From: Psychrobacillus sp. INOP01
GTDB taxonomy: Bacteria > Bacillota > Bacilli > Bacillales_A > Planococcaceae
NCBI RefSeq assembly: GCF_018140925.1
Contig: NZ_CP073315.1
Coordinates: 3,348,001-3,412,000, forward strand
Length of the DNA stretch: 64,000 nucleotides
Reading direction: 5' to 3'
Shown: piece by piece, positions 1-64,000 of the stretch
How positions within the stretch are numbered: the stretch's first letter is position 1
How the letters are laid out: each line of letters opens with the position of its first letter
Made by a program: the position numbers and the translations under genes
The notes under the pieces: model-generated
Told to the model about the DNA's origin: nothing
Databases searched by the model: none
Seen by the model: the letters and a program-made list of their open reading frames with translations, nothing else

Positions 1-104
1 AGGAAAATCCAACATTGCATGAAGTATCTCCAGGTCATCTAGTTAGATGTACTTGCTGGCAACATTTTCACTTTGAAAGTGAAAAAGGAGGTAATTCCCT
101 ATGA
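1..104 (+). CDS. Oligopeptide ABC transporter ATP-binding protein, C-terminal tail only (AppD/OppD)
   Basis: Only the last 33 codons are inside the window; the frame opens at base 3 and stops at 102-104. The tail has the His/Cys-containing end (HLVRCTCW) seen at the C-terminus of OppD/DppD-type ATPases (oligo_HPY region). Its stop overlaps the start of the next ATPase gene as ATGA, so the two are translationally coupled. The assignment rests on this tail and the operon context, and the gene is cut by the window edge. Confidence 0.75.
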   Translation, partial: ENPTLHEVSPGHLVRCTCWQHFHFESEKGGNSL

Positions 105-1048
105 GTTTCATGCAAATTAATGACTTAAAAGTGCATTACCCAATACGTGGAGGATTTTTCAATACAGTAGTGGACAATGTTCACGCTGTAGATGGTATAA
201 ATCTAGAATTTGAAAAAGGTAAAGCTTACGGATTAGTAGGTGAATCAGGTTGTGGAAAATCCACAACAGGAAAATCTATTATCGGATTAGAAAAAATTAC
301 ATCTGGAAGCATTATTTATGAAGGTGAGAATGTTACTAACAAAGTTAGAGGTCGAAATTCGGCTTATAATCGTGACATCCAAATGATTTTCCAAGATGCA
401 CATTCAAGTTTGAACCCTCGTAAACGAGTGCAGGATATCATCGCAGAGCCTATTAGGAACTTCTTAAAACTTTCTCCTGGTGAAGAAAGAAAAAGAATTA
501 ATGAATTACTAGCGATTGTAGGCATGAGCGAGGAAGCAAGATTTAAATATCCACATGAATTTTCCGGTGGACAAAAACAGCGTATCGGTATTGCGAGAGC
601 GATTGCTAGTAATCCTAAACTAATCATTGCAGATGAACCAGTATCGGCACTCGATTTATCGGTTCAAGCACAGGTTCTTAATTTCCTGAAAGATATCCAA
701 GATGAGTTTGGCTTAAGTTACTTATTTATTTCCCATGATCTTGGAGTAGTTAAACATATGTGTGATAATATCTCGATTATGTACAAGGGGCGTTTTGTAG
801 AGTCCGGTAGTCGGAAAGACATCTATACGAATCCTCAACATATATATACAAAGAGATTACTTTCAGCAATTCCAGAAGTAAATCCAACAGACCGCGAAGA
901 GCGAAAGAAAATTCGAAGAGCGGTAGAAGTAGATTATTTAACGAATCACCATAATTATTATGATGAAAATGGAAGAGTATATGATTTACAAACTATTTCC
1001 GAATCACATCAAGTAGCAACAAGTGCTCAAAACAAAGGGGGCATGTAA
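101..1048 (+). CDS. appF: Oligopeptide ABC transporter ATP-binding protein (AppF/OppF type)
   Basis: This 315-aa cytoplasmic ATPase energises peptide import. Visible motifs are Walker A GESGCGKST (residues 47-55), Q-loop around Q98, signature SGGQ (155-158), Walker B IIADEP (175-180) and the H-loop His near 212. The C-terminus has the extension typical of OppF/DppF. ATG 101 follows an AAAGGAGG site. It overlaps the upstream ATPase by 4 bases and is followed 1 bp later by the permease gene. The app name rests on synteny with B. subtilis app-trpS-opp; the sequence alone would fit oppF or dppF. Confidence 0.93.
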   Translation: MSFMQINDLKVHYPIRGGFFNTVVDNVHAVDGINLEFEKGKAYGLVGESGCGKSTTGKSIIGLEKITSGSIIYEGENVTNKVRGRNSAYNRDIQMIFQDAHSSLNPRKRVQDIIAEPIRNFLKLSPGEERKRINELLAIVGMSEEARFKYPHEFSGGQKQRIGIARAIASNPKLIIADEPVSALDLSVQAQVLNFLKDIQDEFGLSYLFISHDLGVVKHMCDNISIMYKGRFVESGSRKDIYTNPQHIYTKRLLSAIPEVNPTDREERKKIRRAVEVDYLTNHHNYYDENGRVYDLQTISESHQVATSAQNKGGM

Positions 1049-1049
1049 T

Positions 1050-2012
1050 ATGTGGAAAACAATTGTTAGACGTGTTCTTGTTATGATTCCACAATTATTT
1101 GTACTTAGTCTTTTGATATTCATTATGGCGAAGTTTATGCCAGGTGACCCTTTTACGGGACTAATTACTCCAGAAACAGATCCTGCTAGAGTAGAAGAGT
1201 TACGTATTAAGGCAGGTTTTTATGATCCTTGGTACATACAATATGTGAACTGGATTGGAAATGCCTTTCAAGGAGATTTTGGACGCAGTTACACATTTAA
1301 TGTACCAGTATCGAATTTAATCGGGGACCGTGCGTTGAATACATTATGGTTATCGTTATTAAGTGTCTTTTTATTATATTTAATCGCAATCCCATTAGGA
1401 GTATTGTCTGGTAGATTCCATGATTCCTTCTTAGATAAATCGATTGTGTTCTATAGCTTTATTGTATATGCCATACCAACATTTGTATTAGGACTGATCA
1501 ATCTGTTTTTCTTCGGCTACGAACTAGGTTGGTTCCCGACTAGTGGGACGGTAGATATTAAATACGACTCAGGAACAGCTGGTTACCTCTGGAGTAAGTT
1601 TTATCATATCTTATTACCAGCGATTACGTATGCTTTGCTTGCGACTACTGGAATAATTCAGTATTTACGTACGGAAATTATCGATTCTAAGTCGATGGAT
1701 TATGTACGTACCGCGAAAAGTAAGGGTATTCCGATCAATAAAGTATACTCTCGTCATATATTCCGTAACTCATTGTTACCGATTGCAGCATTTTTAGGTT
1801 TCACGATAACAGGACTTTTAAGTGGATCTATTTTTATTGAAACCATTTTTGGATATCCTGGTATGGGACAATTGTTCATTCAGGCTATAAACGGGCGTGA
1901 TTATAGTGTAATTACAGCACTTGTTATGCTTTTTGGATTCTTAACATTATTAGGAAGTCTATTATCCGATATCATCATGAGCATTGTTGACCCTCGAATT
2001 AGGATTGACTAA
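1050..2012 (+). CDS. appB: Oligopeptide ABC transporter permease (AppB/OppB type)
   Basis: This 320-aa integral membrane protein is one of the two pore subunits of the importer. It has an N-terminal membrane anchor, about six hydrophobic segments and the EAA-type cytoplasmic loop near DYVRTAKSKG that docks the ATPase. ATG 1050 is preferred over the upstream TTG at 1023 because AAAGGGGG ends 8 bases before it and the shorter form starts in register with the family (MWKTIVRRVL). It lies 1 bp after appF and 30 bp before appC, in one operon. Confidence 0.93.
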   Translation: MWKTIVRRVLVMIPQLFVLSLLIFIMAKFMPGDPFTGLITPETDPARVEELRIKAGFYDPWYIQYVNWIGNAFQGDFGRSYTFNVPVSNLIGDRALNTLWLSLLSVFLLYLIAIPLGVLSGRFHDSFLDKSIVFYSFIVYAIPTFVLGLINLFFFGYELGWFPTSGTVDIKYDSGTAGYLWSKFYHILLPAITYALLATTGIIQYLRTEIIDSKSMDYVRTAKSKGIPINKVYSRHIFRNSLLPIAAFLGFTITGLLSGSIFIETIFGYPGMGQLFIQAINGRDYSVITALVMLFGFLTLLGSLLSDIIMSIVDPRIRID

Positions 2013-2042
2013 CAAAAATAATGGATAAGGAGAGTCCAAATA

Positions 2043-2951
2043 ATGAAAAATACTGAAACTATTGAACTAACAAAAGAAATGAAAGCAAGCTCTCCGCCGA
2101 CAGGTTTTCAAGTAATTGCGCGGGAGTTTATGAAAGATAAATTAGCTATGTTCTCGCTTATATCGTTAATTATTGTTATTAGTGGCATATATATATGGGC
2201 ATGGCAAATCGACCAAACACAATTGATGCGAATAAGCTTACGAGACAAGCTAGCAGAACCAGGAGAAAAATTCTGGTTAGGAGCAGATAAAGGTGGACGT
2301 GATATCCTTGGACAATTAATAGTAGGTGCACGAAACTCACTATCAATTGCAATTGCAGTTACACTTATAACTGGTTTTATCGGTGTAGTAATTGGTTTAG
2401 TGACAGGTTATTTTGGAGGATGGATTGATAATATCTTCATGCGCATTATTGATTTCTTCATTACTATTCCATCTTTGATGATCATTATTGTATTTGTAAC
2501 TATTGTTCCTAAATATAATATTCCGATATTCGTTTTAATAATGAGTGTGTTTCTCTGGGTTGGTACGGCGAGAATTATTCGAAGCAAGGCCCTTTCTGAA
2601 AGTAGAAGAGATTACATTAGTGCTTCGAAAACATTAGGTACAAGAAATTTTATCATTATTTTCAAAGAAATGATGCCAAATTTAAGTTCTATATTGATAG
2701 TAGAAATGACCTTGAACTTTGCAGGGAATGTAGGACTTGAAACCGGACTATCCTATCTTGGTTTTGGTTTACCACCTTCTACACCAAGTTTAGGAACACT
2801 TGTAAGTTATGCGAACGATCCGTTCATTATGGAAAACGCATGGTGGAACTGGTTGCCAGCATCATTATTAATTCTATTACTTATGCTTGGGATTAATTAT
2901 GTTGGTCAGGCCATTCGACGATCTGCAGATGCACGTCAACGACTTGGTTAA
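2043..2951 (+). CDS. appC: Oligopeptide ABC transporter permease (AppC/OppC type)
   Basis: This 302-aa protein is the second membrane subunit of the upstream importer. It has the OppC-type N-terminal region before the first helix, a periplasm-like segment with LGADKGGRDILGQ, and the EAA loop DYISASKTLG followed by the conserved MPN motif. AAGGAGAG sits upstream of ATG 2043. In B. subtilis the binding protein gene appA precedes appB and appC; here it follows appC. Confidence 0.93.
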   Translation: MKNTETIELTKEMKASSPPTGFQVIAREFMKDKLAMFSLISLIIVISGIYIWAWQIDQTQLMRISLRDKLAEPGEKFWLGADKGGRDILGQLIVGARNSLSIAIAVTLITGFIGVVIGLVTGYFGGWIDNIFMRIIDFFITIPSLMIIIVFVTIVPKYNIPIFVLIMSVFLWVGTARIIRSKALSESRRDYISASKTLGTRNFIIIFKEMMPNLSSILIVEMTLNFAGNVGLETGLSYLGFGLPPSTPSLGTLVSYANDPFIMENAWWNWLPASLLILLLMLGINYVGQAIRRSADARQRLG

Positions 2952-3011
2952 AACTGTTATTAGACGCATGAGCGTTTGATATATAAAAAGAGATAAAAAG
3001 GAGGAAAAAGA

Positions 3012-4862
3012 ATGAATAAAAAGCTTTTAGCTCTAATGGCATTGCTGTTAACACTTATGTTAGTTCTTGCCGCTTGTAATTCAGATGATGAAACTGCAAA
3101 ACCTGCCGATGAGCCGGACAAAACAGAAGAAGGTGCAGAAGAAGAAGGTGCAGAAGAAGAAGGTACAGAGGAAGAGGCTGAACAACCTGCTTCAGATGAG
3201 TTATTCCCAGTAGTACTTGATAATGAAGGAGAAGTTATTGACGGTGGAACTTTACAAGTAGCATTAGTTAACGATTCTCCATTCCAAGGTATTTTCTCTT
3301 ATACACTATATGAAGATGCTTATGACGCTGAAATTATGAATTTTTCAAGCAATGTATTATTTAAAACTGATGGAGATTTCCTAATTTCCGATGGAGGTAT
3401 TGCTTCATTAGAAGTTGATAGCGATAACAACAAAGCTACTATTAAAATTCAAGAAGGGGTAAAATGGTCAGATGGAGAACCTCTTAAAATTGAGGACTTA
3501 ATCCAACCTTACCTAATTATTGGTCATCCAGATTATGCTGGAGTTCGCTATGATGCTGACTTCCAAAATATCGTTGGTGCTGTAGAATACCATGATGGAA
3601 AAGCAGATACAATTTCAGGCTTGAAAAAAGTGGATGAAACTACTTTAGAAATTTCATTTAACAAAGTTTCACCAGCAATTTATTCAGGTGGAGATGGACT
3701 TTGGTATTATGCAGAGCCAAGTCATATCGTGAAAGATATTCCTGTAGCTGAATTACTTGAAAATGATGCAGTTCGTAAAAACCCAGTTACTTTAGGGGCT
3801 TTCAAATTCGACAAAATCGTTCCAGGTGAGTCTGTACAATTTGTACGCAATGAGAACTACTGGAAAGGTCAATCGAAACTTGATGGCGTACTTATTAAAA
3901 CTGTTCCAAGTGCATCAGCTGCTAAAGCATTAGAAACTGGTGAGTACGATATGGCTCTATCATTCCCAACGAGCGCATACGAAAATGTAAAAGATCTTGA
4001 AAATATTACACTTCTTGGTCGTCAAGAATTGTACTACTCTTATGTAGGATTCAAGCTTGGTAAATATGACTATGATGCAAGTCTTGCAATTACAAATGAA
4101 GCAGAAGCAAAAATGGGTGACAAAATTTTACGTCAAGCAATGGGGTATGCTTTAGACATCGAGCAAGTTAATGAAGTATTCTACTTCGATTTACGTGAAC
4201 GTGCTAACTCGTTAATCCCACCAGTATTTAAATCGTTCCATGATGCTTCTATCGAAGGATATAACTATGATCCTGAAAAAGCTATGAAACTTCTAGACGA
4301 TGCTGGCTATAAAGATACAGATGGCGATGGATTACGTGAAAATCCAAAAGGGGAAAAACTTACAATTAAATTAGCTGCAATGTCTGGTGATGAAACACAA
4401 GAACAAGTAATCTCTTACTATTTACAAAACTGGAATGAAGTTGGTTTAGATGTACAATTAGCTACAGGTCGTCTAATCGAATTCAACACATTCTACGATA
4501 AAGTACAAGCGGATGATCCAGAAATTGATATCTTTATGGGCGCATGGGGTACAGGTACAAACCCATCTCCAGCGGGATTATACTCTAAAACAGCAGTTTA
4601 TAACTTCAGCCGTTACACATCTGAAGAACTAGAAGCTTTATTAACTGCAATCGATTCTCCAGAAGCTATTGATGGAGATTTCCGTTCTCAGAAGTTCCGT
4701 GAATGGCAAGAATATATGCAAGATGTTTCTGCTGTAATTCCAATGCAATTCCGTTACGAGTTGTTCCCGGTTAATGACCGTGTGAAAAACTATGATTTCG
4801 GTTATGAAACAGATTTCGATTATATCGACATTGAATTAACAGGAGATACTCCAGTAAAATAA
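3012..4862 (+). CDS. appA: Oligopeptide-binding lipoprotein (AppA/OppA-like, SBP family 5)
   Basis: This 616-aa extracellular lipoprotein captures peptides for the importer. It has a signal peptide with lipobox LAAC (Cys at about residue 22), then a strongly acidic linker with EEGAEEEG-type repeats at about 40-57, then a long family-5 substrate-binding domain. AAGGAGG lies upstream of ATG 3012. It is last in the operon and is closed by a strong terminator. SBP family 5 also includes nickel and dipeptide binders; the length and operon favour oligopeptides. Confidence 0.92.
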   Translation: MNKKLLALMALLLTLMLVLAACNSDDETAKPADEPDKTEEGAEEEGAEEEGTEEEAEQPASDELFPVVLDNEGEVIDGGTLQVALVNDSPFQGIFSYTLYEDAYDAEIMNFSSNVLFKTDGDFLISDGGIASLEVDSDNNKATIKIQEGVKWSDGEPLKIEDLIQPYLIIGHPDYAGVRYDADFQNIVGAVEYHDGKADTISGLKKVDETTLEISFNKVSPAIYSGGDGLWYYAEPSHIVKDIPVAELLENDAVRKNPVTLGAFKFDKIVPGESVQFVRNENYWKGQSKLDGVLIKTVPSASAAKALETGEYDMALSFPTSAYENVKDLENITLLGRQELYYSYVGFKLGKYDYDASLAITNEAEAKMGDKILRQAMGYALDIEQVNEVFYFDLRERANSLIPPVFKSFHDASIEGYNYDPEKAMKLLDDAGYKDTDGDGLRENPKGEKLTIKLAAMSGDETQEQVISYYLQNWNEVGLDVQLATGRLIEFNTFYDKVQADDPEIDIFMGAWGTGTNPSPAGLYSKTAVYNFSRYTSEELEALLTAIDSPEAIDGDFRSQKFREWQEYMQDVSAVIPMQFRYELFPVNDRVKNYDFGYETDFDYIDIELTGDTPVK

Positions 4863-4870
4863 TATTTTAA

Positions 4871-4910
4871 AAAAACCGCTCTTAAACGAAAGTTTAGGAG
4901 CGGTTTTTCA
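4871..4910 (+). terminator. Rho-independent terminator of the first peptide-importer operon
   Basis: An inverted repeat AACCGCTCTTAAAC / GTTTAGGAGCGGTT with a GAAA loop is followed by a T-run. It has one G.U or mismatched position. It sits 9 bp after the binding-protein stop. Confidence 0.9.
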
Positions 4911-4927
4911 TATGGTCTTATAAGGAT

Positions 4928-6113
<1,186 letters not shown>

Positions 6114-6127
6114 CTATTGAAAATAAA

Positions 6128-6372
6128 AAAACATCATGCATCCCTATAAAAGGGACGAATGATGTTAAATCCGTGGTACCACCCAGCTTGCTAAAAATAA
6201 TTAGCCACTCTACTTTCGTAACGTGAAGGGGACGGTATATGCTACTTCACTTTCACATATACTGCTCAGAAGCCCATTCCATTTACAGTATGATCTGTTT
6301 CCAGCGACCACAGACTCTCTTAACATACGATAGTAAATGTACTTTTCTTCTTCAAAGCTCAATTATTTAGTT
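6128..6372 (-). promoter_or_regulatory. T-box leader (tRNA-Trp sensing) of trpS
   Basis: Read on the minus strand, the leader carries an AGAGAG-type stem I start, a UGG triplet (complement of 6279-6281) placed as the likely specifier codon, and the T-box core GGGTGGTACCACGG (6171-6186). These are followed by a terminator hairpin with stem AACATCAT...ATGATGTT and a T-run (6128-6166). Uncharged tRNA-Trp is expected to stabilise the antiterminator. The specifier position is inferred by eye and was not folded. Confidence 0.92.
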
Positions 6373-6378
6373 TTGATT

Positions 6379-6407
6379 ATTATATATAGAAGGAATGCAA
6401 AAATCAA
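6379..6407 (-). promoter_or_regulatory. Sigma-A promoter for the trpS leader
   Basis: On the minus strand, TTGATT (6402-6407) and TATAAT (6379-6384) are separated by 17 bp. The predicted start near 6372 places the whole T-box in the transcript. Confidence 0.75.
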
Positions 6408-6413
6408 GCGTTC

Positions 6414-6761
6414 CTAGTAACTATAATAGATGAACAAAGCGATACACATACAAAATAAACAAGAGAGACCTAATGCAATAATCGGCTTATGTGGAAAAGA
6501 AAATATTTGAGACGGTAATCGCATCTGTTCTGCCTCTTTTTTCATATGTTTGGGCGTAAATACTTTACGTGTACTTTCAGTAAAAAAGTCAAAAAAACCA
6601 CCTGAAACAACATAAGTCATTAAACCGACAAACGTAATTGTTCCACCGACAAAAAAGGACATGTTTATGTAAGGAACGAGTTGAATATTTTTATAAACTA
6701 AAAGCATAAGTATAAAAATAACTACCTGACAACCAAAAAAGTACATCATTCTTTTTTTCAT
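6414..6761 (-). CDS. DUF3899 family membrane protein
   Basis: This 115-aa protein has three or four hydrophobic helices: one near the N-terminus, one at about 30-55 and one at the C-terminus. A basic cytoplasmic-looking stretch (FTPKHMKKE) lies between. The layout (SGGFFDFF before the basic loop) matches what I know of DUF3899 proteins found beside trpS/opp in Bacillales. A GAGGTG site precedes ATG 6761. Function is unknown. Its 3' end lies next to the trpS promoter. Confidence 0.7.
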   Translation of the reverse strand: MKKRMMYFFGCQVVIFILMLLVYKNIQLVPYINMSFFVGGTITFVGLMTYVVSGGFFDFFTESTRKVFTPKHMKKEAEQMRLPSQIFSFPHKPIIALGLSCLFCMCIALFIYYSY

Positions 6762-6924
6762 ATTTCACCTCTATCAATTGAAATTATAAAATAGACTCAG
6801 AAAATATGCAAAAAATTGATTATTTAATTTAACAAAAATAAACAATTTCTTTTCCAAACATTCACAATTGTTAGGACAATGTAATGATTTTGTTACACTA
6901 TTGTAAAAATATTTAAAAAAAGCC

Positions 6925-6952
6925 TGTACAAGTCTAAAAGAAAATGTATAAT
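6925..6952 (+). promoter_or_regulatory. Probable sigma-A promoter of oppA
   Basis: TGTACA (6925-6930) and a perfect TATAAT (6947-6952) are separated by 16 bp, 45 bp before the oppA start. The -35 box is imperfect. Confidence 0.6.
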
Positions 6953-6997
6953 AATTATTGTAATGAATTTTTCTGAATATTTAAGGAGGTTATTATT

Positions 6998-8707
6998 TTG
7001 AAGAATAGCAAGCTTGTATGGCTTTTAAGCCTACTGTTAGTTGTTACTTTATTCCTGGCTGCTTGTGGTGGCGACGATAAAGCAAAAGATACAACTACAG
7101 ACACAGACGAAAAAGAAGGTACAACAGAAGAAACAGAAGAAGTAGCTGCTGATGAAGACCAAGTTCTTAACTTGATCATGACTGCAGAAATTCCAACAAT
7201 GGACTCAGCTCTAGTAACTGATGCAGTTGGTTTTGATCTACTTAACAACGTAAACGAAGGTTTATACCGTTTGAGTCAAGAAAATATTGCTGTTCCAGCA
7301 CTTTCTGATGGTGAACCAACAGTTTCTGAAGATGGATTAGTTTATACATTCACTTTACGTGACTCAAACTGGTCAGATGGTACTCCAGTAACTGCAAATG
7401 ACTTTGAATATGCTTGGAAACGTGCTATGAACCCAGATACTGCATCTGAATACGGTCCATACATGATGTCTGGCGTTATCAAAAATGCAACTGCAATTTC
7501 TAATGGTGAAGCTGAATACACTGAGTTAGGTGTTAAAGCGCTTGACGAAAAAACATTAGAAGTAACGCTTGAAAAACCAATTCCTTACTTCTTATCACTT
7601 ATGTCATTTGGAACATTCTTACCACAAAAAGAAGAATTCGTTACAGCGCAAGGTGAAAACTACGCGAAAAATTCTGAAGCACTTTTATACAACGGACCAT
7701 TTACTTTAGCTAACTGGGACGGAACAGGTTTATCTTGGCAACTACTTAAAAATGAGCAGTACTGGGATAAAGAAACTGTAAAACTTACTGAAATTAATTA
7801 TGACGTAGTGAAAGAAACTGCAACTGCAGTAAACTTATATACAAATGGTGAAAAAGATCGTGCTTCACTATCAGGAGAATATGCAATGCAATATGCTGCT
7901 GATCCAGAACTAGTAACTGAATTAGAAACTTCAGTATTCTATTTCAAATATAACCAAGAACGTCTTGGAGAAAAAACTCCACTTGCAAATGTTAATATTC
8001 GTGAAGCTATTACTAAAGCATTCAACAAAGAAGATTTGGCTTCTGTAGTTTTAGCAAATGGTTCAACAGCAGCATATTCATTCATTCCAAAAGATTTCGT
8101 TTTTGATGAAGATGGAAATGACTTCCGTGACGTTAACGGAGACATGGCTGTATTCAATGCAGATGAAGCAAAAGCTGCATGGGAAAAAGGTTTAGCAGAG
8201 CTAGGTGTTACTGAACTTTCTTTAGAAATTCTTGGTGGAGACACTGAACTTTCTAAAAAAATGGATGAATACTTCAAAGCTCAATTAGAAGGTAACTTAC
8301 CTGGTTTAACTATTACTCTTAAAGAAGTTCCATTTAATGTTCGTTTAGATCTTGACACAAACCAAGACTATGACATTCAAGTTGCAGGATGGGGACCAGA
8401 TTACCAAGATCCATTCACATTCTTAAGCCTATGGGAAACTGATGGCGGTAACAACCAAATGTCATACTCAAATCCTGAGTACGATCAATTGTTAACAGAT
8501 ATTAATGGTTCTTTAGCTCAAGATATTCCAGCTCGTTGGGAAGCAATGGCTAAAGCCGAGAAAATGATCGTTGACCAAGATTTCGCAGTTGGACCAATCT
8601 ACCAACGTGGATTAATGTTCCTTCAAAAACCTTATGTTAAAGGTGTAATTGCTCATCCATTCGGTGGAGATTACAGCTATAAATGGGCTTATATCGAAGG
8701 TAAATAA
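6998..8707 (+). CDS. oppA: Oligopeptide-binding lipoprotein OppA
   Basis: This 569-aa family-5 binding protein delivers peptides to OppBCDF, feeding nutrition and peptide signalling in Bacillales. The signal peptide ends in lipobox LAAC, followed by a short Asp/Glu/Thr-rich linker and the binding domain. The TTG start at 6998 is chosen because AAGGAGG lies 9 bases upstream and the signal peptide begins exactly there. It is the first gene of the operon; a hairpin between it and oppB may allow extra oppA transcript. It differs clearly from the binding protein at 3012-4862. Confidence 0.95.
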   Translation: MKNSKLVWLLSLLLVVTLFLAACGGDDKAKDTTTDTDEKEGTTEETEEVAADEDQVLNLIMTAEIPTMDSALVTDAVGFDLLNNVNEGLYRLSQENIAVPALSDGEPTVSEDGLVYTFTLRDSNWSDGTPVTANDFEYAWKRAMNPDTASEYGPYMMSGVIKNATAISNGEAEYTELGVKALDEKTLEVTLEKPIPYFLSLMSFGTFLPQKEEFVTAQGENYAKNSEALLYNGPFTLANWDGTGLSWQLLKNEQYWDKETVKLTEINYDVVKETATAVNLYTNGEKDRASLSGEYAMQYAADPELVTELETSVFYFKYNQERLGEKTPLANVNIREAITKAFNKEDLASVVLANGSTAAYSFIPKDFVFDEDGNDFRDVNGDMAVFNADEAKAAWEKGLAELGVTELSLEILGGDTELSKKMDEYFKAQLEGNLPGLTITLKEVPFNVRLDLDTNQDYDIQVAGWGPDYQDPFTFLSLWETDGGNNQMSYSNPEYDQLLTDINGSLAQDIPARWEAMAKAEKMIVDQDFAVGPIYQRGLMFLQKPYVKGVIAHPFGGDYSYKWAYIEGK

Positions 8708-8742
8708 TTTAGATAGTTAACAAGTTTTAAAATCTCATAGTT

Positions 8743-8783
8743 AGAGAGTATATGGTTCCTACTGGATCATGTACTCTCTTTTT
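8743..8783 (+). terminator. Hairpin with T-run between oppA and oppB
   Basis: The stem AGAGAGTA / TACTCTCT is followed by TTTTT in the 200-bp oppA-oppB gap. It probably acts as a partial terminator or mRNA 3' stabiliser, giving more binding protein than permease. That role is inference from position and structure. Confidence 0.75.
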
Positions 8784-8907
8784 AAATGAATCAGAATTCA
8801 CGAAATATTTAATATTAATAATTTGATTTTGACAATTACCCGTGTTTTCTGTTTATATATATTAGTAGGTTATTAATCTTAAAATATTTTTTGTAGGAGG
8901 TGCAAAG

Positions 8908-9840
8908 ATGGCAAAATACATTACTCGTCGTGTTTTTTATATGTTTATAACGTTTTTCCTGATTGCGACGGCAACATTTTTCTTAATGAAGGCGCTTCCA
9001 GGATCCCCGATTAGCTCTGCTTCAAAACTATCCCCTACACAACTTGCGGTAGTTGAAGCGAAATATGGGTTAGATCAACCGATTCCAGTACAATACGCAA
9101 AATATATGTTGAATTTGGCGCAAGGCGACTTAGGTAACTCATTTCAATTTAAGAATGCTAGCGTAACAGATTTAATCATAGATCGTTTAGGACCATCTAT
9201 GTTACTTGGAACTCAAGGTTTAGTACTTGGTGTAGCGTTAGGAATACTATTAGGTATGATTGCAGCACTAAGACAAAATACTATTTGGGATTACGGTAGT
9301 ACATTTGTGGCTATCATCGGTATTTCTATTCCATCTTTCGTTTTTGCCACTTTTCTTCAATATTGGTTGGCTGTTGAATGGAAAATATTCCCCGTCGGTT
9401 TGTGGAAGGATGGCTGGATGTCCAGCGTACTCCCATCTATTGCTTTAGCAATGGGACCACTTGCAACGGCTTCTCGATTTATACGTACGGAAATGATTGA
9501 AGTTTTAAGTTCAGATTATATTACTTTGGCAAAGTCTAAAGGAGCCAATGGTTTCGAAATAGCATTTAAGCATGCTTTCCGAAATGCATTGATCCCGCTA
9601 GTTACTGTTTTAGGACCACTAGCAGCTGGATTATTAACAGGATCTCTTGTTATAGAACAAATCTTTGCAATACCTGGTATCGGAGAGCAATTTGTTAAGT
9701 CCATTATGTCTAATGACTTCTCTATCATTATGGGAACAACATTATTCTTCTCTGCATTCTTAATTGTCGTAATATTCTTAGTAGATGTGCTTTATGGCAT
9801 CATCGATCCACGTATTCGTTTGTCAGGAGGTAAAGATTAA
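8908..9840 (+). CDS. oppB: Oligopeptide ABC transporter permease OppB
   Basis: This 310-aa membrane subunit has six predicted helices and the EAA loop with DYITLAKSKG. A TAGGAGGTG site precedes ATG 8908. Its stop overlaps the oppC start by one base, so the two pore subunits are translationally coupled. It is only distantly related to the permease at 1050-2012. Confidence 0.96.
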   Translation: MAKYITRRVFYMFITFFLIATATFFLMKALPGSPISSASKLSPTQLAVVEAKYGLDQPIPVQYAKYMLNLAQGDLGNSFQFKNASVTDLIIDRLGPSMLLGTQGLVLGVALGILLGMIAALRQNTIWDYGSTFVAIIGISIPSFVFATFLQYWLAVEWKIFPVGLWKDGWMSSVLPSIALAMGPLATASRFIRTEMIEVLSSDYITLAKSKGANGFEIAFKHAFRNALIPLVTVLGPLAAGLLTGSLVIEQIFAIPGIGEQFVKSIMSNDFSIIMGTTLFFSAFLIVVIFLVDVLYGIIDPRIRLSGGKD

Positions 9841-10859
9841 TGAAACACGACTTACAAAAACCACCTGCAGATTCCTTTGAAAGAATTGAATTAGATGCTA
9901 GTCATGCGGAGCGTATTGCAAAACCAAGTTTAAGTTTCTGGCAGGATGCTTGGCTTCGAATTCGTAAAAATAAAGCCGCGATAGTGAGTATGTTCATTTT
10001 GGCTCTCATTATCATTATGGCTTTTGTCGGGCCAATGATTAGTCCGCATGATGCGGAAACACAAACAATCACTCATGCTAATTTACCTCCAAAGGTTCCC
10101 GGTATTGAAAAACTTGGAATAATGGATGGTGTTGGTACTCTAGCAGGTAAAGAAGTAGACTTATATGAAATGAAAAAAGTAGATACGTATTATTGGTTTG
10201 GTACAGACGGTTTAGGCCGCGATATGTTCTCACGAGTTTGGGAAGGTACACAAATCTCTTTACTCATCGCTTTTGTGGCAGCTATAATCGATATGGTTAT
10301 CGGTGTTGCTTACGGTGGGATCTCTGGTTACTATGGCGGTCGTGCTGATGATATTATGCAACGTATCGTAGAGATTCTATATGGTATCCCAACACTTGTA
10401 ATAGTTATCCTAATGCTTAGCTTTATGGAACCAGGTATTACCGCGATTATTATCGCAATCACCATTACTGGATGGATTGGCATGTCCCGTATAGTACGTG
10501 GCCAAGTATTAAAATTCAAAAACCAAGAATTTGTATTAGCATCACGGACATTAGGTGCAACAAATGGACGAATTATTACAAAACATATTTTACCTAATAT
10601 TTTAGGTATTATTATTATTAACACAATGTTCACTATTCCAACTGCAATTTTCTTCGAAGCATTTTTAAGCTTCATTGGTTTAGGTTTACAGCCACCTGAC
10701 GCATCTTTAGGGACTCTTATTAATGATGGATACAAATTGGTTCAATTCCAACCACATATTCTCTTGTTCCCATCTATTATTATTAGTTTACTAATGATTG
10801 CATTCAACTTATTAGGTGATGGTTTACGTGACGCACTTGATCCAAAAATGAAAGACTAA
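9840..10859 (+). CDS. oppC: Oligopeptide ABC transporter permease OppC
   Basis: This 339-aa membrane subunit has the N-terminal OppC extension and a long extracytoplasmic insert between helices 1 and 2 (about residues 65-120) typical of OppC. The EAA loop contains FVLASRTLGA and the conserved LPN. It is coupled to oppB by a 1-bp overlap. An AAAAGGAGG site follows directly for oppD. Confidence 0.96.
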   Translation: MKHDLQKPPADSFERIELDASHAERIAKPSLSFWQDAWLRIRKNKAAIVSMFILALIIIMAFVGPMISPHDAETQTITHANLPPKVPGIEKLGIMDGVGTLAGKEVDLYEMKKVDTYYWFGTDGLGRDMFSRVWEGTQISLLIAFVAAIIDMVIGVAYGGISGYYGGRADDIMQRIVEILYGIPTLVIVILMLSFMEPGITAIIIAITITGWIGMSRIVRGQVLKFKNQEFVLASRTLGATNGRIITKHILPNILGIIIINTMFTIPTAIFFEAFLSFIGLGLQPPDASLGTLINDGYKLVQFQPHILLFPSIIISLLMIAFNLLGDGLRDALDPKMKD

Positions 10860-10875
10860 AAGGAGGAAAGCCAAA

Positions 10876-11940
10876 ATGGAAAACATATTAGAAGTAAATG
10901 ACCTAGAGCTTTCCTTCCATACATTTGCTGGTGAAGTAAAAGCCATTCGTGGTGTTAACTTCGACTTAAAAAAAGGTGAAACACTTGCAATTGTTGGAGA
11001 GTCTGGTTCTGGTAAGTCAGTTACAACGAAGGCAATTATGCGTTTATTGCCTGAATCAAGTTCAGAATTTAAAAATGGTCAAATATTATTTAATGGAAAA
11101 GATTTAACTAAGCTATCGGATAAAGAGATGCAAAAGATTCGTGGGAAAGATATTTCGATGATTTTCCAAGATCCAATGACTTCTTTAAATCCAACGATGA
11201 CAATTGGTAAGCAAATCATGGAACCAATTTTAAAGCACCAGAAAGTTAGTAAATCGGAAGCACGTAAAGTGGCAGTTGATCTTTTACGTTTAGTTGGTAT
11301 GCCTAAACCAGAAGCACGTATTAAACAATATCCACACCAATTTTCAGGTGGTCAGCGTCAACGTATTGTAATTGCAATAGCATTAGCTTGTAATCCACAA
11401 ATTCTAATAGCAGATGAACCTACGACTGCGTTAGATGTAACGATACAAGCGCAAATTTTAGAGTTAATGAAGGATTTACAAAAGAAAATTGATACTTCTA
11501 TCATTTTCATTACCCATGACCTTGGGGTTGTTGCTAATGTTGCAGATAGAGTGGCAGTAATGTATGGTGGTAAAATTGTGGAGATTGGGACTGTAGATGA
11601 AATATTCTACAACCCGCAGCATCCATATACATGGGGCTTACTAAGTTCGATGCCGTCATTAGATACAGCAGAAGCGAAATTGTATGCAATTCCAGGAACT
11701 CCTCCTGATTTATTGTATCCTCCAAAAGGCGATGCATTTGCTCTACGTAGTGATTATGCATTGAAAATAGATTTAGAAGAAGCACCGCCGTTCTTTAAGG
11801 TAAGTGACACTCACTCTGCAGCAACATGGTTGTTACATCCAGATGCTCCAGAAGTAGAACCACCGCTAGCAATTGTAGAACGTATGAAAAAATTCCCTGG
11901 CAGTCGTTATTATGAAGGAACGGAAGGAGGTACTTACTGA
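10876..11940 (+). CDS. oppD: Oligopeptide ABC transporter ATP-binding protein OppD
   Basis: This 354-aa ATPase has Walker A GESGSGKS (residues 41-48), signature SGGQRQR (157-163), Walker B LIADEP (177-182) and a long C-terminal OppD/DppD domain (IPGTPPDL and following). Length is normal. The stop overlaps the oppF start by one base. It pairs with OppF to drive import. Confidence 0.96.
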   Translation: MENILEVNDLELSFHTFAGEVKAIRGVNFDLKKGETLAIVGESGSGKSVTTKAIMRLLPESSSEFKNGQILFNGKDLTKLSDKEMQKIRGKDISMIFQDPMTSLNPTMTIGKQIMEPILKHQKVSKSEARKVAVDLLRLVGMPKPEARIKQYPHQFSGGQRQRIVIAIALACNPQILIADEPTTALDVTIQAQILELMKDLQKKIDTSIIFITHDLGVVANVADRVAVMYGGKIVEIGTVDEIFYNPQHPYTWGLLSSMPSLDTAEAKLYAIPGTPPDLLYPPKGDAFALRSDYALKIDLEEAPPFFKVSDTHSAATWLLHPDAPEVEPPLAIVERMKKFPGSRYYEGTEGGTY

Positions 11941-12875
11941 TGGCTGAAAAATTATTAGAAATTAAAAATCTTAAGCAGTATTTCAATCAAGGTAAGCCTA
12001 ATGAAGTTCGCGCTGTAGACGATATCAGCTTTGATATTTATAAAGGGGAAACACTTGGACTAGTTGGAGAATCTGGTTGTGGGAAATCCACAACAGGTCG
12101 TACAATTATCCGTCTTTACGATGCAACAGATGGACAAGTAATTTATGATGGTATAAATGTACATGATAAAAAATCTAAAAAAGATTTAAAAACATTTAAC
12201 CGTAAAATGCAAATGATTTTCCAAGATCCTTATGCATCTTTGAATCCACGTATGAAAGTACTGGATATCATTGCAGAAGGTCTTGATATTCATGGACTTG
12301 TGAAAAATTCAAAAGAACGTAAAGAACGTGTGGTTGAATTATTAGAAACGGTAGGTTTGAATCGTGAGCATGCAGATCGATATGCACATGAGTTTTCTGG
12401 TGGCCAACGTCAACGTCTAGGAATAGCGAGAGCATTAGCAGTTAACCCAGAATTCATCATTGCCGATGAGCCTATCTCTGCATTAGACGTTTCTATTCAA
12501 GCACAAGTAGTTAACCTATTAAAAGAGTTACAAGAAGAAAAAGGATTAACATACTTGTTTATAGCCCATGATTTATCAATGGTTAAATACATTTCCGATC
12601 GTATAGGTGTAATGTATTTTGGTAAGCTAGTAGAACTAGCGCCTGCAGAAGATTTATACAATAATCCTATGCATCCGTATACGCAGTCATTATTATCTGC
12701 TATACCGCTTCCTGACCCAAATTATGAGCGTAATCGTGTTCGTAAATCATACGATCCTGCCTCTCATAATTATCAAGATGGGGAAGAGATAGCTATGCGT
12801 GAAGTAACATCTGGACATTTCGTATATTGTTCAGCAAAAGAGCTTGCAACTTTACAAGCTATATCAAATTCATAA
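11940..12875 (+). CDS. oppF: Oligopeptide ABC transporter ATP-binding protein OppF
   Basis: This 311-aa second ATPase has Walker A GESGCGKST (43-51), signature SGGQRQR, Walker B IIADEP and the OppF C-terminal region ending near GHFVYC. It is the last gene of oppABCDF and is followed 13 bp later by a strong terminator. Confidence 0.96.
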   Translation: MAEKLLEIKNLKQYFNQGKPNEVRAVDDISFDIYKGETLGLVGESGCGKSTTGRTIIRLYDATDGQVIYDGINVHDKKSKKDLKTFNRKMQMIFQDPYASLNPRMKVLDIIAEGLDIHGLVKNSKERKERVVELLETVGLNREHADRYAHEFSGGQRQRLGIARALAVNPEFIIADEPISALDVSIQAQVVNLLKELQEEKGLTYLFIAHDLSMVKYISDRIGVMYFGKLVELAPAEDLYNNPMHPYTQSLLSAIPLPDPNYERNRVRKSYDPASHNYQDGEEIAMREVTSGHFVYCSAKELATLQAISNS

Positions 12876-12888
12876 GTTTAATAAATCG

Positions 12889-12920
12889 ACGACCATTCAA
12901 ACCGAATGGTCGTTTTTTTT
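12889..12920 (+). terminator. opp operon terminator
   Basis: The 10-bp perfect stem ACGACCATTC / GAATGGTCGT with a 5-nt loop is followed by eight T residues. Confidence 0.95.
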
Positions 12921-12945
12921 GAAAGAATTAGTATATAGAAATGTA

Positions 12946-13186
12946 GTGTGAACACTTGGTTCGTGGGACTTTAATGAAGGTATAGTACTACTGATTTCCG
13001 TTTCAGGTGGAGACAAAGGAACGATGGCTAAGAACGCCACCTCGTGTGGCAACGCCTTCGTGACCAACATCCTGTTGGCCTCCGCAGGGTGAGCGATGAA
13101 CCATCACCGACGCTCCGCGTTCGCTTGTGATGGTTCATCTGTCTCACTCATCCTGCTGGAGTCGCCACCTTCCACTACAATCAATA
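12946..13186 (+). repeat. A-type structured repeat, copy 1 (long-arm form)
   Basis: This non-coding repeat starts with a GTGAACACT..GGTTC flank shared with copies 3 and 4. The core runs from CTGATTTCCG to CACTACAATCAAT. Inside are a large hairpin (GATGAACCATCAC / GTGATGGTTCATC) and an enclosing GTGAG / CTCAC pair. This copy has an extra arm at about 13010-13080 (GACAAAGGAACG...CATCCTGTTGGCC) that copies 2 and 4 lack. TGATT and AATCA mark the ends. No ORF is evident. Confidence 0.85.
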
Positions 13187-13383
13187 TAGGGAGTAGTGCT
13201 TGACAATATGATTTAGCAAAGAAAATCAGCAAGCTAATAGAAAAAGTTAATGTAGTAATAATACCATCCTGTAATTGCTATTTTACAGGATAAAAGTATA
13301 AAAAAAATGCTCTGCAATAAGTGTTGATAGCATTTCATGTTATTAATCCCAATTAAATGAAGGATAAAGACTGTACATATATT

Positions 13384-13760
13384 TTTATAATAGTGGAGAT
13401 TTAGAGGTATAGTAAGTTTTTGCTTCATTAAGAAGGAGGGAGCGACCGAAATTGTATCTTCGAGACCCGCACGATGCGGGTCAGGCAGTCGTTGTGACAC
13501 GATGTCGCGTACTAAGACTGTCTGTCATCACCTCTATGATTAGGAAAGTATTTTTTCTCTAGTTATCCATAAAAGTACTTACCTGTTTCTAAAAGTTGTA
13601 GGAGGGAGACGAACAGACGAACGCCATAAAATTACCGCAAAAAGAGATGCTGGTCGTGACGCGGTCACGACCAGCATCTTTAGAAATTCACTCGGTAATA
13701 ATGTAGCGACCTGTCTGTTCAAAGCCCTTCGAAAACGATAGAAACAGGTTTTGACCTCTT
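13384..13760 (+). repeat. B-type structured repeat, copy 1 (with extra hairpin arms)
   Basis: The repeat begins at a TATAAT-containing segment shared with copy 2. It has a conserved GCGACCGAAATTGTATCTTCG block, ACCTGTTTCTA (13581-13591) exactly complementary to TAGAAACAGGT (13739-13749), and a perfect 16-bp hairpin at 13645-13679. At 13463-13539 it carries extra hairpins (GACCCGC/GCGGGTC and AGGCAGTC/GACTGTCT) absent from the other copies. It is joined to A copy 1 by a linker that is also conserved near 58550-58650. No coding potential is evident. Confidence 0.85.
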
Positions 13761-14003
13761 AAGGGTTATGCATATTTTTGCCCAGTTTTTTCTAAGATAA
13801 AGTATAAACTTTTTTGCTATTTTAATAAAAGGAAGCAAATAGCCATGCAGTATTTCCGAAAAGATTTAAAACATGTATTCTGGGTATATAAAGAGTAAAC
13901 TTAATATTTCTAGTAATCTAACTTATTTTGGTCTATTGGCACTTTTATTCATATGTATCGATTGTTAGAATGAAAGGACTTAGAGGAAAGGAATTTTTAA
14001 AAT
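13761..14003 (+). other. Intergenic leader upstream of the glycoside hydrolase gene
   Basis: This AT-rich stretch presumably holds the promoter of the next gene; I could not pick a convincing -35/-10 pair. The GAGGAAAGG-like site just before 14004 serves as the ribosome binding site. Confidence 0.4.
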
Positions 14004-15212
14004 ATGAAAAAACAACTTAGAGTAATAGCTTCGGCATCTATTGCGATGACTATATTACTACCAGGTACGGGGAAGGCCGAAACAACTTTGTTTTCAAAGG
14101 ATTTTTCATCTAAAGAATTTAGCTTTCAAGCAATAGATGAAACAATAGTATCTTCCTCCAAATTATTTACATATGACTCTGGATTTACTTTTGAATATCC
14201 AGATGCGGTAAGAGGAGTTTATGTAACAGGTCATTCCGCAGGGGGGGAACGATTTAATGACTTGTTGAATTTAATGGATACCACGGACTTAAACGCGATG
14301 GTTATTGATCTTAAAGATGATTTCGGAAACCTTACTTATATCCCCAAAGAGGATTCACCTCTGGCAAAATATAATATTGGAAAGCCATACATAAAAGACA
14401 CCCAAGCAATGTTGAAGAAAATGGAAGAAAAACAGATTTATCCAATAGCTCGTATCGTTATCTTCAAGGATACTGAGCTTGCAGAAACTAAGCCTGAATG
14501 GTCATTTGTAGAAGGCGCATCGGTTTGGAAAAATGGACGAGGTGAAGCATTCGTCAATCCATTTATGAAAGAGGTATGGGATTATAATGTAGAAATTGCT
14601 ATCGAGGCTGCTAAAATGGGCTTTAAAGAAATTCAATTTGACTATGTTCGTTTTCCTGAAGGGTTTGAAAAAAGAGAAGACACTTTAAAATACTCTATGG
14701 GTGAATATGAAACGTCAGAGTTAGATTTGGTTCAACGTAGGGTTTCAGCGGTTACGGATTTTGTAGCTTATGCCAAGGAAAAACTTAAACCATATGGTGC
14801 ACAATTATCGGTTGATATTTTCGGTTACTCAGCTACATTACCTGAAGCCCCAGGTATTGGGCAAAACTTCAGTAAAATCTCTGAAAATGTAGATGTTATT
14901 TCCTCCATGATCTACCCAAGTCATTGGACTTCTTACTTTGGAATTGCTAAACCAGATTTAGAGCCATATAGATTAGTACAGGAATACGCAAAAGTTGAAA
15001 ATGCAAAACTAGCAGAGCTTGAAAATCCACCTGTATCTAGACCATGGCTACAAGATTTTACAGCTTCCTATTTAGGGTCAGGAAATTATCAACAATACGG
15101 TAAAGATGAGGTAGAGGCTCAGATTAAAGCATTAAATGAAGCGGGTATAAATGAATACTTATTATGGAATGCTGGGAATAGATATTCTCCTGGAGTAGAT
15201 TATACTCCATAA
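14004..15212 (+). CDS. Secreted putative glycoside hydrolase (DUF4015/PF13200-like)
   Basis: This 402-aa protein has an N-terminal signal peptide (hydrophobic to about residue 24, cleavage likely near GKA). Its domain resembles the putative glycoside hydrolase family PF13200, with RGVYVTGHSAG near 72, VIDLKDD, FDYVRFPEG and VDIFGYSA blocks along a TIM-barrel-like core. Acidic residues in IDLKDD and FDYVRFPE are candidate catalytic sites by family analogy. The substrate is unknown; cell-wall or exopolysaccharide processing is inference. It is monocistronic with its own terminator. Confidence 0.82.
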   Translation: MKKQLRVIASASIAMTILLPGTGKAETTLFSKDFSSKEFSFQAIDETIVSSSKLFTYDSGFTFEYPDAVRGVYVTGHSAGGERFNDLLNLMDTTDLNAMVIDLKDDFGNLTYIPKEDSPLAKYNIGKPYIKDTQAMLKKMEEKQIYPIARIVIFKDTELAETKPEWSFVEGASVWKNGRGEAFVNPFMKEVWDYNVEIAIEAAKMGFKEIQFDYVRFPEGFEKREDTLKYSMGEYETSELDLVQRRVSAVTDFVAYAKEKLKPYGAQLSVDIFGYSATLPEAPGIGQNFSKISENVDVISSMIYPSHWTSYFGIAKPDLEPYRLVQEYAKVENAKLAELENPPVSRPWLQDFTASYLGSGNYQQYGKDEVEAQIKALNEAGINEYLLWNAGNRYSPGVDYTP

Positions 15213-15234
15213 GCATAATGGATAGATTAATGAA

Positions 15235-15264
15235 GTAGGATGAGATTTTATCCTGCTTTTTTTT
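15235..15264 (+). terminator. Terminator after the glycoside hydrolase gene
   Basis: GTAGGAT and ATCCTGC form a stem with one G.U pair, followed by a long T-run. Confidence 0.85.
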
Positions 15265-15590
15265 CTTTTTTTGAAACCTTTTTACATACAAAACGTACTA
15301 TTAAGTATAACAGATATTTTCATTAAGTATCACTAATTGAGAATGCGCTTTTTTTATAATAGTGATGTTTAATTTTTTTAAATGATGGGTATTAATTAAT
15401 ATGTATCTAAATTATATATAATTAAATATAAGGATTCCTTTATAAGTAACACGAAATTGTGACAGTAATTATTACAAGAAAAAATTTTCATTAAAACGTA
15501 TTTAAAATGAATTAAAAGTGGTGTATACTTAGAATGTATATTACTACATTAAATTAATTATAATCTACTTTATATAACACAGACATTTGA
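15265..15590 (+). other. AT-rich spx upstream region
   Basis: About 330 bp without an ORF. A TATACT hexamer near 15525 is the best -10 candidate, but no good -35 accompanies it. In B. subtilis spx is driven by several promoters, and the long AT-rich leader is compatible with that. I see no repeat or hairpin of note. Confidence 0.4.
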
Positions 15591-15611
15591 AAGGAAGTGT
15601 TTTTTTAAATG

Positions 15612-16007
15612 ATGGTAACCTTATTCACTTCACCAAGCTGTACTTCTTGTAGAAAAGCGAAAGCTTGGTTAGAAGAACACGAGATAGCATATAAAGAACG
15701 CAATATTTTTTCTGAACCACTTAGTATAAGTGAAATAAAAGAAATTTTACGAATGACAGAAGACGGAACAGATGAAATAATTTCAACTCGTTCTAAAATA
15801 TTCCAAAAGTTGAATGTAGATTTAGAAAGTCTTCCGTTACAACGTCTTTACGAACTAATTCAAGAGCATCCTGGTTTACTTCGTAGACCAATTATCTTAG
15901 ATGAAAAACGTTTACAAGTTGGATACAATGAAGATGAAATTCGTAGATTCTTACCTAGAAAAGTACGTGCTTATCAACTACTTGAAGCACAACGTCTAGT
16001 TAACTAG
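15612..16007 (+). CDS. spx: Transcriptional regulator Spx
   Basis: This 131-aa ArsC-like protein binds the RNA polymerase alpha C-terminal domain and reprograms transcription under disulfide stress. The redox switch CTSC is at residues 10-13, RPI is at about 92-94 and the C-terminal LPRKVR region is intact, so it should be functional. Of two adjacent ATGs the second (15612) matches the family length of 131. GAAAGGAAG lies upstream. It is degraded by ClpXP with the adaptor encoded at 21008-21823. Confidence 0.97.
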
Positions 16008-16017
16008 TATTATACTA

Positions 16018-16066
16018 AGCTAATTGTTTTTCAAAGTTCGTTTTGAAAAACAATTGGCTTTTCTTT
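16018..16066 (+). terminator. spx terminator
   Basis: A long stem TAATTGTTTTTCAAA / TTTTGAAAAACAATTG is followed by a T-run. Confidence 0.92.
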
Positions 16067-16231
16067 TTTCCTTCTACTTGCATTAAGTGTGAAAATTTTC
16101 TACAATGCATATAGTTTGTTTAATAATTTAAAAAGTGAAGCAGGAATCCTTTTCTTTTTTTCACAAACGACATACAATAGTAATAGACACTACACATTTG
16201 AAACGGTAAGAAGCGAAAGGAGATGTGTTAA

Positions 16232-16900
16232 ATGGATATCGAACGTATCAATGATAACACTTTCAAAGTATACATTTCATACATCGACATTGAAGAAAGA
16301 GGCTTCAGCCGAGATGAAATCTGGTTCAATAAGGATAAGAGCGAGCAGCTTTTTTGGGAAATGATGGATGAGGTTCATGATGATGATCATTTTGAAGAAT
16401 TAGATGGTCCCTTATGGATTCAAGTTCATGCGATGGAAAAAGGTTTGGAAGTGATTGTTACAAGAACGGAAATAACAAAACAAGATGAGCGTTTAGGAGA
16501 TAATTCGGATGTAGATGATATATCCAGTAAAATATTTAAAAATGGGGTATCAAGCTCGATCGGTCCACATGAATTTGATGACTTTTCAAGTTATATGGAT
16601 GAATTAGAAGAAATTCCAGCGGATTATACATTTGTTTTTGAGAGCTTTGATGATGTAATTGGTCTTGCGAAAAAGTTAGATGAAGCAGATTTACAGACCT
16701 CTTTGTATTATTATGAAGATAAGTACTATTTGCACATTGTTTTTGATTTTGATATAACAGAATTTGAATTAGTGCTTAATACATTAAGTATTGTTTCAGA
16801 GTTTGCAAATAATTCAAAGACAACAATTCATATAATTCAAGAGTATGGGAAACAGATAATTGCCAATGGCGTTCTAGATGAATTAAATAAACATTTTTAA
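16232..16900 (+). CDS. mecA: Adaptor protein MecA
   Basis: This 222-aa ClpC adaptor delivers substrates such as ComK (in B. subtilis) to ClpCP and affects competence and sporulation. The N-terminal substrate-binding domain (1-80, MDIERINDNTFKVYIS) and C-terminal ClpC-binding domain (about 125-222) are separated by an acidic linker. ATG 16232 follows AAAGGAGAT. Length is close to B. subtilis MecA. A strong terminator follows directly. Confidence 0.97.
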   Translation: MDIERINDNTFKVYISYIDIEERGFSRDEIWFNKDKSEQLFWEMMDEVHDDDHFEELDGPLWIQVHAMEKGLEVIVTRTEITKQDERLGDNSDVDDISSKIFKNGVSSSIGPHEFDDFSSYMDELEEIPADYTFVFESFDDVIGLAKKLDEADLQTSLYYYEDKYYLHIVFDFDITEFELVLNTLSIVSEFANNSKTTIHIIQEYGKQIIANGVLDELNKHF

Positions 16901-16927
16901 AACCTTCTATTTATAGAAGGTTTTTTT
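16901..16927 (+). terminator. mecA terminator
   Basis: The stem AACCTTCTA / TAGAAGGTT plus a T-run overlaps the end of mecA. Confidence 0.93.
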
Positions 16928-16999
16928 GTAGGAAGTATAAAGTCTCATACCTTGAAAGCAAGGATCCAGCTATTATTACAGAGTAAAATCTATCTAATG

Positions 17000-17130
17000 C
17001 TGATTTCCATTTTAGGCGGACGCTTTCCGCGGGGTGAGCGATGAACCATCACCGTCGCTCAGGTGTTCGTTGTGATGGTTAATCTGTCTCACTCATCCCG
17101 CCGGAGACGTCGCCTTCCACTACAGTCAAT
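17000..17130 (+). repeat. A-type structured repeat, copy 2 (short-arm form)
   Basis: It runs from CTGATTTCC to CACTACAGTCAAT. The extra arm of copies 1 and 3 is replaced by GGACGCTTTCCGCGG. The GATGAACCATCAC hairpin and GTGAG/CTCAC pair are conserved. It is followed by the conserved GTAGTACTC...TGATTTAGC linker. Confidence 0.85.
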
Positions 17131-17254
17131 GAAGGATGTAGTACTCAAAAGTGATTTAGCACAGCCTATCAAAGGTATAAGATTATAGTGTCTAGTGCCA
17201 TTTGACAATCAACTATCGTTTCAATAGCGATTCAGGAGATATATTTATTTGTAT

Positions 17255-17530
17255 TTGTATAATAGTAGAAGCGCAAGGGATAGTAAGTGTTTAACCGATA
17301 AAGAAGGAGGGAGCGATAGAAATTGTATCTTCGGATGCTTCTTGTATGAATAAGAATCCATCTTTTTTTAGTTATCCAAAAAACACTTATCTTTTTTGCA
17401 GTTGTAGGAGTGCGATAGACAGACAAATGCCATAAGACTACCGAGAAAGGAGAGGTTTGTTTTAACGTTAGTCACGACTAGCTTCTCTAGAAATCAATCG
17501 ATAATAATATAGCAACGAGTCTTTCTTATG
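17255..17530 (+). repeat. B-type structured repeat, copy 2 (degenerate hairpin)
   Basis: It shares the TATAAT (17258-17263), the AAGAAGGAGGGAGCGA block and GAAATTGTATCTTCG with copy 1. The main hairpin (about 17450-17489) is decayed, with several mismatches. It ends about 45 bp before coiA, so it sits within or just upstream of the coiA promoter/leader. Confidence 0.8.
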
Positions 17531-17573
17531 ACGTTGCATTATTTTCTGAAAATTTGTATATTGGTAGAAGGAG

Positions 17574-18725
17574 GTGATTCAAATATTATCAGCAGCAACA
17601 GCAGATGGAGAAATTATCATACCTGCACAACATTCAAGAAACCTTTTAGATGAAATAAAATCCAGCAACAGATTCTCCTGCATACAATGTAAGGAACAAG
17701 TCATATTAAAAAACGGCATTATAAAAACCCCGCATTTCGCTCATGTTCGTAATGCTTCTTGTACTCAGAATTTTTCGGAAGGGGAAAGTGAAGACCATTT
17801 AAAAGGTAAATTGCATTTATATGAATTTTTGCAAAAGCATTCTTCAAAAGTCCAACTGGAAGCCTATCTTCCTCCCTTTCAACAAAGACCTGATCTATAT
17901 GTCCGAAGTGAACCCTATCCTATTGCATTAGAATTTCAGTGTAGCCAAATATCAGCAACTGTAATTCAGCAGCGAACAGCAGGCTATATAGCTAATCAGA
18001 TAATCCCGATTTGGATATTACGAACACCGACAATTCCCGATTTCCCGCTCCAAGAAATTGGAACTATGAAGCTCTCCTCATATCGACAACAGTTTTTTTA
18101 CACAACCCCGAATGGGAAAATAATACTCACTTATTGTCCTCAAACTAAATACTTTCATTATATTTCAAATCCAATGCACATAAAGACAAATAATTATATT
18201 GTAAAAGTCAAAAAACTTTCTATTGAAAAGCAGACCTGGCCATTTGCAATTATAAAAAGGAACACGTGGGAAGAATTTCAACAGTACTTAACGATATACA
18301 AGCATCATCGTTTCAAACAGTTAGACAATCTGTACTTTTATAATAGAAAAGGTATTCAATCGCCTTTTCTGCAAATATGCTATCAATGGAGAATACATCC
18401 GAAAAAAATCCCTTTCTTTATAGGTATTCCTACCATGCAAGCTTCTATTTTTTCCGTACATGCTATCGAATGGCAAATTCAGTTTATTGACTATTTGTAT
18501 AAACAGGGTATATCTCTTCAACAAGCTGATTCCCAACATTGCGAATCATTTTTGTTATATAGAAAACTAACTTCTAATCCTTCAGCTGAACATTTAAAAG
18601 CAGTAGAATCCTATCTTTATTTATTGCAACGCTGTCGAATTTCATCAGATAATGTAATATATGCTAGTAAAATAAATTACTCTTTGATGACGCAATTGTT
18701 GTACAGTGAATTCCTTGCAAATTGA
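17574..18725 (+). CDS. coiA: Competence protein CoiA
   Basis: This 383-aa CoiA family protein acts during natural transformation, promoting recombination of imported DNA. The zinc-ribbon-like N-terminus has CIQC (about residues 36-39) and PHFAH, followed by the nuclease-like block LKGKLHLYEFL...EAYLP..RPDLY...IALEFQCS. The order mecA-coiA-pepF matches B. subtilis. The start is odd: GTG 17574 lies inside a full SD sequence (AAGGAGGTGAT), while in-frame ATA 17583 sits at ideal spacing. No ATG or TTG is available nearby. Confidence 0.93.
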   Translation: MIQILSAATADGEIIIPAQHSRNLLDEIKSSNRFSCIQCKEQVILKNGIIKTPHFAHVRNASCTQNFSEGESEDHLKGKLHLYEFLQKHSSKVQLEAYLPPFQQRPDLYVRSEPYPIALEFQCSQISATVIQQRTAGYIANQIIPIWILRTPTIPDFPLQEIGTMKLSSYRQQFFYTTPNGKIILTYCPQTKYFHYISNPMHIKTNNYIVKVKKLSIEKQTWPFAIIKRNTWEEFQQYLTIYKHHRFKQLDNLYFYNRKGIQSPFLQICYQWRIHPKKIPFFIGIPTMQASIFSVHAIEWQIQFIDYLYKQGISLQQADSQHCESFLLYRKLTSNPSAEHLKAVESYLYLLQRCRISSDNVIYASKINYSLMTQLLYSEFLAN

Positions 18726-18787
18726 TTTGAAAATTGAGAAAATAGTAAGTGATTCGAAATTCGTAACAATATGAGGGGGAACTTAGT

Positions 18788-20608
18788 TTGACTACAGATA
18801 CAAAGAATAAAATCTTGACACGTGATGAAGTACCAGAAAACTTAACATGGAAATTAGAAGATATTTTCTCCTCTAATGATGAATGGGAAAAAGAATACCA
18901 AGAGGTTGCGGCGTTGGCGGGGAAAGCAATTTCTTATCAAGGAACAATCGGTGGTGGAGCAAACGCTTTACTGGAAGTATTGACTTATCGTGATGAAATT
19001 ACTTCAAGATTACGTAAACTGTATACATTTGCACATATGCGTACGGACCAAGATACAGCCAATAGCACTTACCAGGCAATGGATAGTCGGATAAAATCAT
19101 TATATGTAAAAGTTTCAACAGAGCTATCCTTTTTAGTTCCAGAAATTCTTTCGGTGGAGGAGTCTGTTATTGCCAGTTACCTAGCTGAGAATAAGGATTT
19201 ACAAGTATACAGACAACTACTGGAAGAAATAAATAAAGAGCGTCCACATGTGCTTCCAAAAGAACAAGAAGCACTACTAGCACAATATTCAGAGGTTGCT
19301 GGAGCTTCATCAGACACATTTGGCAAATTAAATAATGCAGATTTAGAATTTCCTTCTATTAAAGATGAAAATGGCAATGACGTGCAACTAACACAGGGTA
19401 GATTTTCACTTTTCTTAGAAAGTGAGGATCCACGAGTGCGTGAGGATGCATTTAAAGCAATGTATAATACGTATGGTAAATTCCGTAACACATTTGCGTC
19501 TACTCTAACAGGGAATATTAAAGGGGACAATGTCAACGCAAAAATTAGAAACTATGCGTCAGCACGTGAAGCAGCAATGTCTAATAATCATATTCCCGAA
19601 AGTGTATATGAAAATTTAGTTAATACTATCAATAAAAACGTCCATTTACTTCATCGATATGTTAGCCTTCGAAAAAAAGTGTTAGGCTTAGATGAATTGC
19701 ATATGTGGGATCTTTATACGCCATTAGTGAAAGAATTGAATATGGAATACACGTATGAAGAGGCTTGCGAAACGATGCTTAAAAGCTTTGAACCATTAGG
19801 TGAAGAGTATGTATCCATAGTCAAGAAAGGGCTTGAGAGTCGTTGGGTCGATGTAGTAGAAACGAAAGGCAAACGATCCGGTGCGTATTCTTCAGGAGCA
19901 TATGATACGAACCCGTATATACTAATGAACTGGCAAAATAACGTGAACAACCTTTTTACGTTAGCGCATGAATTTGGGCATAGTCTTCATAGTTATTATA
20001 CAAGTGCAAATCAACCTTATGTTTACGGGGATTATTCCATTTTCGTGGCAGAAGTTGCCTCAACGTGCAATGAAGCACTATTAAACGACCACTTACTTAA
20101 AACTATTGAAGATCCTAAGAAGCGTATTTACCTTTTAAATTATTGGTTAGAAGGCTTCCGCGCAACTGTCTTCCGTCAAACCATGTTTGCTGAATTTGAG
20201 CATATTATTCACCAGTTAGATCAAAATGGGGAAGCATTAACCGCTGATAAGCTATCGGAAGAATATTATAAGTTAAATCAAAAATACTTTGGTGATGAAA
20301 TCGTTATAGATGAACAAATTGGATTGGAATGGGCGAGAATTCCTCATTTCTATTACAACTACTATGTATATCAATATGCGACCGGTTTAAGCGCAGCCAC
20401 TGCTCTTAGCAATCAAATTCTAACAGAAGGCAAGCCGGCTGTGGATCGTTATATTAATGAGTTCTTAAAAGCAGGTTGTTCAGACTACCCAATCGAAGTA
20501 TTGAAAAAAGCGGGAGTAGATATGAATACTGCTGCTCCTATCGAGGAAGCATGTCGTGTCTTTGAAGAAAAGCTAAATGAATTAGAACAACTACTTTTAG
20601 GGGAATAA
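18788..20608 (+). CDS. pepF: Oligoendopeptidase F
   Basis: This 606-aa M3-family zinc metallopeptidase degrades oligopeptides in the cytoplasm, consistent with nearby peptide importers. The zinc motif HEFGH is at about residues 394-398, with the downstream Glu in the FVAEVASTCNE block. Start TTG 18788 follows a GAGGGGGA site. Length is normal. It has its own terminator. Confidence 0.97.
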   Translation: MTTDTKNKILTRDEVPENLTWKLEDIFSSNDEWEKEYQEVAALAGKAISYQGTIGGGANALLEVLTYRDEITSRLRKLYTFAHMRTDQDTANSTYQAMDSRIKSLYVKVSTELSFLVPEILSVEESVIASYLAENKDLQVYRQLLEEINKERPHVLPKEQEALLAQYSEVAGASSDTFGKLNNADLEFPSIKDENGNDVQLTQGRFSLFLESEDPRVREDAFKAMYNTYGKFRNTFASTLTGNIKGDNVNAKIRNYASAREAAMSNNHIPESVYENLVNTINKNVHLLHRYVSLRKKVLGLDELHMWDLYTPLVKELNMEYTYEEACETMLKSFEPLGEEYVSIVKKGLESRWVDVVETKGKRSGAYSSGAYDTNPYILMNWQNNVNNLFTLAHEFGHSLHSYYTSANQPYVYGDYSIFVAEVASTCNEALLNDHLLKTIEDPKKRIYLLNYWLEGFRATVFRQTMFAEFEHIIHQLDQNGEALTADKLSEEYYKLNQKYFGDEIVIDEQIGLEWARIPHFYYNYYVYQYATGLSAATALSNQILTEGKPAVDRYINEFLKAGCSDYPIEVLKKAGVDMNTAAPIEEACRVFEEKLNELEQLLLGE

Positions 20609-20611
20609 CTA

Positions 20612-20640
20612 AAAGCCTGGCTTTATGCCAGGCTTTTTTT
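20612..20640 (+). terminator. pepF terminator
   Basis: The stem AAAGCCTGG / CCAGGCTTT with a CTTTATG loop region is followed by T residues. Confidence 0.95.
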
Positions 20641-20747
20641 AATGATATATGCTTTTGTTTGATTCAACATTTGTCTATCTCTAGCTTTTTTATCTACTAA
20701 TAAAAGTTACCGTGTCAAATAATTTAACTTGAAAGGTAGGACGTCCT

Positions 20748-20825
20748 ATGATGTATGACGATTTTGTGAAAAGCGGAGCTAATATATTGTATTATATAAA
20801 ACGACGTGGTAAAGTAAGAGTGTGA
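20748..20825 (+). CDS. Possible 25-aa small ORF
   Basis: A short ORF starts with ATGATG after GAAAGGTAGG at good spacing. The peptide has an acidic start (MMYDDF) and a basic end (KRRGKVRV). It lies between pepF and the convergent spxH, upstream of a hairpin at 20894-20933. No homologue is recognised, and it could be chance. Support is the ribosome binding site plus the downstream hairpin. Confidence 0.25.
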   Translation: MMYDDFVKSGANILYYIKRRGKVRV

Positions 20826-20893
20826 AATAAATCACAAGATAACATACACCCCTTTGTTTGAACGTGAACATTTCTCCCATCCCCTTTGTAAAT

Positions 20894-20933
20894 GAAAATG
20901 CCCTTTCCTCGGTAGGAGGAAATGGGCATTTTC
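20894..20933 (+). terminator. Hairpin with weak T-tail downstream of the small ORF
   Basis: The stem GAAAATGCCC(T)TTCCTC / GAGGAAATGGGCATTTTC is long but followed only by TGTTTTA. It may terminate the short transcription unit before spxH. Confidence 0.55.
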
Positions 20934-20967
20934 TGTTTTATACAAAATATAAAGTCTTACCTTAAAA

Positions 20968-21006
20968 AAATAGCAGCCTATCTTTATTTAGATAGGCTGC
21001 TATTTA
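20968..21006 (-). terminator. Terminator of the spxH operon (bidirectional)
   Basis: The perfect stem AAATAGCAGCCTATCT / AGATAGGCTGCTATTT has A/T flanks on both sides. It lies just after the spxH stop. Confidence 0.9.
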
Positions 21007-21007
21007 T

Positions 21008-21823
21008 TTATTTTTTACGCCATAGTACGATGTTTGGTAAGAGAAGTCTTTCAACTTTTTGCAATAATAGAAGTTTTTTTAGTTCACGTTCAGCTAATTG
21101 ATCAGAAATATTATAATAGCTTGCAATTTCATTTGTAGTTAAAGAATGGAATCGATCAAAAAGTTTTTCCAGTGATGGAGGATCTTGAATTTCGGGCTTT
21201 TCATATAGCATTTCTTGCAGGATTTGTACATATATCTCGTAAGGATAATTTCCAGCTACTTTTATACCCTCATCTTCAATATTTTCATTAAAGAATACGA
21301 TGCTTGGAAAAGAGTCCACTTCCATTTCACAAGTAATGGATAAGTCGCTTTGGAAGGACCTAGCACATTCATTGGAGAGAAAATCACGGGTAAATTCATC
21401 TACATCAAGTCTAACTTCCTCTGCTATCTCCTGTAATATGGAAAAGGATGTAACGTTTTTAGTTTTCAAAAACAAATACTCTTGTATTTTTATAAAAAAA
21501 CGTAAAGCAGCTTTCTTTCCTTGAAATTCTGCAGCTTTCACAGCTATAGAAGGAAAAACGGAATGTTCTATTTTGGAAATATCAAATGAATCATTACTCA
21601 AATTGGCATTGGGAAAGTTACAAACTGTATTTAACTTATTCAATTGAGTACTAAGTACAGTGCGAACAGTAAAATACTGGCCATACTCTACTTGCAATTT
21701 CCGAAGGGTAGGTTGCATATCCCAACAAGTTGGACATAGTGGGTCCAAAAAAACATACATTTCGAGCGGCTTGTTTACTAAAGGGGATGTGAACGTTTCA
21801 GACGGAATTTGTATTCTTGTCAC
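21008..21823 (-). CDS. spxH: ClpXP adaptor SpxH (YjbH), DsbA-like
   Basis: This 271-aa DsbA-superfamily protein accelerates ClpXP degradation of Spx, whose gene is about 5 kb away. The thioredoxin-fold CPTC is at residues 30-33 (MYVFLDPLCPTC). The C-terminal helical part ends in ERLLLPNIVLWRKK. Length is close to B. subtilis YjbH. Its start overlaps the upstream haemoglobin stop as ATGA, so the two are co-translated. Confidence 0.95.
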   Translation of the reverse strand: MTRIQIPSETFTSPLVNKPLEMYVFLDPLCPTCWDMQPTLRKLQVEYGQYFTVRTVLSTQLNKLNTVCNFPNANLSNDSFDISKIEHSVFPSIAVKAAEFQGKKAALRFFIKIQEYLFLKTKNVTSFSILQEIAEEVRLDVDEFTRDFLSNECARSFQSDLSITCEMEVDSFPSIVFFNENIEDEGIKVAGNYPYEIYVQILQEMLYEKPEIQDPPSLEKLFDRFHSLTTNEIASYYNISDQLAERELKKLLLLQKVERLLLPNIVLWRKK

Positions 21824-22218
21824 ATTTCTTCCTCCTCATGACTCATTTGATTGACCATGTGGTTTGCTGTAAGCTCTAGACGTCTATAAAATGTATCGCG
21901 AATCTTGCCTTCTAATCCTACCTTATCCATAGCATCTCTCATGCAGGAGAGCCAAGCTTGTGCTCGTTCCAGTGTAATCGGAAAAGGGTTATGACGCATT
22001 TTCATCATCGGATGTCCGTGTTCTTCTGTATATAAATTAGGTCCACCTAAATATTGAGTTAGAAATTGTTTTTGTTTTCTAGCTGTTTCCGATAAATCAT
22101 CTGGAAAAATCGGTATAAGCAGCGGATGCTTTGCTACATTGCCATAAAACGTATCGACAAGCAGATGTAGTTTCTCTGCTCCGATTTCATCGTAAGGAAG
22201 TATTGGCTTTTGTGTCAT
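21820..22218 (-). CDS. yjbI: Truncated haemoglobin, group II (YjbI)
   Basis: This 132-aa trHbO binds O2 or NO at haem. The HPMMKMRHNPFPI segment contains the proximal His region, and the conserved Trp is in AQAWLSCM. It is the first gene of the yjbI-spxH unit. The pairing with the Spx adaptor is conserved in Bacillales, consistent with a redox or nitrosative stress link. Confidence 0.95.
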   Translation of the reverse strand: MTQKPILPYDEIGAEKLHLLVDTFYGNVAKHPLLIPIFPDDLSETARKQKQFLTQYLGGPNLYTEEHGHPMMKMRHNPFPITLERAQAWLSCMRDAMDKVGLEGKIRDTFYRRLELTANHMVNQMSHEEEEM

Positions 22219-22587
22219 TTTCTTTACCCCTTTGCTCTAGCACTATACTTATTCTATCAACGAAACCCAAATATCTCAAACAATTAGATTATCTCATAGA
22301 AAAGCATTAGCACCTGGATAGCCCCGACACCGTTTAAAAATCCTATTAAAAATCATAATTCTAAGTATTATTTGTAACTACAAGAGCATTATTTTGCATT
22401 ATAAATGGATGTAATGTAGCAAAGAATAGATAAATTTCCAGTTCAACAAGTAAAAGTAAGTTGTCATCAACATAAAAAATCCCTATGGTGGATTTTCTAC
22501 ACGGATATGCTCTATTGCAGGTTTTCAATCATTTCAGCATTCGTTTGAGTAAGAAAAAAGGGTATTAGTTAATAGTACTTACTCTAT
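22219..22587. other. Intergenic region upstream of yjbI-spxH
   Basis: About 370 bp of AT-rich sequence contains no convincing ORF or repeat. The yjbI-spxH promoter should lie near 22230-22300 on the minus strand, but no clear pair of boxes was picked. Confidence 0.4.
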
Positions 22588-22618
22588 AAAAACAACCTAT
22601 TAATATTAATAGGTTGTC
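22588..22618 (-). terminator. Terminator of the lytic transglycosylase operon
   Basis: The perfect stem ACAACCTATTAAT / ATTAATAGGTTGT is followed, on the minus strand, by TTTTTAT. Confidence 0.88.
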
Positions 22619-22627
22619 CATGGGAGG

Positions 22628-23290
22628 TTATGCTTGGAAGTAATTCATTACTTTTTTTACGTAATTTTGAGTTTCTTTATATGGTGGTATGCCATCGTAT
22701 TTTTTTACTGCTCCAGGTCCGGCGTTGTATGCAGCAAGCGCTGTTTCAATATTACCGTCAAATTGAGAAAGCATTTGGCTTATATATTTTGCTCCGCCCA
22801 TTATATTTTGTTCAGGATCTAACGAATTAGTGACACCTAAGTACTTAGCCGTGCCAGGCATTAATTGCATTAGTCCGGATGCACCAGCAGAACTTGTAGC
22901 TACTGGGTTGAAATTAGATTCTTGTTTGATGATGGAAGAAATAAGCTTTTCTGGAACGTTGTACGTTTCTGCGGCTTTCTTAATAATTTCATCAAAATCT
23001 GAACTACTATTTGTAGAAGCAGATGAATACGAAGAGATAGCATCCACTAAGCTACTCTGTCCGGAGTATAAATTTGATGGAACAAATACGGGAGAGTCAC
23101 CACTATATAGTAAAGAATTAAAATTTTCAGTCGCCTGATCTTCTGTACTGGCTTGTAAAACTTGTCCTAACATATCTGAAAACATGGAAGAAGTGGAAGA
23201 GTTAGTTTGAGAGTTTTGCACACTTCCTAATGATTGCATTGCATTTATTTCCATTAAAACTTTGAGGGATTGAATATCCAAAGGGATCAA
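22628..23290 (-). CDS. Lytic transglycosylase (YjbJ/CwlQ-like)
   Basis: This 220-aa protein has a low-complexity Ser/Asn/Gln-rich N-terminal half and a C-terminal SLT (goose-lysozyme-like) domain from about residue 100. Catalytic Glu is about E124 (KQESNFNP), followed by GLMQLMPGTA and AYNAGPGAV. It cleaves peptidoglycan glycan strands. No clear signal peptide is visible. It overlaps the start side of the CYTH gene by 4 bp. The yjbJ-yjbK order matches B. subtilis. Confidence 0.93.
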   Translation of the reverse strand: MIPLDIQSLKVLMEINAMQSLGSVQNSQTNSSTSSMFSDMLGQVLQASTEDQATENFNSLLYSGDSPVFVPSNLYSGQSSLVDAISSYSSASTNSSSDFDEIIKKAAETYNVPEKLISSIIKQESNFNPVATSSAGASGLMQLMPGTAKYLGVTNSLDPEQNIMGGAKYISQMLSQFDGNIETALAAYNAGPGAVKKYDGIPPYKETQNYVKKVMNYFQA

Positions 23291-23862
23291 CCTTTCAACT
23301 TGTTGTTATATTTCACAAGGCGAGCAATTTTTTTATCTGTGTGTCGCATAGGGATATTATGTGAATCTAACAAATCATGAAACACTTTTTCTCCATATTT
23401 AACATTACTACTCTCATATTCTACCTCAAAATCCTCTGTTTGACTATAAATGGAATGATCTAAAAATAGCGTTCCATTTTCAAAAGGTATGTGTACACGA
23501 TTTGTTTGCAGGATCCCGATGCATTTTAAAGGAGAAACGAGATTAAATTGCTCAAGAAAGGGAATAGAAGGAAAAGCGGTTTGGTTGATAATAGCATCCC
23601 TCTCTTGATCAGACACATGTACTGTACTCTCTTCCATTACATGTTTTTCAATCGGCTGTTTAAGAGTAAGTTCGTTTTTTTCTCTTAATACGCGCAGGCG
23701 GAAACCCATCCCATTGTCCTTAAAATAGTTATCTTGCGTGTCAAAGTAATAATTCGTTTGGGAGCGAAAGTCCTTTTGATTTACCTGAAAAAAGGATACT
23801 AAAAGCTCAAATTCTTGCTTTGTTAATAAATTTTTAAACTCAATTTCTTTTTCGATTTGCAT
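23287..23862 (-). CDS. yjbK: CYTH domain protein (YjbK)
   Basis: This 191-aa CYTH/triphosphate tunnel metalloenzyme has the signature ExExK at E6-I-E8-F-K10. Conserved basic and acidic strands follow: GFRLRVLREKNELTLKQP and FEVEYES. The family hydrolyses triphosphates (inorganic or nucleotide); the substrate here is unknown. It is expressed divergently from yjbL-relQ, which includes a (p)ppGpp synthetase. Confidence 0.93.
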   Translation of the reverse strand: MQIEKEIEFKNLLTKQEFELLVSFFQVNQKDFRSQTNYYFDTQDNYFKDNGMGFRLRVLREKNELTLKQPIEKHVMEESTVHVSDQERDAIINQTAFPSIPFLEQFNLVSPLKCIGILQTNRVHIPFENGTLFLDHSIYSQTEDFEVEYESSNVKYGEKVFHDLLDSHNIPMRHTDKKIARLVKYNNKLKG

Positions 23863-23959
23863 AATACACGACCTTTCCTATTATTTCTATTATAGCGCTT
23901 TTCAACGAGTTTCAATATGTTAAAATAGTGGAAGAATGGACAGAAAGGAACGATTTATT

Positions 23960-24343
23960 TTGCCTATTACTTATAATGTGCATAGTGGTATTCAATTAGA
24001 AAATGATATACGTTTTACACTAGAGGTGTTACCTAACAACTCTCATATAAAAGCTGCAGGTCAAATGATTACTGATTCGGATTCAATTGCTTTTATCTAC
24101 CTATTAGAGGATGAGACTGGCTACCATTATTTGAAGTTAGGTCAAGAGGTATGGCCATTGCTCGTAAATACTTTGAAAGCAGTAGAAGACCCCTCGTTGC
24201 AAATTGGTGAAGAAGAGCTGACTTTACATGGCTTTAAAGAAGAACTAAACATGCTTATTTTCAATATTGAAGGTAATGACAACTACGGGGCTGATTTCTC
24301 CAAAGCAGTGGAAGAGGCATTTAGTGAAATTTTACAAGCATAG
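23960..24343 (+). CDS. yjbL: UPF0738 family protein (YjbL)
   Basis: This about 127-aa protein of unknown function contains AAGQMITDSDSIAFIYLLE and ends NYGADFSKAVEEAF, matching UPF0738. I prefer TTG 23960, preceded by AAAGGAA at 9 bases, over ATG 23936, which has no good site and would sit almost at the likely transcription start. The longer form would be 135 aa. It heads the yjbL-relQ-nadK-rluD operon. Confidence 0.85.
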   Translation: MPITYNVHSGIQLENDIRFTLEVLPNNSHIKAAGQMITDSDSIAFIYLLEDETGYHYLKLGQEVWPLLVNTLKAVEDPSLQIGEEELTLHGFKEELNMLIFNIEGNDNYGADFSKAVEEAFSEILQA

Positions 24344-24375
24344 TAGTTAGGTCAAGGGAAGTGGAGGTCAAGCTT

Positions 24376-25050
24376 ATGGGGCAATGGGATCGCTTTTTAG
24401 AGCCGTACAAACAGGCAGTTTCAGAGTTAAAAGTAAAACTAAAAGGAATGCGTGCTCAGTTTGAGAGAGATAATACAAATTCACCTATAGAATTTGTGAC
24501 AGGTCGTGTCAAACCTTTGGCAAGTATTTATGATAAATCACTAGAAAAAGGAATAATATTTGAGCCTTCCGATACGTTGGCACAGGAAATTCCTGATATT
24601 GCGGGCTTACGAATGATGTGTCAATTTGTAGATGATATAGAAACCGTCGTAGGATTATTGCGTGATAGAAATGATATAAGAATCGTTGAAGAGCGAGATT
24701 ATATTTCCCACAAAAAACAAAGTGGGTATAGATCCTATCATGTAATTATTGAATATCCAGTTCAAACTATTCACGGGGAGATTAATATTCTTGCTGAAAT
24801 TCAAATACGTACATTAGCTATGAATTTCTGGGCATCCATTGAGCATTCATTGAATTACAAATATAAAGGAATCTTTCCAGAAGAGATAAAAAAGAGACTT
24901 CAATATGCAGCAGAAGCAGCATTTCGCCTAGATGAAGAAATGTCTTTAATCCGAGGGGAAATTCAAGAAGCACAAAAATACTTTAGTGAAAATAAGGAAC
25001 TTTCTCATCCAAGTCTCCGTGAATCGAAAAGCGAAAGAGAGGGTACGTGA
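24376..25050 (+). CDS. relQ: Small alarmone synthetase RelQ (YjbM/SasB)
   Basis: This 224-aa single-domain GTP pyrophosphokinase makes (p)ppGpp without a hydrolase domain. Motifs: FVTGRVKPLASI, AGLRMMCQFVDDI, the KQSGYRSYH G-loop, EIQIRTLAMNFWA and EHSLNYKY. ATG 24376 follows GGAGG at 8 bases; the upstream GTG at 24361 lies within that site. It sits 4 bp before the NAD kinase gene, as in other Bacillales. Confidence 0.96.
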   Translation: MGQWDRFLEPYKQAVSELKVKLKGMRAQFERDNTNSPIEFVTGRVKPLASIYDKSLEKGIIFEPSDTLAQEIPDIAGLRMMCQFVDDIETVVGLLRDRNDIRIVEERDYISHKKQSGYRSYHVIIEYPVQTIHGEINILAEIQIRTLAMNFWASIEHSLNYKYKGIFPEEIKKRLQYAAEAAFRLDEEMSLIRGEIQEAQKYFSENKELSHPSLRESKSEREGT

Positions 25051-25053
25051 ATC

Positions 25054-25860
25054 ATGAAATTTTTTATATTGTCTAGAAATGATGATTTATCCAATCAATT
25101 AATGGAAAGTGCGAAAACATATCTAGTAGATTTTGGACTTATAATAGATGAAGAAAATCCGGATATTGTCTTATCAATTGGTGGGGACGGTACATTATTA
25201 CATGCCTTTCATAAGTATAAACACTTAACCACTTCGGTTGCTTTTGTCGGGCTACACACTGGGCATCTTGGATTTTATGCAGATTGGAAACCGGAAGAAA
25301 TTGAAAAACTTGTTATTAGTATAGCGAAAAAAGAATTTGAAGTAATAGAATACCCTTTACTTGAGGTGACGATCAATTATAGACATGGCGAAGATAGTTC
25401 AGTCTATTTGGCGTTAAATGAATCTACTGTAAAGTCACCGGACGTTACTTTAGTAATGGATGTAGAGCTTAATGGAGATCATTTTGAACGTTTCAGAGGA
25501 GACGGATTATGTATGTCTACTCCTTCTGGAAGTACCGCTTATAACAAAGCACTTGGAGGTGCGATTGTGCATCCTTCGTTAGAAGCTATTCAGCTTGCAG
25601 AAATTGCATCTATTAACAATAGGGTTTTCCGTACAGTTGGTTCATCACTTGTCTTACCAAAACATCACTCTTGTTTACTAAAACCTGTGAAAGGACCCGA
25701 TTTCATGGTAACCGTGGATCATCTTCAGTTATTGCATAAAGATGTTCAGTCCATTAAATATCGAGTAGCAGATGAAAAAGTACGCTTCGCTAGGTTTAGA
25801 GCATTTCCGTTTTGGCATAGAGTACATTCCTCATTTATCGATAGTGATTTGGAAATATGA
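25054..25860 (+). CDS. nadK: NAD kinase
   Basis: This 268-aa enzyme phosphorylates NAD to NADP with ATP. It has GGDGT at 43-47, the NES block (ALNESTVKS) and the [21 protein letters not shown] loop. Length fits the short Gram-positive form (266-272 aa). Its TGA overlaps the next ATG (ATGA). Confidence 0.97.
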
Positions 25861-26768
25861 AAGATGAGCTAATCCAATTGACATTTCAAATAAATGAATC
25901 GCAACAATTACTTCGAGATGCAATTCGACAATATGGTATTTCGAAAAAAGCATTGACTAGTATTAAATACGAAGGTGGTAAAATTACTGTCAACGGTGAA
26001 GAGAAGACAGTGCGGCATAGATTAGACGTGGGGGATACAGTCATGATTACATTTCCACCAGAGAAAAAAAGTGACGGATTAATCCCTCAGCAAGTAGATT
26101 TCCCTATTTTGATGGAGGATGATCATCTCCTCATTCTCACAAAAGTTGCTGGGGTTAGCACTATTCCTTCTCGAGAGCATCCTACCGGGACACTGGCAAA
26201 TTTTATAGCTGGATATATGGAGAAAAGCGGGCTATCATCTACGGTACATATTGTTACTAGGTTGGATAAGGACACATCAGGTATCATTTGTGTAGCAAAG
26301 CATCGGCATGCTCATCATTTATTAAGTGAAATGCAAAAGCTAGGACAAATTTCACGAACTTACGAAGCATTCGTTCATGGTCATATAGGACAAGATGATT
26401 TTCTTATTGACGCACCCATTGGTAGAAAAAATGGCAGTATTATTGAACGAGTTATCGATTCTGAAGGTAAACAGGCTAAAACTTCTGTTCAAGTGTTGAC
26501 GCGTTTTGAAAAACTTGGAGAAAAGCTTACCCATGTGCGATTACATCTACACACTGGCCGAACCCATCAGATTCGTGTACATATGATGTCTATCGGTCAT
26601 CCGTTAATTGGGGATGATTTATATGGTGGTGATCTACAGTTAATAGAAAGACAAGCACTTCATGCAAGAGAACTAACCTTGGTACATCCTTTTACAAAAG
26701 AAAATATTCATTTAGTTGCTCCTTTTCCGCAAGATATGAAATCGCTGATTCCCACTAATTATTCCTAA
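25857..26768 (+). CDS. RluA/RluD family pseudouridine synthase (YjbO)
   Basis: This 303-aa enzyme converts uridine to pseudouridine in RNA. It has an N-terminal S4-like RNA-binding region (about 15-70) and a catalytic domain with RLDKDTSG (135-142, nucleophile D137), then the [12 protein letters not shown] motif. It is coupled to nadK by a 4-bp overlap. Several paralogues exist per Bacillales genome, so the exact rRNA target is not assigned. Confidence 0.94.
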
Positions 26769-26905
26769 GTGACAGGAAGAATGGTGGGATTTCATTTTAA
26801 ACAAGTATTAAGTTAGATTATTTCCTAGGGAATATTTTTATTGCTTATTTATTACTTACTCCATACAATAAGTAAGGACAAACGCTGAGAGGAGGGGAAA
26901 GTGTT

Positions 26906-28270
26906 GTGAAAGATGAAATGACTCAACAGCCTTTAGAGGAGTCCATTTTAATTGAGTTTTTATTAAATGATTCAATGGACGATTTTAGAGAAGAATTTAT
27001 GCAACTTCATCCGTACGATCAATCCATATTTTTTGAGAAGGTGGAGCCAGATTTAAGGAAGAAAATCTATCATTACCTTTCTCCTAAAGAAATAGCGGAG
27101 CTATTTGAAGCGACAAAGTTTGATGATGAACAATATGATTTATTTATGCAGGAAATGGATATTACTTATGCTGCCGATATGCTTTCTTTTATGTATACGG
27201 ATAATGCGGTAGATGTATTAAATGAGTTAGGAAAAGATCAAGTTGCAAGTTATTTAAATATAATGGATAAGGAATCTGCACAAGAAATTAAAGACCTCTT
27301 ACACTATGAGGAATACACTGCTGGTTCCATTATGACAACGGAATATGTAGCAATTCCTGAGAATTCAACATGTCGCTCGGCAATGACTATTTTGCGTAGT
27401 GCTGCACCAGAAGCAGAGACCATCTATTATTTATTTGTTGTGGATGATGATCATAAACTTACAGGAGTTATTTCACTTCGTGATCTTATAATTGCAGATG
27501 AAGATACGTTGATAAAAGATGTTATGAATGATCGGGTAGTTAGTGTTTTAGTAAGTGTTGACCAAGAAGAAGTAGCTCGAATGATTAAAGACTATGATTT
27601 CTTAGCTGTCCCGGTAGTAGATTTCAAAAATCATTTACTTGGGATTGTTACGGTCGATGATATTTTAGACGTATTAGAAGAAGAAGCATCAGATGATTAC
27701 TCGAAACTTGCAGGGGTTTCCAACATGGACACCTTCGATAAAGGACCATTACAGGCTGCAAGAAAAAGATTGCCCTGGTTGATAATTTTATTGTTCCTAG
27801 GAATGTTTACCGCTAATTTAATGAGTATCTTTGAACAAACTTTAGATAAAGTTGCCCTGCTCGCTGTTTTTATTCCCTTAATAGCTGGTATGGCTGGGAA
27901 TAGTGGTACTCAAGCACTGGCCGTGGCTGTTCGTGGTATTGCAACTGGAGATATTGAGGAAGAAAGCAAGATTAAATTACTTTTTAGAGAAGCTGGAACT
28001 GGTCTTATAACTGGTATCATTTGTGGTTTACTAGTAGTCGGAGTAGTATATTTTTGGAAACACGATTTACTAATCGGTATATTAGTAGGTTCATCTATTT
28101 TTGGCTCTATATTTATTGCTACATTAGGGGGTTCTTTTATACCGTTATTGATTCATCGAATGAAAATAGACCCAGCAGTCGCATCGGGACCATTTATCAC
28201 AACGGTTAATGACGTAGTAAGTATTTTAATTTACCTTGGACTGGCCACCTTATTTATCTCATCTTTGTAA
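26906..28270 (+). CDS. mgtE: Magnesium transporter MgtE
   Basis: This 454-aa Mg2+ channel has an N-terminal superhelical domain (about 10-135), two CBS domains (about 140-260) that sense cytoplasmic Mg2+, then five transmembrane helices (about 285-454) with the conserved GNSGTQALAVAVRG pore segment. Start GTG 26906 follows GGAGGGG at 7 bases. No M-box riboswitch fits in the 137-bp gap upstream. Confidence 0.96.
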   Translation: MKDEMTQQPLEESILIEFLLNDSMDDFREEFMQLHPYDQSIFFEKVEPDLRKKIYHYLSPKEIAELFEATKFDDEQYDLFMQEMDITYAADMLSFMYTDNAVDVLNELGKDQVASYLNIMDKESAQEIKDLLHYEEYTAGSIMTTEYVAIPENSTCRSAMTILRSAAPEAETIYYLFVVDDDHKLTGVISLRDLIIADEDTLIKDVMNDRVVSVLVSVDQEEVARMIKDYDFLAVPVVDFKNHLLGIVTVDDILDVLEEEASDDYSKLAGVSNMDTFDKGPLQAARKRLPWLIILLFLGMFTANLMSIFEQTLDKVALLAVFIPLIAGMAGNSGTQALAVAVRGIATGDIEEESKIKLLFREAGTGLITGIICGLLVVGVVYFWKHDLLIGILVGSSIFGSIFIATLGGSFIPLLIHRMKIDPAVASGPFITTVNDVVSILIYLGLATLFISSL

Positions 28271-28322
28271 TTTGTATCATATTTTTTATAATTGCATAAA
28301 GTAAAGGAAAAAGGATGTGCTA

Positions 28323-28688
28323 ATGAACTCGTTTAATGATCCTTTGCTCTTTATAAAAGGTCCTCCAGTCTTTCATCTACCACCAAATGAACGAATCGAA
28401 GCTCCATATGAGCTACTAGATGAAAGTACATCAATTTATGAAATACAAAAAAGTTACTCCACGAAGACACTAGAAATTATAGATAAATTAAACTTTTTAG
28501 CAAAACCATTTCAACGTAAAGTGTACCGACCATTAATATTTCATCTAAAGGATGGAGGATCTGTACAAGGTGAAGTGGAGAAAGTAGAAGAGGACATCGT
28601 TACTTTACTCGTAGGTACAGAAGAATTAATGACGTTCCCGTTAGACGAGATTGTTAAAATTGTTTGGCGTGGAAGTATATTGAAGTGA
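28323..28688 (+). CDS. cotO: Spore coat protein CotO-like
   Basis: This 121-aa protein has the C-terminal region of CotO/YjbX (RKVYRPLIFHLKDGG...VWRGSILK), a morphogenetic outer-coat or crust protein. It is shorter than B. subtilis CotO because the charged N-terminal part is reduced. ATG 28323 is 8 bases after AAAGGAAAAAGG, while GTG 28317 is too close. The neighbouring CotY/Z gene supports the call. Confidence 0.8.
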   Translation: MNSFNDPLLFIKGPPVFHLPPNERIEAPYELLDESTSIYEIQKSYSTKTLEIIDKLNFLAKPFQRKVYRPLIFHLKDGGSVQGEVEKVEEDIVTLLVGTEELMTFPLDEIVKIVWRGSILK

Positions 28689-28843
28689 AAGTGAGCTATC
28701 CTATTGTAGGATAGCTTTTTTTATTGGCGTTTTTAAATTATTTGCCAAAATGCACAATGAGCTTGCTATCCATGGCTGATTCACCAATAAAAAAACCGCT
28801 CGGGTTAGGCCCGAACGGAATAGACACTACAATGATGAAACGA

Positions 28844-29362
28844 TCAGTCACATACACCTAAAAATACATCGGCGATACATTCAATTGCACAGAAACAATC
28901 CAAGTCTACAGTCACACAGCTACCAGTTGATCTGAAATTTCGAACTTTACAAAGCTTTCTTAAATCGATTTTTGTTCCACAATCGTTCAATAGATCAACT
29001 TCTTTACGTTCTCTGTCAAGTGGCTCTAATACTCGTAAAGTTGCACAGCAACCGTCAAAGATATCTTCTACACGGAAGAAAACAGAAATGCAATCACAAT
29101 CAAATCTATCATTATCACGGAAAAATGCTTTAAATGGATCTCCGTCTTTTGTTAATAACATGAATACTCGTGTGTCAGCTTGGCGTCGAGCAGCAGGGCT
29201 CACAAGACCTCCAAGTGGTTCTAGAAAACAATTTGTCGGACATTGAGGGCAATCGTCATTTGTTGCTTGATCTTGAATGTCTTTAATTGCGCGGACAACA
29301 TCACAAACACAATTTCTAGATCGTCTTTCGTCAGTAACATCACCTATATTTCCACAACCCAT
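28844..29362 (-). CDS. Cysteine-rich spore coat protein, CotY/CotZ family
   Basis: This 172-aa protein with 17 Cys is matched by CotY/CotZ blocks: CVCDVVRAIKDIQD, CPTNCFLEPLGG, the FFRVEDIFDGCCATLRVLEP middle, and a CFCAIEC tail. Such proteins self-assemble into the spore crust or exosporium base through disulfides. ATG 29362 follows AAGAGGAGGTG; the longer frame to 29446 has no site and crosses the likely promoter. A sigma-K-like -10 (CATACGTTA) is upstream. CotY versus CotZ is not decided. Confidence 0.92.
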   Translation of the reverse strand: MGCGNIGDVTDERRSRNCVCDVVRAIKDIQDQATNDDCPQCPTNCFLEPLGGLVSPAARRQADTRVFMLLTKDGDPFKAFFRDNDRFDCDCISVFFRVEDIFDGCCATLRVLEPLDRERKEVDLLNDCGTKIDLRKLCKVRNFRSTGSCVTVDLDCFCAIECIADVFLGVCD

Positions 29363-29389
29363 TAAATTCACCTCCTCTTCATCTCTTAC

Positions 29390-29398
29390 TAACGTATG
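29390..29398 (-). promoter_or_regulatory. Sigma-K-type -10 element for the CotY/Z gene
   Basis: On the minus strand CATACGTTA fits CATANNNTA at the right distance from the ribosome binding site. The -35 (AC) is not well conserved. Confidence 0.5.
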
Positions 29399-29442
29399 TG
29401 GGAAGATCATCTTGATAAGGGCAAATATCTCGTAACCCAACC

Positions 29443-29471
29443 GCATATTTCAAATAGCAGCGAGCATACTA
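29443..29471 (+). promoter_or_regulatory. Sigma-G-type promoter of the lipoprotein-spoVA cassette
   Basis: GCATA (29443-29447) and CATACTA (29465-29471) are separated by 17 bp, matching GNATR / CATNHTA for sigma-F/G. It is placed 26 bp before the first gene. Forespore expression of spoVA operons is known in B. subtilis. Confidence 0.65.
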
Positions 29472-29496
29472 ACACGAAAAAGGAGCAAGTAATCGT

Positions 29497-29889
29497 ATGA
29501 AAAAAAGCGTAATTGTTTTTTTAATGGTTTTATTGTTGGGCGCTTGTTCAAGTGAGAAGGAAAAAGTAATATTTCCTGCTGATAATTCCACTTCACTAAA
29601 GCCGATCATGCAAAAACATGATTCGATTTACGGATATAAAGGTGTGATGAACGAGGAAGATATTTTAGTGGCCATTTATATCAACCGATTTGATCGTTTT
29701 AATAAAACAAAAATTGAAAATAAAATTACAAAACAAATTGAAAAACAATTTCCAGAAAAAGAAGTATTAGTCACAGCAGATCAAAAAGTTATGTGGGAAG
29801 TAGAATCCATCATCGAGAAAAAGCTGAAAGAAGAAGACCTTAAGAAGAGGATTGAAAAAATAAAATCATTATCAAAGGAAGAGACATAA
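29497..29889 (+). CDS. YhcN/YlaJ-like sporulation lipoprotein
   Basis: This 130-aa lipoprotein has signal peptide and lipobox LLGAC (Cys about residue 17). The compact domain has IYINRFDRFNK and a lysine-rich C-terminal helix, resembling the YhcN/YlaJ family of forespore inner-membrane lipoproteins. Its stop overlaps the spoVAC start by one base, so it belongs to the same operon. A role in germination is inferred from context. Confidence 0.75.
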   Translation: MKKSVIVFLMVLLLGACSSEKEKVIFPADNSTSLKPIMQKHDSIYGYKGVMNEEDILVAIYINRFDRFNKTKIENKITKQIEKQFPEKEVLVTADQKVMWEVESIIEKKLKEEDLKKRIEKIKSLSKEET

Positions 29890-30344
29890 TGGACCAACAA
29901 CAATTTCAGAAAATAGTTGATGAAAAAAATCCTAAAGTGCCTTATTTTATGAACATACTAAAAGCATTCATCGTAGGGGGAATAATTTGTACTATTGGAC
30001 AACTAATCACTTTTTTTTATATGCGGTTTTTCCCTTTTACAGAAGGAACTGCTGCTAATCCAACGGTGGCTACTTTAGTATTTATCTCGATGATTCTAAC
30101 TGGAACTGGTATATACAAAAAGATTGCGCAGATTGGAGGTGCTGGTTCAGCAGTACCAGTTACAGGATTTGGTAACGCTGTAATATCAGCCGCTATAGAG
30201 CATAAATCGGAAGGATATGTATTAGGAGTTGGAGGCAATATGTTCAAGCTTGCTGGATCGGTTATATTATTTGGTGTTCTATCTGCATTTGTCGTCGCAC
30301 TCATTAAAACAATATTAGTGAATATAGGTGTGATTTCATGGTAA
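29889..30344 (+). CDS. spoVAC: Stage V sporulation protein AC
   Basis: This 151-aa protein has four hydrophobic segments and contains the GGAGSAVPVTGFGNAV signature shared with SpoVAE. SpoVAC forms the mechanosensitive channel for Ca2+-dipicolinic acid in the spore inner membrane. It overlaps spoVAD by 7 bp. Confidence 0.96.
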   Translation: MDQQQFQKIVDEKNPKVPYFMNILKAFIVGGIICTIGQLITFFYMRFFPFTEGTAANPTVATLVFISMILTGTGIYKKIAQIGGAGSAVPVTGFGNAVISAAIEHKSEGYVLGVGGNMFKLAGSVILFGVLSAFVVALIKTILVNIGVISW

Positions 30345-31345
30345 ATACATTCGGAACTCTCCAGTTTACAAATAAAATTTGCATAGCCAATACGGGGATA
30401 GTAGTGGGACCAGTAGAAAAAGATAGTGCTTTTGCTGACTCCTTTGATGAGGTTCTTTCATTAGAAACGGAAAAAAATGAAACGAATGAGCAGGCAGCTT
30501 CCCGAATGATTGAAAAAGCATGTCAGTGGGCTGCTAAAAAGGGTCATACTCAGATTGATAAAGTAGATGTTCTAATAGGAGGGGACCTTATTAATCAATT
30601 ATCCCCGACAAATTTTGCAGCGCGAAGCTTGGCTATCCCATTTCTAGGTGTTTTTTCTGCATGTGCCAGTTCAATGGAATCCGTTATTCTCGGCTGTCTT
30701 TTACTGGACTCGGGAAATGCGAAGACAGTCATTGCCGGAGCATCAAGTCATCATCAAGCAGTAGAACGACAATTTAGATACCCACTTGAATATGGGTCGC
30801 AAAAACCTAAAACAGCACAATGGACTGTAACTGGAGCGGGTTTTGCACTGCTAGAAAAAGATGTAAAAAATTCCCCAGTAGTCACTCATGCCACAATCGG
30901 CAGAGTAGTGGACAGCTTTCAGACAAATCCATTGCATATGGGTGCAGCAATGGCATCTGCGGCAAGGGATACAATTGAACGGCATTTAACGAATACGAAC
31001 AGTAAAATGGCAGACTACGATGTAATCATGACAGGTGATTTAGGGAATATAGGAATTTCTATACTAAAGGAAATGTTTGAGGATGAAAATACTGGTGTTG
31101 TCCTTCAAGATGCGGGAGCTCAGTTCTATGGAAATGATACTTTTTTCAATGCAGGTGCTAGTGGAGCAGGATGTTCTGCAACTGTTTTCTTTGGTCAAAT
31201 ATATGACCAGCTAAAAAAAGGTTTTTTTAAGCGTGTTTTACTAGTAGCTACAGGGGCATTATTGTCTCCTTTAACATATCAGCAAGGGGAAACAATCCCT
31301 TGTATTGCGCATGCCATTGAATGTCGTATGGAAAAGAGGGGTTAG
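30338..31345 (+). CDS. spoVAD: Stage V sporulation protein AD
   Basis: This 335-aa thiolase-fold protein binds dipicolinic acid in B. subtilis and is required for its uptake into the forespore. Conserved blocks: [30 protein letters not shown] (thiolase-like Cys) and [13 protein letters not shown]. Length matches the family. It is coupled with spoVAC and spoVAE. Confidence 0.97.
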
Positions 31346-31346
31346 G

Positions 31347-31712
31347 ATGATTTCATCATTAGTTACTGCATTTGTTGTTGGTGGACTAATTTGTGTAATA
31401 GGTCAGATATTTATGGATGTGTTTAAACTAACACCAGCTCATACATTAAGTACTTTAGTTGTATTAGGTTCCATTTTAGATGGTTTTGGTCTATACGAGC
31501 CATTGATTGACTTTGCTGGAGCGGGGGCTACTGTTCCCATTACTTCCTTTGGTAACTCTTTGACACACGGTGCATTAGCAGAAGCGGAGAAGCATGGGTT
31601 GATAGGTGTTTTGACTGGCATGTTCGAAGTAACAAGCTCTGGTATTAGTGCTGCTATTTTGTTTGGCGTAATTGGTGCATTCATTTTTCATAAGAGGAAA
31701 ACAAGATACTAG
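31347..31712 (+). CDS. spoVAE: Stage V sporulation protein AE (SpoVAEb type)
   Basis: This 121-aa membrane protein is similar to SpoVAC, with the [17 protein letters not shown] motif. ATG 31347, directly after the spoVAD stop, is preferred over the in-gene start at 31305; a GAGGGG site precedes it. It is the last member of a reduced cassette: no spoVAA, AB, AEa or AF is present here. Confidence 0.95.
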
Positions 31713-31778
31713 TTGAATCGCCCTTTTTTCCATTCAACTCTTGCATACAATAGGTTGAAGAGGAGAGGAGGGAAAGGT

Positions 31779-31916
31779 ATGTACGGCTACTGTGGCGGAG
31801 GTTATCCTGAATATTACGGAGGAAACGAGTACGGAGGTAATAAAAGTTCTACATTTGTACTAATCGTAGTATTATTTATATTATTAATCATTGTTGGTAG
31901 AAGCTTTTTCCCTTAA
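31779..31916 (+). CDS. YjcZ family small sporulation membrane protein
   Basis: This 45-aa protein has a Gly/Tyr-rich head (MYGYCGGGYPEYYGG) and one C-terminal transmembrane helix, as in the YjcZ/YhaL-type tiny TM family found in spores. ATG 31779 follows GGAGGGAAAGG; the longer frame from 31713 has no site. yjcZ next to spoVIF is the B. subtilis order. Confidence 0.88.
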   Translation: MYGYCGGGYPEYYGGNEYGGNKSSTFVLIVVLFILLIIVGRSFFP

Positions 31917-31949
31917 TCCAAAATTATAAAGATGTGAGGGGGAAAAATA

Positions 31950-32195
31950 ATGCAAAATTCATTTTTTAAATCAATAGAAAATAAAACTGGTGTATCAATG
32001 GATGAACTATTTACGCTTGCCAATGCCATCTCATATGCTGATTTTACGGATGAAAAACAGGTTCGTAAAATTGTACGTAAAGTTGGCAAGCTAGCAAATA
32101 AACCTGTTTCTCAGGAATTAGAAAATGAACTTACTCGCTCGATTTTACAGAGCGGTAGTTCATTGAGTATGGCAGATATTCAAAAATTATTATAA
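31950..32195 (+). CDS. spoVIF: Stage VI sporulation protein F
   Basis: This 81-aa protein, mostly helical, contains the VSMDELFTLANAISYADFTDE and VRKVGKLANKPVS blocks typical of SpoVIF (YjcC). It is required for proper coat assembly via GerE in B. subtilis. GAGGGGGAAA precedes ATG. Length fits the family (about 86 aa). Confidence 0.93.
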   Translation: MQNSFFKSIENKTGVSMDELFTLANAISYADFTDEKQVRKIVRKVGKLANKPVSQELENELTRSILQSGSSLSMADIQKLL

Positions 32196-32290
32196 TCTAA
32201 TAGAATATTTAGATTATATTTGAATGAAAGGTTTAAGTCGTATTAAAATGGGGTAAAGCTTAATAGAATAATAATGTGGGGGTGGAGAAA

Positions 32291-32593
32291 ATGGGATATA
32301 TTCTTCCAATGCAATCGATTCAAACGGAAGTTTATGCTAATCGAATGATTGGAAACGATCGTAATTTTGCTTATATTGATAATATCCAAAATGCAAAATT
32401 TAAATCTGTTTTTGATGATCACTTAGAAGAGCAAGAGCAACTTCTTGAAGAGGAAGAAGAGCAATTACTGGAAAGTGAAAGACCATCAACCCAACCATTA
32501 TTTAAAGGCTTTATTCATCCAAATCCAGTAAACCTATCACCAAGAATTGCTGAAATAAATGGCAAAGGAAACAGTGTTAACTTGTATGTGTAG
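32291..32593 (+). CDS. Hypothetical protein in the sporulation island
   Basis: This 100-aa protein has an N-terminal MGYILPMQS block, a Glu/Leu-rich coiled-coil-like stretch (about 45-70) and a neutral C-terminus. I do not recognise a family. ATG 32291, rather than GTG 32276, is chosen because the G-rich site (GGGGGTGGAG) lies just upstream. It has its own terminator. Its position after spoVIF suggests, but does not show, a sporulation role. Confidence 0.75.
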   Translation: MGYILPMQSIQTEVYANRMIGNDRNFAYIDNIQNAKFKSVFDDHLEEQEQLLEEEEEQLLESERPSTQPLFKGFIHPNPVNLSPRIAEINGKGNSVNLYV

Positions 32594-32611
32594 TTCAAAG
32601 TATTAGAAAAT

Positions 32612-32646
32612 CGCTTATCGGGTTATTCCGATAAGCGGTTTTTCTT
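32612..32646 (+). terminator. Terminator after the hypothetical gene
   Basis: The stem CGCTTATCGG / CCGATAAGCG is followed by TTTTTC. Confidence 0.93.
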
Positions 32647-32715
32647 TCTCCAACCATTAAGAGAGGTCTAATATAAATTACTTGTCCTATTATTACCTAT
32701 GATATACCAGAGCAT

Positions 32716-32767
32716 TAAATAAAGGTCCAGCTATTTCCATGAAGGGGATTAGCTAGACCTTTATTTA
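32716..32767 (-). terminator. Bidirectional hairpin facing the CotG-like gene
   Basis: TAAATAAAGGTC and GACCTTTATTTA flank an interrupted stem (CAGCTA/TAGCT). It lies 155 bp beyond the 3' end of the minus-strand CotG-like gene. The rest of the gap 32768-32922 shows nothing notable. Confidence 0.6.
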
Positions 32768-32922
32768 CTTTGTGAATTTGGCATATACTATTATATTTAT
32801 TAATCCATTATTTCATTCGGTATATCACTTGCCATGTGGAATATCATTAACCATTTAAGTATGGATGAAAAATTATGCCATTCTTATGTCCAAAGTGCAA
32901 TCTATGCAGTAATAAAGATCAA

Positions 32923-33321
32923 CTATTTCTTATGTCCTTTTTTCTTACCATTCGAGTCTTTCTTATGATCAGACTCTTTTTTATTTGATTCTTTGGATTC
33001 TTTTTTTTCGTTTTTATCTTTACTATCTTCATCTTTATTATCAGAATCACTGGATTCTTTTTTTTCCTTTTTTTCTTTTTTATCTGCTTTACTATCTTCT
33101 TTTTTCTCTGAATCCCTAGAGCTCTTTTTCTCCTTTTTTTCCTTATCTTCTGTATTATCTTCTTCTTTTTTCTGGTCCTTTTCTTTTTTGTTCTTGGAAA
33201 CTTGGTTTTGTTCTACCGTTTCTGTTTCCTCTTCCGATTCACTTACATTAGTATCGGTAAGTTCTTTTGATGTATCTGCCGATCTATGATGAGGCATTTT
33301 TTTCTTTTTATGGTCTTTCAA
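32923..33321 (-). CDS. CotG-like highly charged low-complexity protein
   Basis: This 132-aa protein is almost entirely Lys, Glu, Asp and Ser, in imperfect KKEKKESSDSD-type repeats, with basic ends (KDHKKKKMPHHRS; KKKGHKK). No fold is expected. It is divergent from a CotB-like gene, the same partnership as cotG-cotB in B. subtilis, so it is a candidate CotG analogue whose serines could be phosphorylated by a CotH kinase (none in the window). TTG 33321 or ATG 33297 could be the start. The reverse frame is a Ser/Phe-rich shadow. Confidence 0.7.
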   Translation of the reverse strand: MKDHKKKKMPHHRSADTSKELTDTNVSESEEETETVEQNQVSKNKKEKDQKKEEDNTEDKEKKEKKSSRDSEKKEDSKADKKEKKEKKESSDSDNKDEDSKDKNEKKESKESNKKESDHKKDSNGKKKGHKK

Positions 33322-33505
33322 AATTACTCACTACTTTCTATAATTTAATGTCACTGTTACAGAGTATGTAGGAAAGTACAATTTTGTTCGGGAACTAACT
33401 TATATTGAGTGCTTGTATAATTATTGGTAAATGGGCGTTTAACCAATACTCAAATACCCTGGGATACATATAGATACTAGGATACTAAAAAAGGAGGTTA
33501 GAAAG

Positions 33506-34081
33506 ATGAATAAGAAAATGATACTCTCTCTAGTAGACAAAGTAATTAAAGTGGATAGAGGTGGTCCAGAATCGCGGGTTGGTAAGCTCTTATCAGCAGA
33601 GGATGATTACTTTACTCTTCTAACAGAAGAAGATGGCATTATTTATTATAATACACAGCATATTAAAAGTTTGACTCATAATTCAAAAAAACCAGTAGAA
33701 TTCACTCTTGAAATACCTAAGGATTTTAAGTATTTACAAGCAGATGATTTTAGAGGTATTTTGGATTGTCTAACACTACATTGGGTAAAAATTAACCGTG
33801 GTGGACCTGAAACACTAGAAGGCGTTCTGGACGTAGTTACAGATGATTTTGTAACAATCGTGGCGAACGAAGAAATAATCCGAGTTGCTTTATTCCATAT
33901 TCGTAATATCAGCTATGGAGCAAAGATTGAAAAAACTAAAGAAGACAAAGGTAAAAATGATAAAGAAGACAAAGGTAAAAATGATAAAGAAGACAAAGGT
34001 AAAAATGATAAAGAAGACAAAGGTAAAAATGATAAAGAAGAAAATAAAAAAGATTCAAATAATCAAGAAAAAGAAAAGTAA
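33506..34081 (+). CDS. Spore coat protein CotB-like, paralogue 1
   Basis: This 191-aa protein has two copies of the CotB SH3-like module: about 8-55 (VIKVDRGGPESRVGKLLSAEDDY...YNTQHIKSL) and about 85-135 (WVKINRGGPETLEGVLDV...FHIRNIS). A hydrophilic tail with four KEDKGKND repeats follows. The RGGPES motif and HIKS ending are diagnostic of CotB. It is outer coat by family. The Ser/Lys tail of B. subtilis CotB is replaced by an Asp/Lys repeat tail. AAAGGAGG precedes ATG. Confidence 0.9.
   Translation: MNKKMILSLVDKVIKVDRGGPESRVGKLLSAEDDYFTLLTEEDGIIYYNTQHIKSLTHNSKKPVEFTLEIPKDFKYLQADDFRGILDCLTLHWVKINRGGPETLEGVLDVVTDDFVTIVANEEIIRVALFHIRNISYGAKIEKTKEDKGKNDKEDKGKNDKEDKGKNDKEDKGKNDKEENKKDSNNQEKEK
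33941..34036 (+). repeat. Four perfect 24-bp tandem repeats in the CotB-like gene
   Basis: Four tandem units of GAAGACAAAGGTAAAAATGATAAA encode KEDKGKND. The period is a multiple of three, so copy changes keep the frame. Confidence 0.95.
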
Positions 34082-34107
34082 AGCTAGTAAATAAATAGAG
34101 GATGCAT

Positions 34108-34136
34108 TCGTCGCTTTTTTTATTTAAAAGCGACGA
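34108..34136 (+). other. Perfect 11-bp hairpin between the first two cotB-like genes
   Basis: TCGTCGCTTTT pairs exactly with AAAAGCGACGA around a 7-nt loop. There is no T-run after it, so it is more likely an mRNA processing or stability element, or a leaky attenuator, than a full terminator. Confidence 0.6.
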
Positions 34137-34163
34137 CTATTCTAAAAGGGAGGCGATCTCCAA

Positions 34164-35873
34164 ATGCAGAAACAAAACTTCGAAAATGTATTATATGCCA
34201 ATGAAAACATGAATATAGGATTGTATTTAACAAAAAATCAATTTGTTGAAGGTATCTTATTAGACGTTCAAAATAATCATATTGTTTTGGAAGTGAATGA
34301 AAATATTGTCTATATAGCAATTCATCAAATACAAGCACTTTCTAAGAATGCAAAAGATCTACGTATGGCAAAGGAATCCAGTCTACATCTAGTTAGAAAT
34401 GATTTGACAGATGTATTAATTGCATTAAGATATCACTGGGTTACTATAAATAAATTTAGTAATCCTACTCTTTTTGGTATATTAAGCAGTATCTTCGAGG
34501 ATCATATTATCCTAATCAATAAAAAAGAGTTATTTTATATACCTATTTCACATATTACGGATATTTCTAGCGAAATATCTAAAAGTGACCACTACTTTTT
34601 AAACAAAAAGGAACAACGTACTATCCAAAAATTATATAGGATGCGTATTAGCAAAGAATCTATTGAAGTTAAAGATGATCATTTGATTGGGATACAGGAC
34701 AGAATTACATCACCGGACATTGGAATTATTGCAGATTGGAACGATGCTATAAATAAGGGAAAAGCTGACCAAAGTACAGTTTCTTCGCTATTGGAAGAGA
34801 AAGCCGATATTTCAGTTAGTGATCAGGAACTAGCTGCAATAGATGATGGTATTCATACGGAAGTAATGGAACCTATAAATACGTATGCAATAGAAGAAAG
34901 CGTATTTTCTTCTCAAATGGAAGAGACGCTAGAAAGTAAAAGCTTGGATATAGCAGCAGCGGCTGCCAATATTTTAGTAAGTGAAGAGAAATTATCCACA
35001 ATACATGATGGTGTTCATAAAGAAGTTCCGGAACCGATAAATACGGATACATTAGAGGAAAACGAATTTTATCTTAAATTGAAAGAGAAGCTAGAAAGTA
35101 TAAGTTTGAATCTAGCGGCAGCGGCTGCCAATAATTTAGGTAGTGAAGAGAAATCATCCCCAATAGTTGATGGTGTTCATACAGAAGTAACGGAACCGAT
35201 AAACACCGATGAGTTGGAGGAAAATACGTTTTCTCCTCAACTAGAAGATCAAATAATAAAAGAACAAACTAATGAGTTTTCCGATGAACAACTTAACGTT
35301 CCCGAAAATCGTTTGGAGATGAAGGGAAAAGATATACTTTTAACGGCTTGGAGTACTATGAATAGCGATCAATCTACAGTTGCACTACCAAAGAAAGCTG
35401 ATTCGAAAAGGAAACATGCAATCCCAATCGAAAATACAATGTTGACTAGCAGTAACACTGGGCAACAAACATCTCTTTCAAATCAAACAAACGAAAATTC
35501 TGATCGCCATGACAAACTCGATGTCTTAGATAAAATATCGGAGACATCAGAAAAAAAAAAACAAGTATTAACTGCAAATGTGCTGAGTAGAAAAGAAGTA
35601 AATGAAATGCTGGAGCAGCAATACTTTGCATTGATGAATTACGCTGCAGTACAAATTTCAAATACGATAAATTTTAAACAAACAGATAACAAATCATACT
35701 TTCACCCAAGGGTTGAAGGAAGTGAATATCGTCCAGATAAAATTAGACGGTTTGAAATGAATAGTGGTTATCAATTTTATGATTCCAAACAAGACACAGC
35801 TGCATTAGAAAAACAGTATATTTCGTTAATGAGACATGCAACAGCAATGTACCGCAAACTAAGGAAAACTTAG
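34164..35873 (+). CDS. CotB-like protein with internal repeats, paralogue 2
   Basis: This 569-aa protein has two divergent CotB modules in its first about 140 residues (MNIGLYLTKNQFVEGILLDVQ...IHQIQAL; YHWVTINKFSNPTLFGILSS...ISHITDIS). The RGGPE motif is lost. A 54-residue unit (about 218-363) is repeated nearly three times, with core DGVHTEV.EPINT and a SL..AAAAAN ending. The C-terminal part is hydrophilic, with two similar EQQYFALMNYAA / EKQYISLMRHAT segments. It appears specialised for this lineage. AAAGGGAGG precedes ATG. Confidence 0.8.
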   Translation: MQKQNFENVLYANENMNIGLYLTKNQFVEGILLDVQNNHIVLEVNENIVYIAIHQIQALSKNAKDLRMAKESSLHLVRNDLTDVLIALRYHWVTINKFSNPTLFGILSSIFEDHIILINKKELFYIPISHITDISSEISKSDHYFLNKKEQRTIQKLYRMRISKESIEVKDDHLIGIQDRITSPDIGIIADWNDAINKGKADQSTVSSLLEEKADISVSDQELAAIDDGIHTEVMEPINTYAIEESVFSSQMEETLESKSLDIAAAAANILVSEEKLSTIHDGVHKEVPEPINTDTLEENEFYLKLKEKLESISLNLAAAAANNLGSEEKSSPIVDGVHTEVTEPINTDELEENTFSPQLEDQIIKEQTNEFSDEQLNVPENRLEMKGKDILLTAWSTMNSDQSTVALPKKADSKRKHAIPIENTMLTSSNTGQQTSLSNQTNENSDRHDKLDVLDKISETSEKKKQVLTANVLSRKEVNEMLEQQYFALMNYAAVQISNTINFKQTDNKSYFHPRVEGSEYRPDKIRRFEMNSGYQFYDSKQDTAALEKQYISLMRHATAMYRKLRKT

Positions 35874-35909
35874 TTCGAAGATGAATAAATGCTAAAAGGA
35901 GTTGTGACC

Positions 35910-36584
35910 TTGAATAAAATTATTCAAAGTCTAATCAAGGAATTTGTCCAAATTGAGGTTTCAGGAAAAAAGAAATTAAAGGGTACACTAATTGATTTGG
36001 GAACAGACTTACTCGTTATTTTTAACGGAATAGATTATATGTACATCCCTATCAATCATATCCATAGTTTCTGTGCTATCAAGAACGACGAATTTGATAC
36101 ATCTGCCCCAAAGGAGTCGTCTATTCTAAATAATGGTGGAAATAACGAGGGTTTATCCTTGCTAGCTACGCTACAGCATGCAAAAGGTAAAAATTCTGAA
36201 ATTTATTTGGCAGATGATCAGCCTCTACATGGTTCTATTACTCAGATAATGGATGACTATTTTGAGTTTTATTCACCCGTTTATAAAACTATGTATATAT
36301 CTACAAAACACTTAAAGTGGCTTATTCCTTATACTTCTAATGAAGGTCCTTACGGGTTAAATAACAACTACTCCAAACCTTTAGCTAATGAAATTCTTGT
36401 TAATACCTTTAAAACTCAAATAGAAAAGTTTAGAGATAAAATGGTTGTGTTCAATATTGGAGGAAGTAAGAGTCATATAGGAAAAATAAAAAATGTAGAA
36501 GAACAAATAGTTGAGTTGGAGAAAGCAAGAGCAGCTAAAGATTATCTAAATATCGAACATATAAAAACAATCCACCAAGTATAA
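35910..36584 (+). CDS. CotB-like protein, paralogue 3
   Basis: This 224-aa protein has two CotB-like modules: about 8-50 (FVQIEVSGKKKLKGTLIDLGTDLLVI...IPINHIHSF) and a C-terminal module with MVVFNIGGSKSHIGKIKNVEE...NIEHIKTI. A middle module around LHGSITQIMDDYFEFY...ISTKHLKWL makes three. TTG 35910 follows AAAAGGAG at 8 bases; ATG 35889 lies upstream of that site. It is last in a tandem cotB-like array. Confidence 0.78.
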   Translation: MNKIIQSLIKEFVQIEVSGKKKLKGTLIDLGTDLLVIFNGIDYMYIPINHIHSFCAIKNDEFDTSAPKESSILNNGGNNEGLSLLATLQHAKGKNSEIYLADDQPLHGSITQIMDDYFEFYSPVYKTMYISTKHLKWLIPYTSNEGPYGLNNNYSKPLANEILVNTFKTQIEKFRDKMVVFNIGGSKSHIGKIKNVEEQIVELEKARAAKDYLNIEHIKTIHQV

Positions 36585-36651
36585 GAAAGATATGGATAAA
36601 GTCATGACATGACTAAGTCTTACATCGTAAAGGTAAAAATAAATACAAAAA

Positions 36652-36680
36652 TTAGAAGCATGAAATGTTTCATGCTTCTT
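36652..36680 (+). terminator. Probable terminator of the cotB-like array
   Basis: The stem AGAAGCATGAAA / TTTCATGCTTCT has a weak T-tail. Confidence 0.55.
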
Positions 36681-36835
36681 GAAGTTGGAAATACATAAAA
36701 CTTTTTTCTTGAAAAATAGTGAATTATTTATATTATTTTAAGGAATATGGACATACACCTCGTTTCTCTAAGTAGAAAGAGAATATACATACAAGGAAGC
36801 GGACAATCTTAACAAGGAGAGGAAATGGTATATGT

Positions 36836-38191
36836 ATGAGTTGGCAAATTGGAATCGCCATTTTGGTGTTCCTATCTACTATGTTAGTCATTTTTGTAAG
36901 ACCTAGAGAAGTAAATGAAGCTTGGCCAGCAACAATTGGTGCTGTGATTATATTATTAGCAGGTATTGTGTCATTAGAGGATGTTTTAGATATTATCGAT
37001 AAAATTGGAGGGGCTTCCATTACTATTATATCGACAGTTGTCATGGCTGTCATATTAGAAAGCTTCGGTTTTTTTAACTGGGTAGCTACTCGAATTGTAA
37101 GTTTATCAAAAGGTTCGGGATATCGATTGTATTGGAATATTCAGTTATTATGTTTTGGGATGACACTATTGTTTAATAATGACGGTAGTATATTAATAAC
37201 AACTCCCATTTTAATATTATTACTGAAGAATATGCGACTAAAACCTCATCAACAGATCCCCTATTTAATCAGTGGAGCATTAATCGCTACTGCCTCCAGC
37301 GCACCTATAGGAGTAAGTAATCTAGTTAACTTAATAGCTTTAGAAATTGTAGATATGTCATTATGGATGCATACTTTAATGATGTTTGTCCCAGCAACTT
37401 TAGGGTTATTGTTTATGTCATATTTGATGTTCATCATTGTGAAGGAAAAACTGCCAGTAACTTTACCAACATCTCTCATCAATATTGAAGAATCCTTTTT
37501 CACTAAAAGCTTTCACCCACTGAAAGCAAGTATATCCTTAGAAACAAAACAAAAGCGGACTAAATTTATGTTGAAGATCCTATTCTATGTGTTAGTTGTA
37601 CGAGGTATGCTATTTGTCGCTTCTTATGTAAATATTCCCATTGAAATAGTAGCAGCAATTAGTTCTGTCATTCTTTTGCTTTGGAGAGGATACCATTTAA
37701 AATCTAATCCTATAGATATTTTGAAAAAGACGCCATGGCATATTCTAATCTTTGCATTTTCTATGTACGTAATTATTTATGGCCTGCATAATGTTGGACT
37801 AACTGCATTATTAGTTCAGTGGTGTAAACCGATAGTTCAGCAGGGGCTATTTCAAGCAAGTTTCATCATGGGAGGATTAGTGTCCATACTCTCTAACCTT
37901 TTTAACAATCACCCTGCCTTAATGATTGGGACAATAACATTAACAGAAATGGGCTTAGACCCAATTACATTAAAAACTATCTATCTTGCAAATATAATTG
38001 GAAGCGACATGGGATCGCTGTTATTGCCAATTGGAACGCTCGCATCCCTTATTTGGATGGATATTTTAAGGAAAAATAAAATTAATATTACGTGGAAAGA
38101 TTATTTAAGCATCACGATAAAAGTTATTCCGATAACAACGATTGTAACGCTAACACTTTTATATTTTTGGGTACAGATAGTTTTTAATTAA
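36836..38191 (+). CDS. ArsB/NhaD-type ion permease (YwrK/YdfA-like)
   Basis: This 451-aa membrane protein has about 11-12 hydrophobic helices. It belongs to the ArsB/ion transporter superfamily, with MTLLFNNDGSILITTP and a second-half repeat LSNLFNNHPALMIG typical of the inverted-repeat fold. No ars regulator or reductase is nearby, so arsenite export is not established; other anion or Na+/H+ exchange is possible. AAGGAGAGG precedes ATG. Confidence 0.85.
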   Translation: MSWQIGIAILVFLSTMLVIFVRPREVNEAWPATIGAVIILLAGIVSLEDVLDIIDKIGGASITIISTVVMAVILESFGFFNWVATRIVSLSKGSGYRLYWNIQLLCFGMTLLFNNDGSILITTPILILLLKNMRLKPHQQIPYLISGALIATASSAPIGVSNLVNLIALEIVDMSLWMHTLMMFVPATLGLLFMSYLMFIIVKEKLPVTLPTSLINIEESFFTKSFHPLKASISLETKQKRTKFMLKILFYVLVVRGMLFVASYVNIPIEIVAAISSVILLLWRGYHLKSNPIDILKKTPWHILIFAFSMYVIIYGLHNVGLTALLVQWCKPIVQQGLFQASFIMGGLVSILSNLFNNHPALMIGTITLTEMGLDPITLKTIYLANIIGSDMGSLLLPIGTLASLIWMDILRKNKINITWKDYLSITIKVIPITTIVTLTLLYFWVQIVFN

Positions 38192-38227
38192 CAAGAAGAA
38201 ATATTATTTATGAAGAGGCTAAGGGTT

Positions 38228-38267
38228 AGCAGGAACTTCCTAAAAAATGGAGATTTCCTGCTTTTTT
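38228..38267 (+). terminator. Terminator after the ArsB-type permease gene
   Basis: AGCAGGAA and TTCCTGCT form a stem around a 20-nt loop, followed by six T residues. Confidence 0.8.
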
Positions 38268-38788
38268 ATATAACTCCAATTTCTACATTAAAAATAAAAA
38301 GAATCCATCATAAAAAATCTTATCTCCAACTAAAAGATTGAAAAAAGTTTGGAATGTTAAGATGAATTTAATATGGATACATATATAGTTTGAATTCATT
38401 CTACAGCTTTTAGAGTAACAGCAAAAATAGAGGATCCAAATAAAAGTCAGATGTGGACAAGTACAGTGTGGTTCCAGTAGTTATATAAAAATATAGAAGT
38501 ATTCGAATTACATTCGTTCTTAGTATGTATATGATAATGAAGTAAAGAATGACACCCAAAATGCAATTTATTAAATAAAATTGTAATGATCATTTGTACA
38601 AAATAAGGAATTATAAGAACTTCTCACAGAAGTCAAGTAATACTATTTTTTCTAATCTAATTACTATTACTAGAATGTGCTCAACATACGATATCACGCA
38701 TCTGGATAGAATGTTTCCATTAGGAAAAAGTGCATTTTCATCACAATGGTTTTGATTTACTCCATTCTTTTATTCTTTTAAACATCAA
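38268..38788. other. Gene-free AT-rich region
   Basis: About 520 bp has no ORF above background, no RNA motif and none of the repeat families found elsewhere in the window. It could be decayed sequence. Confidence 0.5.
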
Positions 38789-38822
38789 ATGGAGGGCAAT
38801 GACGTCAGTCACAACCCTCCAT
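38789..38822 (-). terminator. Probable terminator of the yjcHGF operon
   Basis: ATGGAGGG and CCCTCCAT form a stem around TTGTGACTGACGTCATTG on the minus strand. The T-tail is modest. Confidence 0.55.
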
Positions 38823-38836
38823 AAAGATTTACTAAA

Positions 38837-39265
38837 TTAAATTTGTTTCTCCATTGCTCGGTGAGGAATTCCAGCCTCTAAAAACTCAGGAGAGCTTATT
38901 GTATAATTTCTTTTTTCATAAAAAAGAATAGCCTGACTTTGTGCATTTAGTTTTAACTTGGTAATTCCGGTAGAAAGTGAGTAGTCCTCCATACATTGCA
39001 TCATGAGATTTCCTAACTTCTTCCCACGATAACTTGGAAGTATACAGACACGTTCTACTTTTCCGATGCCTGGTTCAATTACTCTTATTCGGCCAGCACC
39101 AAAAGGTGTTTCTCCATCGTATGCTACAAAATGCACAGCTTCCGCATCATGCTCATCGAGTTCAAGGTGAAGCGGGACATCCTGTTCCTCTACAAAAACT
39201 TTTCTTCTAATATTAATTGCATCTTGATATTCTTTTTCAGTTTCAACTTTCTTTGCGTACACCAA
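38837..39265 (-). CDS. yjcF: GNAT family N-acetyltransferase (YjcF)
   Basis: This 142-aa GNAT protein has IRRKVFVEEQDVP at the start, GAGRIRV, and the acetyl-CoA loop VCILPSYRGKKLGNLMM, followed by LNAQSQAILFYEKRNY. The substrate is unknown. The likely start is TTG 39265, 3 bp after the upstream stop, with GGAG about 11 bases before it. The order yjcH-yjcG-yjcF matches B. subtilis, in reversed orientation relative to the opp-yjb genes. Confidence 0.9.
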   Translation of the reverse strand: MVYAKKVETEKEYQDAINIRRKVFVEEQDVPLHLELDEHDAEAVHFVAYDGETPFGAGRIRVIEPGIGKVERVCILPSYRGKKLGNLMMQCMEDYSLSTGITKLKLNAQSQAILFYEKRNYTISSPEFLEAGIPHRAMEKQI

Positions 39266-39268
39266 TAC

Positions 39269-39784
39269 TTACTCAGCTCCAGACAATCTAAATGTATCAT
39301 AAACAGTCCATGATCCATCTTCTAGTTGGTATAAAAGATGAAGTCGATCGATTTCTTCTTCAAATTCAGCACCAATCATTTTTAATTGAGGAAGAATATC
39401 ATCATGTTCACTTGCACTCATCTTTTGAGCGATTGTAATATGAGGAACAAAAGAATAACTTTCCTCATCATTATATTGAATCGCATTTAGATCTTCACGT
39501 AGTTTAACTAGCTCAGCTGTGGGCTCCACATTAAAATATATTGCATTAGTAACAGGGGCAAATGAACTAACCTTCGCTGTTTTTAATGTAAATGGCTTAT
39601 GATTCTTTACTACTTCAGTAACCTTCTCAGCAATCGATTTAATCTCATTTTCATCTGCTTCAAATACTCCTTTAATTGTCATATGTGGAGTAATTAAAGC
39701 ATAGTGAGGGTCATAACGCTTTCTATAGGAGTTGGCGAAGTCCTGTACCTTTTTAGATGGAAAAGCAACAATTCCGTATTTCAT
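39269..39784 (-). CDS. yjcG: 2'-5' RNA ligase/phosphoesterase family protein (YjcG)
   Basis: This 171-aa LigT-like 2H phosphoesterase has two HxT motifs, HMTIKG (about 45-50) and HITIAQ (about 128-133). Start ATG 39784 is chosen because GAGGAGG lies 8 bases upstream and the family begins MKYGI; ATG 39790 is too close. The cellular substrate is unknown. Confidence 0.92.
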   Translation of the reverse strand: MKYGIVAFPSKKVQDFANSYRKRYDPHYALITPHMTIKGVFEADENEIKSIAEKVTEVVKNHKPFTLKTAKVSSFAPVTNAIYFNVEPTAELVKLREDLNAIQYNDEESYSFVPHITIAQKMSASEHDDILPQLKMIGAEFEEEIDRLHLLYQLEDGSWTVYDTFRLSGAE

Positions 39785-39842
39785 TTTCATTACCTCCTCA
39801 AATTTTCATACAAATCATATCACTATTATAACAAATATTTCT

Positions 39843-40565
39843 CTATAGGCTAAAATTTTGCAACAGTGATCTTTTTATATCTGGTTGCCAAAGCTTCCAA
39901 GTATGATTTCCTTCTAATTCGTCATAAAAGGTCAAAAACCCTTTATTTTTTATTAAATTGTGTAACTCTCTGTTTGGAGTGATAAAATCCGTTAATAAAC
40001 CATCACCTGTTTTAACTGCAGTTTCTTCGGTTCCAATCACATGGTAAAGAGAAAATGCATGAACGTCTTCGTGGTTTTTTACTTTTTCTAGAACGTCTTC
40101 ATTTACGAGTGGGGAGTGCATAATTACTCTTCCAAATGTATTTGGATAAGCTAAAGCTGTCATAAGTGAAACAGTCGCTGCCAACGAATCACCTATTAGT
40201 GATCTACCCATACCAACCTGATAAGTTGGATAGTTTTCATCTATATAAGGAACTAATTCTTGAGCTAAAAATCGTATATATGCAGCATGCTGAGAACCAT
40301 CTGGATGGTATTTATCTCTTCGATCTTTTACGCTTTTATAAGGTACTCCAACGATGATTAAGTTTTCAATCGCTTCTTCTTCATATAAATCGTCAGCCAC
40401 CCGAGAGATTCTACCTAGTTGAAAATAGTCTTTACCATCGGATGCGATTAGAACAGAATATTTATATAGTGCAGAATAATTTGGTGGCAAGTAAATTAGT
40501 AGTTGCATTTCTTCCTGTAAAGCCTCGCTAAAAAGCGTTATATCCTCTATAGTACCTTTGTTCAT
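39843..40565 (-). CDS. yjcH: Esterase-like alpha/beta hydrolase (YjcH)
   Basis: This 240-aa protein of the enterochelin esterase/Esterase D-like family (Esterase, PF00756) has LLIYLPPNY, LIASDGKDYF, and the nucleophile elbow GRSLIGDS, with a C-terminal GNHTWKLW catalytic His. AGGAGG precedes ATG 40565. The substrate is unknown. Confidence 0.9.
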   Translation of the reverse strand: MNKGTIEDITLFSEALQEEMQLLIYLPPNYSALYKYSVLIASDGKDYFQLGRISRVADDLYEEEAIENLIIVGVPYKSVKDRRDKYHPDGSQHAAYIRFLAQELVPYIDENYPTYQVGMGRSLIGDSLAATVSLMTALAYPNTFGRVIMHSPLVNEDVLEKVKNHEDVHAFSLYHVIGTEETAVKTGDGLLTDFITPNRELHNLIKNKGFLTFYDELEGNHTWKLWQPDIKRSLLQNFSL

Positions 40566-40665
40566 AAGTTCCTCCTAATGTCATTCATGTAGTACAGAAA
40601 TTGTATCATATACTAGCAAAGAGGTATAATAAACCAAACGCTAAAACAACAAAGGGGATACTAAT

Positions 40666-41250
40666 ATGGATAGACAGACATCTAGAGTTCATTCACGTGA
40701 AGTGGAGCAGGCTACAAAGGATGCGTTAAAAAGACGCGGAGTTACTATTGAAGAAATTGCAAAAATCGTATTTGAAATGCAGTTTCCTTACAACAAAGGG
40801 CTTACTATAGAGCATTGTATAGAATCCGTAAAAAGCGTATTGAAAAAAAGAGAAATGCAACATGCGATATTAGTTGGTATCGAACTTGACGAGTTAGCAG
40901 AGAAAAAAATGTTATCTGCACCATTACAACAAATAGTTGAATCGGATGAAGGTTTGTTTGGGGTAGACGAAACGATTGCACTAGGAGCTGTATTTACTTA
41001 TGGAAGTATTGCAGTAACTACCTTTGGGCATTTAGATAAAAATAAAATTGGACTTATTTCAAAATTAGATACAAAAGTCGGCGGAGCTGTTCATACGTTT
41101 CTAGATGATTTAGTAGCAAGTATTGCTTCAAGTGCAGCCTCGCGTTTAGCACATCGTACTAGAGATTTAGAAGAAGAAAATGAAACATTTGCAGATATTC
41201 CGCCAGAAGAAACAGTACCAGAAGCAAAAGTAAAAGGTGCTAGAACATAA
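40666..41250 (+). CDS. Phosphatidylglycerophosphatase A family protein (YutG-like)
   Basis: This 194-aa protein of the PgpA family has QFPYNKGLTIEHCIESV, GIELDELAEKK, and GLFGVDETIALGAVFTYGSIAVTTFGHLDK. Unlike proteobacterial PgpA, the Gram-positive forms lack most membrane helices; activity on phosphatidylglycerophosphate is inferred from the family. AAAGGGGA precedes ATG. It is monocistronic with a terminator. Confidence 0.88.
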   Translation: MDRQTSRVHSREVEQATKDALKRRGVTIEEIAKIVFEMQFPYNKGLTIEHCIESVKSVLKKREMQHAILVGIELDELAEKKMLSAPLQQIVESDEGLFGVDETIALGAVFTYGSIAVTTFGHLDKNKIGLISKLDTKVGGAVHTFLDDLVASIASSAASRLAHRTRDLEEENETFADIPPEETVPEAKVKGART

Positions 41251-41251
41251 A

Positions 41252-41293
41252 GCTGTGTGGCCTTTTAATAGGAGGCTACACAGTTTGTTTTTT
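41252..41293 (+). terminator. Terminator after the PgpA-like gene
   Basis: CTGTGTGGCC and GGCTACACAG form a stem with one mismatch, followed by TTTGTTTTTTT. Confidence 0.88.
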
Positions 41294-41320
41294 TAGAATA
41301 AAATTATATAAAAATGGCCC

Positions 41321-41558
41321 GTGCATACTGGGTTCATGATACTTTAAAGAATGAATAATACTAGTGATTTCCGTTACAGGCGGAGACAAAGGAACGATGG
41401 CTAAGTACGTCACCACGCGAGCGCAACGCCTTCGTGACCACATCCTGTTGGCCTCCGCGGGGTGAGCGATGAACCATCACCGTCGCTGACGCGTCGTTTG
41501 TGATGTTTCATCTGTCTCACTCATCCCGCCGGAGTCGTCACCTTTCACTACAATCAAT
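41321..41558 (+). repeat. A-type structured repeat, copy 3 (long-arm form)
   Basis: It has the same GTG.A.ACTGGGTTCAT flank, core from GTGATTTCCG to CACTACAATCAATTA, and the long arm GACAAAGGAACGATGGCTAAG...CATCCTGTTGGCC as copy 1. Downstream the linker continues to CATCTGTAATCGCTG (about 41605-41625), but no B element follows. It lies in a convergent gap. Confidence 0.85.
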
Positions 41559-41775
41559 TAGTGTGTAGTACTCCATTATAAGATTGGTCCAATTTTACTT
41601 AGTGAAAACATCATCTGTAATCGCTGTTGAATTAGAAATGCTATTATCCAATGATAGATGCAGACAGTAAAATTTCTTTGTACTAGAGCATATTTCAACA
41701 TTACTTATTTCTATATACAATAGGAATTAGTAAATACTATTGTTTTCAATTATCCATTTACTTCAAGTGGACATT

Positions 41776-41908
41776 GTTGATTGAAGCGCGGAGTGGCGAC
41801 TCCAGTGGGAACAGCACGAGCTGAAGAACCTAGACTGAGCGAGGCGAGGGAAGCGGCTGAGGCCATGCCCACGCCCACGGAAAGCGTCCGACCGGAGTAG
41901 AAATCAAC
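41776..41908 (-). repeat. C-type repeat, copy 1 (A-related ends, different interior)
   Basis: Terminal inverted repeats GTTGATT / AATCAAC bound the element. Read on the minus strand it opens GATTTCTACTCCGGTCGGACGCTTTCCG, like the A family, but the interior is CCTCAGCCGCTTCCCTCGCC... and it ends GTTCCCACTGGAGTCGCC. It is non-coding and GC-richer than its surroundings. I recall similar sequences scattered in Bacillaceae genomes. Confidence 0.75.
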
Positions 41909-41956
41909 GGCATATTTATGTCTTAAAGGGGTTGGCGTCTTTTTGCCCGATTTTTC

Positions 41957-42691
41957 TTACTCCCCAGATTTTTTAAATCCTGCTTTTATAGCTTCCTGCT
42001 CGTTACAGAACCATTCTTCGGGATTTGTTTGTTCATAATATTTTCCACTAGGGATATGGTAAATTTTCTTGCCTTGTCGATTAATATTGCCCTTGATGAT
42101 ACATTTTCCGGATGTTTGTATTTCTACCTTAGCGCTGTTATCGGAGATGACCGCATCATCGAATCCTCGATTAGTGACGTAATCTTCTGTCTCCCATACG
42201 CCAATATTTTTCTTTTCAGCTTTTTCGGAAGCTTCCTCGAAATCGTCTAAATACCGTATGTTTGGAGGGAAAATATATGCAACACGTGCCATCCCCTCTT
42301 CGAGTAACGTCTTTTGAACGCTCTGGCCATCCACATAAATATACGCAAGCATTCTGCCATAGTCGTCTAAGCGATTTCCTACATCAAACTCAATCGTTAC
42401 ATCCCCACTATTTAATAATTCCTTGTTCCGTTGTTTCGCTTCTTCCCCAAATGGTTGCTTTCCTAATGTGTGATGGTTTATTTCCGGTGTGTCTATTAGC
42501 AAGTATCGAACTTTTTCTATGTTTCCATTATACTTAACTTTAATAGTATCACCGTCAGTAACCTCAACTACTTTTACTGGAATTTGTTTGGTACTACCAC
42601 TTGTTTGAATGACACTGTTAGTGGAATTTTCTTCACAGCCATATAGTAAGCAAAAAAACAGACCACCTATACATACAAAAAACTTTTTCAT
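41957..42691 (-). CDS. Thermonuclease-like lipoprotein (SNase domain)
   Basis: This 244-aa protein has an N-terminal lipoprotein signal (lipobox near LLYGC, Cys about 19). An SNase domain (about 37-170) carries DGDTIKV, the catalytic-side RYLLIDTPE, and RLDDYGRMLAYIYVDG, EEGMARV. A short C-terminal module, IKGNINRQGKKIYHIPSGKYYEQ...WFCNEQEAIKAGFKKS, resembles the domain added to many Bacillales nucleases. It cleaves DNA or RNA at the cell surface by family. Confidence 0.92.
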   Translation of the reverse strand: MKKFFVCIGGLFFCLLYGCEENSTNSVIQTSGSTKQIPVKVVEVTDGDTIKVKYNGNIEKVRYLLIDTPEINHHTLGKQPFGEEAKQRNKELLNSGDVTIEFDVGNRLDDYGRMLAYIYVDGQSVQKTLLEEGMARVAYIFPPNIRYLDDFEEASEKAEKKNIGVWETEDYVTNRGFDDAVISDNSAKVEIQTSGKCIIKGNINRQGKKIYHIPSGKYYEQTNPEEWFCNEQEAIKAGFKKSGE

Positions 42692-42738
42692 TTATATCAC
42701 CCATTGTAGTTTAGCATATTACCGAAAGGGGATAAATC

Positions 42739-43581
42739 ATGACACAAACCGTGGAATTAGCATTTACCTATCGTATGGAGGATGTATTAAGAAGACTAGC
42801 TTTAGATCCGCTAAATTCTGTAGATCTCTCCAATCAAACAGTCAAAATCCCGTTAGATGAAACAATTATAACGGTTCAAAGTATCGGAACATTGCATGAA
42901 CCAAAATTTATACTAACCGGGTTAGAAACAGAAGAACAATATGAACGTGTCTTGTCCATATTTCATTTCAATAGAAGTCTGTTGCCTATTCACGAGCACT
43001 TTTTAGAAACTAATTTACATTCATTGTTTTTAAAATTTGAGGGCACCCCAATTATTACTGACTTTTCGTTGTATGGGAATATTATGAAAAGTATCATTCA
43101 TCAGCAACTAAATCTTACTTTTGCAAGAACATTAACAGAACGATTTGTTCATACTTTTAGTAAAAGCAAAGAAGGTGTCTGGTTGTATCCAGCTCCTGAG
43201 ATTATTGCCAATCTTGATGTTGGAACGCTACGTCAAATGCAGTTTAGTACAAGAAAGGCAGAGTATATGATAGGGATTTCTAAAGCCATTGTAGAAGGGG
43301 CTTTGAACTTAGAAGCACTTGTAACTGAATCGGATGATTTCATACTTTCTGAACTGATAAAGTATAGAGGAATTGGTCCATGGACAGCGGAAAGCTTCTT
43401 GTTATTTGGCTTAGGAAGAGAGAACCTGTTTCCTTTGGCAGATATAGGTCTTCAAAATTCGCTCAAGCAACAATGGCATCTAGATAGAAAGCCTATGAAA
43501 AGTGAAATTACCCCTCACTTAGCCTCCTGGGCACCCTATAATAGTTACGCTGCCTTATACCTTTGGAGAAATATAGAATGA
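42739..43581 (+). CDS. DNA-3-methyladenine glycosylase II (AlkA family, YfjP-like)
   Basis: This 280-aa base-excision repair enzyme removes alkylated purines. The helix-hairpin-helix and Gly/Pro loop KYRGIGPWTAESFLLFGLG is followed by catalytic Asp in LFPLADIGLQ. The N-terminal part is the AlkA-type beta domain. GAAAGGGGA precedes ATG. It is divergent from the nuclease gene. Confidence 0.92.
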   Translation: MTQTVELAFTYRMEDVLRRLALDPLNSVDLSNQTVKIPLDETIITVQSIGTLHEPKFILTGLETEEQYERVLSIFHFNRSLLPIHEHFLETNLHSLFLKFEGTPIITDFSLYGNIMKSIIHQQLNLTFARTLTERFVHTFSKSKEGVWLYPAPEIIANLDVGTLRQMQFSTRKAEYMIGISKAIVEGALNLEALVTESDDFILSELIKYRGIGPWTAESFLLFGLGRENLFPLADIGLQNSLKQQWHLDRKPMKSEITPHLASWAPYNSYAALYLWRNIE

Positions 43582-43582
43582 A

Positions 43583-43623
43583 AAATCAGCTTTTCCTTTT
43601 TTCTTATGAAGGGAAAAGCTGAT
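43583..43623 (+). terminator. Bidirectional terminator between alkA-like and small-protein genes
   Basis: AAATCAGCTTTTCC and GGAAAAGCTGAT form the stem. It can serve both converging units. Confidence 0.85.
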
Positions 43624-43637
43624 CCTATATACATTAT

Positions 43638-43781
43638 TCAATTAGTTGTCTCCATTTCACCTTGGTCCTCTTTAAAATATAAAAATGATTCTTCCTCTAT
43701 TTCATTCATACGTTCTTTATTAAGCCCTAGCGCAAAAGCTCCTGTAAAAATGGGCTCCCACCAAGTTTCTGTTTCAGTCAT
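43638..43781 (-). CDS. Small hypothetical protein, 47 aa
   Basis: A 47-codon ORF starts at ATG 43781, 6 bases after a strong AAAGGGAGG site. It reads MTETETWWEPIFTGAFALGLNK... and ends in an acidic stretch with GEMETTN. The composition is acidic and aromatic. A terminator follows directly on the minus strand. No family is recognised. The site, compact ORF and terminator make it a likely real gene. Confidence 0.6.
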   Translation of the reverse strand: MTETETWWEPIFTGAFALGLNKERMNEIEEESFLYFKEDQGEMETTN

Positions 43782-44060
43782 TATTATTTCCTCCCTTTAA
43801 TCATTTTTTCTATACCAAGTCTATACCCTGCCAAGCTTCACACATAAACCAATTAACTGAAAAATGGATCATATAGCATAGGTATCCTAAAGTCTTATAG
43901 ACTTATAGTTACAGTCTATTGTGGGAAAGGACTTCTTGAAAATAGTATTCCACGAAAGACACACTTCATGTATTCCAATATAAATGTTTGTTCTTTCTTC
44001 TAATAGAAATAAATAGTATGATTCCCTTAAGATAAATGGAATAAAAAGGAGCGAATATAA

Positions 44061-45449
44061 ATGAAATTTACAGAACAACAACTAAATCATATGTTAGATG
44101 AGCATCAAGCATATTTTTATGCTGGATTGACTAGACCTGTAGCATTCCGTGTAGAACAATTGGAAATACTAAAAACTACGATTAAAAAGTATGAAAAAGA
44201 AGTGATAGAAGCATTATACAAAGATTTAAGAAAAAGTGAATTTGAAGCCTATGTTACAGAAATTGGGTTAGTTTATGACAATATTTCATATATGATTAAA
44301 AATATCGAGCAGTGGATGGAACCAAAGTATGTAAAAACTCCAGTTGCTTTAATGCCATCCAAAAGTTTTATCGTAAATGATCCTTATGGTACTGTTTTGA
44401 TCATTGCACCATTCAATTATCCATTCCAGCTTATTATGGAACCACTCATAGGAGCTATTGTTGGAGGCAATTGTGCCGTTATTAAACCGTCTGAAGCAAC
44501 ACCACATACGTCTAAAATAGTAAAAAAAATTATTTCGGAAGCATATGACCCGAGATACATTCGTGTTGTAGAGGGAGAAAAAGAAGAAACTTCGCTGTTA
44601 ATTCATGCACCTTTTGATTTTATTTTCTTTACGGGAAGCATTCAAGTAGGAAAGATAGTGATGAAAGCAGCTGCGGAAAGATTGACCCCAATTGCTTTAG
44701 AATTAGGAGGGAAAAGTCCGGCTATTGTAGACCATACTGCAAATTTAGCTGTTGCAGCTAAACGCATTGTGTGGGGGAAATTTGTTAATGCCGGACAAAC
44801 ATGTATAGCACCCGATTATGTATTAGTTGAGGAAAATGTAAAAGATAAGTTTATCGAACAGATGAAGAAAGCTATTGTTCAATTTTATGGTAAGAATTCG
44901 CAACAGAGTCCTGACCTTGGAAGAATAGTGAATGACAATCATTTTGATCGACTTATGCGAATTTTAGAAGCGGAGAGTAATCATATTATTTTTGGTGGTA
45001 AAACGGATAGAGATGATTTATTTATTGAACCAACGTTATTAGATGGGGTTGACTTTAATAGTCCATCAATGGCTGATGAATTGTTTGGACCACTGTTACC
45101 TATAATTGGTTACAAAGATTTACGTAGTATAATCCATCGAATTCGCCAATTACCAAAACCTTTGGCTGCTTATATGTTTAGCGAACACGAAAAAGCGCAG
45201 GCATTCTTTCTACAAGAGCTACCGTTTGGTGGTGGCTGTATAAATGACACAATCACTCATGCTGGTAGTCCCCATTTACCATTTGGTGGAGTAGGAAATT
45301 CCGGGATTCAATCTTATCATGGAGAAGCGAGTTTTACATTATTTACCCACCAAAAATCTATCGTAAAGAAAAATACTACGTTACCAATTAATATTGTTTT
45401 TCCACCGTATAAAAATAAGGTGAAGTTAGTAAGAGGCTTGCTAAAGTAA
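44061..45449 (+). CDS. Aldehyde dehydrogenase (class 3-like, YwdH type)
   Basis: This 462-aa NAD(P)-dependent aldehyde dehydrogenase has the PWNYP-equivalent APFNYPFQL, FTGSIQVGK, general base Glu in LELGGKSP and catalytic Cys in NAGQTCIAPDYV. The FGGVGNSGIQSYHG end is typical of class 3 enzymes acting on medium or long aldehydes. AAAAGGAG precedes ATG. It is monocistronic. Confidence 0.94.
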   Translation: MKFTEQQLNHMLDEHQAYFYAGLTRPVAFRVEQLEILKTTIKKYEKEVIEALYKDLRKSEFEAYVTEIGLVYDNISYMIKNIEQWMEPKYVKTPVALMPSKSFIVNDPYGTVLIIAPFNYPFQLIMEPLIGAIVGGNCAVIKPSEATPHTSKIVKKIISEAYDPRYIRVVEGEKEETSLLIHAPFDFIFFTGSIQVGKIVMKAAAERLTPIALELGGKSPAIVDHTANLAVAAKRIVWGKFVNAGQTCIAPDYVLVEENVKDKFIEQMKKAIVQFYGKNSQQSPDLGRIVNDNHFDRLMRILEAESNHIIFGGKTDRDDLFIEPTLLDGVDFNSPSMADELFGPLLPIIGYKDLRSIIHRIRQLPKPLAAYMFSEHEKAQAFFLQELPFGGGCINDTITHAGSPHLPFGGVGNSGIQSYHGEASFTLFTHQKSIVKKNTTLPINIVFPPYKNKVKLVRGLLK

Positions 45450-45471
45450 TTTTAATGAAAATTAATTTATT

Positions 45472-45509
45472 CCATCATAACTTTTTAGAAAGTTATGATG
45501 GCTTTTTTT
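45472..45509 (+). terminator. Aldehyde dehydrogenase terminator
   Basis: CCATCATAACTTT / AAGTTATGATGG with a short loop and a T-run. Confidence 0.93.
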
Positions 45510-45617
45510 AAACTGTTTAAAATTAATGCTTAAATAAACATTTGCTTTGGAGACGCTTCGAAATATTCTAAATTAGGATTAAATGACTCGGATTATCCAT
45601 ATTTCATAGTAATGACA

Positions 45618-45646
45618 TTGACAAACAGAGACTATTTTACTAATAT
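45618..45646 (+). promoter_or_regulatory. Strong sigma-A promoter of the GGDEF-EAL gene
   Basis: TTGACA (45618-45623) and TAATAT (45641-45646) are separated by exactly 17 bp, 52 bp before the gene. Confidence 0.8.
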
Positions 45647-45698
45647 TATATGTAATGTTGATACTAATTAATCATTTTCTTGGGGTGGGGGAAGCAGG

Positions 45699-47879
45699 AT
45701 GAAGTCTGTATTTAACACGAACACCGATGAACTATTATATAAAGTTAAAACTGCAATTTTCAATGAGTCATTGGCGAGCGATATGGCACTTCAGGAAAAG
45801 CTAGACGATGCCTTTTTTAAGATGGAGCTTATGGATTATGCAGTGAATGAAACGATGATAATAGCTGTTACAAATAAGTCAGGACAAATATTATTCGTTA
45901 ATAATCGCTTTAGTGATATTACAGGATATTCAAAGGAAGAATTAATAGGAAATACACATAAAATTATTAATTCGAAAACTCATCCAAGTTCTTTCTTTAA
46001 AGAAATGTGGTCAACCATTCTTAAAGGACACACATGGACAGGTGAAATCTGCAATAGACGCAAGAACGGTGAAATTTATTGGGTAAAAACTTACATAATA
46101 CCTATTGAAACATATTCCAATGAAACTTACTTTCTAAGTATCCGTACTGATATTACACTAGAAAAAGAAAAGGAAATATTATTAAAATCCAAACTATTAT
46201 CATCTTTTGAAACAGTAGTACACCACATAAACAATTTAGTCTTCAAAGTGGAAAAAGATAATGATAACAATTATGGTTTTTCATTATTGACAGGGAAAGT
46301 GGCCTCAGACTATTTAGCAAATAAAGGGCTACAAACTATTCAACCTAACAGTGATTTTATTAAGAATAAAATATTAAGTCCTATCTATAGTATAAATACA
46401 TATTTTTCAGAAGAGATGACTGATCGATTATTATTTTATCTAAACAAAGTTAATATTGGTGAGGAAGTCTCCTATAATGAATGGTTAGGTGATAGATGTA
46501 TACATATTACAATCTCTCCAATTGAACAAAATGGAATAATAAGTGGTGCGATTGGAATTGGCAATGATATAACGGAACTTGAATCCACGAGAACTAAACT
46601 TGCTGAGCTTGCGTATCGTGATCATTTGACAAATACCTATAACACCGCTGCGCTAGAAAGAGATATTGTACAAATGATAAACAATTACTCGCCTTTTAGT
46701 TTTGTGTATATTGATTTGGATCGTTTTAAAAACATTAATGATTCCTTAGGGCATGTTACCGGAGATTCCCTGTTAAAGTTAGTTGCGACGAGAATTAAAA
46801 ATTTCTATAAACATGTAGGAGAGTTATATCGTATCGGCGGGGATGAATTTGTTGTGCTGATTGTGGAACAACAAAAAGATATTACGACGCTAGAAGACGC
46901 AAAGCTAGTAATACAAAAGATTGAAGAGCCATTTAGTATTGAAGAAATGGAAATACATATTTCTTGTTCAATCGGTATAGCTTGCTTTCCACTACATGGG
47001 TCCAATTATATGGAAATTCATCGTGCAGCTGACTTAGCATTAAATATTTCTAAGGAGTATGGCAAACGAAATGCTGTGCTATTCGATGTAAAACATATGG
47101 AAGGTTATGTCAACAAGGTGGGTTTAGAAAGTGATATCCGATCAGGGCTAGATAATAATGAGTTTTACCTCGTCTATCAGCCTAAAGTCAATTTGAAAAG
47201 TGAATCTATTCATGGCTATGAAGCATTAATTCGTTGGAATAAAAAAGGCAAAGAAATTATTCCTCCAAACGACTTCATACCTTTCGCAGAAGAAACTGGT
47301 CTCATTATATCAATTGGAAAGTACGTATTAGAAGAAGCTTGCAGACAAGGTGCAACGTGGATTCGACAAGGGATTCCTTTTCAAACTATTTCCGTCAATA
47401 TAAGTCCCGTAGAGCTAGAGCAATATGACTTTTTAGCAAACCTGCATGCAATTTTAAAGAAAACGGGGTTACCTCCAGAGTATTTGGAAATTGAAATGAC
47501 AGAAAATATATTAATGAAAAATATGGATAGATTATTGAAGCTATTATATGAATTAGAGAAACTTGGAATTAAGCTAGCAATGGATGATTTTGGTTCCGGT
47601 TTTTCTAATTTCCGATATTTAAGTGAGCTGCCGATTCATACATTAAAAATTGACCGTAGTCTCATGGACCGAGTGTTAATAGGCAGAGATGAAGTGATTG
47701 TATCCTCTATAATTAGGATAGGTCATAGTTTAGGACTAGAGGTAGTTGCAGAGGGAGTAGAAACTTTAGAGGTTATTAAGTTTTTGAAGAATCATGACTG
47801 TCACACTGTTCAAGGATATTACTACTCAAAACCTTTAGAAGCGCATCAAGTACCAAATTTTGTATTAAAAAATATATAA
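45699..47879 (+). CDS. PAS-GGDEF-EAL cyclic di-GMP protein
   Basis: This 726-aa cytoplasmic protein has a PAS/PAC sensor (about 45-165, IAVTNKSGQILFVNNRFSDITGYS), a second less conserved sensor region (about 170-290), GGDEF (about 305-465, with intact RIGGDEFVVL) and EAL (about 480-726, with YEALIRW, ENILMKN, DDFGSGFSNFRYL and VVAEGVE). Both catalytic signatures look intact, so it could make and break c-di-GMP. No signal peptide or transmembrane segment is visible. It has its own promoter. Confidence 0.95.
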   Translation: MKSVFNTNTDELLYKVKTAIFNESLASDMALQEKLDDAFFKMELMDYAVNETMIIAVTNKSGQILFVNNRFSDITGYSKEELIGNTHKIINSKTHPSSFFKEMWSTILKGHTWTGEICNRRKNGEIYWVKTYIIPIETYSNETYFLSIRTDITLEKEKEILLKSKLLSSFETVVHHINNLVFKVEKDNDNNYGFSLLTGKVASDYLANKGLQTIQPNSDFIKNKILSPIYSINTYFSEEMTDRLLFYLNKVNIGEEVSYNEWLGDRCIHITISPIEQNGIISGAIGIGNDITELESTRTKLAELAYRDHLTNTYNTAALERDIVQMINNYSPFSFVYIDLDRFKNINDSLGHVTGDSLLKLVATRIKNFYKHVGELYRIGGDEFVVLIVEQQKDITTLEDAKLVIQKIEEPFSIEEMEIHISCSIGIACFPLHGSNYMEIHRAADLALNISKEYGKRNAVLFDVKHMEGYVNKVGLESDIRSGLDNNEFYLVYQPKVNLKSESIHGYEALIRWNKKGKEIIPPNDFIPFAEETGLIISIGKYVLEEACRQGATWIRQGIPFQTISVNISPVELEQYDFLANLHAILKKTGLPPEYLEIEMTENILMKNMDRLLKLLYELEKLGIKLAMDDFGSGFSNFRYLSELPIHTLKIDRSLMDRVLIGRDEVIVSSIIRIGHSLGLEVVAEGVETLEVIKFLKNHDCHTVQGYYYSKPLEAHQVPNFVLKNI

Positions 47880-47923
47880 GACTCTGATAAGATAATAACA
47901 AGGAATTGAAGGAGGATATATCA

Positions 47924-48973
47924 ATGACATTTACTTTTCATGCAAAAGAAACGGTTACATTATTAAAACAATTGGTGGAAATTCCAAGTCCGTCTGGTTA
48001 TACAAAAGAGATCATGGACTTTATGGAGAATATTTTAAAGCAACTGCAAGTGGATTATATTCGGACAAATAAAGGTGCGTTAATCGCTACAATACAAGGA
48101 ACAGATGAAACGAAGCATCGACTTTTAACTGCGCATACAGATACTTTAGGTGCGATGGTAAAAGAAGTTAAAGGAAGCGGTAGATTAAAACTTACTATGG
48201 TCGGTGGCTTTAATTGGAATGCAGTGGAAGGTGAATATTGTACTATTCATACAGCGGATGGTAAAAAAATTCGTGGTACTATTTTAATGCACCAAACAAC
48301 TGTGCATGTATATAAAAACGCTAGTGCTTTACCTCGAGATGAACAAAATATCGAAGTCCGTATAGATGAAAAAGTATTAACTGCTGAAGATACACGCAAG
48401 TTAGGTGTAGAGGTGGGGGATTTTGTTTCATTCGATCCTCGATTCGAAGAAACTGAAAATGGTTTTATCAAATCCCGTCATCTTGACGATAAAGCGAGTA
48501 CAGCATTACTACTTCAATTAATCAAAACAATTCAAGATACAAATGTCACTTTACCACATACAACACATTTCTATATTTCCAATAATGAGGAGATTGGATA
48601 TGGGGGTAACTCAAACGTACCTGCAGAAACAGTAGAATATTTGGCTGTTGATATGGGTGCTATTGGAGACGGACAATCGTCGGATGAGTATACAGTGTCT
48701 ATTTGTGCAAAAGATTCTTCTGGACCATATCATTATGAATTAACTCGTCAAATAGTAGAACTGGCTAAAAAAGAGAATATCGATTATAAATTAGATATTT
48801 ATCCTTACTATGGATCAGATGCTTCGGCAGCTATTCGTGCTGGGTATGATGTGAAGCATGCTCTATTGGGACCAGGAATTGAAGCTTCTCACGCATATGA
48901 ACGTACACATATTGATTCATTGGAAAACACAGCTAAACTTTTGTATAGCTATGTAAACACACAAATTTCTTAA
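47924..48973 (+). CDS. M42 family metallopeptidase
   Basis: This 349-aa cocatalytic metallo-aminopeptidase (YsdC/FrvX family) has AHTDTLGAMV (metal His/Asp), HLDDKAS (bridging Asp), the NNEEIGYG general base pair and a VDMGAIG metal ligand. ATG 47924 follows AAGGAGG at 8 bases; the upstream in-frame start at 47906 has no site. It is 44 bp after the c-di-GMP gene with no terminator between, so the two may be co-transcribed. Confidence 0.92.
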   Translation: MTFTFHAKETVTLLKQLVEIPSPSGYTKEIMDFMENILKQLQVDYIRTNKGALIATIQGTDETKHRLLTAHTDTLGAMVKEVKGSGRLKLTMVGGFNWNAVEGEYCTIHTADGKKIRGTILMHQTTVHVYKNASALPRDEQNIEVRIDEKVLTAEDTRKLGVEVGDFVSFDPRFEETENGFIKSRHLDDKASTALLLQLIKTIQDTNVTLPHTTHFYISNNEEIGYGGNSNVPAETVEYLAVDMGAIGDGQSSDEYTVSICAKDSSGPYHYELTRQIVELAKKENIDYKLDIYPYYGSDASAAIRAGYDVKHALLGPGIEASHAYERTHIDSLENTAKLLYSYVNTQIS

Positions 48974-48999
48974 GAATCGGGTAAAACCGATTCTTTTTT
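48973..48999 (+). terminator. M42 peptidase terminator
   Basis: AAGAATCGG / CCGATTCTT with a GTAAAA loop plus T-run, starting at the stop codon. Confidence 0.93.
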
Positions 49000-49061
49000 A
49001 CTTGTTTTTTGCTCCCTAAATCCATATGATTAGTAAGTGAATAAGAAGGAGATATAACAGA

Positions 49062-50636
49062 ATGGATATAAAATTACAAGATGAAATATTGAAGCGAAGA
49101 ACTTTTGCAATTATTTCCCACCCGGATGCTGGTAAAACAACTATTACGGAAAAGCTTTTATTCTTTGGTGGAGCTATTCGTGATGCAGGTACAGTCAAAG
49201 GAAAAAAATCAGGGAAATTTGCAACATCTGACTGGATGGAAATCGAAAAGCAACGTGGAATTTCGGTAACATCCTCCGTTATGCAATTTGACTATAATAA
49301 TTGTCGTATAAATATATTGGATACACCTGGACATCAGGATTTTAGTGAGGATACGTATCGTACATTGATGGCAGTTGATAGTGCAGTAATGATTGTCGAT
49401 GCTGCCAAAGGTATTGAAGCACAAACGTTAAAACTATTTAAAGTTTGTCGTATGAGAGGCATTCCTATTTTTACTTTTATAAACAAACTTGACCGTCAAG
49501 GGAAAGAACCACTTGAACTAATGGAAGAGCTAGAAGAGGTTCTTGGCATTCAATCTTATGCAATGAACTGGCCAATTGGTATGGGTAAAGAGTTCTTAGG
49601 TATCTATGATCGTTATAATGGACGAATTGAGCAATTCCGTACAGAAGAATCGGAGAGATTTCTTCCTTTAGATGAAGAGGGAGAGCTTGCAGTCGATCAT
49701 TCGATGAAAAAAACTTCCTACTACACTCAGGCCATAGAAGATATCATGTTGCTAAACGAAGCTGGGAATGATTTTGATAAGGAAAAAGTATTGAATGGAG
49801 ATTTGACTCCAGTATTCTTCGGTAGTGCATTAACTAATTTCGGGGTACAAACATTTTTAGAAACGTATTTACAGTTTGCACCAACTCCTCAGCCTCGCAT
49901 GACAGAAAAGGAAGAAGAAATCAATCCGTTAAACGAAGACTTCTCTGGTTTTATCTTTAAAATTCAAGCGAATATGAACCCAGCTCACCGTGACCGTATT
50001 GCATTTGTTCGTATCGTTTCCGGTAGGTTTGAGAGAGGCATGACGGTTACTTTAGCTCGTACAGGAAAAACGTTTAAAGTGACGCAGTCAACTCAGTTCT
50101 TAGCCGATGATCGTGAAACAGTTGAAACGGCAGTTGCAGGAGATATTATTGGACTTTACGATGTGGGGAATTATCAAATAGGAGACACGGTTGTCGGAGG
50201 CAAGAAAGCTTTTACTTATGAGAAACTTCCACAATTTACACCTGAACTATTTGTTAAAGTAACTGCTAAAAACGTATTGAAGTCGAAGCATTTCCACAAG
50301 GGAATTTTACAATTAGTACAAGAAGGAGCCATTCAGTACTATAAAACACTTCACACTGAGGAAATTATTTTAGGTGCTGTTGGACAGCTTCAATTTGAAG
50401 TGTTTGAGCATCGTATGAATAGTGAATATAATGTGGAGGTCCGAATGGAACCAATCGGATCTAAAGTAGCTCGATGGATTGAGAACGAAGAAGAAGTGAA
50501 GGAATCTATGACAGGACCACGTTCTATGCTTGTAAGAGATCGTTATGATAACTATGTATTCTTATTTGAAAATGAGTTCGCCACTCGTTGGTTCCAGGAC
50601 AAATATGAGCACATTAAGCTTTATAATTTACTTTAA
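49062..50636 (+). CDS. prfC: Peptide chain release factor 3
   Basis: This 524-aa translational GTPase recycles RF1/RF2 from the ribosome. It has P-loop SHPDAGKTT (residues 19-27), switch I around [20 protein letters not shown] and NKLD. Length and domain order match RF3. AAGGAG precedes ATG. RF3 occurs only in part of the Bacillales. Confidence 0.97.
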
Positions 50637-50641
50637 TATCC

Positions 50642-50676
50642 AAGAGGTTGCCTATAAGGTGACCTCTTTCTATTTT
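50642..50676 (+). terminator. prfC terminator
   Basis: AAGAGGT / ACCTCTT stem plus T-rich tail. Confidence 0.8.
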
Positions 50677-50783
50677 TGAAGGAAAGCATTTGCGATTGAA
50701 GACTTCTAATAATAAAGATATTTCATCTATTCGAGTCAATTTAATAAAAAAGTAATTAGTAGTGAAATCTAAACAATGTTTAT

Positions 50784-50995
50784 TTACGCTCCATGCGGGC
50801 CCTTTAAGCGGGCACGGCTTAATCTCCTCGTACCAACAGGATGTTGGTCGCAAAGGCGTTGCCACACGATGCACCTAATCTTTGTCCCCTGAATGCGTTC
50901 CTGCGGGGCTTTCAGCTCGTGTACCTGACGCTTCGCTTTCGATGCAGAAAACATTTGCTGTTCCCACTTGAGTCGATGCCTTGAGCTCCAATCAA
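50784..50995 (+). repeat. C-type repeat, copy 2 (mosaic with an A-type module)
   Basis: The 3' end TGTTCCCACTTGAGTCGATG...CCAATCAA matches C copy 1 in opposite orientation. The middle holds, in reverse, the CGTGTGGCAACGCC...CCAACATCCTGTTGG module of A copies 1 and 3. It opens with hairpins such as GCGGGCCC / CTTTAAGCGGGC. No ORF is convincing. Confidence 0.7.
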
Positions 50996-51107
50996 ATATA
51001 AGTAGATATTAATTAGAAATTGAGCAGTGCATTTATTAAAAAAATAATGATTTAAAAAAGCATACTTACAGTAAATTAATTCCTTTAATAGTGATTTCCT
51101 TTTCTGT

Positions 51108-51201
51108 AGCAATCTATAGGATGTGCGGCTGTGGCAAGTGCACATCCGGGTAGAGAGCATCTATATGGGAAAATCTCTATCCTCAATCCTATTTACTTAC
51201 G
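51108..51201 (+). repeat. D-type repeat, short form
   Basis: AATCTATAGGATGTGCG...GTGCACATCCGGGTAGAGAGCATCTATATGGG is a hairpin repeat with its downstream tail. It shares both ends with the longer copy at 51328-51502. Confidence 0.8.
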
Positions 51202-51327
51202 TTGGATTGTCGATTACTTTCGATTACTTTGAATATACTTGCGCTTTGCTATATCTTACATGCGGTCAAAACAGACTTACTTGCTCTCAATATAGATTTA
51301 CTTACGAAAAGGAATATTTATCCAGTA

Positions 51328-51502
51328 TCAATCTATAGGATGTGCGTCTTCCAAGCCGCATGAGCGCGAAGAATGAGACTTCAAAAAGGATGAAGGGGCG
51401 TAGCGATCATCCTGAAGGCTCATGCGTAGCGTGCGGCAAGCGCACATCCGGGAAGAGAGCATTTATATGGGCAAATCTCTATTTTCTATACTATTTGCTC
51501 GC
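51328..51502 (+). repeat. D-type repeat, long form with inserted hairpin
   Basis: The same GGATGTGCG / CGCACATCC frame and GGGAAGAGAGCATTTATATGGGCAAATCTCT tail as the short copy. About 85 bp of extra nested hairpin is inserted: CATGAGC/GCTCATG, CTTCA/TGAAG, AGGATGA/TCATCCT. The spacer 51202-51327 is rich in TTACTT-like words. Confidence 0.8.
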
Positions 51503-51632
51503 GATAACTTTGGTTCATAAAACTCATCTTAATAGATCAACACTGTCAATGCATTACACGTGATAAAAATTTGAACTCTTCTTCTGTAGAGCATATGATA
51601 GAAAGAGCAAATAAGAAGGTGGTCCCCCGTAA

Positions 51633-54600
51633 ATGAAAATTAGTGATTTTTCGATAAAAAGACCCGTATTTACAACTGTTATTATGTTCTTAGTCATAAT
51701 TCTAGGTGGGGTTTCATTTTTTAAAATACCTGTTACCTTAATACCAGATTTAAATCCTCCTATTGCAGTCGTTGTCACGAACTATCAAGGTGCAAGTCCA
51801 ATTGAGGTAGATGAAAAAATTACGAAGCCTTTGGAATCCTCCTTGAGTACTTTACCAGGTATTGAATCTGTGAATAGTACATCACAAGAAGGGGCTAATT
51901 TCATCTTATTAGAATTCGATTGGTCTACAGATATGGATGCAATTCAGTTAGATGTCATGCAGCGCATCGATATTACACCTCTTCCTGATGGAGCAGACAA
52001 ACCAAGATTCTTGAAGTTCGATCCTGCCCAATTCCCAGTCATCCAGCTATCATTGAATACGAAGGATTCAAAAACGGATATTCAGCAGATAGCGAAGCAA
52101 TTAGAGAAAGAATTGTTAAGAACAGAAGGAGTCGCAAGTGTCAATGTATCCGGTTCTTTGGTGGAAGAAGTACAGATATTATTGGACCAAGAGAAATTAA
52201 AAAACAAAGGACTTACACAAACAGATATTGTACAAGTCATTCAAGCGAATAATATCTCCCTTCCAGGTAATCCCATTGAAACAGATGAGGATAAATCATT
52301 AACTACTAGAATAATTAGCACGTTAACATCTGTCGAAGATATAAAAAAATTGGTAGTAACAGTTAATCCGTTGGATGGAACGGCAGTCACAATTGCAGAT
52401 GTGGCGACTGTCGATTTAACGAAGCAAGAACAATTTTCTGAAACTAGAGCGAATGATGAACCGGCTGTTTTGTTATCTGTATTTCAAGAATCTAATGCTA
52501 ATACAGCGAATGTCTCTACAGCTTTTCAAAATGAACTAGATAAGCAACTGGAAAAAGAAGCGTTCCAGGATGTCAACGCAAATATACTTTTCGATCAAGG
52601 GGACTATGTAAAAGTTGCCATTAATAATATTGGAACTACCCTAATTACGGGTGGGTTATTGGCGATGATTATTTTGTTTATATTCTTAAAAGGCATTAGA
52701 AGTCCAATTATTGTTGGAGCAGCAATCCCGTATTCCGTTATTGTAACGTTTGTTCTTATGTATTTTGCTGGGTTTTCGCTTAATATTATGACCTTAGGGG
52801 CACTAGCACTTGGCATTGGGATGCTTGTTGATAACTCCATCGTTGTTATAGAGAATATCGAAAGACATTTAGGATTAGGAAAGACACCTAAAGAAGCAGC
52901 AAGTATTGGTACGAAGGAGGTTGCTGGTGCTATTACTGCCTCAACTTTGACTACTATAGCTGTTTTTGTTCCTGTTCTATTTCTTTCTGGCTTAATAGGG
53001 CAGATATTTACCGAATTTGCACTTACGATTTCTTTTAGTTTGCTTGCTTCATTGGTAGTAGCTATAACTGTTATTCCAATGATGGCAAGTAAGTTACTGA
53101 AAAAGCCAAGAGGAAATCTGGAAGCTAAACGAAGAAGATCGAAAGCTTATAATAATTTTGAACGATCGATTAAGTGGACATTAGGTCATCGTGCAATGAT
53201 TTTAATGATTACTGTTATTCTGTTAATTGTTTCCGTAATCGGTTTGCTCCGAGTTGGAACAGAATTTTTGCCAGCAACGGACGAAGGATTTGTCACTATT
53301 TCAGTAAATCTTGAAAAGGGCTCCTCTTTTACAGCGACAGATACAGTGGTGAATAAAGTAGAAGATATCCTACAAAAAGAAGAGGATATAGAAGTTTATG
53401 TGAGCTTTGTAGGAGGTAGTCAAGAAGGGCAGTCTAGAGGAAGCTCAAGTTCTAATACAGCTGAAATTTCAGTGAAGTTAAAAGCATTAGAGGATAGAAA
53501 TCGTTCCGTTTTTACTTTTGTAGATGAAGTGCAGCCAAAAGTGGTAAAAGCTGTTGGAGATGATGCAGAAATTAATTTCAATGTGCAGACTGCTTCTGGT
53601 TCTTCACCAAATGTTGTGTCATTTACAGTGTCATCTAACGATAAGAGCATATTGGACGCAGCAGTAACTAACTTACAACAAGATTTAGGTAGCTTAGATG
53701 GAGTTGTCAAAGTTACAAATGACTTAAGCACTAAGATGGAAGAGGTCCAGATTAATGTCATTCGAGAGAAGGCTACAGAATATGGAATTGCTCCCGCCCA
53801 AATTGCGCAGACCGTAAATAATATGACGAGAGGGGTATTAACTTCTCAAATAATTGATAACAACGACAAAGTATTAGGCGTTTATGTGAAATATGATGAA
53901 ATGTATCGAAGTAATTTGGAACAATTAAAGCAATTGCAATTACGTACTCCATCAGGTCAGTATATTGCACTACAAGAGGTTGCAAATGTGGAAATAGCAG
54001 AAGGGCCCATCGCAATTCGAAGTGTTGACCAAGCTAGTGCGGTGTCATTTTCAGTAAAATATGAGTCCATGTATTCACTTGGTGAAATGTCAGATTTAGT
54101 TGACGAGATTATACAGGATCAGAAATTTTCAGAGGATATTGCAATATCTTTTGGTGGTGACCGAGAATTATTGGATAACTCCAAGAATGATATGATATTG
54201 GCAGTATTACTGGCAGTAGTACTAGTATTTATTGTGATGGCAGCCCAGTTTGAATCATATAAATATCCTTTTGTTATTATGTTTACCGTTCCGCTTATAG
54301 TCATAGGTATTTTCATAGGACTCTTTACCACGAATTTGCCAATCAGTATTTCTGCCATAATTGGAATTTTGATATTGGTTGGAATTGTAGTAAACAATGG
54401 TATCGTCCTAGTCGATTATATTAATCAACGAAAAATGGATGGTATGTCTTCATACGAGGCAATTATTACATCTGTCCGTGATCGTGTTCGCCCCATATTG
54501 ATGACTGCGTTGACGACAATATTAGGACTTGTGCCTTTAGCTTTAGGTATAGGAGAAGGTACTGAAATCAATCAGCCAATGGCTATAACTGTTATTGGGG

Positions 54601-54686
54601 GATTAGTAAGTTCTACTTTCCTCACTCTATACGTAGTTCCAATAATCTACAGTTTATTTGATAAAGAAACTAGAAAAAAAATATAA
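51633..54686 (+). CDS. RND family efflux permease (SwrC/YerP-like)
   Basis: This 1017-aa AcrB-type pump has 12 expected helices: one at the N-terminus, a cluster at about 335-535 and one at about 860-1010, with two large extracytoplasmic domains. Conserved GIGMLVDNSIVVIENIERH (proton relay Asp) and the repeat VGIVVNNGIVLVDYIN are seen. In B. subtilis SwrC exports surfactin; the substrate here is unknown. No adaptor or TetR gene is adjacent. Length is normal. Confidence 0.94.
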   Translation: MKISDFSIKRPVFTTVIMFLVIILGGVSFFKIPVTLIPDLNPPIAVVVTNYQGASPIEVDEKITKPLESSLSTLPGIESVNSTSQEGANFILLEFDWSTDMDAIQLDVMQRIDITPLPDGADKPRFLKFDPAQFPVIQLSLNTKDSKTDIQQIAKQLEKELLRTEGVASVNVSGSLVEEVQILLDQEKLKNKGLTQTDIVQVIQANNISLPGNPIETDEDKSLTTRIISTLTSVEDIKKLVVTVNPLDGTAVTIADVATVDLTKQEQFSETRANDEPAVLLSVFQESNANTANVSTAFQNELDKQLEKEAFQDVNANILFDQGDYVKVAINNIGTTLITGGLLAMIILFIFLKGIRSPIIVGAAIPYSVIVTFVLMYFAGFSLNIMTLGALALGIGMLVDNSIVVIENIERHLGLGKTPKEAASIGTKEVAGAITASTLTTIAVFVPVLFLSGLIGQIFTEFALTISFSLLASLVVAITVIPMMASKLLKKPRGNLEAKRRRSKAYNNFERSIKWTLGHRAMILMITVILLIVSVIGLLRVGTEFLPATDEGFVTISVNLEKGSSFTATDTVVNKVEDILQKEEDIEVYVSFVGGSQEGQSRGSSSSNTAEISVKLKALEDRNRSVFTFVDEVQPKVVKAVGDDAEINFNVQTASGSSPNVVSFTVSSNDKSILDAAVTNLQQDLGSLDGVVKVTNDLSTKMEEVQINVIREKATEYGIAPAQIAQTVNNMTRGVLTSQIIDNNDKVLGVYVKYDEMYRSNLEQLKQLQLRTPSGQYIALQEVANVEIAEGPIAIRSVDQASAVSFSVKYESMYSLGEMSDLVDEIIQDQKFSEDIAISFGGDRELLDNSKNDMILAVLLAVVLVFIVMAAQFESYKYPFVIMFTVPLIVIGIFIGLFTTNLPISISAIIGILILVGIVVNNGIVLVDYINQRKMDGMSSYEAIITSVRDRVRPILMTALTTILGLVPLALGIGEGTEINQPMAITVIGGLVSSTFLTLYVVPIIYSLFDKETRKKI

Positions 54687-54711
54687 ACGTAATATTCGGA
54701 TAATTATTAGG

Positions 54712-54738
54712 GAGAGTCTTCAATTGGAGACTCTTTTT
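54712..54738 (+). terminator. RND pump terminator
   Basis: GAGAGTCT / AGACTC stem plus TTTTT. Confidence 0.85.
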
Positions 54739-54767
54739 ACGTATAATGGAAAAAAGGGGTGTTACAC

Positions 54768-55856
54768 ATGTCCATTGCTTTGATGACAGGATTTCCAGGA
54801 TTTTTGGCAAAGAATATTATAAAAGAGTTAAGGCAGCAGAAAGCTTATTCAAAAATTTATGTACTTGTTCTACCTTCGCAGACAGGATTAGCAGAAAAAA
54901 TGATTGAGGAAATTTATCAAGACCAATTACATACTCCATTAATTGAGATCGTAGAAGGAGATATAACCCTTCCAGAAGCCGGAATTCAAGAGGCTTTTCT
55001 TAAAAAGTTGCGAAACGATGTTGAATACGTTTGGCATCTTGCTGCTATTTATGATTTAGCTGTATCAAAAGAAATTGCCTGGAAAGTGAATGTCCATGGT
55101 ACAGATATGTTTAATAAAGTAGTCACTCAGTTCTCCAAACTAAAACGATATGTATATTTTAGTACAGCATATGTGGCAGGTTTAAGAGAAGGTAAATTGT
55201 TAGAAACTGAATTAATTCGACCGGATGGGTTTAAAAATCATTATGAAGAAACGAAATATGAAGCAGAGTTACTTGTGGAAAAACTAAAAGAAACGATTCC
55301 AGTTACAATTATTCGACCTGGGATTGTAAGGGGTCATTCAGAAACTGGAGAAACGATTAAGTTTGATGGTCCTTATTTCTTTGTTAATATGATTTCAAAA
55401 TTAAGGAAGTTGCCTATCATTCCGTATTTAGGTAAATCAAACTCATATATTAATGTTGTTCCAAGTGATTTTATAACTAAGGCATCAATCTATTGTTCCT
55501 TTAGTGACGAAGCGATTGGTCAAACTATACATTTAACCGATCCACAGCCTTATCCAGTTGAAGAGGTTTATAGAGCATTTGTGAAAGAAATTACCGGGAA
55601 GTTTCCAAAATGGAGACTCCCATTACCTATTGCAAAATCCTCTGTTGGATTGTATCCTGTTCGAAAATTTTTACAGGTAGAAAAAGAAACATTAGATTAT
55701 TTAACTTGGAATGCTACATTTGATACGACAAATGCCGAATCCATTCTAGAAAAAGGAAAAATTTCATGTCCAGATTTTATACAATCTATTCCTTCTATGA
55801 TCACATTTTATAATGCCCATAAGGACGATTCAGCATTTCATATTCCAATAAAGTAG
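54768..55856 (+). CDS. SDR family protein (NAD-binding, acyl reductase-like)
   Basis: This 362-aa extended SDR has a Rossmann motif TGFPGFLA near residue 6, YFSTAYVAG, and the active Tyr-Lys pair in YEETK (about 163-167). It fits the male-sterility/thioester-reductase-like NAD_binding_4 group, which acts on acyl thioesters, but the substrate is not known. ATG 54768 after AAAAAGGGG is preferred to GTG 54759. It is 29 bp after the terminator of the pump gene. Confidence 0.85.
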   Translation: MSIALMTGFPGFLAKNIIKELRQQKAYSKIYVLVLPSQTGLAEKMIEEIYQDQLHTPLIEIVEGDITLPEAGIQEAFLKKLRNDVEYVWHLAAIYDLAVSKEIAWKVNVHGTDMFNKVVTQFSKLKRYVYFSTAYVAGLREGKLLETELIRPDGFKNHYEETKYEAELLVEKLKETIPVTIIRPGIVRGHSETGETIKFDGPYFFVNMISKLRKLPIIPYLGKSNSYINVVPSDFITKASIYCSFSDEAIGQTIHLTDPQPYPVEEVYRAFVKEITGKFPKWRLPLPIAKSSVGLYPVRKFLQVEKETLDYLTWNATFDTTNAESILEKGKISCPDFIQSIPSMITFYNAHKDDSAFHIPIK

Positions 55857-55863
55857 TTATGAG

Positions 55864-55891
55864 TTTACAAAAGCTTTGAATATGTTATAAT
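55864..55891 (+). promoter_or_regulatory. Sigma-A promoter of the riboswitch-terC unit
   Basis: TTTACA (55864-55869) and TATAAT (55886-55891), spacer 16 bp, lie upstream of the aptamer. Confidence 0.7.
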
Positions 55892-55904
55892 TAATTACAT
55901 AATT

Positions 55905-56057
55905 AAATAGACTCTTGACTAACGTCAAAGGGGAGTAGCTATAGGGAAACCTATTTCATAGTCGTCATTACGTGGTATTGCCACCGGTTATGATAGCAAT
56001 TTTATTATTTTTGCTTAGCAAGACCTTTGCCTTTTTAAAAGGCAGGGGTCTTTTTAT
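55905..56057 (+). promoter_or_regulatory. yybP-ykoY (manganese) riboswitch with terminator
   Basis: The conserved core AAAGGGGAGTAGC (55927-55939) and GTCGTCATTACG, with the CCACCGGT region after it, match the yybP-ykoY aptamer. An expression-platform terminator AGACCTTTGCCTTTT / AAAAGGCAGGGGTCT followed by T residues (56020-56057) lies directly before the TerC gene. The class senses Mn2+, turning on export genes. Confidence 0.9.
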
Positions 56058-56077
56058 ATGCAAAAAGGAGGATTTTG

Positions 56078-56848
56078 ATGGATACGTCAATATTATTGGA
56101 GTACGGATGGGTATTACTTGTGCTAGTAGGTTTAGAAGGTTTATTAGCAGCAGATAATGCAGTAGTAATGGCAGTAATGGTAAAACATTTGCCGAAAGCA
56201 CAACAGAAAAAAGCGTTATTTTATGGTTTGTTAGGTGCGTTTGTATTTAGATTTTTAGCGTTATTTATGATCACTTTCTTAGTGAACATTTGGCAGGTTC
56301 AAGCACTTGGAGCGGCATACCTGTTATTCATATCGATTAAACATATTTATGATCAGCGGAAAACACCTGGGCCACACTTGGATGTTGAAGGTGTGGAACC
56401 TAAAAAAGGCTCTGGCTTTTGGATGACTGTTTTAAAAGTAGAACTTGCAGATATAGCATTTGCTATTGATTCTATGTTAGCTGCAGTTGCAATAGCTGTT
56501 ACATTACCACATTTGGGAGAATTTGAAGTTGGTGGTATTAATGGTGGACAGTTCGCAGTAATGTTCTTAGGTGGAGTTATCGGTTTAGTAATTATGCGAT
56601 TTGCTGCACATAAATTCGTTCAATTACTGGAGAAGATGCCTACATTAGAAACAGCAGCATTTTTAATCGTTGGATGGGTTGGGGTTAAACTTGCGGTTAT
56701 GACATTATCTCACCCTGGTGTAGGAGTGTTAGATGAGCATTTCCCACATTCTACTCCATGGAAGTTAACTTTCTGGACCGTTTTACTTGTTATTGCTATT
56801 GGCGGTTACGTATTAGGGGTTATGAAAGAGAAAAAAACAGCGAAATAA
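56078..56848 (+). CDS. TerC family membrane protein (YkoY-like, probable Mn2+ exporter)
   Basis: This 256-aa protein has seven hydrophobic segments and the TerC acidic motifs GLLAADNAVVMA and ELADIAFAIDSMLA within helices. ATG 56078 follows AAAGGAGG. The Mn-type riboswitch upstream supports manganese efflux or metalation of secreted proteins, as reported for YkoY homologues (MeeF/MeeY). Confidence 0.95.
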   Translation: MDTSILLEYGWVLLVLVGLEGLLAADNAVVMAVMVKHLPKAQQKKALFYGLLGAFVFRFLALFMITFLVNIWQVQALGAAYLLFISIKHIYDQRKTPGPHLDVEGVEPKKGSGFWMTVLKVELADIAFAIDSMLAAVAIAVTLPHLGEFEVGGINGGQFAVMFLGGVIGLVIMRFAAHKFVQLLEKMPTLETAAFLIVGWVGVKLAVMTLSHPGVGVLDEHFPHSTPWKLTFWTVLLVIAIGGYVLGVMKEKKTAK

Positions 56849-56855
56849 TTATAGG

Positions 56856-56904
56856 ATAAGCGTAAAAAGATAGTTTTAACTATCTTTTTACGCTTATTTT
56901 TTTT
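56856..56904 (+). terminator. terC terminator
   Basis: ATAAGCGTAAAAAGATAGT / CTATCTTTTTACGCTTAT long stem with eight T residues. Confidence 0.95.
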
Positions 56905-56948
56905 ACAATGAGATAATGATTACTCGGAATACCGAAAGGAATAAAAAA

Positions 56949-58301
56949 ATGAAGAAGCCACAACTAAAAAAGAAATTGAAATTTACACCTGCTCAAGTCA
57001 TTGTCACTTATTATTTCATTGCCATTGCTATTTCTGTTATACTTCTTCGTTTACCAGGAGTGCATAAACCTGGGGTTGAAGTAGCATTCATTGATAGTCT
57101 GTTTACCGCTGTGAGCGCTGTTTCCGTTACTGGTTTAACTGCGGTTAGTATTTTGGAAACTTACAGTGTATTTGGCTATTTCATGATTATTCTTATTTTA
57201 CAACTTGGTGGAATTGGAATTATGTCGTTAGGGACATTTATCTGGTTGATAGCAGGAAAGAAGATTGGACTTCGTGAAAGGCAGTTAATAATGGTCGATC
57301 ATAACCAATCCAACTTATCAGGAGTTGTTCATCTAATTAAAGAGATTGTTAAAATTCTGCTATTAGTTCAAATTATCGGTGCGATACTATTAACTTTATA
57401 TTTTACAAAGTATTTTGATACGCTAGAACAAGCAGCAATACATGGAATATTCACATCTGTATCAGCAACAACTAATGCAGGGTTTGATATTACTGGACAA
57501 TCATTATTTGCATACCATAATGATTATTTTGTGCAAACGATAACAAGTATATTAATCGTTTTTGGAGCAATAGGTTTTCCGGTTTTAATTGAAGTAAAAG
57601 AGTTTTTATCAAACAAAAACAAAAATTTCCGTTTTTCTTTATTTACAAAGTTAACAACCATTACATATGGAGTACTTCTGTTATTTGGAACAGTTATGAT
57701 TTTTATATTAGAGCTTTTTCATTCCTTTAAGGGTATGCCATGGCATGAGAAGTTTTTTACCGCATTTTTTCATTCCGTATCCACACGCTCAGCGGGTTTA
57801 ACGACTATGGATGTTACGTTATTTAGTGAGGGTACCAATTTTTTAATGAGTGTTCTAATGTTTATCGGAGCTTCTCCAAGTTCTGTCGGTGGTGGAATTC
57901 GTACTACAACTTTTGCCATTGCGCTCCTATTTTTAATCCATTTTTCAAGAGGAAAAGACAATATTCAAATATTTAATCGAGAAATTCACTTAATAGATGT
58001 TTATCGTTCATATGCTGTCATTATTCTTGCTTTAGTTATGGTTTTCACGGCTACACTGTTACTTTCCGTTACGGAGCCTGATGTACCAATTTCCTCTTTA
58101 ATTTTTGAAATTACGTCAGCTTTCGGAACATGTGGTATGAGTCTCGGAATTACAGAGGATTTGTCAAATATAGGGAAAATAACAATTATGATTCTGATGT
58201 TTATAGGGCGAGTAGGTTTAATATCCTTCCTGTTTACTTTAGGAGGGAAACACAACAAAACAAAATATCATTACCCAAAAGAGCGTGTAATTATTGGGTA
58301 A
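56949..58301 (+). CDS. Potassium uptake transporter, KtrB/KtrD family
   Basis: This 450-aa Trk/Ktr/HKT K+ channel subunit has four pore repeats, with filter glycines in SVTGLTAV, SATTNAGFD, STRSAGLTT and GTCGMSLG. ATG 56949, after GAAAGGA at 8 bases, is chosen rather than 56916. Length fits KtrD (449 aa). The partner KtrC/A subunit is not in the window. Confidence 0.93.
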   Translation: MKKPQLKKKLKFTPAQVIVTYYFIAIAISVILLRLPGVHKPGVEVAFIDSLFTAVSAVSVTGLTAVSILETYSVFGYFMIILILQLGGIGIMSLGTFIWLIAGKKIGLRERQLIMVDHNQSNLSGVVHLIKEIVKILLLVQIIGAILLTLYFTKYFDTLEQAAIHGIFTSVSATTNAGFDITGQSLFAYHNDYFVQTITSILIVFGAIGFPVLIEVKEFLSNKNKNFRFSLFTKLTTITYGVLLLFGTVMIFILELFHSFKGMPWHEKFFTAFFHSVSTRSAGLTTMDVTLFSEGTNFLMSVLMFIGASPSSVGGGIRTTTFAIALLFLIHFSRGKDNIQIFNREIHLIDVYRSYAVIILALVMVFTATLLLSVTEPDVPISSLIFEITSAFGTCGMSLGITEDLSNIGKITIMILMFIGRVGLISFLFTLGGKHNKTKYHYPKERVIIG

Positions 58302-58310
58302 TATCAAAAG

Positions 58311-58341
58311 CCGAGCAATGGACTTATTGCTCGGTTATTTT
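58311..58341 (+). terminator. Ktr gene terminator
   Basis: CCGAGCAAT / ATTGCTCGG stem with T-rich tail. Confidence 0.9.
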
Positions 58342-58365
58342 TAAAGGAAAGTTTATAAAAATAGA

Positions 58366-58542
58366 GCGTGAACACTGGGTTCATAGTCCTTTAAAGAATT
58401 AAACGATACCGCTGATTTCCGTTTCAGGCTGGCGCTTTCCGCGGGGTGAGCGATGAACGATCACCGCCGCTTCGCGTTCGTTGTGATGTTACATCAGTCT
58501 CACTCATCCCGCCGGAGTCGACGATCTCCACTACAATCAATT
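58366..58542 (+). repeat. A-type structured repeat, copy 4 (short-arm form)
   Basis: The same GTGAACACTGGGTTCAT flank and core to CACTACAATCAATT as copies 1 and 3, but with the short arm GGCGCTTTCCGCGGGG. The linker TAGATTTAGCAAAG...CATCCTGTAATCGCTG leads directly into B copy 3. Confidence 0.85.
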
Positions 58543-58641
58543 ATGTGAGTAAATACAAGAATTAGATTTAGCAAAGCCACACTACTTAGCGTTTTAGATG
58601 ATAGGAAGGTGTAGTGAATGTATTATCATCCTGTAATCGCT

Positions 58642-58900
58642 GAAGCGACCAAAAATGTATCTTCGGGCGCTTATTCAATTAATAGGAAAGCATCTTTTCC
58701 CTAGTTATCCAAAAAGGCACTAACCTGTTTCTAAAAGTTGTAGGAGAGCGACGGAAAGATAAACTCCATAAGATTACCGAAAGAAGAGAGGCTGGTCGTG
58801 ACGATAGTCACGACCAGCCTCTTCCTCAATTAAACCTGTAATAATATAGCAACCAGTCTATCCAAAGCACTTCGGAAAAAGATAGAAACAGGTTTTGAAC
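58642..58900 (+). repeat. B-type structured repeat, copy 3 (best preserved)
   Basis: It begins GAAGCGACC with TGTATCTTCGGGCGC. ACCTGTTTCTA (58723-58733) is exactly complementary to TAGAAACAGGT (58883-58893). Between them is a perfect 16-bp hairpin at 58787-58822 with a GATA loop. No coding potential is evident. Confidence 0.88.
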
Positions 58901-58944
58901 TTAAAAGGCGTACTACGCTTTTCTTAATCATAGTTTTAAATCAA

Positions 58945-60699
58945 CTAAATTTGGGAGGCAGTTATTTCATTAACAAAAGATAAATGAGGAGTCTCCGTTT
59001 TACCAAATGTAGTTAACAAATATCCTTCTTTTTTCTCAATAGTTCCTTGCATAAATGCATCTACATCAATAGAAATAGGTGTGATAAATGTTTGTTTATA
59101 CAATTCTCGCTCATTCAACTGTAATGTAGTAAATGATTCTCCAGCTAGACTCGGATCCTCTAGTAATAATTTGTACATTTTAGATTGTTCTTCCTTACTA
59201 AGATCATTATTCCACCAAGGCTTTCGAGGCTGGAACTTTTGTTTTGATAAATAATCCAACTTCATAACACTTCGAATAGTTGGTAATGAAATATTATCTA
59301 GACTTTCTAAGAAAGCATAGAGTCTAGTATATAAATCCTCTAGTTGATGACCGATTTTAGACCAGTTTCGCTCTTCCCAGAATGTGCCGAACTGTTGGAA
59401 AAAATCGAACGGAGTTTCAAATACATGTTCGAATAAATACTCGAGTGTGCTATCCATCCGGTGTGCATTCCAATATTTCTCTAAAACATCTTCTACTTGT
59501 TTAATACGTAAAATATCATCAAAGTTTAATACATTATTAGAGAATATTTCGTATGGGGCTTGATCTACATATACGTAGCCATATTTTTTAGCTTCAACGC
59601 GTAGACCAGTTCCACGTAGTAATTTTAAAAATCCTAACTGAAGTTCCTCAGGACGCATCTCAAAAACCTCATTAAATGTATTTCTAAAAGAAGAATAATC
59701 CTCTTCTGGAAGACCGGCGATTAAATCTAGATGTTGATCAATCTTTCCGCCATTCTTAACCATCGTTACAGTTCGTTTCAGTTTTTCAAAGTTTTGGCGA
59801 CGTTGAACAAGTTCATTTGTTAAATCGTTTGTAGATTGAACGCCTATTTCAAATCGGAATAATCCCGCAGGAGCATTTTCGTTTAAAAATTGAATAACTT
59901 CAGGGCGCATTATATCTGCTGTGATTTCAAATTGAAAAACTACTCCAGGTTGATGCTCATCTATTAGAAATTGAAACATTTCCATTGCATAACTTCGACT
60001 AATATTGAATGTTCGATCCACAAATTTAATAATTTTGGCGCCATTTTCCATCAAGAAACGAATGTCGTCTTTTACTTTATCCCGATTAAAATATCGTACG
60101 CCAACTTCTATAGAAGATAAGCAAAATTGACAAGAAAACGGGCAACCTCTACTTGTTTCCACATAGACGATACGTTTCGATAGATCAGGGAGATCCTCTT
60201 CAAAACGGTAAGGGGAGGGGGATAATCTTAAATCGAGTTTTGGTGGTAGCGGATTTAGTATAAATTTGTCATCTTGTACATAAGCTAAACCAGGAACCTT
60301 TTTTATCATTTGTTTCTTTGATAAAAAATCTAGCAAATCTTTAAACGATTGTTCCCCTTCGCCAACGATTACGTAGTCGATTTCTTTTACTTGTCGTAAC
60401 CAGATATTTGTATCATAGGAAACTTCAGGACCTCCTAAAACGACAACAACGGATGGATCGACAGTTTTTAGCATTTTAATTACTTTTATCGTTTCTTCAA
60501 TGTTCCAAATGTAGCAGCTAAAACCAACAACATTAGGCTTCTTTTGATAAAGATCGGCAACAATATTAAAAGTAGGATCTTTTATTGTGTACTCTACTAT
60601 AGAGGGGTGATACTCGGGTTCTGCGTAAGCTTTTAAACAGCGTAGTGCTAAATTAGTGTGAATAAACTTCGCATTCAAAGTGGTCAATATTATATTCAT
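58945..60699 (-). CDS. B12-binding domain radical SAM protein (DUF4080 type)
   Basis: This 584-aa protein has an N-terminal cobalamin-binding-like domain (about 1-140, with VVLGGPEVSYD and VGEGEQSF), then a radical SAM core with CPFSCQFC (CxxxCxxC, about 196-203) and a C-terminal DUF4080-like region. The usual His of B12-binding DxHxxG is not obvious, as in many anaerobic-magnesium cyclase-like members. The reaction is unknown. It is monocistronic; the start at 60699 has a weak AAAGGAG site. Confidence 0.9.
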   Translation of the reverse strand: MNIILTTLNAKFIHTNLALRCLKAYAEPEYHPSIVEYTIKDPTFNIVADLYQKKPNVVGFSCYIWNIEETIKVIKMLKTVDPSVVVVLGGPEVSYDTNIWLRQVKEIDYVIVGEGEQSFKDLLDFLSKKQMIKKVPGLAYVQDDKFILNPLPPKLDLRLSPSPYRFEEDLPDLSKRIVYVETSRGCPFSCQFCLSSIEVGVRYFNRDKVKDDIRFLMENGAKIIKFVDRTFNISRSYAMEMFQFLIDEHQPGVVFQFEITADIMRPEVIQFLNENAPAGLFRFEIGVQSTNDLTNELVQRRQNFEKLKRTVTMVKNGGKIDQHLDLIAGLPEEDYSSFRNTFNEVFEMRPEELQLGFLKLLRGTGLRVEAKKYGYVYVDQAPYEIFSNNVLNFDDILRIKQVEDVLEKYWNAHRMDSTLEYLFEHVFETPFDFFQQFGTFWEERNWSKIGHQLEDLYTRLYAFLESLDNISLPTIRSVMKLDYLSKQKFQPRKPWWNNDLSKEEQSKMYKLLLEDPSLAGESFTTLQLNERELYKQTFITPISIDVDAFMQGTIEKKEGYLLTTFGKTETPHLSFVNEITASQI

Positions 60700-60870
60700 G
60701 ATTCATAAACTCCTTTTTGTATTTCTATTGTATCAGTCAATAATCCCGTCTACAATATAGGTCATAAGAATTATGTCAATCTATTCAATTATGTGGAATA
60801 ATCAGAATAAATAAACAAATTTAAGCTAATCATATTTATAATTTGATGTAAGTAATTTTCAGAAAGGCTG

Positions 60871-61935
60871 GTGTATTGCTTGTATACAAAATACGAGTAT
60901 AAGGAAAAGTTTGAACATATATTTCAGCTTTTTTCAAGTGGACTTATTTTTATTAATGACAAAGGAATAATTTTAGATTTGAATTCATATGCCGAAAAAA
61001 TTCTGCACATAAACAAAAGCGACTTCATTGGCATGAATGCTCAACATCTATATAGTTTGTTCAATGAGACTCTTGAAGCAAAAGATAGCTTTTTAGAAAA
61101 ACTTCTCAACGACGGATATTTGGAGACTCATGTTGAATTTCAAACTTTTGTAGGTGAATATAAATATGTACATCTAGTAATTTCAAAACAAAACGATAGT
61201 GGTTTATATTTGGTTGAGATAAAGGATGAATCAGAAAAAATCTATATGAAGAAAAGACTCGATCAGTCGGAATCACTTCGCACATTAGGACAACTAGCAG
61301 CAGGTATAGCCCATGAAATTCGAAATCCTATGACATCATTAAAAGGATTTACACAACTATTAACTCAAAATGCAACAGAAGATGCAAAGCGATACTTAAC
61401 TGTTATAAATGACGAAATAAATAAAATGGAAGAAATCCTCACTCAATTTTTAGAACTCTCAAAGCCGAGTAAATCCAAGTTTACTGTCATAAATGTAGAA
61501 GATACAATTTTAGAAGTTGTCAATTTTATGGCTCCTCAAGCATTATTAAAATCAATTAATCTTAATGTTACTAGTCAAATAAACAAAGAGTGTCAAGTTT
61601 CTGGAGATAGTCAATTATTGAAGCAGGTATTTATAAATGCCATTAAAAATGGGATAGAAGCAATGCCTAACGGTGGAAATATCCACATTACTATTTCAAA
61701 TAAGCTTGGAAACTTTGTTAGTATTTCTGTGAGTGATCAAGGACATGGGATTGAGGATGAACATATCAATAAAATTTTCCAACCATTTTTTACTACTAAA
61801 CCAACTGGGACAGGTCTTGGATTATCACATGTCTACAAAGTTATAGAAGAACATGGTGGAAATATAGAGATTAAGAGTTTAGTTGGGGAAGGTACTACTT
61901 TCGATTTTATCCTTCCGTGCCAAAATAGTTTGTGA
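60871..61935 (+). CDS. PAS-containing sensor histidine kinase (sporulation kinase-like)
   Basis: This 354-aa soluble kinase has a PAS domain (about 12-125), HisKA with H-box IAHEIRNPMTSLKGF (about 146-160) and HATPase with N box NAIKNGIEAMPNGG, G1 DQGHGI, F box FQPFFTTK and G2 GTGLGLSH. No response regulator is adjacent, typical of phosphorelay kinases such as KinE/KinA. No transmembrane segment. Start GTG 60871 is provisional, since TTG 60880 is also possible after AAAGG. Confidence 0.92.
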   Translation: MYCLYTKYEYKEKFEHIFQLFSSGLIFINDKGIILDLNSYAEKILHINKSDFIGMNAQHLYSLFNETLEAKDSFLEKLLNDGYLETHVEFQTFVGEYKYVHLVISKQNDSGLYLVEIKDESEKIYMKKRLDQSESLRTLGQLAAGIAHEIRNPMTSLKGFTQLLTQNATEDAKRYLTVINDEINKMEEILTQFLELSKPSKSKFTVINVEDTILEVVNFMAPQALLKSINLNVTSQINKECQVSGDSQLLKQVFINAIKNGIEAMPNGGNIHITISNKLGNFVSISVSDQGHGIEDEHINKIFQPFFTTKPTGTGLGLSHVYKVIEEHGGNIEIKSLVGEGTTFDFILPCQNSL

Positions 61936-62010
61936 AGCTTTTTGACAATACAAACCATGGACCTATATAATAGTGGGTAATGTATTTTATATAGGTGAGG
62001 ATGACGTAAT

Positions 62011-62457
62011 ATGACAGCTGAAAAACAAAACAGTGCATTAAAACTATTTATTGTATTGTCACGTGCCCACAAAGTAATTCATGAAAGTTCCAATCAGTTC
62101 TTTCAAGAAAATGGTTTAAATCCAACGGAATTCGCTGTGTTAGAGCTTTTATATCATAAAGGTAAACAACCACTACAGCAAATTGGCAATAAGATTTTAT
62201 TGGCAAGTGGTTCTATCACATATGTTGTTGATAAACTAGAGGGACGAGGATACGTTAGACGAGTATCGAGTCCAACTGATAGACGTGTGACCTTTGCAGA
62301 AATTTCTGAAGAAGGTACAAAGTTTATGGATGAGTTATTTCCACGTCATGAGGAACAATTGATCAGACTCATGGATGCATTGCCAGAAAACGAGAAACTA
62401 GAAGCAATTGAACTCCTAAAAAAACTAGGTCTATCTATTAAAAACTTATCTTATTAA
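62011..62457 (+). CDS. MarR family transcriptional regulator
   Basis: This 148-aa winged helix-turn-helix protein has LTFAVLELLYHKGKQPLQQIGNK recognition region-like sequence and the wing LEGRGYVRRVSSPTDRRV. The nearest target gene is not obvious; it stands alone between the kinase and a convergent lipoprotein gene. TAGGTGAGGATGACG precedes ATG. Confidence 0.92.
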   Translation: MTAEKQNSALKLFIVLSRAHKVIHESSNQFFQENGLNPTEFAVLELLYHKGKQPLQQIGNKILLASGSITYVVDKLEGRGYVRRVSSPTDRRVTFAEISEEGTKFMDELFPRHEEQLIRLMDALPENEKLEAIELLKKLGLSIKNLSY

Positions 62458-62462
62458 TAATA

Positions 62463-62499
62463 GAAACTTCGAGCCTTGCAAATGGGATCGAAGTTTTTA
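62463..62499 (+). terminator. marR terminator
   Basis: AAACTTCGA / TCGAAGTTT stem with T-tail. Confidence 0.85.
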
Positions 62500-62546
62500 T
62501 TTATTCTTATAGCAAAATAAGTGTCTATCCAATAAAGAAAAAGAGA

Positions 62547-62760
62547 TGCGCCCGAAATTGTATTTTCGGGTGCTTATTATATGAGAGAAAAATCGCTTCT
62601 CTAATTATCCAAGAATGCACTAACCTGATTCTAAAAGTTTTAGACGGGCGACGGGCAGTAAAATCCCATAAGATAACCGAAAAAAGAGAGGCAGGTCGTG
62701 ACGTCAGTCACGACCTGCCTCTCAAAAAAATAAGTCGGTAATAAAAATCTGTCTTTAAAG
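62547..62760 (+). repeat. B-type structured repeat, copy 4 (no A element)
   Basis: GCGCCCGAAA / TTTTCGGGTGC forms a 5' hairpin. CTAACCTGATTCTAAAAG and the 16-bp hairpin at 62687-62722 (loop GTCA) are conserved. The 3' TAGAAACAGGT partner is lost, so this copy is truncated at its 3' end. It ends just before the lipoprotein gene stop. Confidence 0.82.
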
Positions 62761-62775
62761 GGTCTTGATCTTTTC

Positions 62776-63411
62776 TTATTTCGCTTTAATTGTTTCTGCC
62801 ATCTGTACAAATGTTTCGAGGGCAGGAGAATCAACTGTGTCGAATACTGTTAGTTTAACAATGAGTCCTTCTCGTTCAAACACATAACCTGAAACCTTAC
62901 CTTCAGGTGTATCAATCTGATGAGAGGAAGTATTTTCTATAAAATCTTTAGTAGGAATTAGGTTTTTATCTTTAATTTCAGTAACTGTTGCAGATTCATT
63001 GGATGCTTGTAAAGTAGCAATTAAATTTTCTTTAATTACTTCGATAGTTGCTTCATCTGCAGAGAAAGTTTCGATTCGCATTGACTGTAAATCGTTGTTT
63101 AGGTTGAATAACAAGTCTTTGTTAGGTTCTTCGCCAGTTAACTCATAGCCTTCCATAACAGTGATGGAATAGTTTTGGCTATCACTTTCCGTAGTAGTTC
63201 CTTCTAATACTTTTTCAGGAGAAGTAGTGGATTGTGATGCATCTGTTTCTGCTTCATTATTCTCCGTTTCCTCCGGAGAAGTAGTTTGTTCCGTATTTTC
63301 ATTCCCTGTTACTTGGGTCTCATCCTGATCCTCGGTTGCTGTGCTTGTACCACAAGCCGCGAGAAGAACTGTTAGTAATAGAATAGAAAGCAATGTGTAA
63401 ATTTTTTTCAT
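62776..63411 (-). CDS. Hypothetical lipoprotein
   Basis: This 211-aa protein has signal peptide and lipobox LAAC (Cys about 20). A long Thr/Glu/Asn/Ser-rich linker (about 23-80) is followed by a compact C-terminal domain (about 83-211) of PsbP/DUF-like appearance, ending METIKAK-like. I do not recognise the family with confidence. AAAAGGAG precedes ATG 63411. Confidence 0.8.
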   Translation of the reverse strand: MKKIYTLLSILLLTVLLAACGTSTATEDQDETQVTGNENTEQTTSPEETENNEAETDASQSTTSPEKVLEGTTTESDSQNYSITVMEGYELTGEEPNKDLLFNLNNDLQSMRIETFSADEATIEVIKENLIATLQASNESATVTEIKDKNLIPTKDFIENTSSHQIDTPEGKVSGYVFEREGLIVKLTVFDTVDSPALETFVQMAETIKAK

Positions 63412-63460
63412 CCGTTTTCAGCTCCTTTTATATATTGACGATAAGGGGTTTTCATTTGTT

Positions 63461-64000
63461 TCAAGTGAAAGGTAATACTAAAAACAATAGAACTAGCAAT
63501 GTAATGTGTGCTAGAACAATAGCAGTGATACTTTTTTTCCACTCATATAGTATACCAAAGACGAGACCTACGAAAAATCCTCCTAATATACCTATCCAAA
63601 AACCAGTGAAAATGAACGACAACCCAAAAAGTAGGGAACTCAAGATAACAGCAAACTTAGGTTGCATATATTTTTTCAATTGTTGTTGGATTAATCCTCT
63701 CCAAAAAACCTCTTCCCCAGGAGCAATGATGAAAATTAGTAATAGATAATGCCAAATAGCTGTTGGTCCATAATGACTTAAAAATTTATCTATACTATTT
63801 GTCAAATAGGCTGGTCCCATGTCCATTATGAGATATGTTCCTAGAATACCCGCATAAGAGAGCAAACCGAACATTATTCCAAGAAAACTTAAGCGGATTG
63901 AATTGTTGTCTTCTTCCATTTTGGAAAAATAGAAAAAAGCTGCCATAAGGAAAAATACGGAAAAAGTATAAAAATACCAAAAAACTTTTTCATTTGAAAA
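63461..64000 (-). CDS. CPBP family intramembrane metalloprotease, 5' end beyond window
   Basis: The frame is open without a stop from 63461 to the last base, so the gene continues outside; the ATG at 63946 is internal. Hydrophobic helices surround the CPBP/Abi motif EEVFWRGLIQQQL and the following FGLSFIF and AHITLL segments (zinc-binding Glu and His). Such proteases process prenylated or bacteriocin-related substrates in some bacteria; the role here is unknown. It lies 49 bp upstream of the lipoprotein gene. Confidence 0.85.
   Translation of the reverse strand, partial: FSNEKVFWYFYTFSVFFLMAAFFYFSKMEEDNNSIRLSFLGIMFGLLSYAGILGTYLIMDMGPAYLTNSIDKFLSHYGPTAIWHYLLLIFIIAPGEEVFWRGLIQQQLKKYMQPKFAVILSSLLFGLSFIFTGFWIGILGGFFVGLVFGILYEWKKSITAIVLAHITLLVLLFLVLPFT

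Follow-up and report, generated by a model that had tools for sequence, protein, structure and literature searches.

The 64-kb window, by which we mean the whole stretch of DNA analysed, comes from Psychrobacillus, a genus of soil bacteria, and holds five copies of a repeated non-coding element in its intergenic gaps, the first of them 3' of oppF (gene name from the first-pass annotation). Within the window, nhmmer searches with the A unit of this copy (12946-13215) as query return 41321-41585, 17023-17154 and 58367-58552 (E-values of 1.3e-22 or better), and the B unit (13401-13759) returns 58671-58901, 17276-17528 and 62584-62754 (1.7e-21 or better). All of these matches lie on the plus strand and they are far beyond chance, so the five like-oriented repeats claimed from the letters alone are real. 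Refining the limits from the junctions with host sequence gave elements wider than the A and B units first delimited, and these, with their parts, are as follows:

12921..13794, plus strand: element 1, full length, with two Bacillaceae-1 inserts, 3' of oppF
13012..13078, plus strand: RF01690 Bacillaceae-1 insert in the A hairpin of element 1 (Rfam, 74.4 bits; gathering score 35)
13431..13757, plus strand: B module of element 1, a long hairpin with conserved motifs, a palindromic apex and one insert
13466..13532, minus strand: RF01690 Bacillaceae-1 insert, antisense, in the B arm of element 1 (Rfam, 48.9 bits)
16928..17529, plus strand: element 2, composite; final hairpin absent, CTTAT end retained
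41295..41959, plus strand: element 3, with leader, A hairpin with Bacillaceae-1 insert, linker, a non-B hairpin repeat and the standard 3' end
41385..41451, plus strand: RF01690 Bacillaceae-1 insert of element 3 (Rfam, 41.1 bits)
41772..41928, minus strand: A-core-type hairpin repeat, in reverse orientation, replacing B in element 3 (51 bits)
58343..58926, plus strand: element 4, composite, flanked by convergent genes
62499..62779, plus strand: element 5, B module and 3' end, 5' end unrecognisable, flanked by convergent genes

Element 1 begins directly behind the host terminator, whose T-run has its last base at 12920, and finishes in ..GTTTTTTCTA; the standard 3' end of element 3 reads ..GCCCGATTTTTCTTA. 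The gap corresponding to element 2 is empty in genome G004 (stretch L183), and the site of element 4 is empty in genome G007 (stretch L196). The first-pass annotation had placed each copy downstream of a plus-strand gene and its terminator and had seen no plausible reading frame in any of them. Sequence and open reading frames agree with the placement (terminator distance measured for four of the five); the longest complete ORFs within the five elements are 88, 64, 42, 39 and 31 aa. Its account of the parts needed revision. The copy at 41.3 kb, taken for an A unit alone, is a full-length element that has kept its 3' end and carries another hairpin instead of B, while the copy at 62.5 kb, taken for B alone, has wider limits and comprises B and the 3' end, with a 5' end that cannot be recognised. 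The A-linker-B order is found, but the element is better described as a pair of constant ends with exchangeable hairpins between them.

Free A-core-type hairpin repeats are also seen in the window, at 41772-41928 (minus strand) and 50793-50995, with the pattern TTGATTG..GGCGACTCC..GGAAATCAA. Elsewhere it contains a T-box leader (RF00230, 6148-6364, minus strand, 147 bits) upstream of the minus-strand ORF 5103-6095, three 162-nt direct repeats at 34803-35288 inside ORF 34164-35873, and 24-nt repeats at 33930-34049 inside ORF 33506-34081.

The ends of the element were defined from an alignment of 28 composites together with the pair L048/L060, which are 96.7% identical in B. In its short form the 5' end consists of AAAAGATAAGAAAGTATATAAAAATG and a hairpin; the consensus reads AAAAGAT(T)AAGAAAGTATATAAAAATG and then runs into a GTCCCGTGAAC..GTTCATGGGAC-type hairpin. 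The 3' consensus comprises CTTAAAGGA, a terminator-like hairpin and then TTTTTCTTAT, with the hairpin ∼9-10 nt before the element end as judged from consensus distances. Both consensus ends contain a hairpin; the one at the 5' end shows weak covariation, with 34 compensatory cells vs 22 in shuffles, and the consensus fold predicted for the 3' end alignment, in which two variants are mixed, is a pairing other than the 3' hairpin. A DDE-type MITE would have terminal inverted repeats and a target duplication; here, by eye, the two ends have no more than ATAAGAAA in common in inverted orientation, and there is no clear target duplication.

Between the ends lie the A hairpin, a linker and the B hairpin (∼170 nt), in that order. 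The inner part of the A hairpin occurs by eye in at least three versions, one of which is Bacillaceae-1. Pairing in B is conserved, with 354 compensatory cells among 115 copies vs 112-135 in five shuffles (which ignore relatedness), and the B motifs are kept between diverged copies and between species. The modular nature of the interior is clear from L168 (8036-7993), which consists of leader, a different hairpin repeat and 3' end, and from L053, in which A is deleted and the leader retained. The latter had seemed 5'-truncated in the manner of LINEs, but the leader is present and it is the interior that has been lost. Seven B copies (L156, L164, L169, L170, L175, L181 and L065) form a subfamily with an extra hairpin, AAAGTGAAACTTCA..TTACGGGCAGTTATC.., at position ∼125-132 of the B model. 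The leader is missing from 22 of 68 B copies at the score used, which counts against reading the family as mobile elements.

One of the exchangeable parts is already known. RF01690 is the sole Rfam family to reach its gathering score inside the window elements, with three matches, two on the plus strand in A arms and one antisense; at that score it occurs in two of the five window elements and in two of seven further stretches (L055, 2592-2659; L170, 3211-3316), and 8 of the 69 elements have the Bacillaceae-1 motif in their stretches. A permissive Rfam scan of one clean copy (L061) gave only matches far below the gathering scores of their families. The first-pass annotation had allowed that Rfam might already describe the family, and this is so for a part: RF01690, which spans 67 nt of a 0.6–0.9 kb element, covers an optional insert and not the element as a whole. 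The Bacillaceae-1 RNA of Rfam is identical with this insert, found in either orientation, while the element itself is much longer. Since Bacillaceae-1 turns up as one of the exchangeable inserts, and in either orientation, it is questionable whether it should be read as an sRNA gene; our data suggest that, at least here, this 'RNA gene' is a hairpin module that can be swapped in and out of mobile repeats.

It had been allowed that only the copies in the window exist, yet there are many dozens. Searching the whole genome, a single contig of 4.30 Mb, for DNA similar to element 1 gave at least 99 matches in at least 40 clusters, six reverse self-palindromic rows of the 99 (hand count) being omitted from the clustering. 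When as many as two mismatches are allowed, an 18-base B motif matches this genome 63 times vs 4 for the reversed motif, and a B profile run on stretches of the chromosome gives 75 matches, merged into 69 elements, to which a leader-only search adds 16 loci, part of them with B and part without. All copy numbers are lower bounds, and the B, A and leader profiles were derived from family copies themselves. The median identity of paralogues is 74% and only 5 of 1475 pairs exceed 90%, so most copies are old, which counts against the mobile-element reading as far as present activity is concerned.

When one full copy was searched against 60 other genomes (E 1e-5), 18 of 18 congeners matched, as did one of 18 other members of the taxonomic family; in several congeners, coverage among the matches listed is limited to the A-core hairpin. 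Counts of the B motif range from 2 in G012 and 6 in G003 to 40 in G015, 67 in G004 and 102 in G010. An exact-pattern scan of an 84,980-species collection returned 54 stretches, with the B module in all 37 from Psychrobacillus and in none of the 17 from other taxa. The B module is apparently found only in Psychrobacillus, although more diverged relatives may have escaped these sequence searches. Within the literature collection searched there was no paper on transposable elements or repeats of Psychrobacillus. The modular non-coding elements form a new family, apparently limited to the genus and with an address that is rarely seen, and they explain many long intergenic gaps in the annotation of Psychrobacillus.

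This address lies directly behind intrinsic terminators. For 43 of 58 leader 5' ends, taken from this genome and from congener blocks, an upstream terminator can be recognised, and its T-run ends 1–12 nt before the element in 42; the remainder are 15 ends with no terminator call and one 29 nt away. In the later leader-only set a T-run lies within 12 nt upstream in 10 of 16. By comparison, a T-run lies within 12 nt of 100 of 1940 control positions (5%) from 97 element-free 3' gaps, and adjacency at random positions is 2.75%. Where copies stand in tandem, the second starts behind the terminator of the previous one. A position directly after an intrinsic terminator and in the same orientation, as taken by group IIC introns, is what is found.

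Comparison with congeners reveals the same sites in both states. The gap g12-g13 is filled here and empty in G004, and g49-g50 is filled here and empty in G007, with the same host terminator in each case and no duplication seen, while g44-g45 and g14-g15 are filled in G004 and empty here, the host terminator again being the same in both states. At g44-g45 in G004, T-runs flank both sides, so target duplication is possible there, a point that we count against our interpretation; and since three other species have a different repeat in this gap, the empty state of our genome may be derived. That other repeat (AGCTCC.GCG..GCGCTT..TTTTTT, in G008, G005 and G014) lies inside the T-run of the same terminator, and other repeat families may share the terminator address. 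That a site can be occupied in one species and vacant in another supports mobility, and decayed remnants at other orthologous sites indicate that copies have also been inherited and lost. Together these observations suggest that the elements jump exactly behind the stop signals of genes, pointing the same way, although no jumping gene was found in them.

The elements are also polar with respect to replication. With the origin placed at 2.144 Mb by dnaA and the termini assumed to lie opposite, 63 of the 69 merged copies (p 0.001) and 56 of the 63 B motif matches (p 0.01) are leading-strand oriented. This polarity is repeated in two other species, with 95 of the best 100 of 102 B motif matches leading in G010 and 38 of the best 42 of 67 in G004; in G003 it is five of six. 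Taken alone the excess in our own genome is modest, since 280 of the 367 ORFs that reach 120 aa in the stretches read are also leading. Gene context, based on simple ORF calls at this cut-off, was scored for 67 elements, two of the 69 at stretch edges being omitted: 34 lie between convergent genes, 33 between tandem genes and none between divergent genes, against 47 divergent among 300 background gene pairs, element sites themselves included. Between convergent genes, 30 of 34 copies follow the leading-strand gene (p = 3e-6), and 28 of the 33 tandem cases run with the direction of the genes. The other five tandem cases, which run against it, count against our interpretation, as do the three of 69 copies that would be divergent with the ORF cut-off lowered to 80 aa, and the extra-hairpin subfamily, which is not polar: four of its seven members are lagging, making up four of the six lagging copies in all, while 60 of the other 62 copies are leading. 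Unlike B, the A-core-only matches in G010 are mixed, with five leading and four lagging among nine listed (hand count). A direct, KOPS-like replication signal was considered as the sole cause of the polarity and is ruled out by the lagging copies, four of six of which (five with laxer gene calls) lie behind a lagging-strand gene of the same direction; the leading-strand preference between convergent genes persists after this rejection. Orientation is therefore not random genome-wide, as the first-pass annotation had conceded it might be, most copies following the upstream gene. Its broader suggestion, that a structured element is placed consistently because it is mobile or under selection, is supported by the many copies, their non-random orientation and the filled and empty sites between species.

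The interpretation that we consider narrowly probable is that of a Psychrobacillus family of non-autonomous, hairpin-rich, end-defined mobile elements of ∼0.3–0.9 kb that insert into single-stranded terminator DNA. We infer that a trans-acting factor would recognise the two constant ends, the 5' leader with its hairpin and the 3' terminator-like hairpin, and that insertion would take place where the T-run of an intrinsic terminator ends, immediately on its 3' side, in DNA that is single-stranded and belongs mainly to the lagging-strand template. The three rules that the copies obey (behind the T-run, with transcription, and with the leading strand if genes converge) fit insertion into single-stranded lagging-template terminator DNA, and one such step would account for where the elements sit relative to terminators, for their sharing the orientation of the upstream gene and for the leading preference between convergent genes. 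Group IIC introns, which use this address too, are reported to favour the template of lagging-strand synthesis (PMC8919778), and this speaks for the interpretation. If only the ends matter, the interior would be free to change, its hairpin modules exchanging or dropping out, and tandem copies would follow because the terminator-like 3' end of each copy would itself be a new landing site. As a guess, the T-run could be recognised through base pairing with the A-run that adjoins the left hairpin, which would then act as a guide. More tentatively, and with some doubt, the family might represent a new class of coding-free, end-defined element that homes to single-stranded lagging-template terminator DNA, the address of group IIC introns, without intron retrohoming and acts as a modular carrier of hairpin RNAs such as Bacillaceae-1.

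Against this stands that no transposase or reverse transcriptase (RT) tied to the family was found, nor was an autonomous copy seen in the 16 extra leader loci, where modules and ends, not proteins, were sought over 900 nt downstream. Two enzymes of the genus were weighed as mobilisers, and neither shows a convincing link. Matches to Y1_Tnp occur in 18 of 19 genomes, as a single match in 11, and most of the open frames are 192–290 aa long, a size and copy number that would suit RAYTs; passages of PMC6006769 describe Y1 transposases as acting on single-stranded DNA hairpins, and a full A-B copy lies ∼1.2 kb from a Y1 gene in L242, with an A-core hairpin near another in L235. That the elements are REPIN-like and mobilised by such a gene nevertheless seems quite unlikely: 18 of 20 stretches around Y1 genes are without an A or B match, so that the elements do not flank the RAYT gene as they do in REPIN/RAYT systems, and it is other palindromes, of the GTGCCTGGCACC type, that adjoin some Y1 genes. 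By eye, some of the RAYT-like genes (L216-L223, L232) stand beside such palindromes and a response-regulator-like gene. The other candidate is a group IIC-type RT, which would insert a copy of the element RNA behind terminators in trans, priming at the replication fork. Group II introns do occur in the genus, all eight RT loci tested matching group II families in Rfam, and IIC introns use the same address and prefer the lagging template (PMC8919778, PMC4424553); the terminator-like 3' hairpin would make a defined RNA 3' end plausible, and G010 is highest among the genomes counted in both RT matches (18) and B motifs (102). While those eight loci served as a working positive control, three Rfam scans of the element found none of the group II ribozyme domains (RF00029, group-II-D1D4). 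The five window elements encode no intron RT, their longest complete ORF being 88 aa, and ORFs overlapping the B modules of this genome reach 133 aa, the one of that size extending past the element. Nor do RT numbers overall track element numbers (RT matches to B motifs of 1 to 63 here, 1 to 67 in G004 and 4 to 2 in G012), and the loss of the interior with both ends kept in L053 and L168 is unlike 5'-truncated retrocopies. We regard such a retroelement as unlikely.

It also seems rather improbable that the copies are selected 3'-end elements, structured RNAs or extra terminators serving transcript ending, insulation or stability and spread mainly by gene conversion. This would suit the way they follow the direction of transcription and avoid divergent gaps, their terminator-like end hairpin, and the conservation of B pairing and motifs across diverged copies and species. 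It would not predict that the leading strand is favoured where genes converge; moreover, the host genes already have terminators, and orthologous sites in close relatives are empty or hold decayed remnants. An excess of G-U over A-C mismatches (331 vs 183) might have been offered as proof of RNA, but it carries no strand signal and is uninformative, since unpaired sites have the same bias of C-to-T over G-to-A.

Terminators are safe harbours, where a landing element harms no gene. If insertion into single-stranded terminator DNA is indeed how the family spreads, it would be a second, unrelated family with the address and polarity of group IIC introns, implying that the niche selects the target, and it would offer a natural system for the coupling of insertion to replication and terminator structure.

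Several known systems invite comparison. BOX elements of pneumococcus and bcr elements of the Bacillus cereus group are modular, structured, intergenic, multicopy and limited to a species group, and the present family resembles them in these respects; to our knowledge terminator adjacency and replichore polarity are no part of their features. We know of group IIC introns as users of the niche behind terminators. The layout of the ends is like that of IS200/IS605 elements such as IS608. With these and their non-autonomous relatives the family may share hairpins near both ends and a lack of target duplication, its lagging-template polarity is like theirs (lagging-template use being described in PMC6006769), and it differs in its T-run target, its longer modular interior and the lack of a transposase among our findings. 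Group IIC (bacterial class C) introns insert immediately 3' of rho-independent terminators, according to passages of PMC8919778 and PMC4424553, and the former also describes a preference for the template of lagging-strand synthesis. The present elements have other ends (AAAAGATAAG.. / ..TTTTTCTTAT), no group II domains by Rfam and no RT-sized ORF, while address and polarity are common to both.
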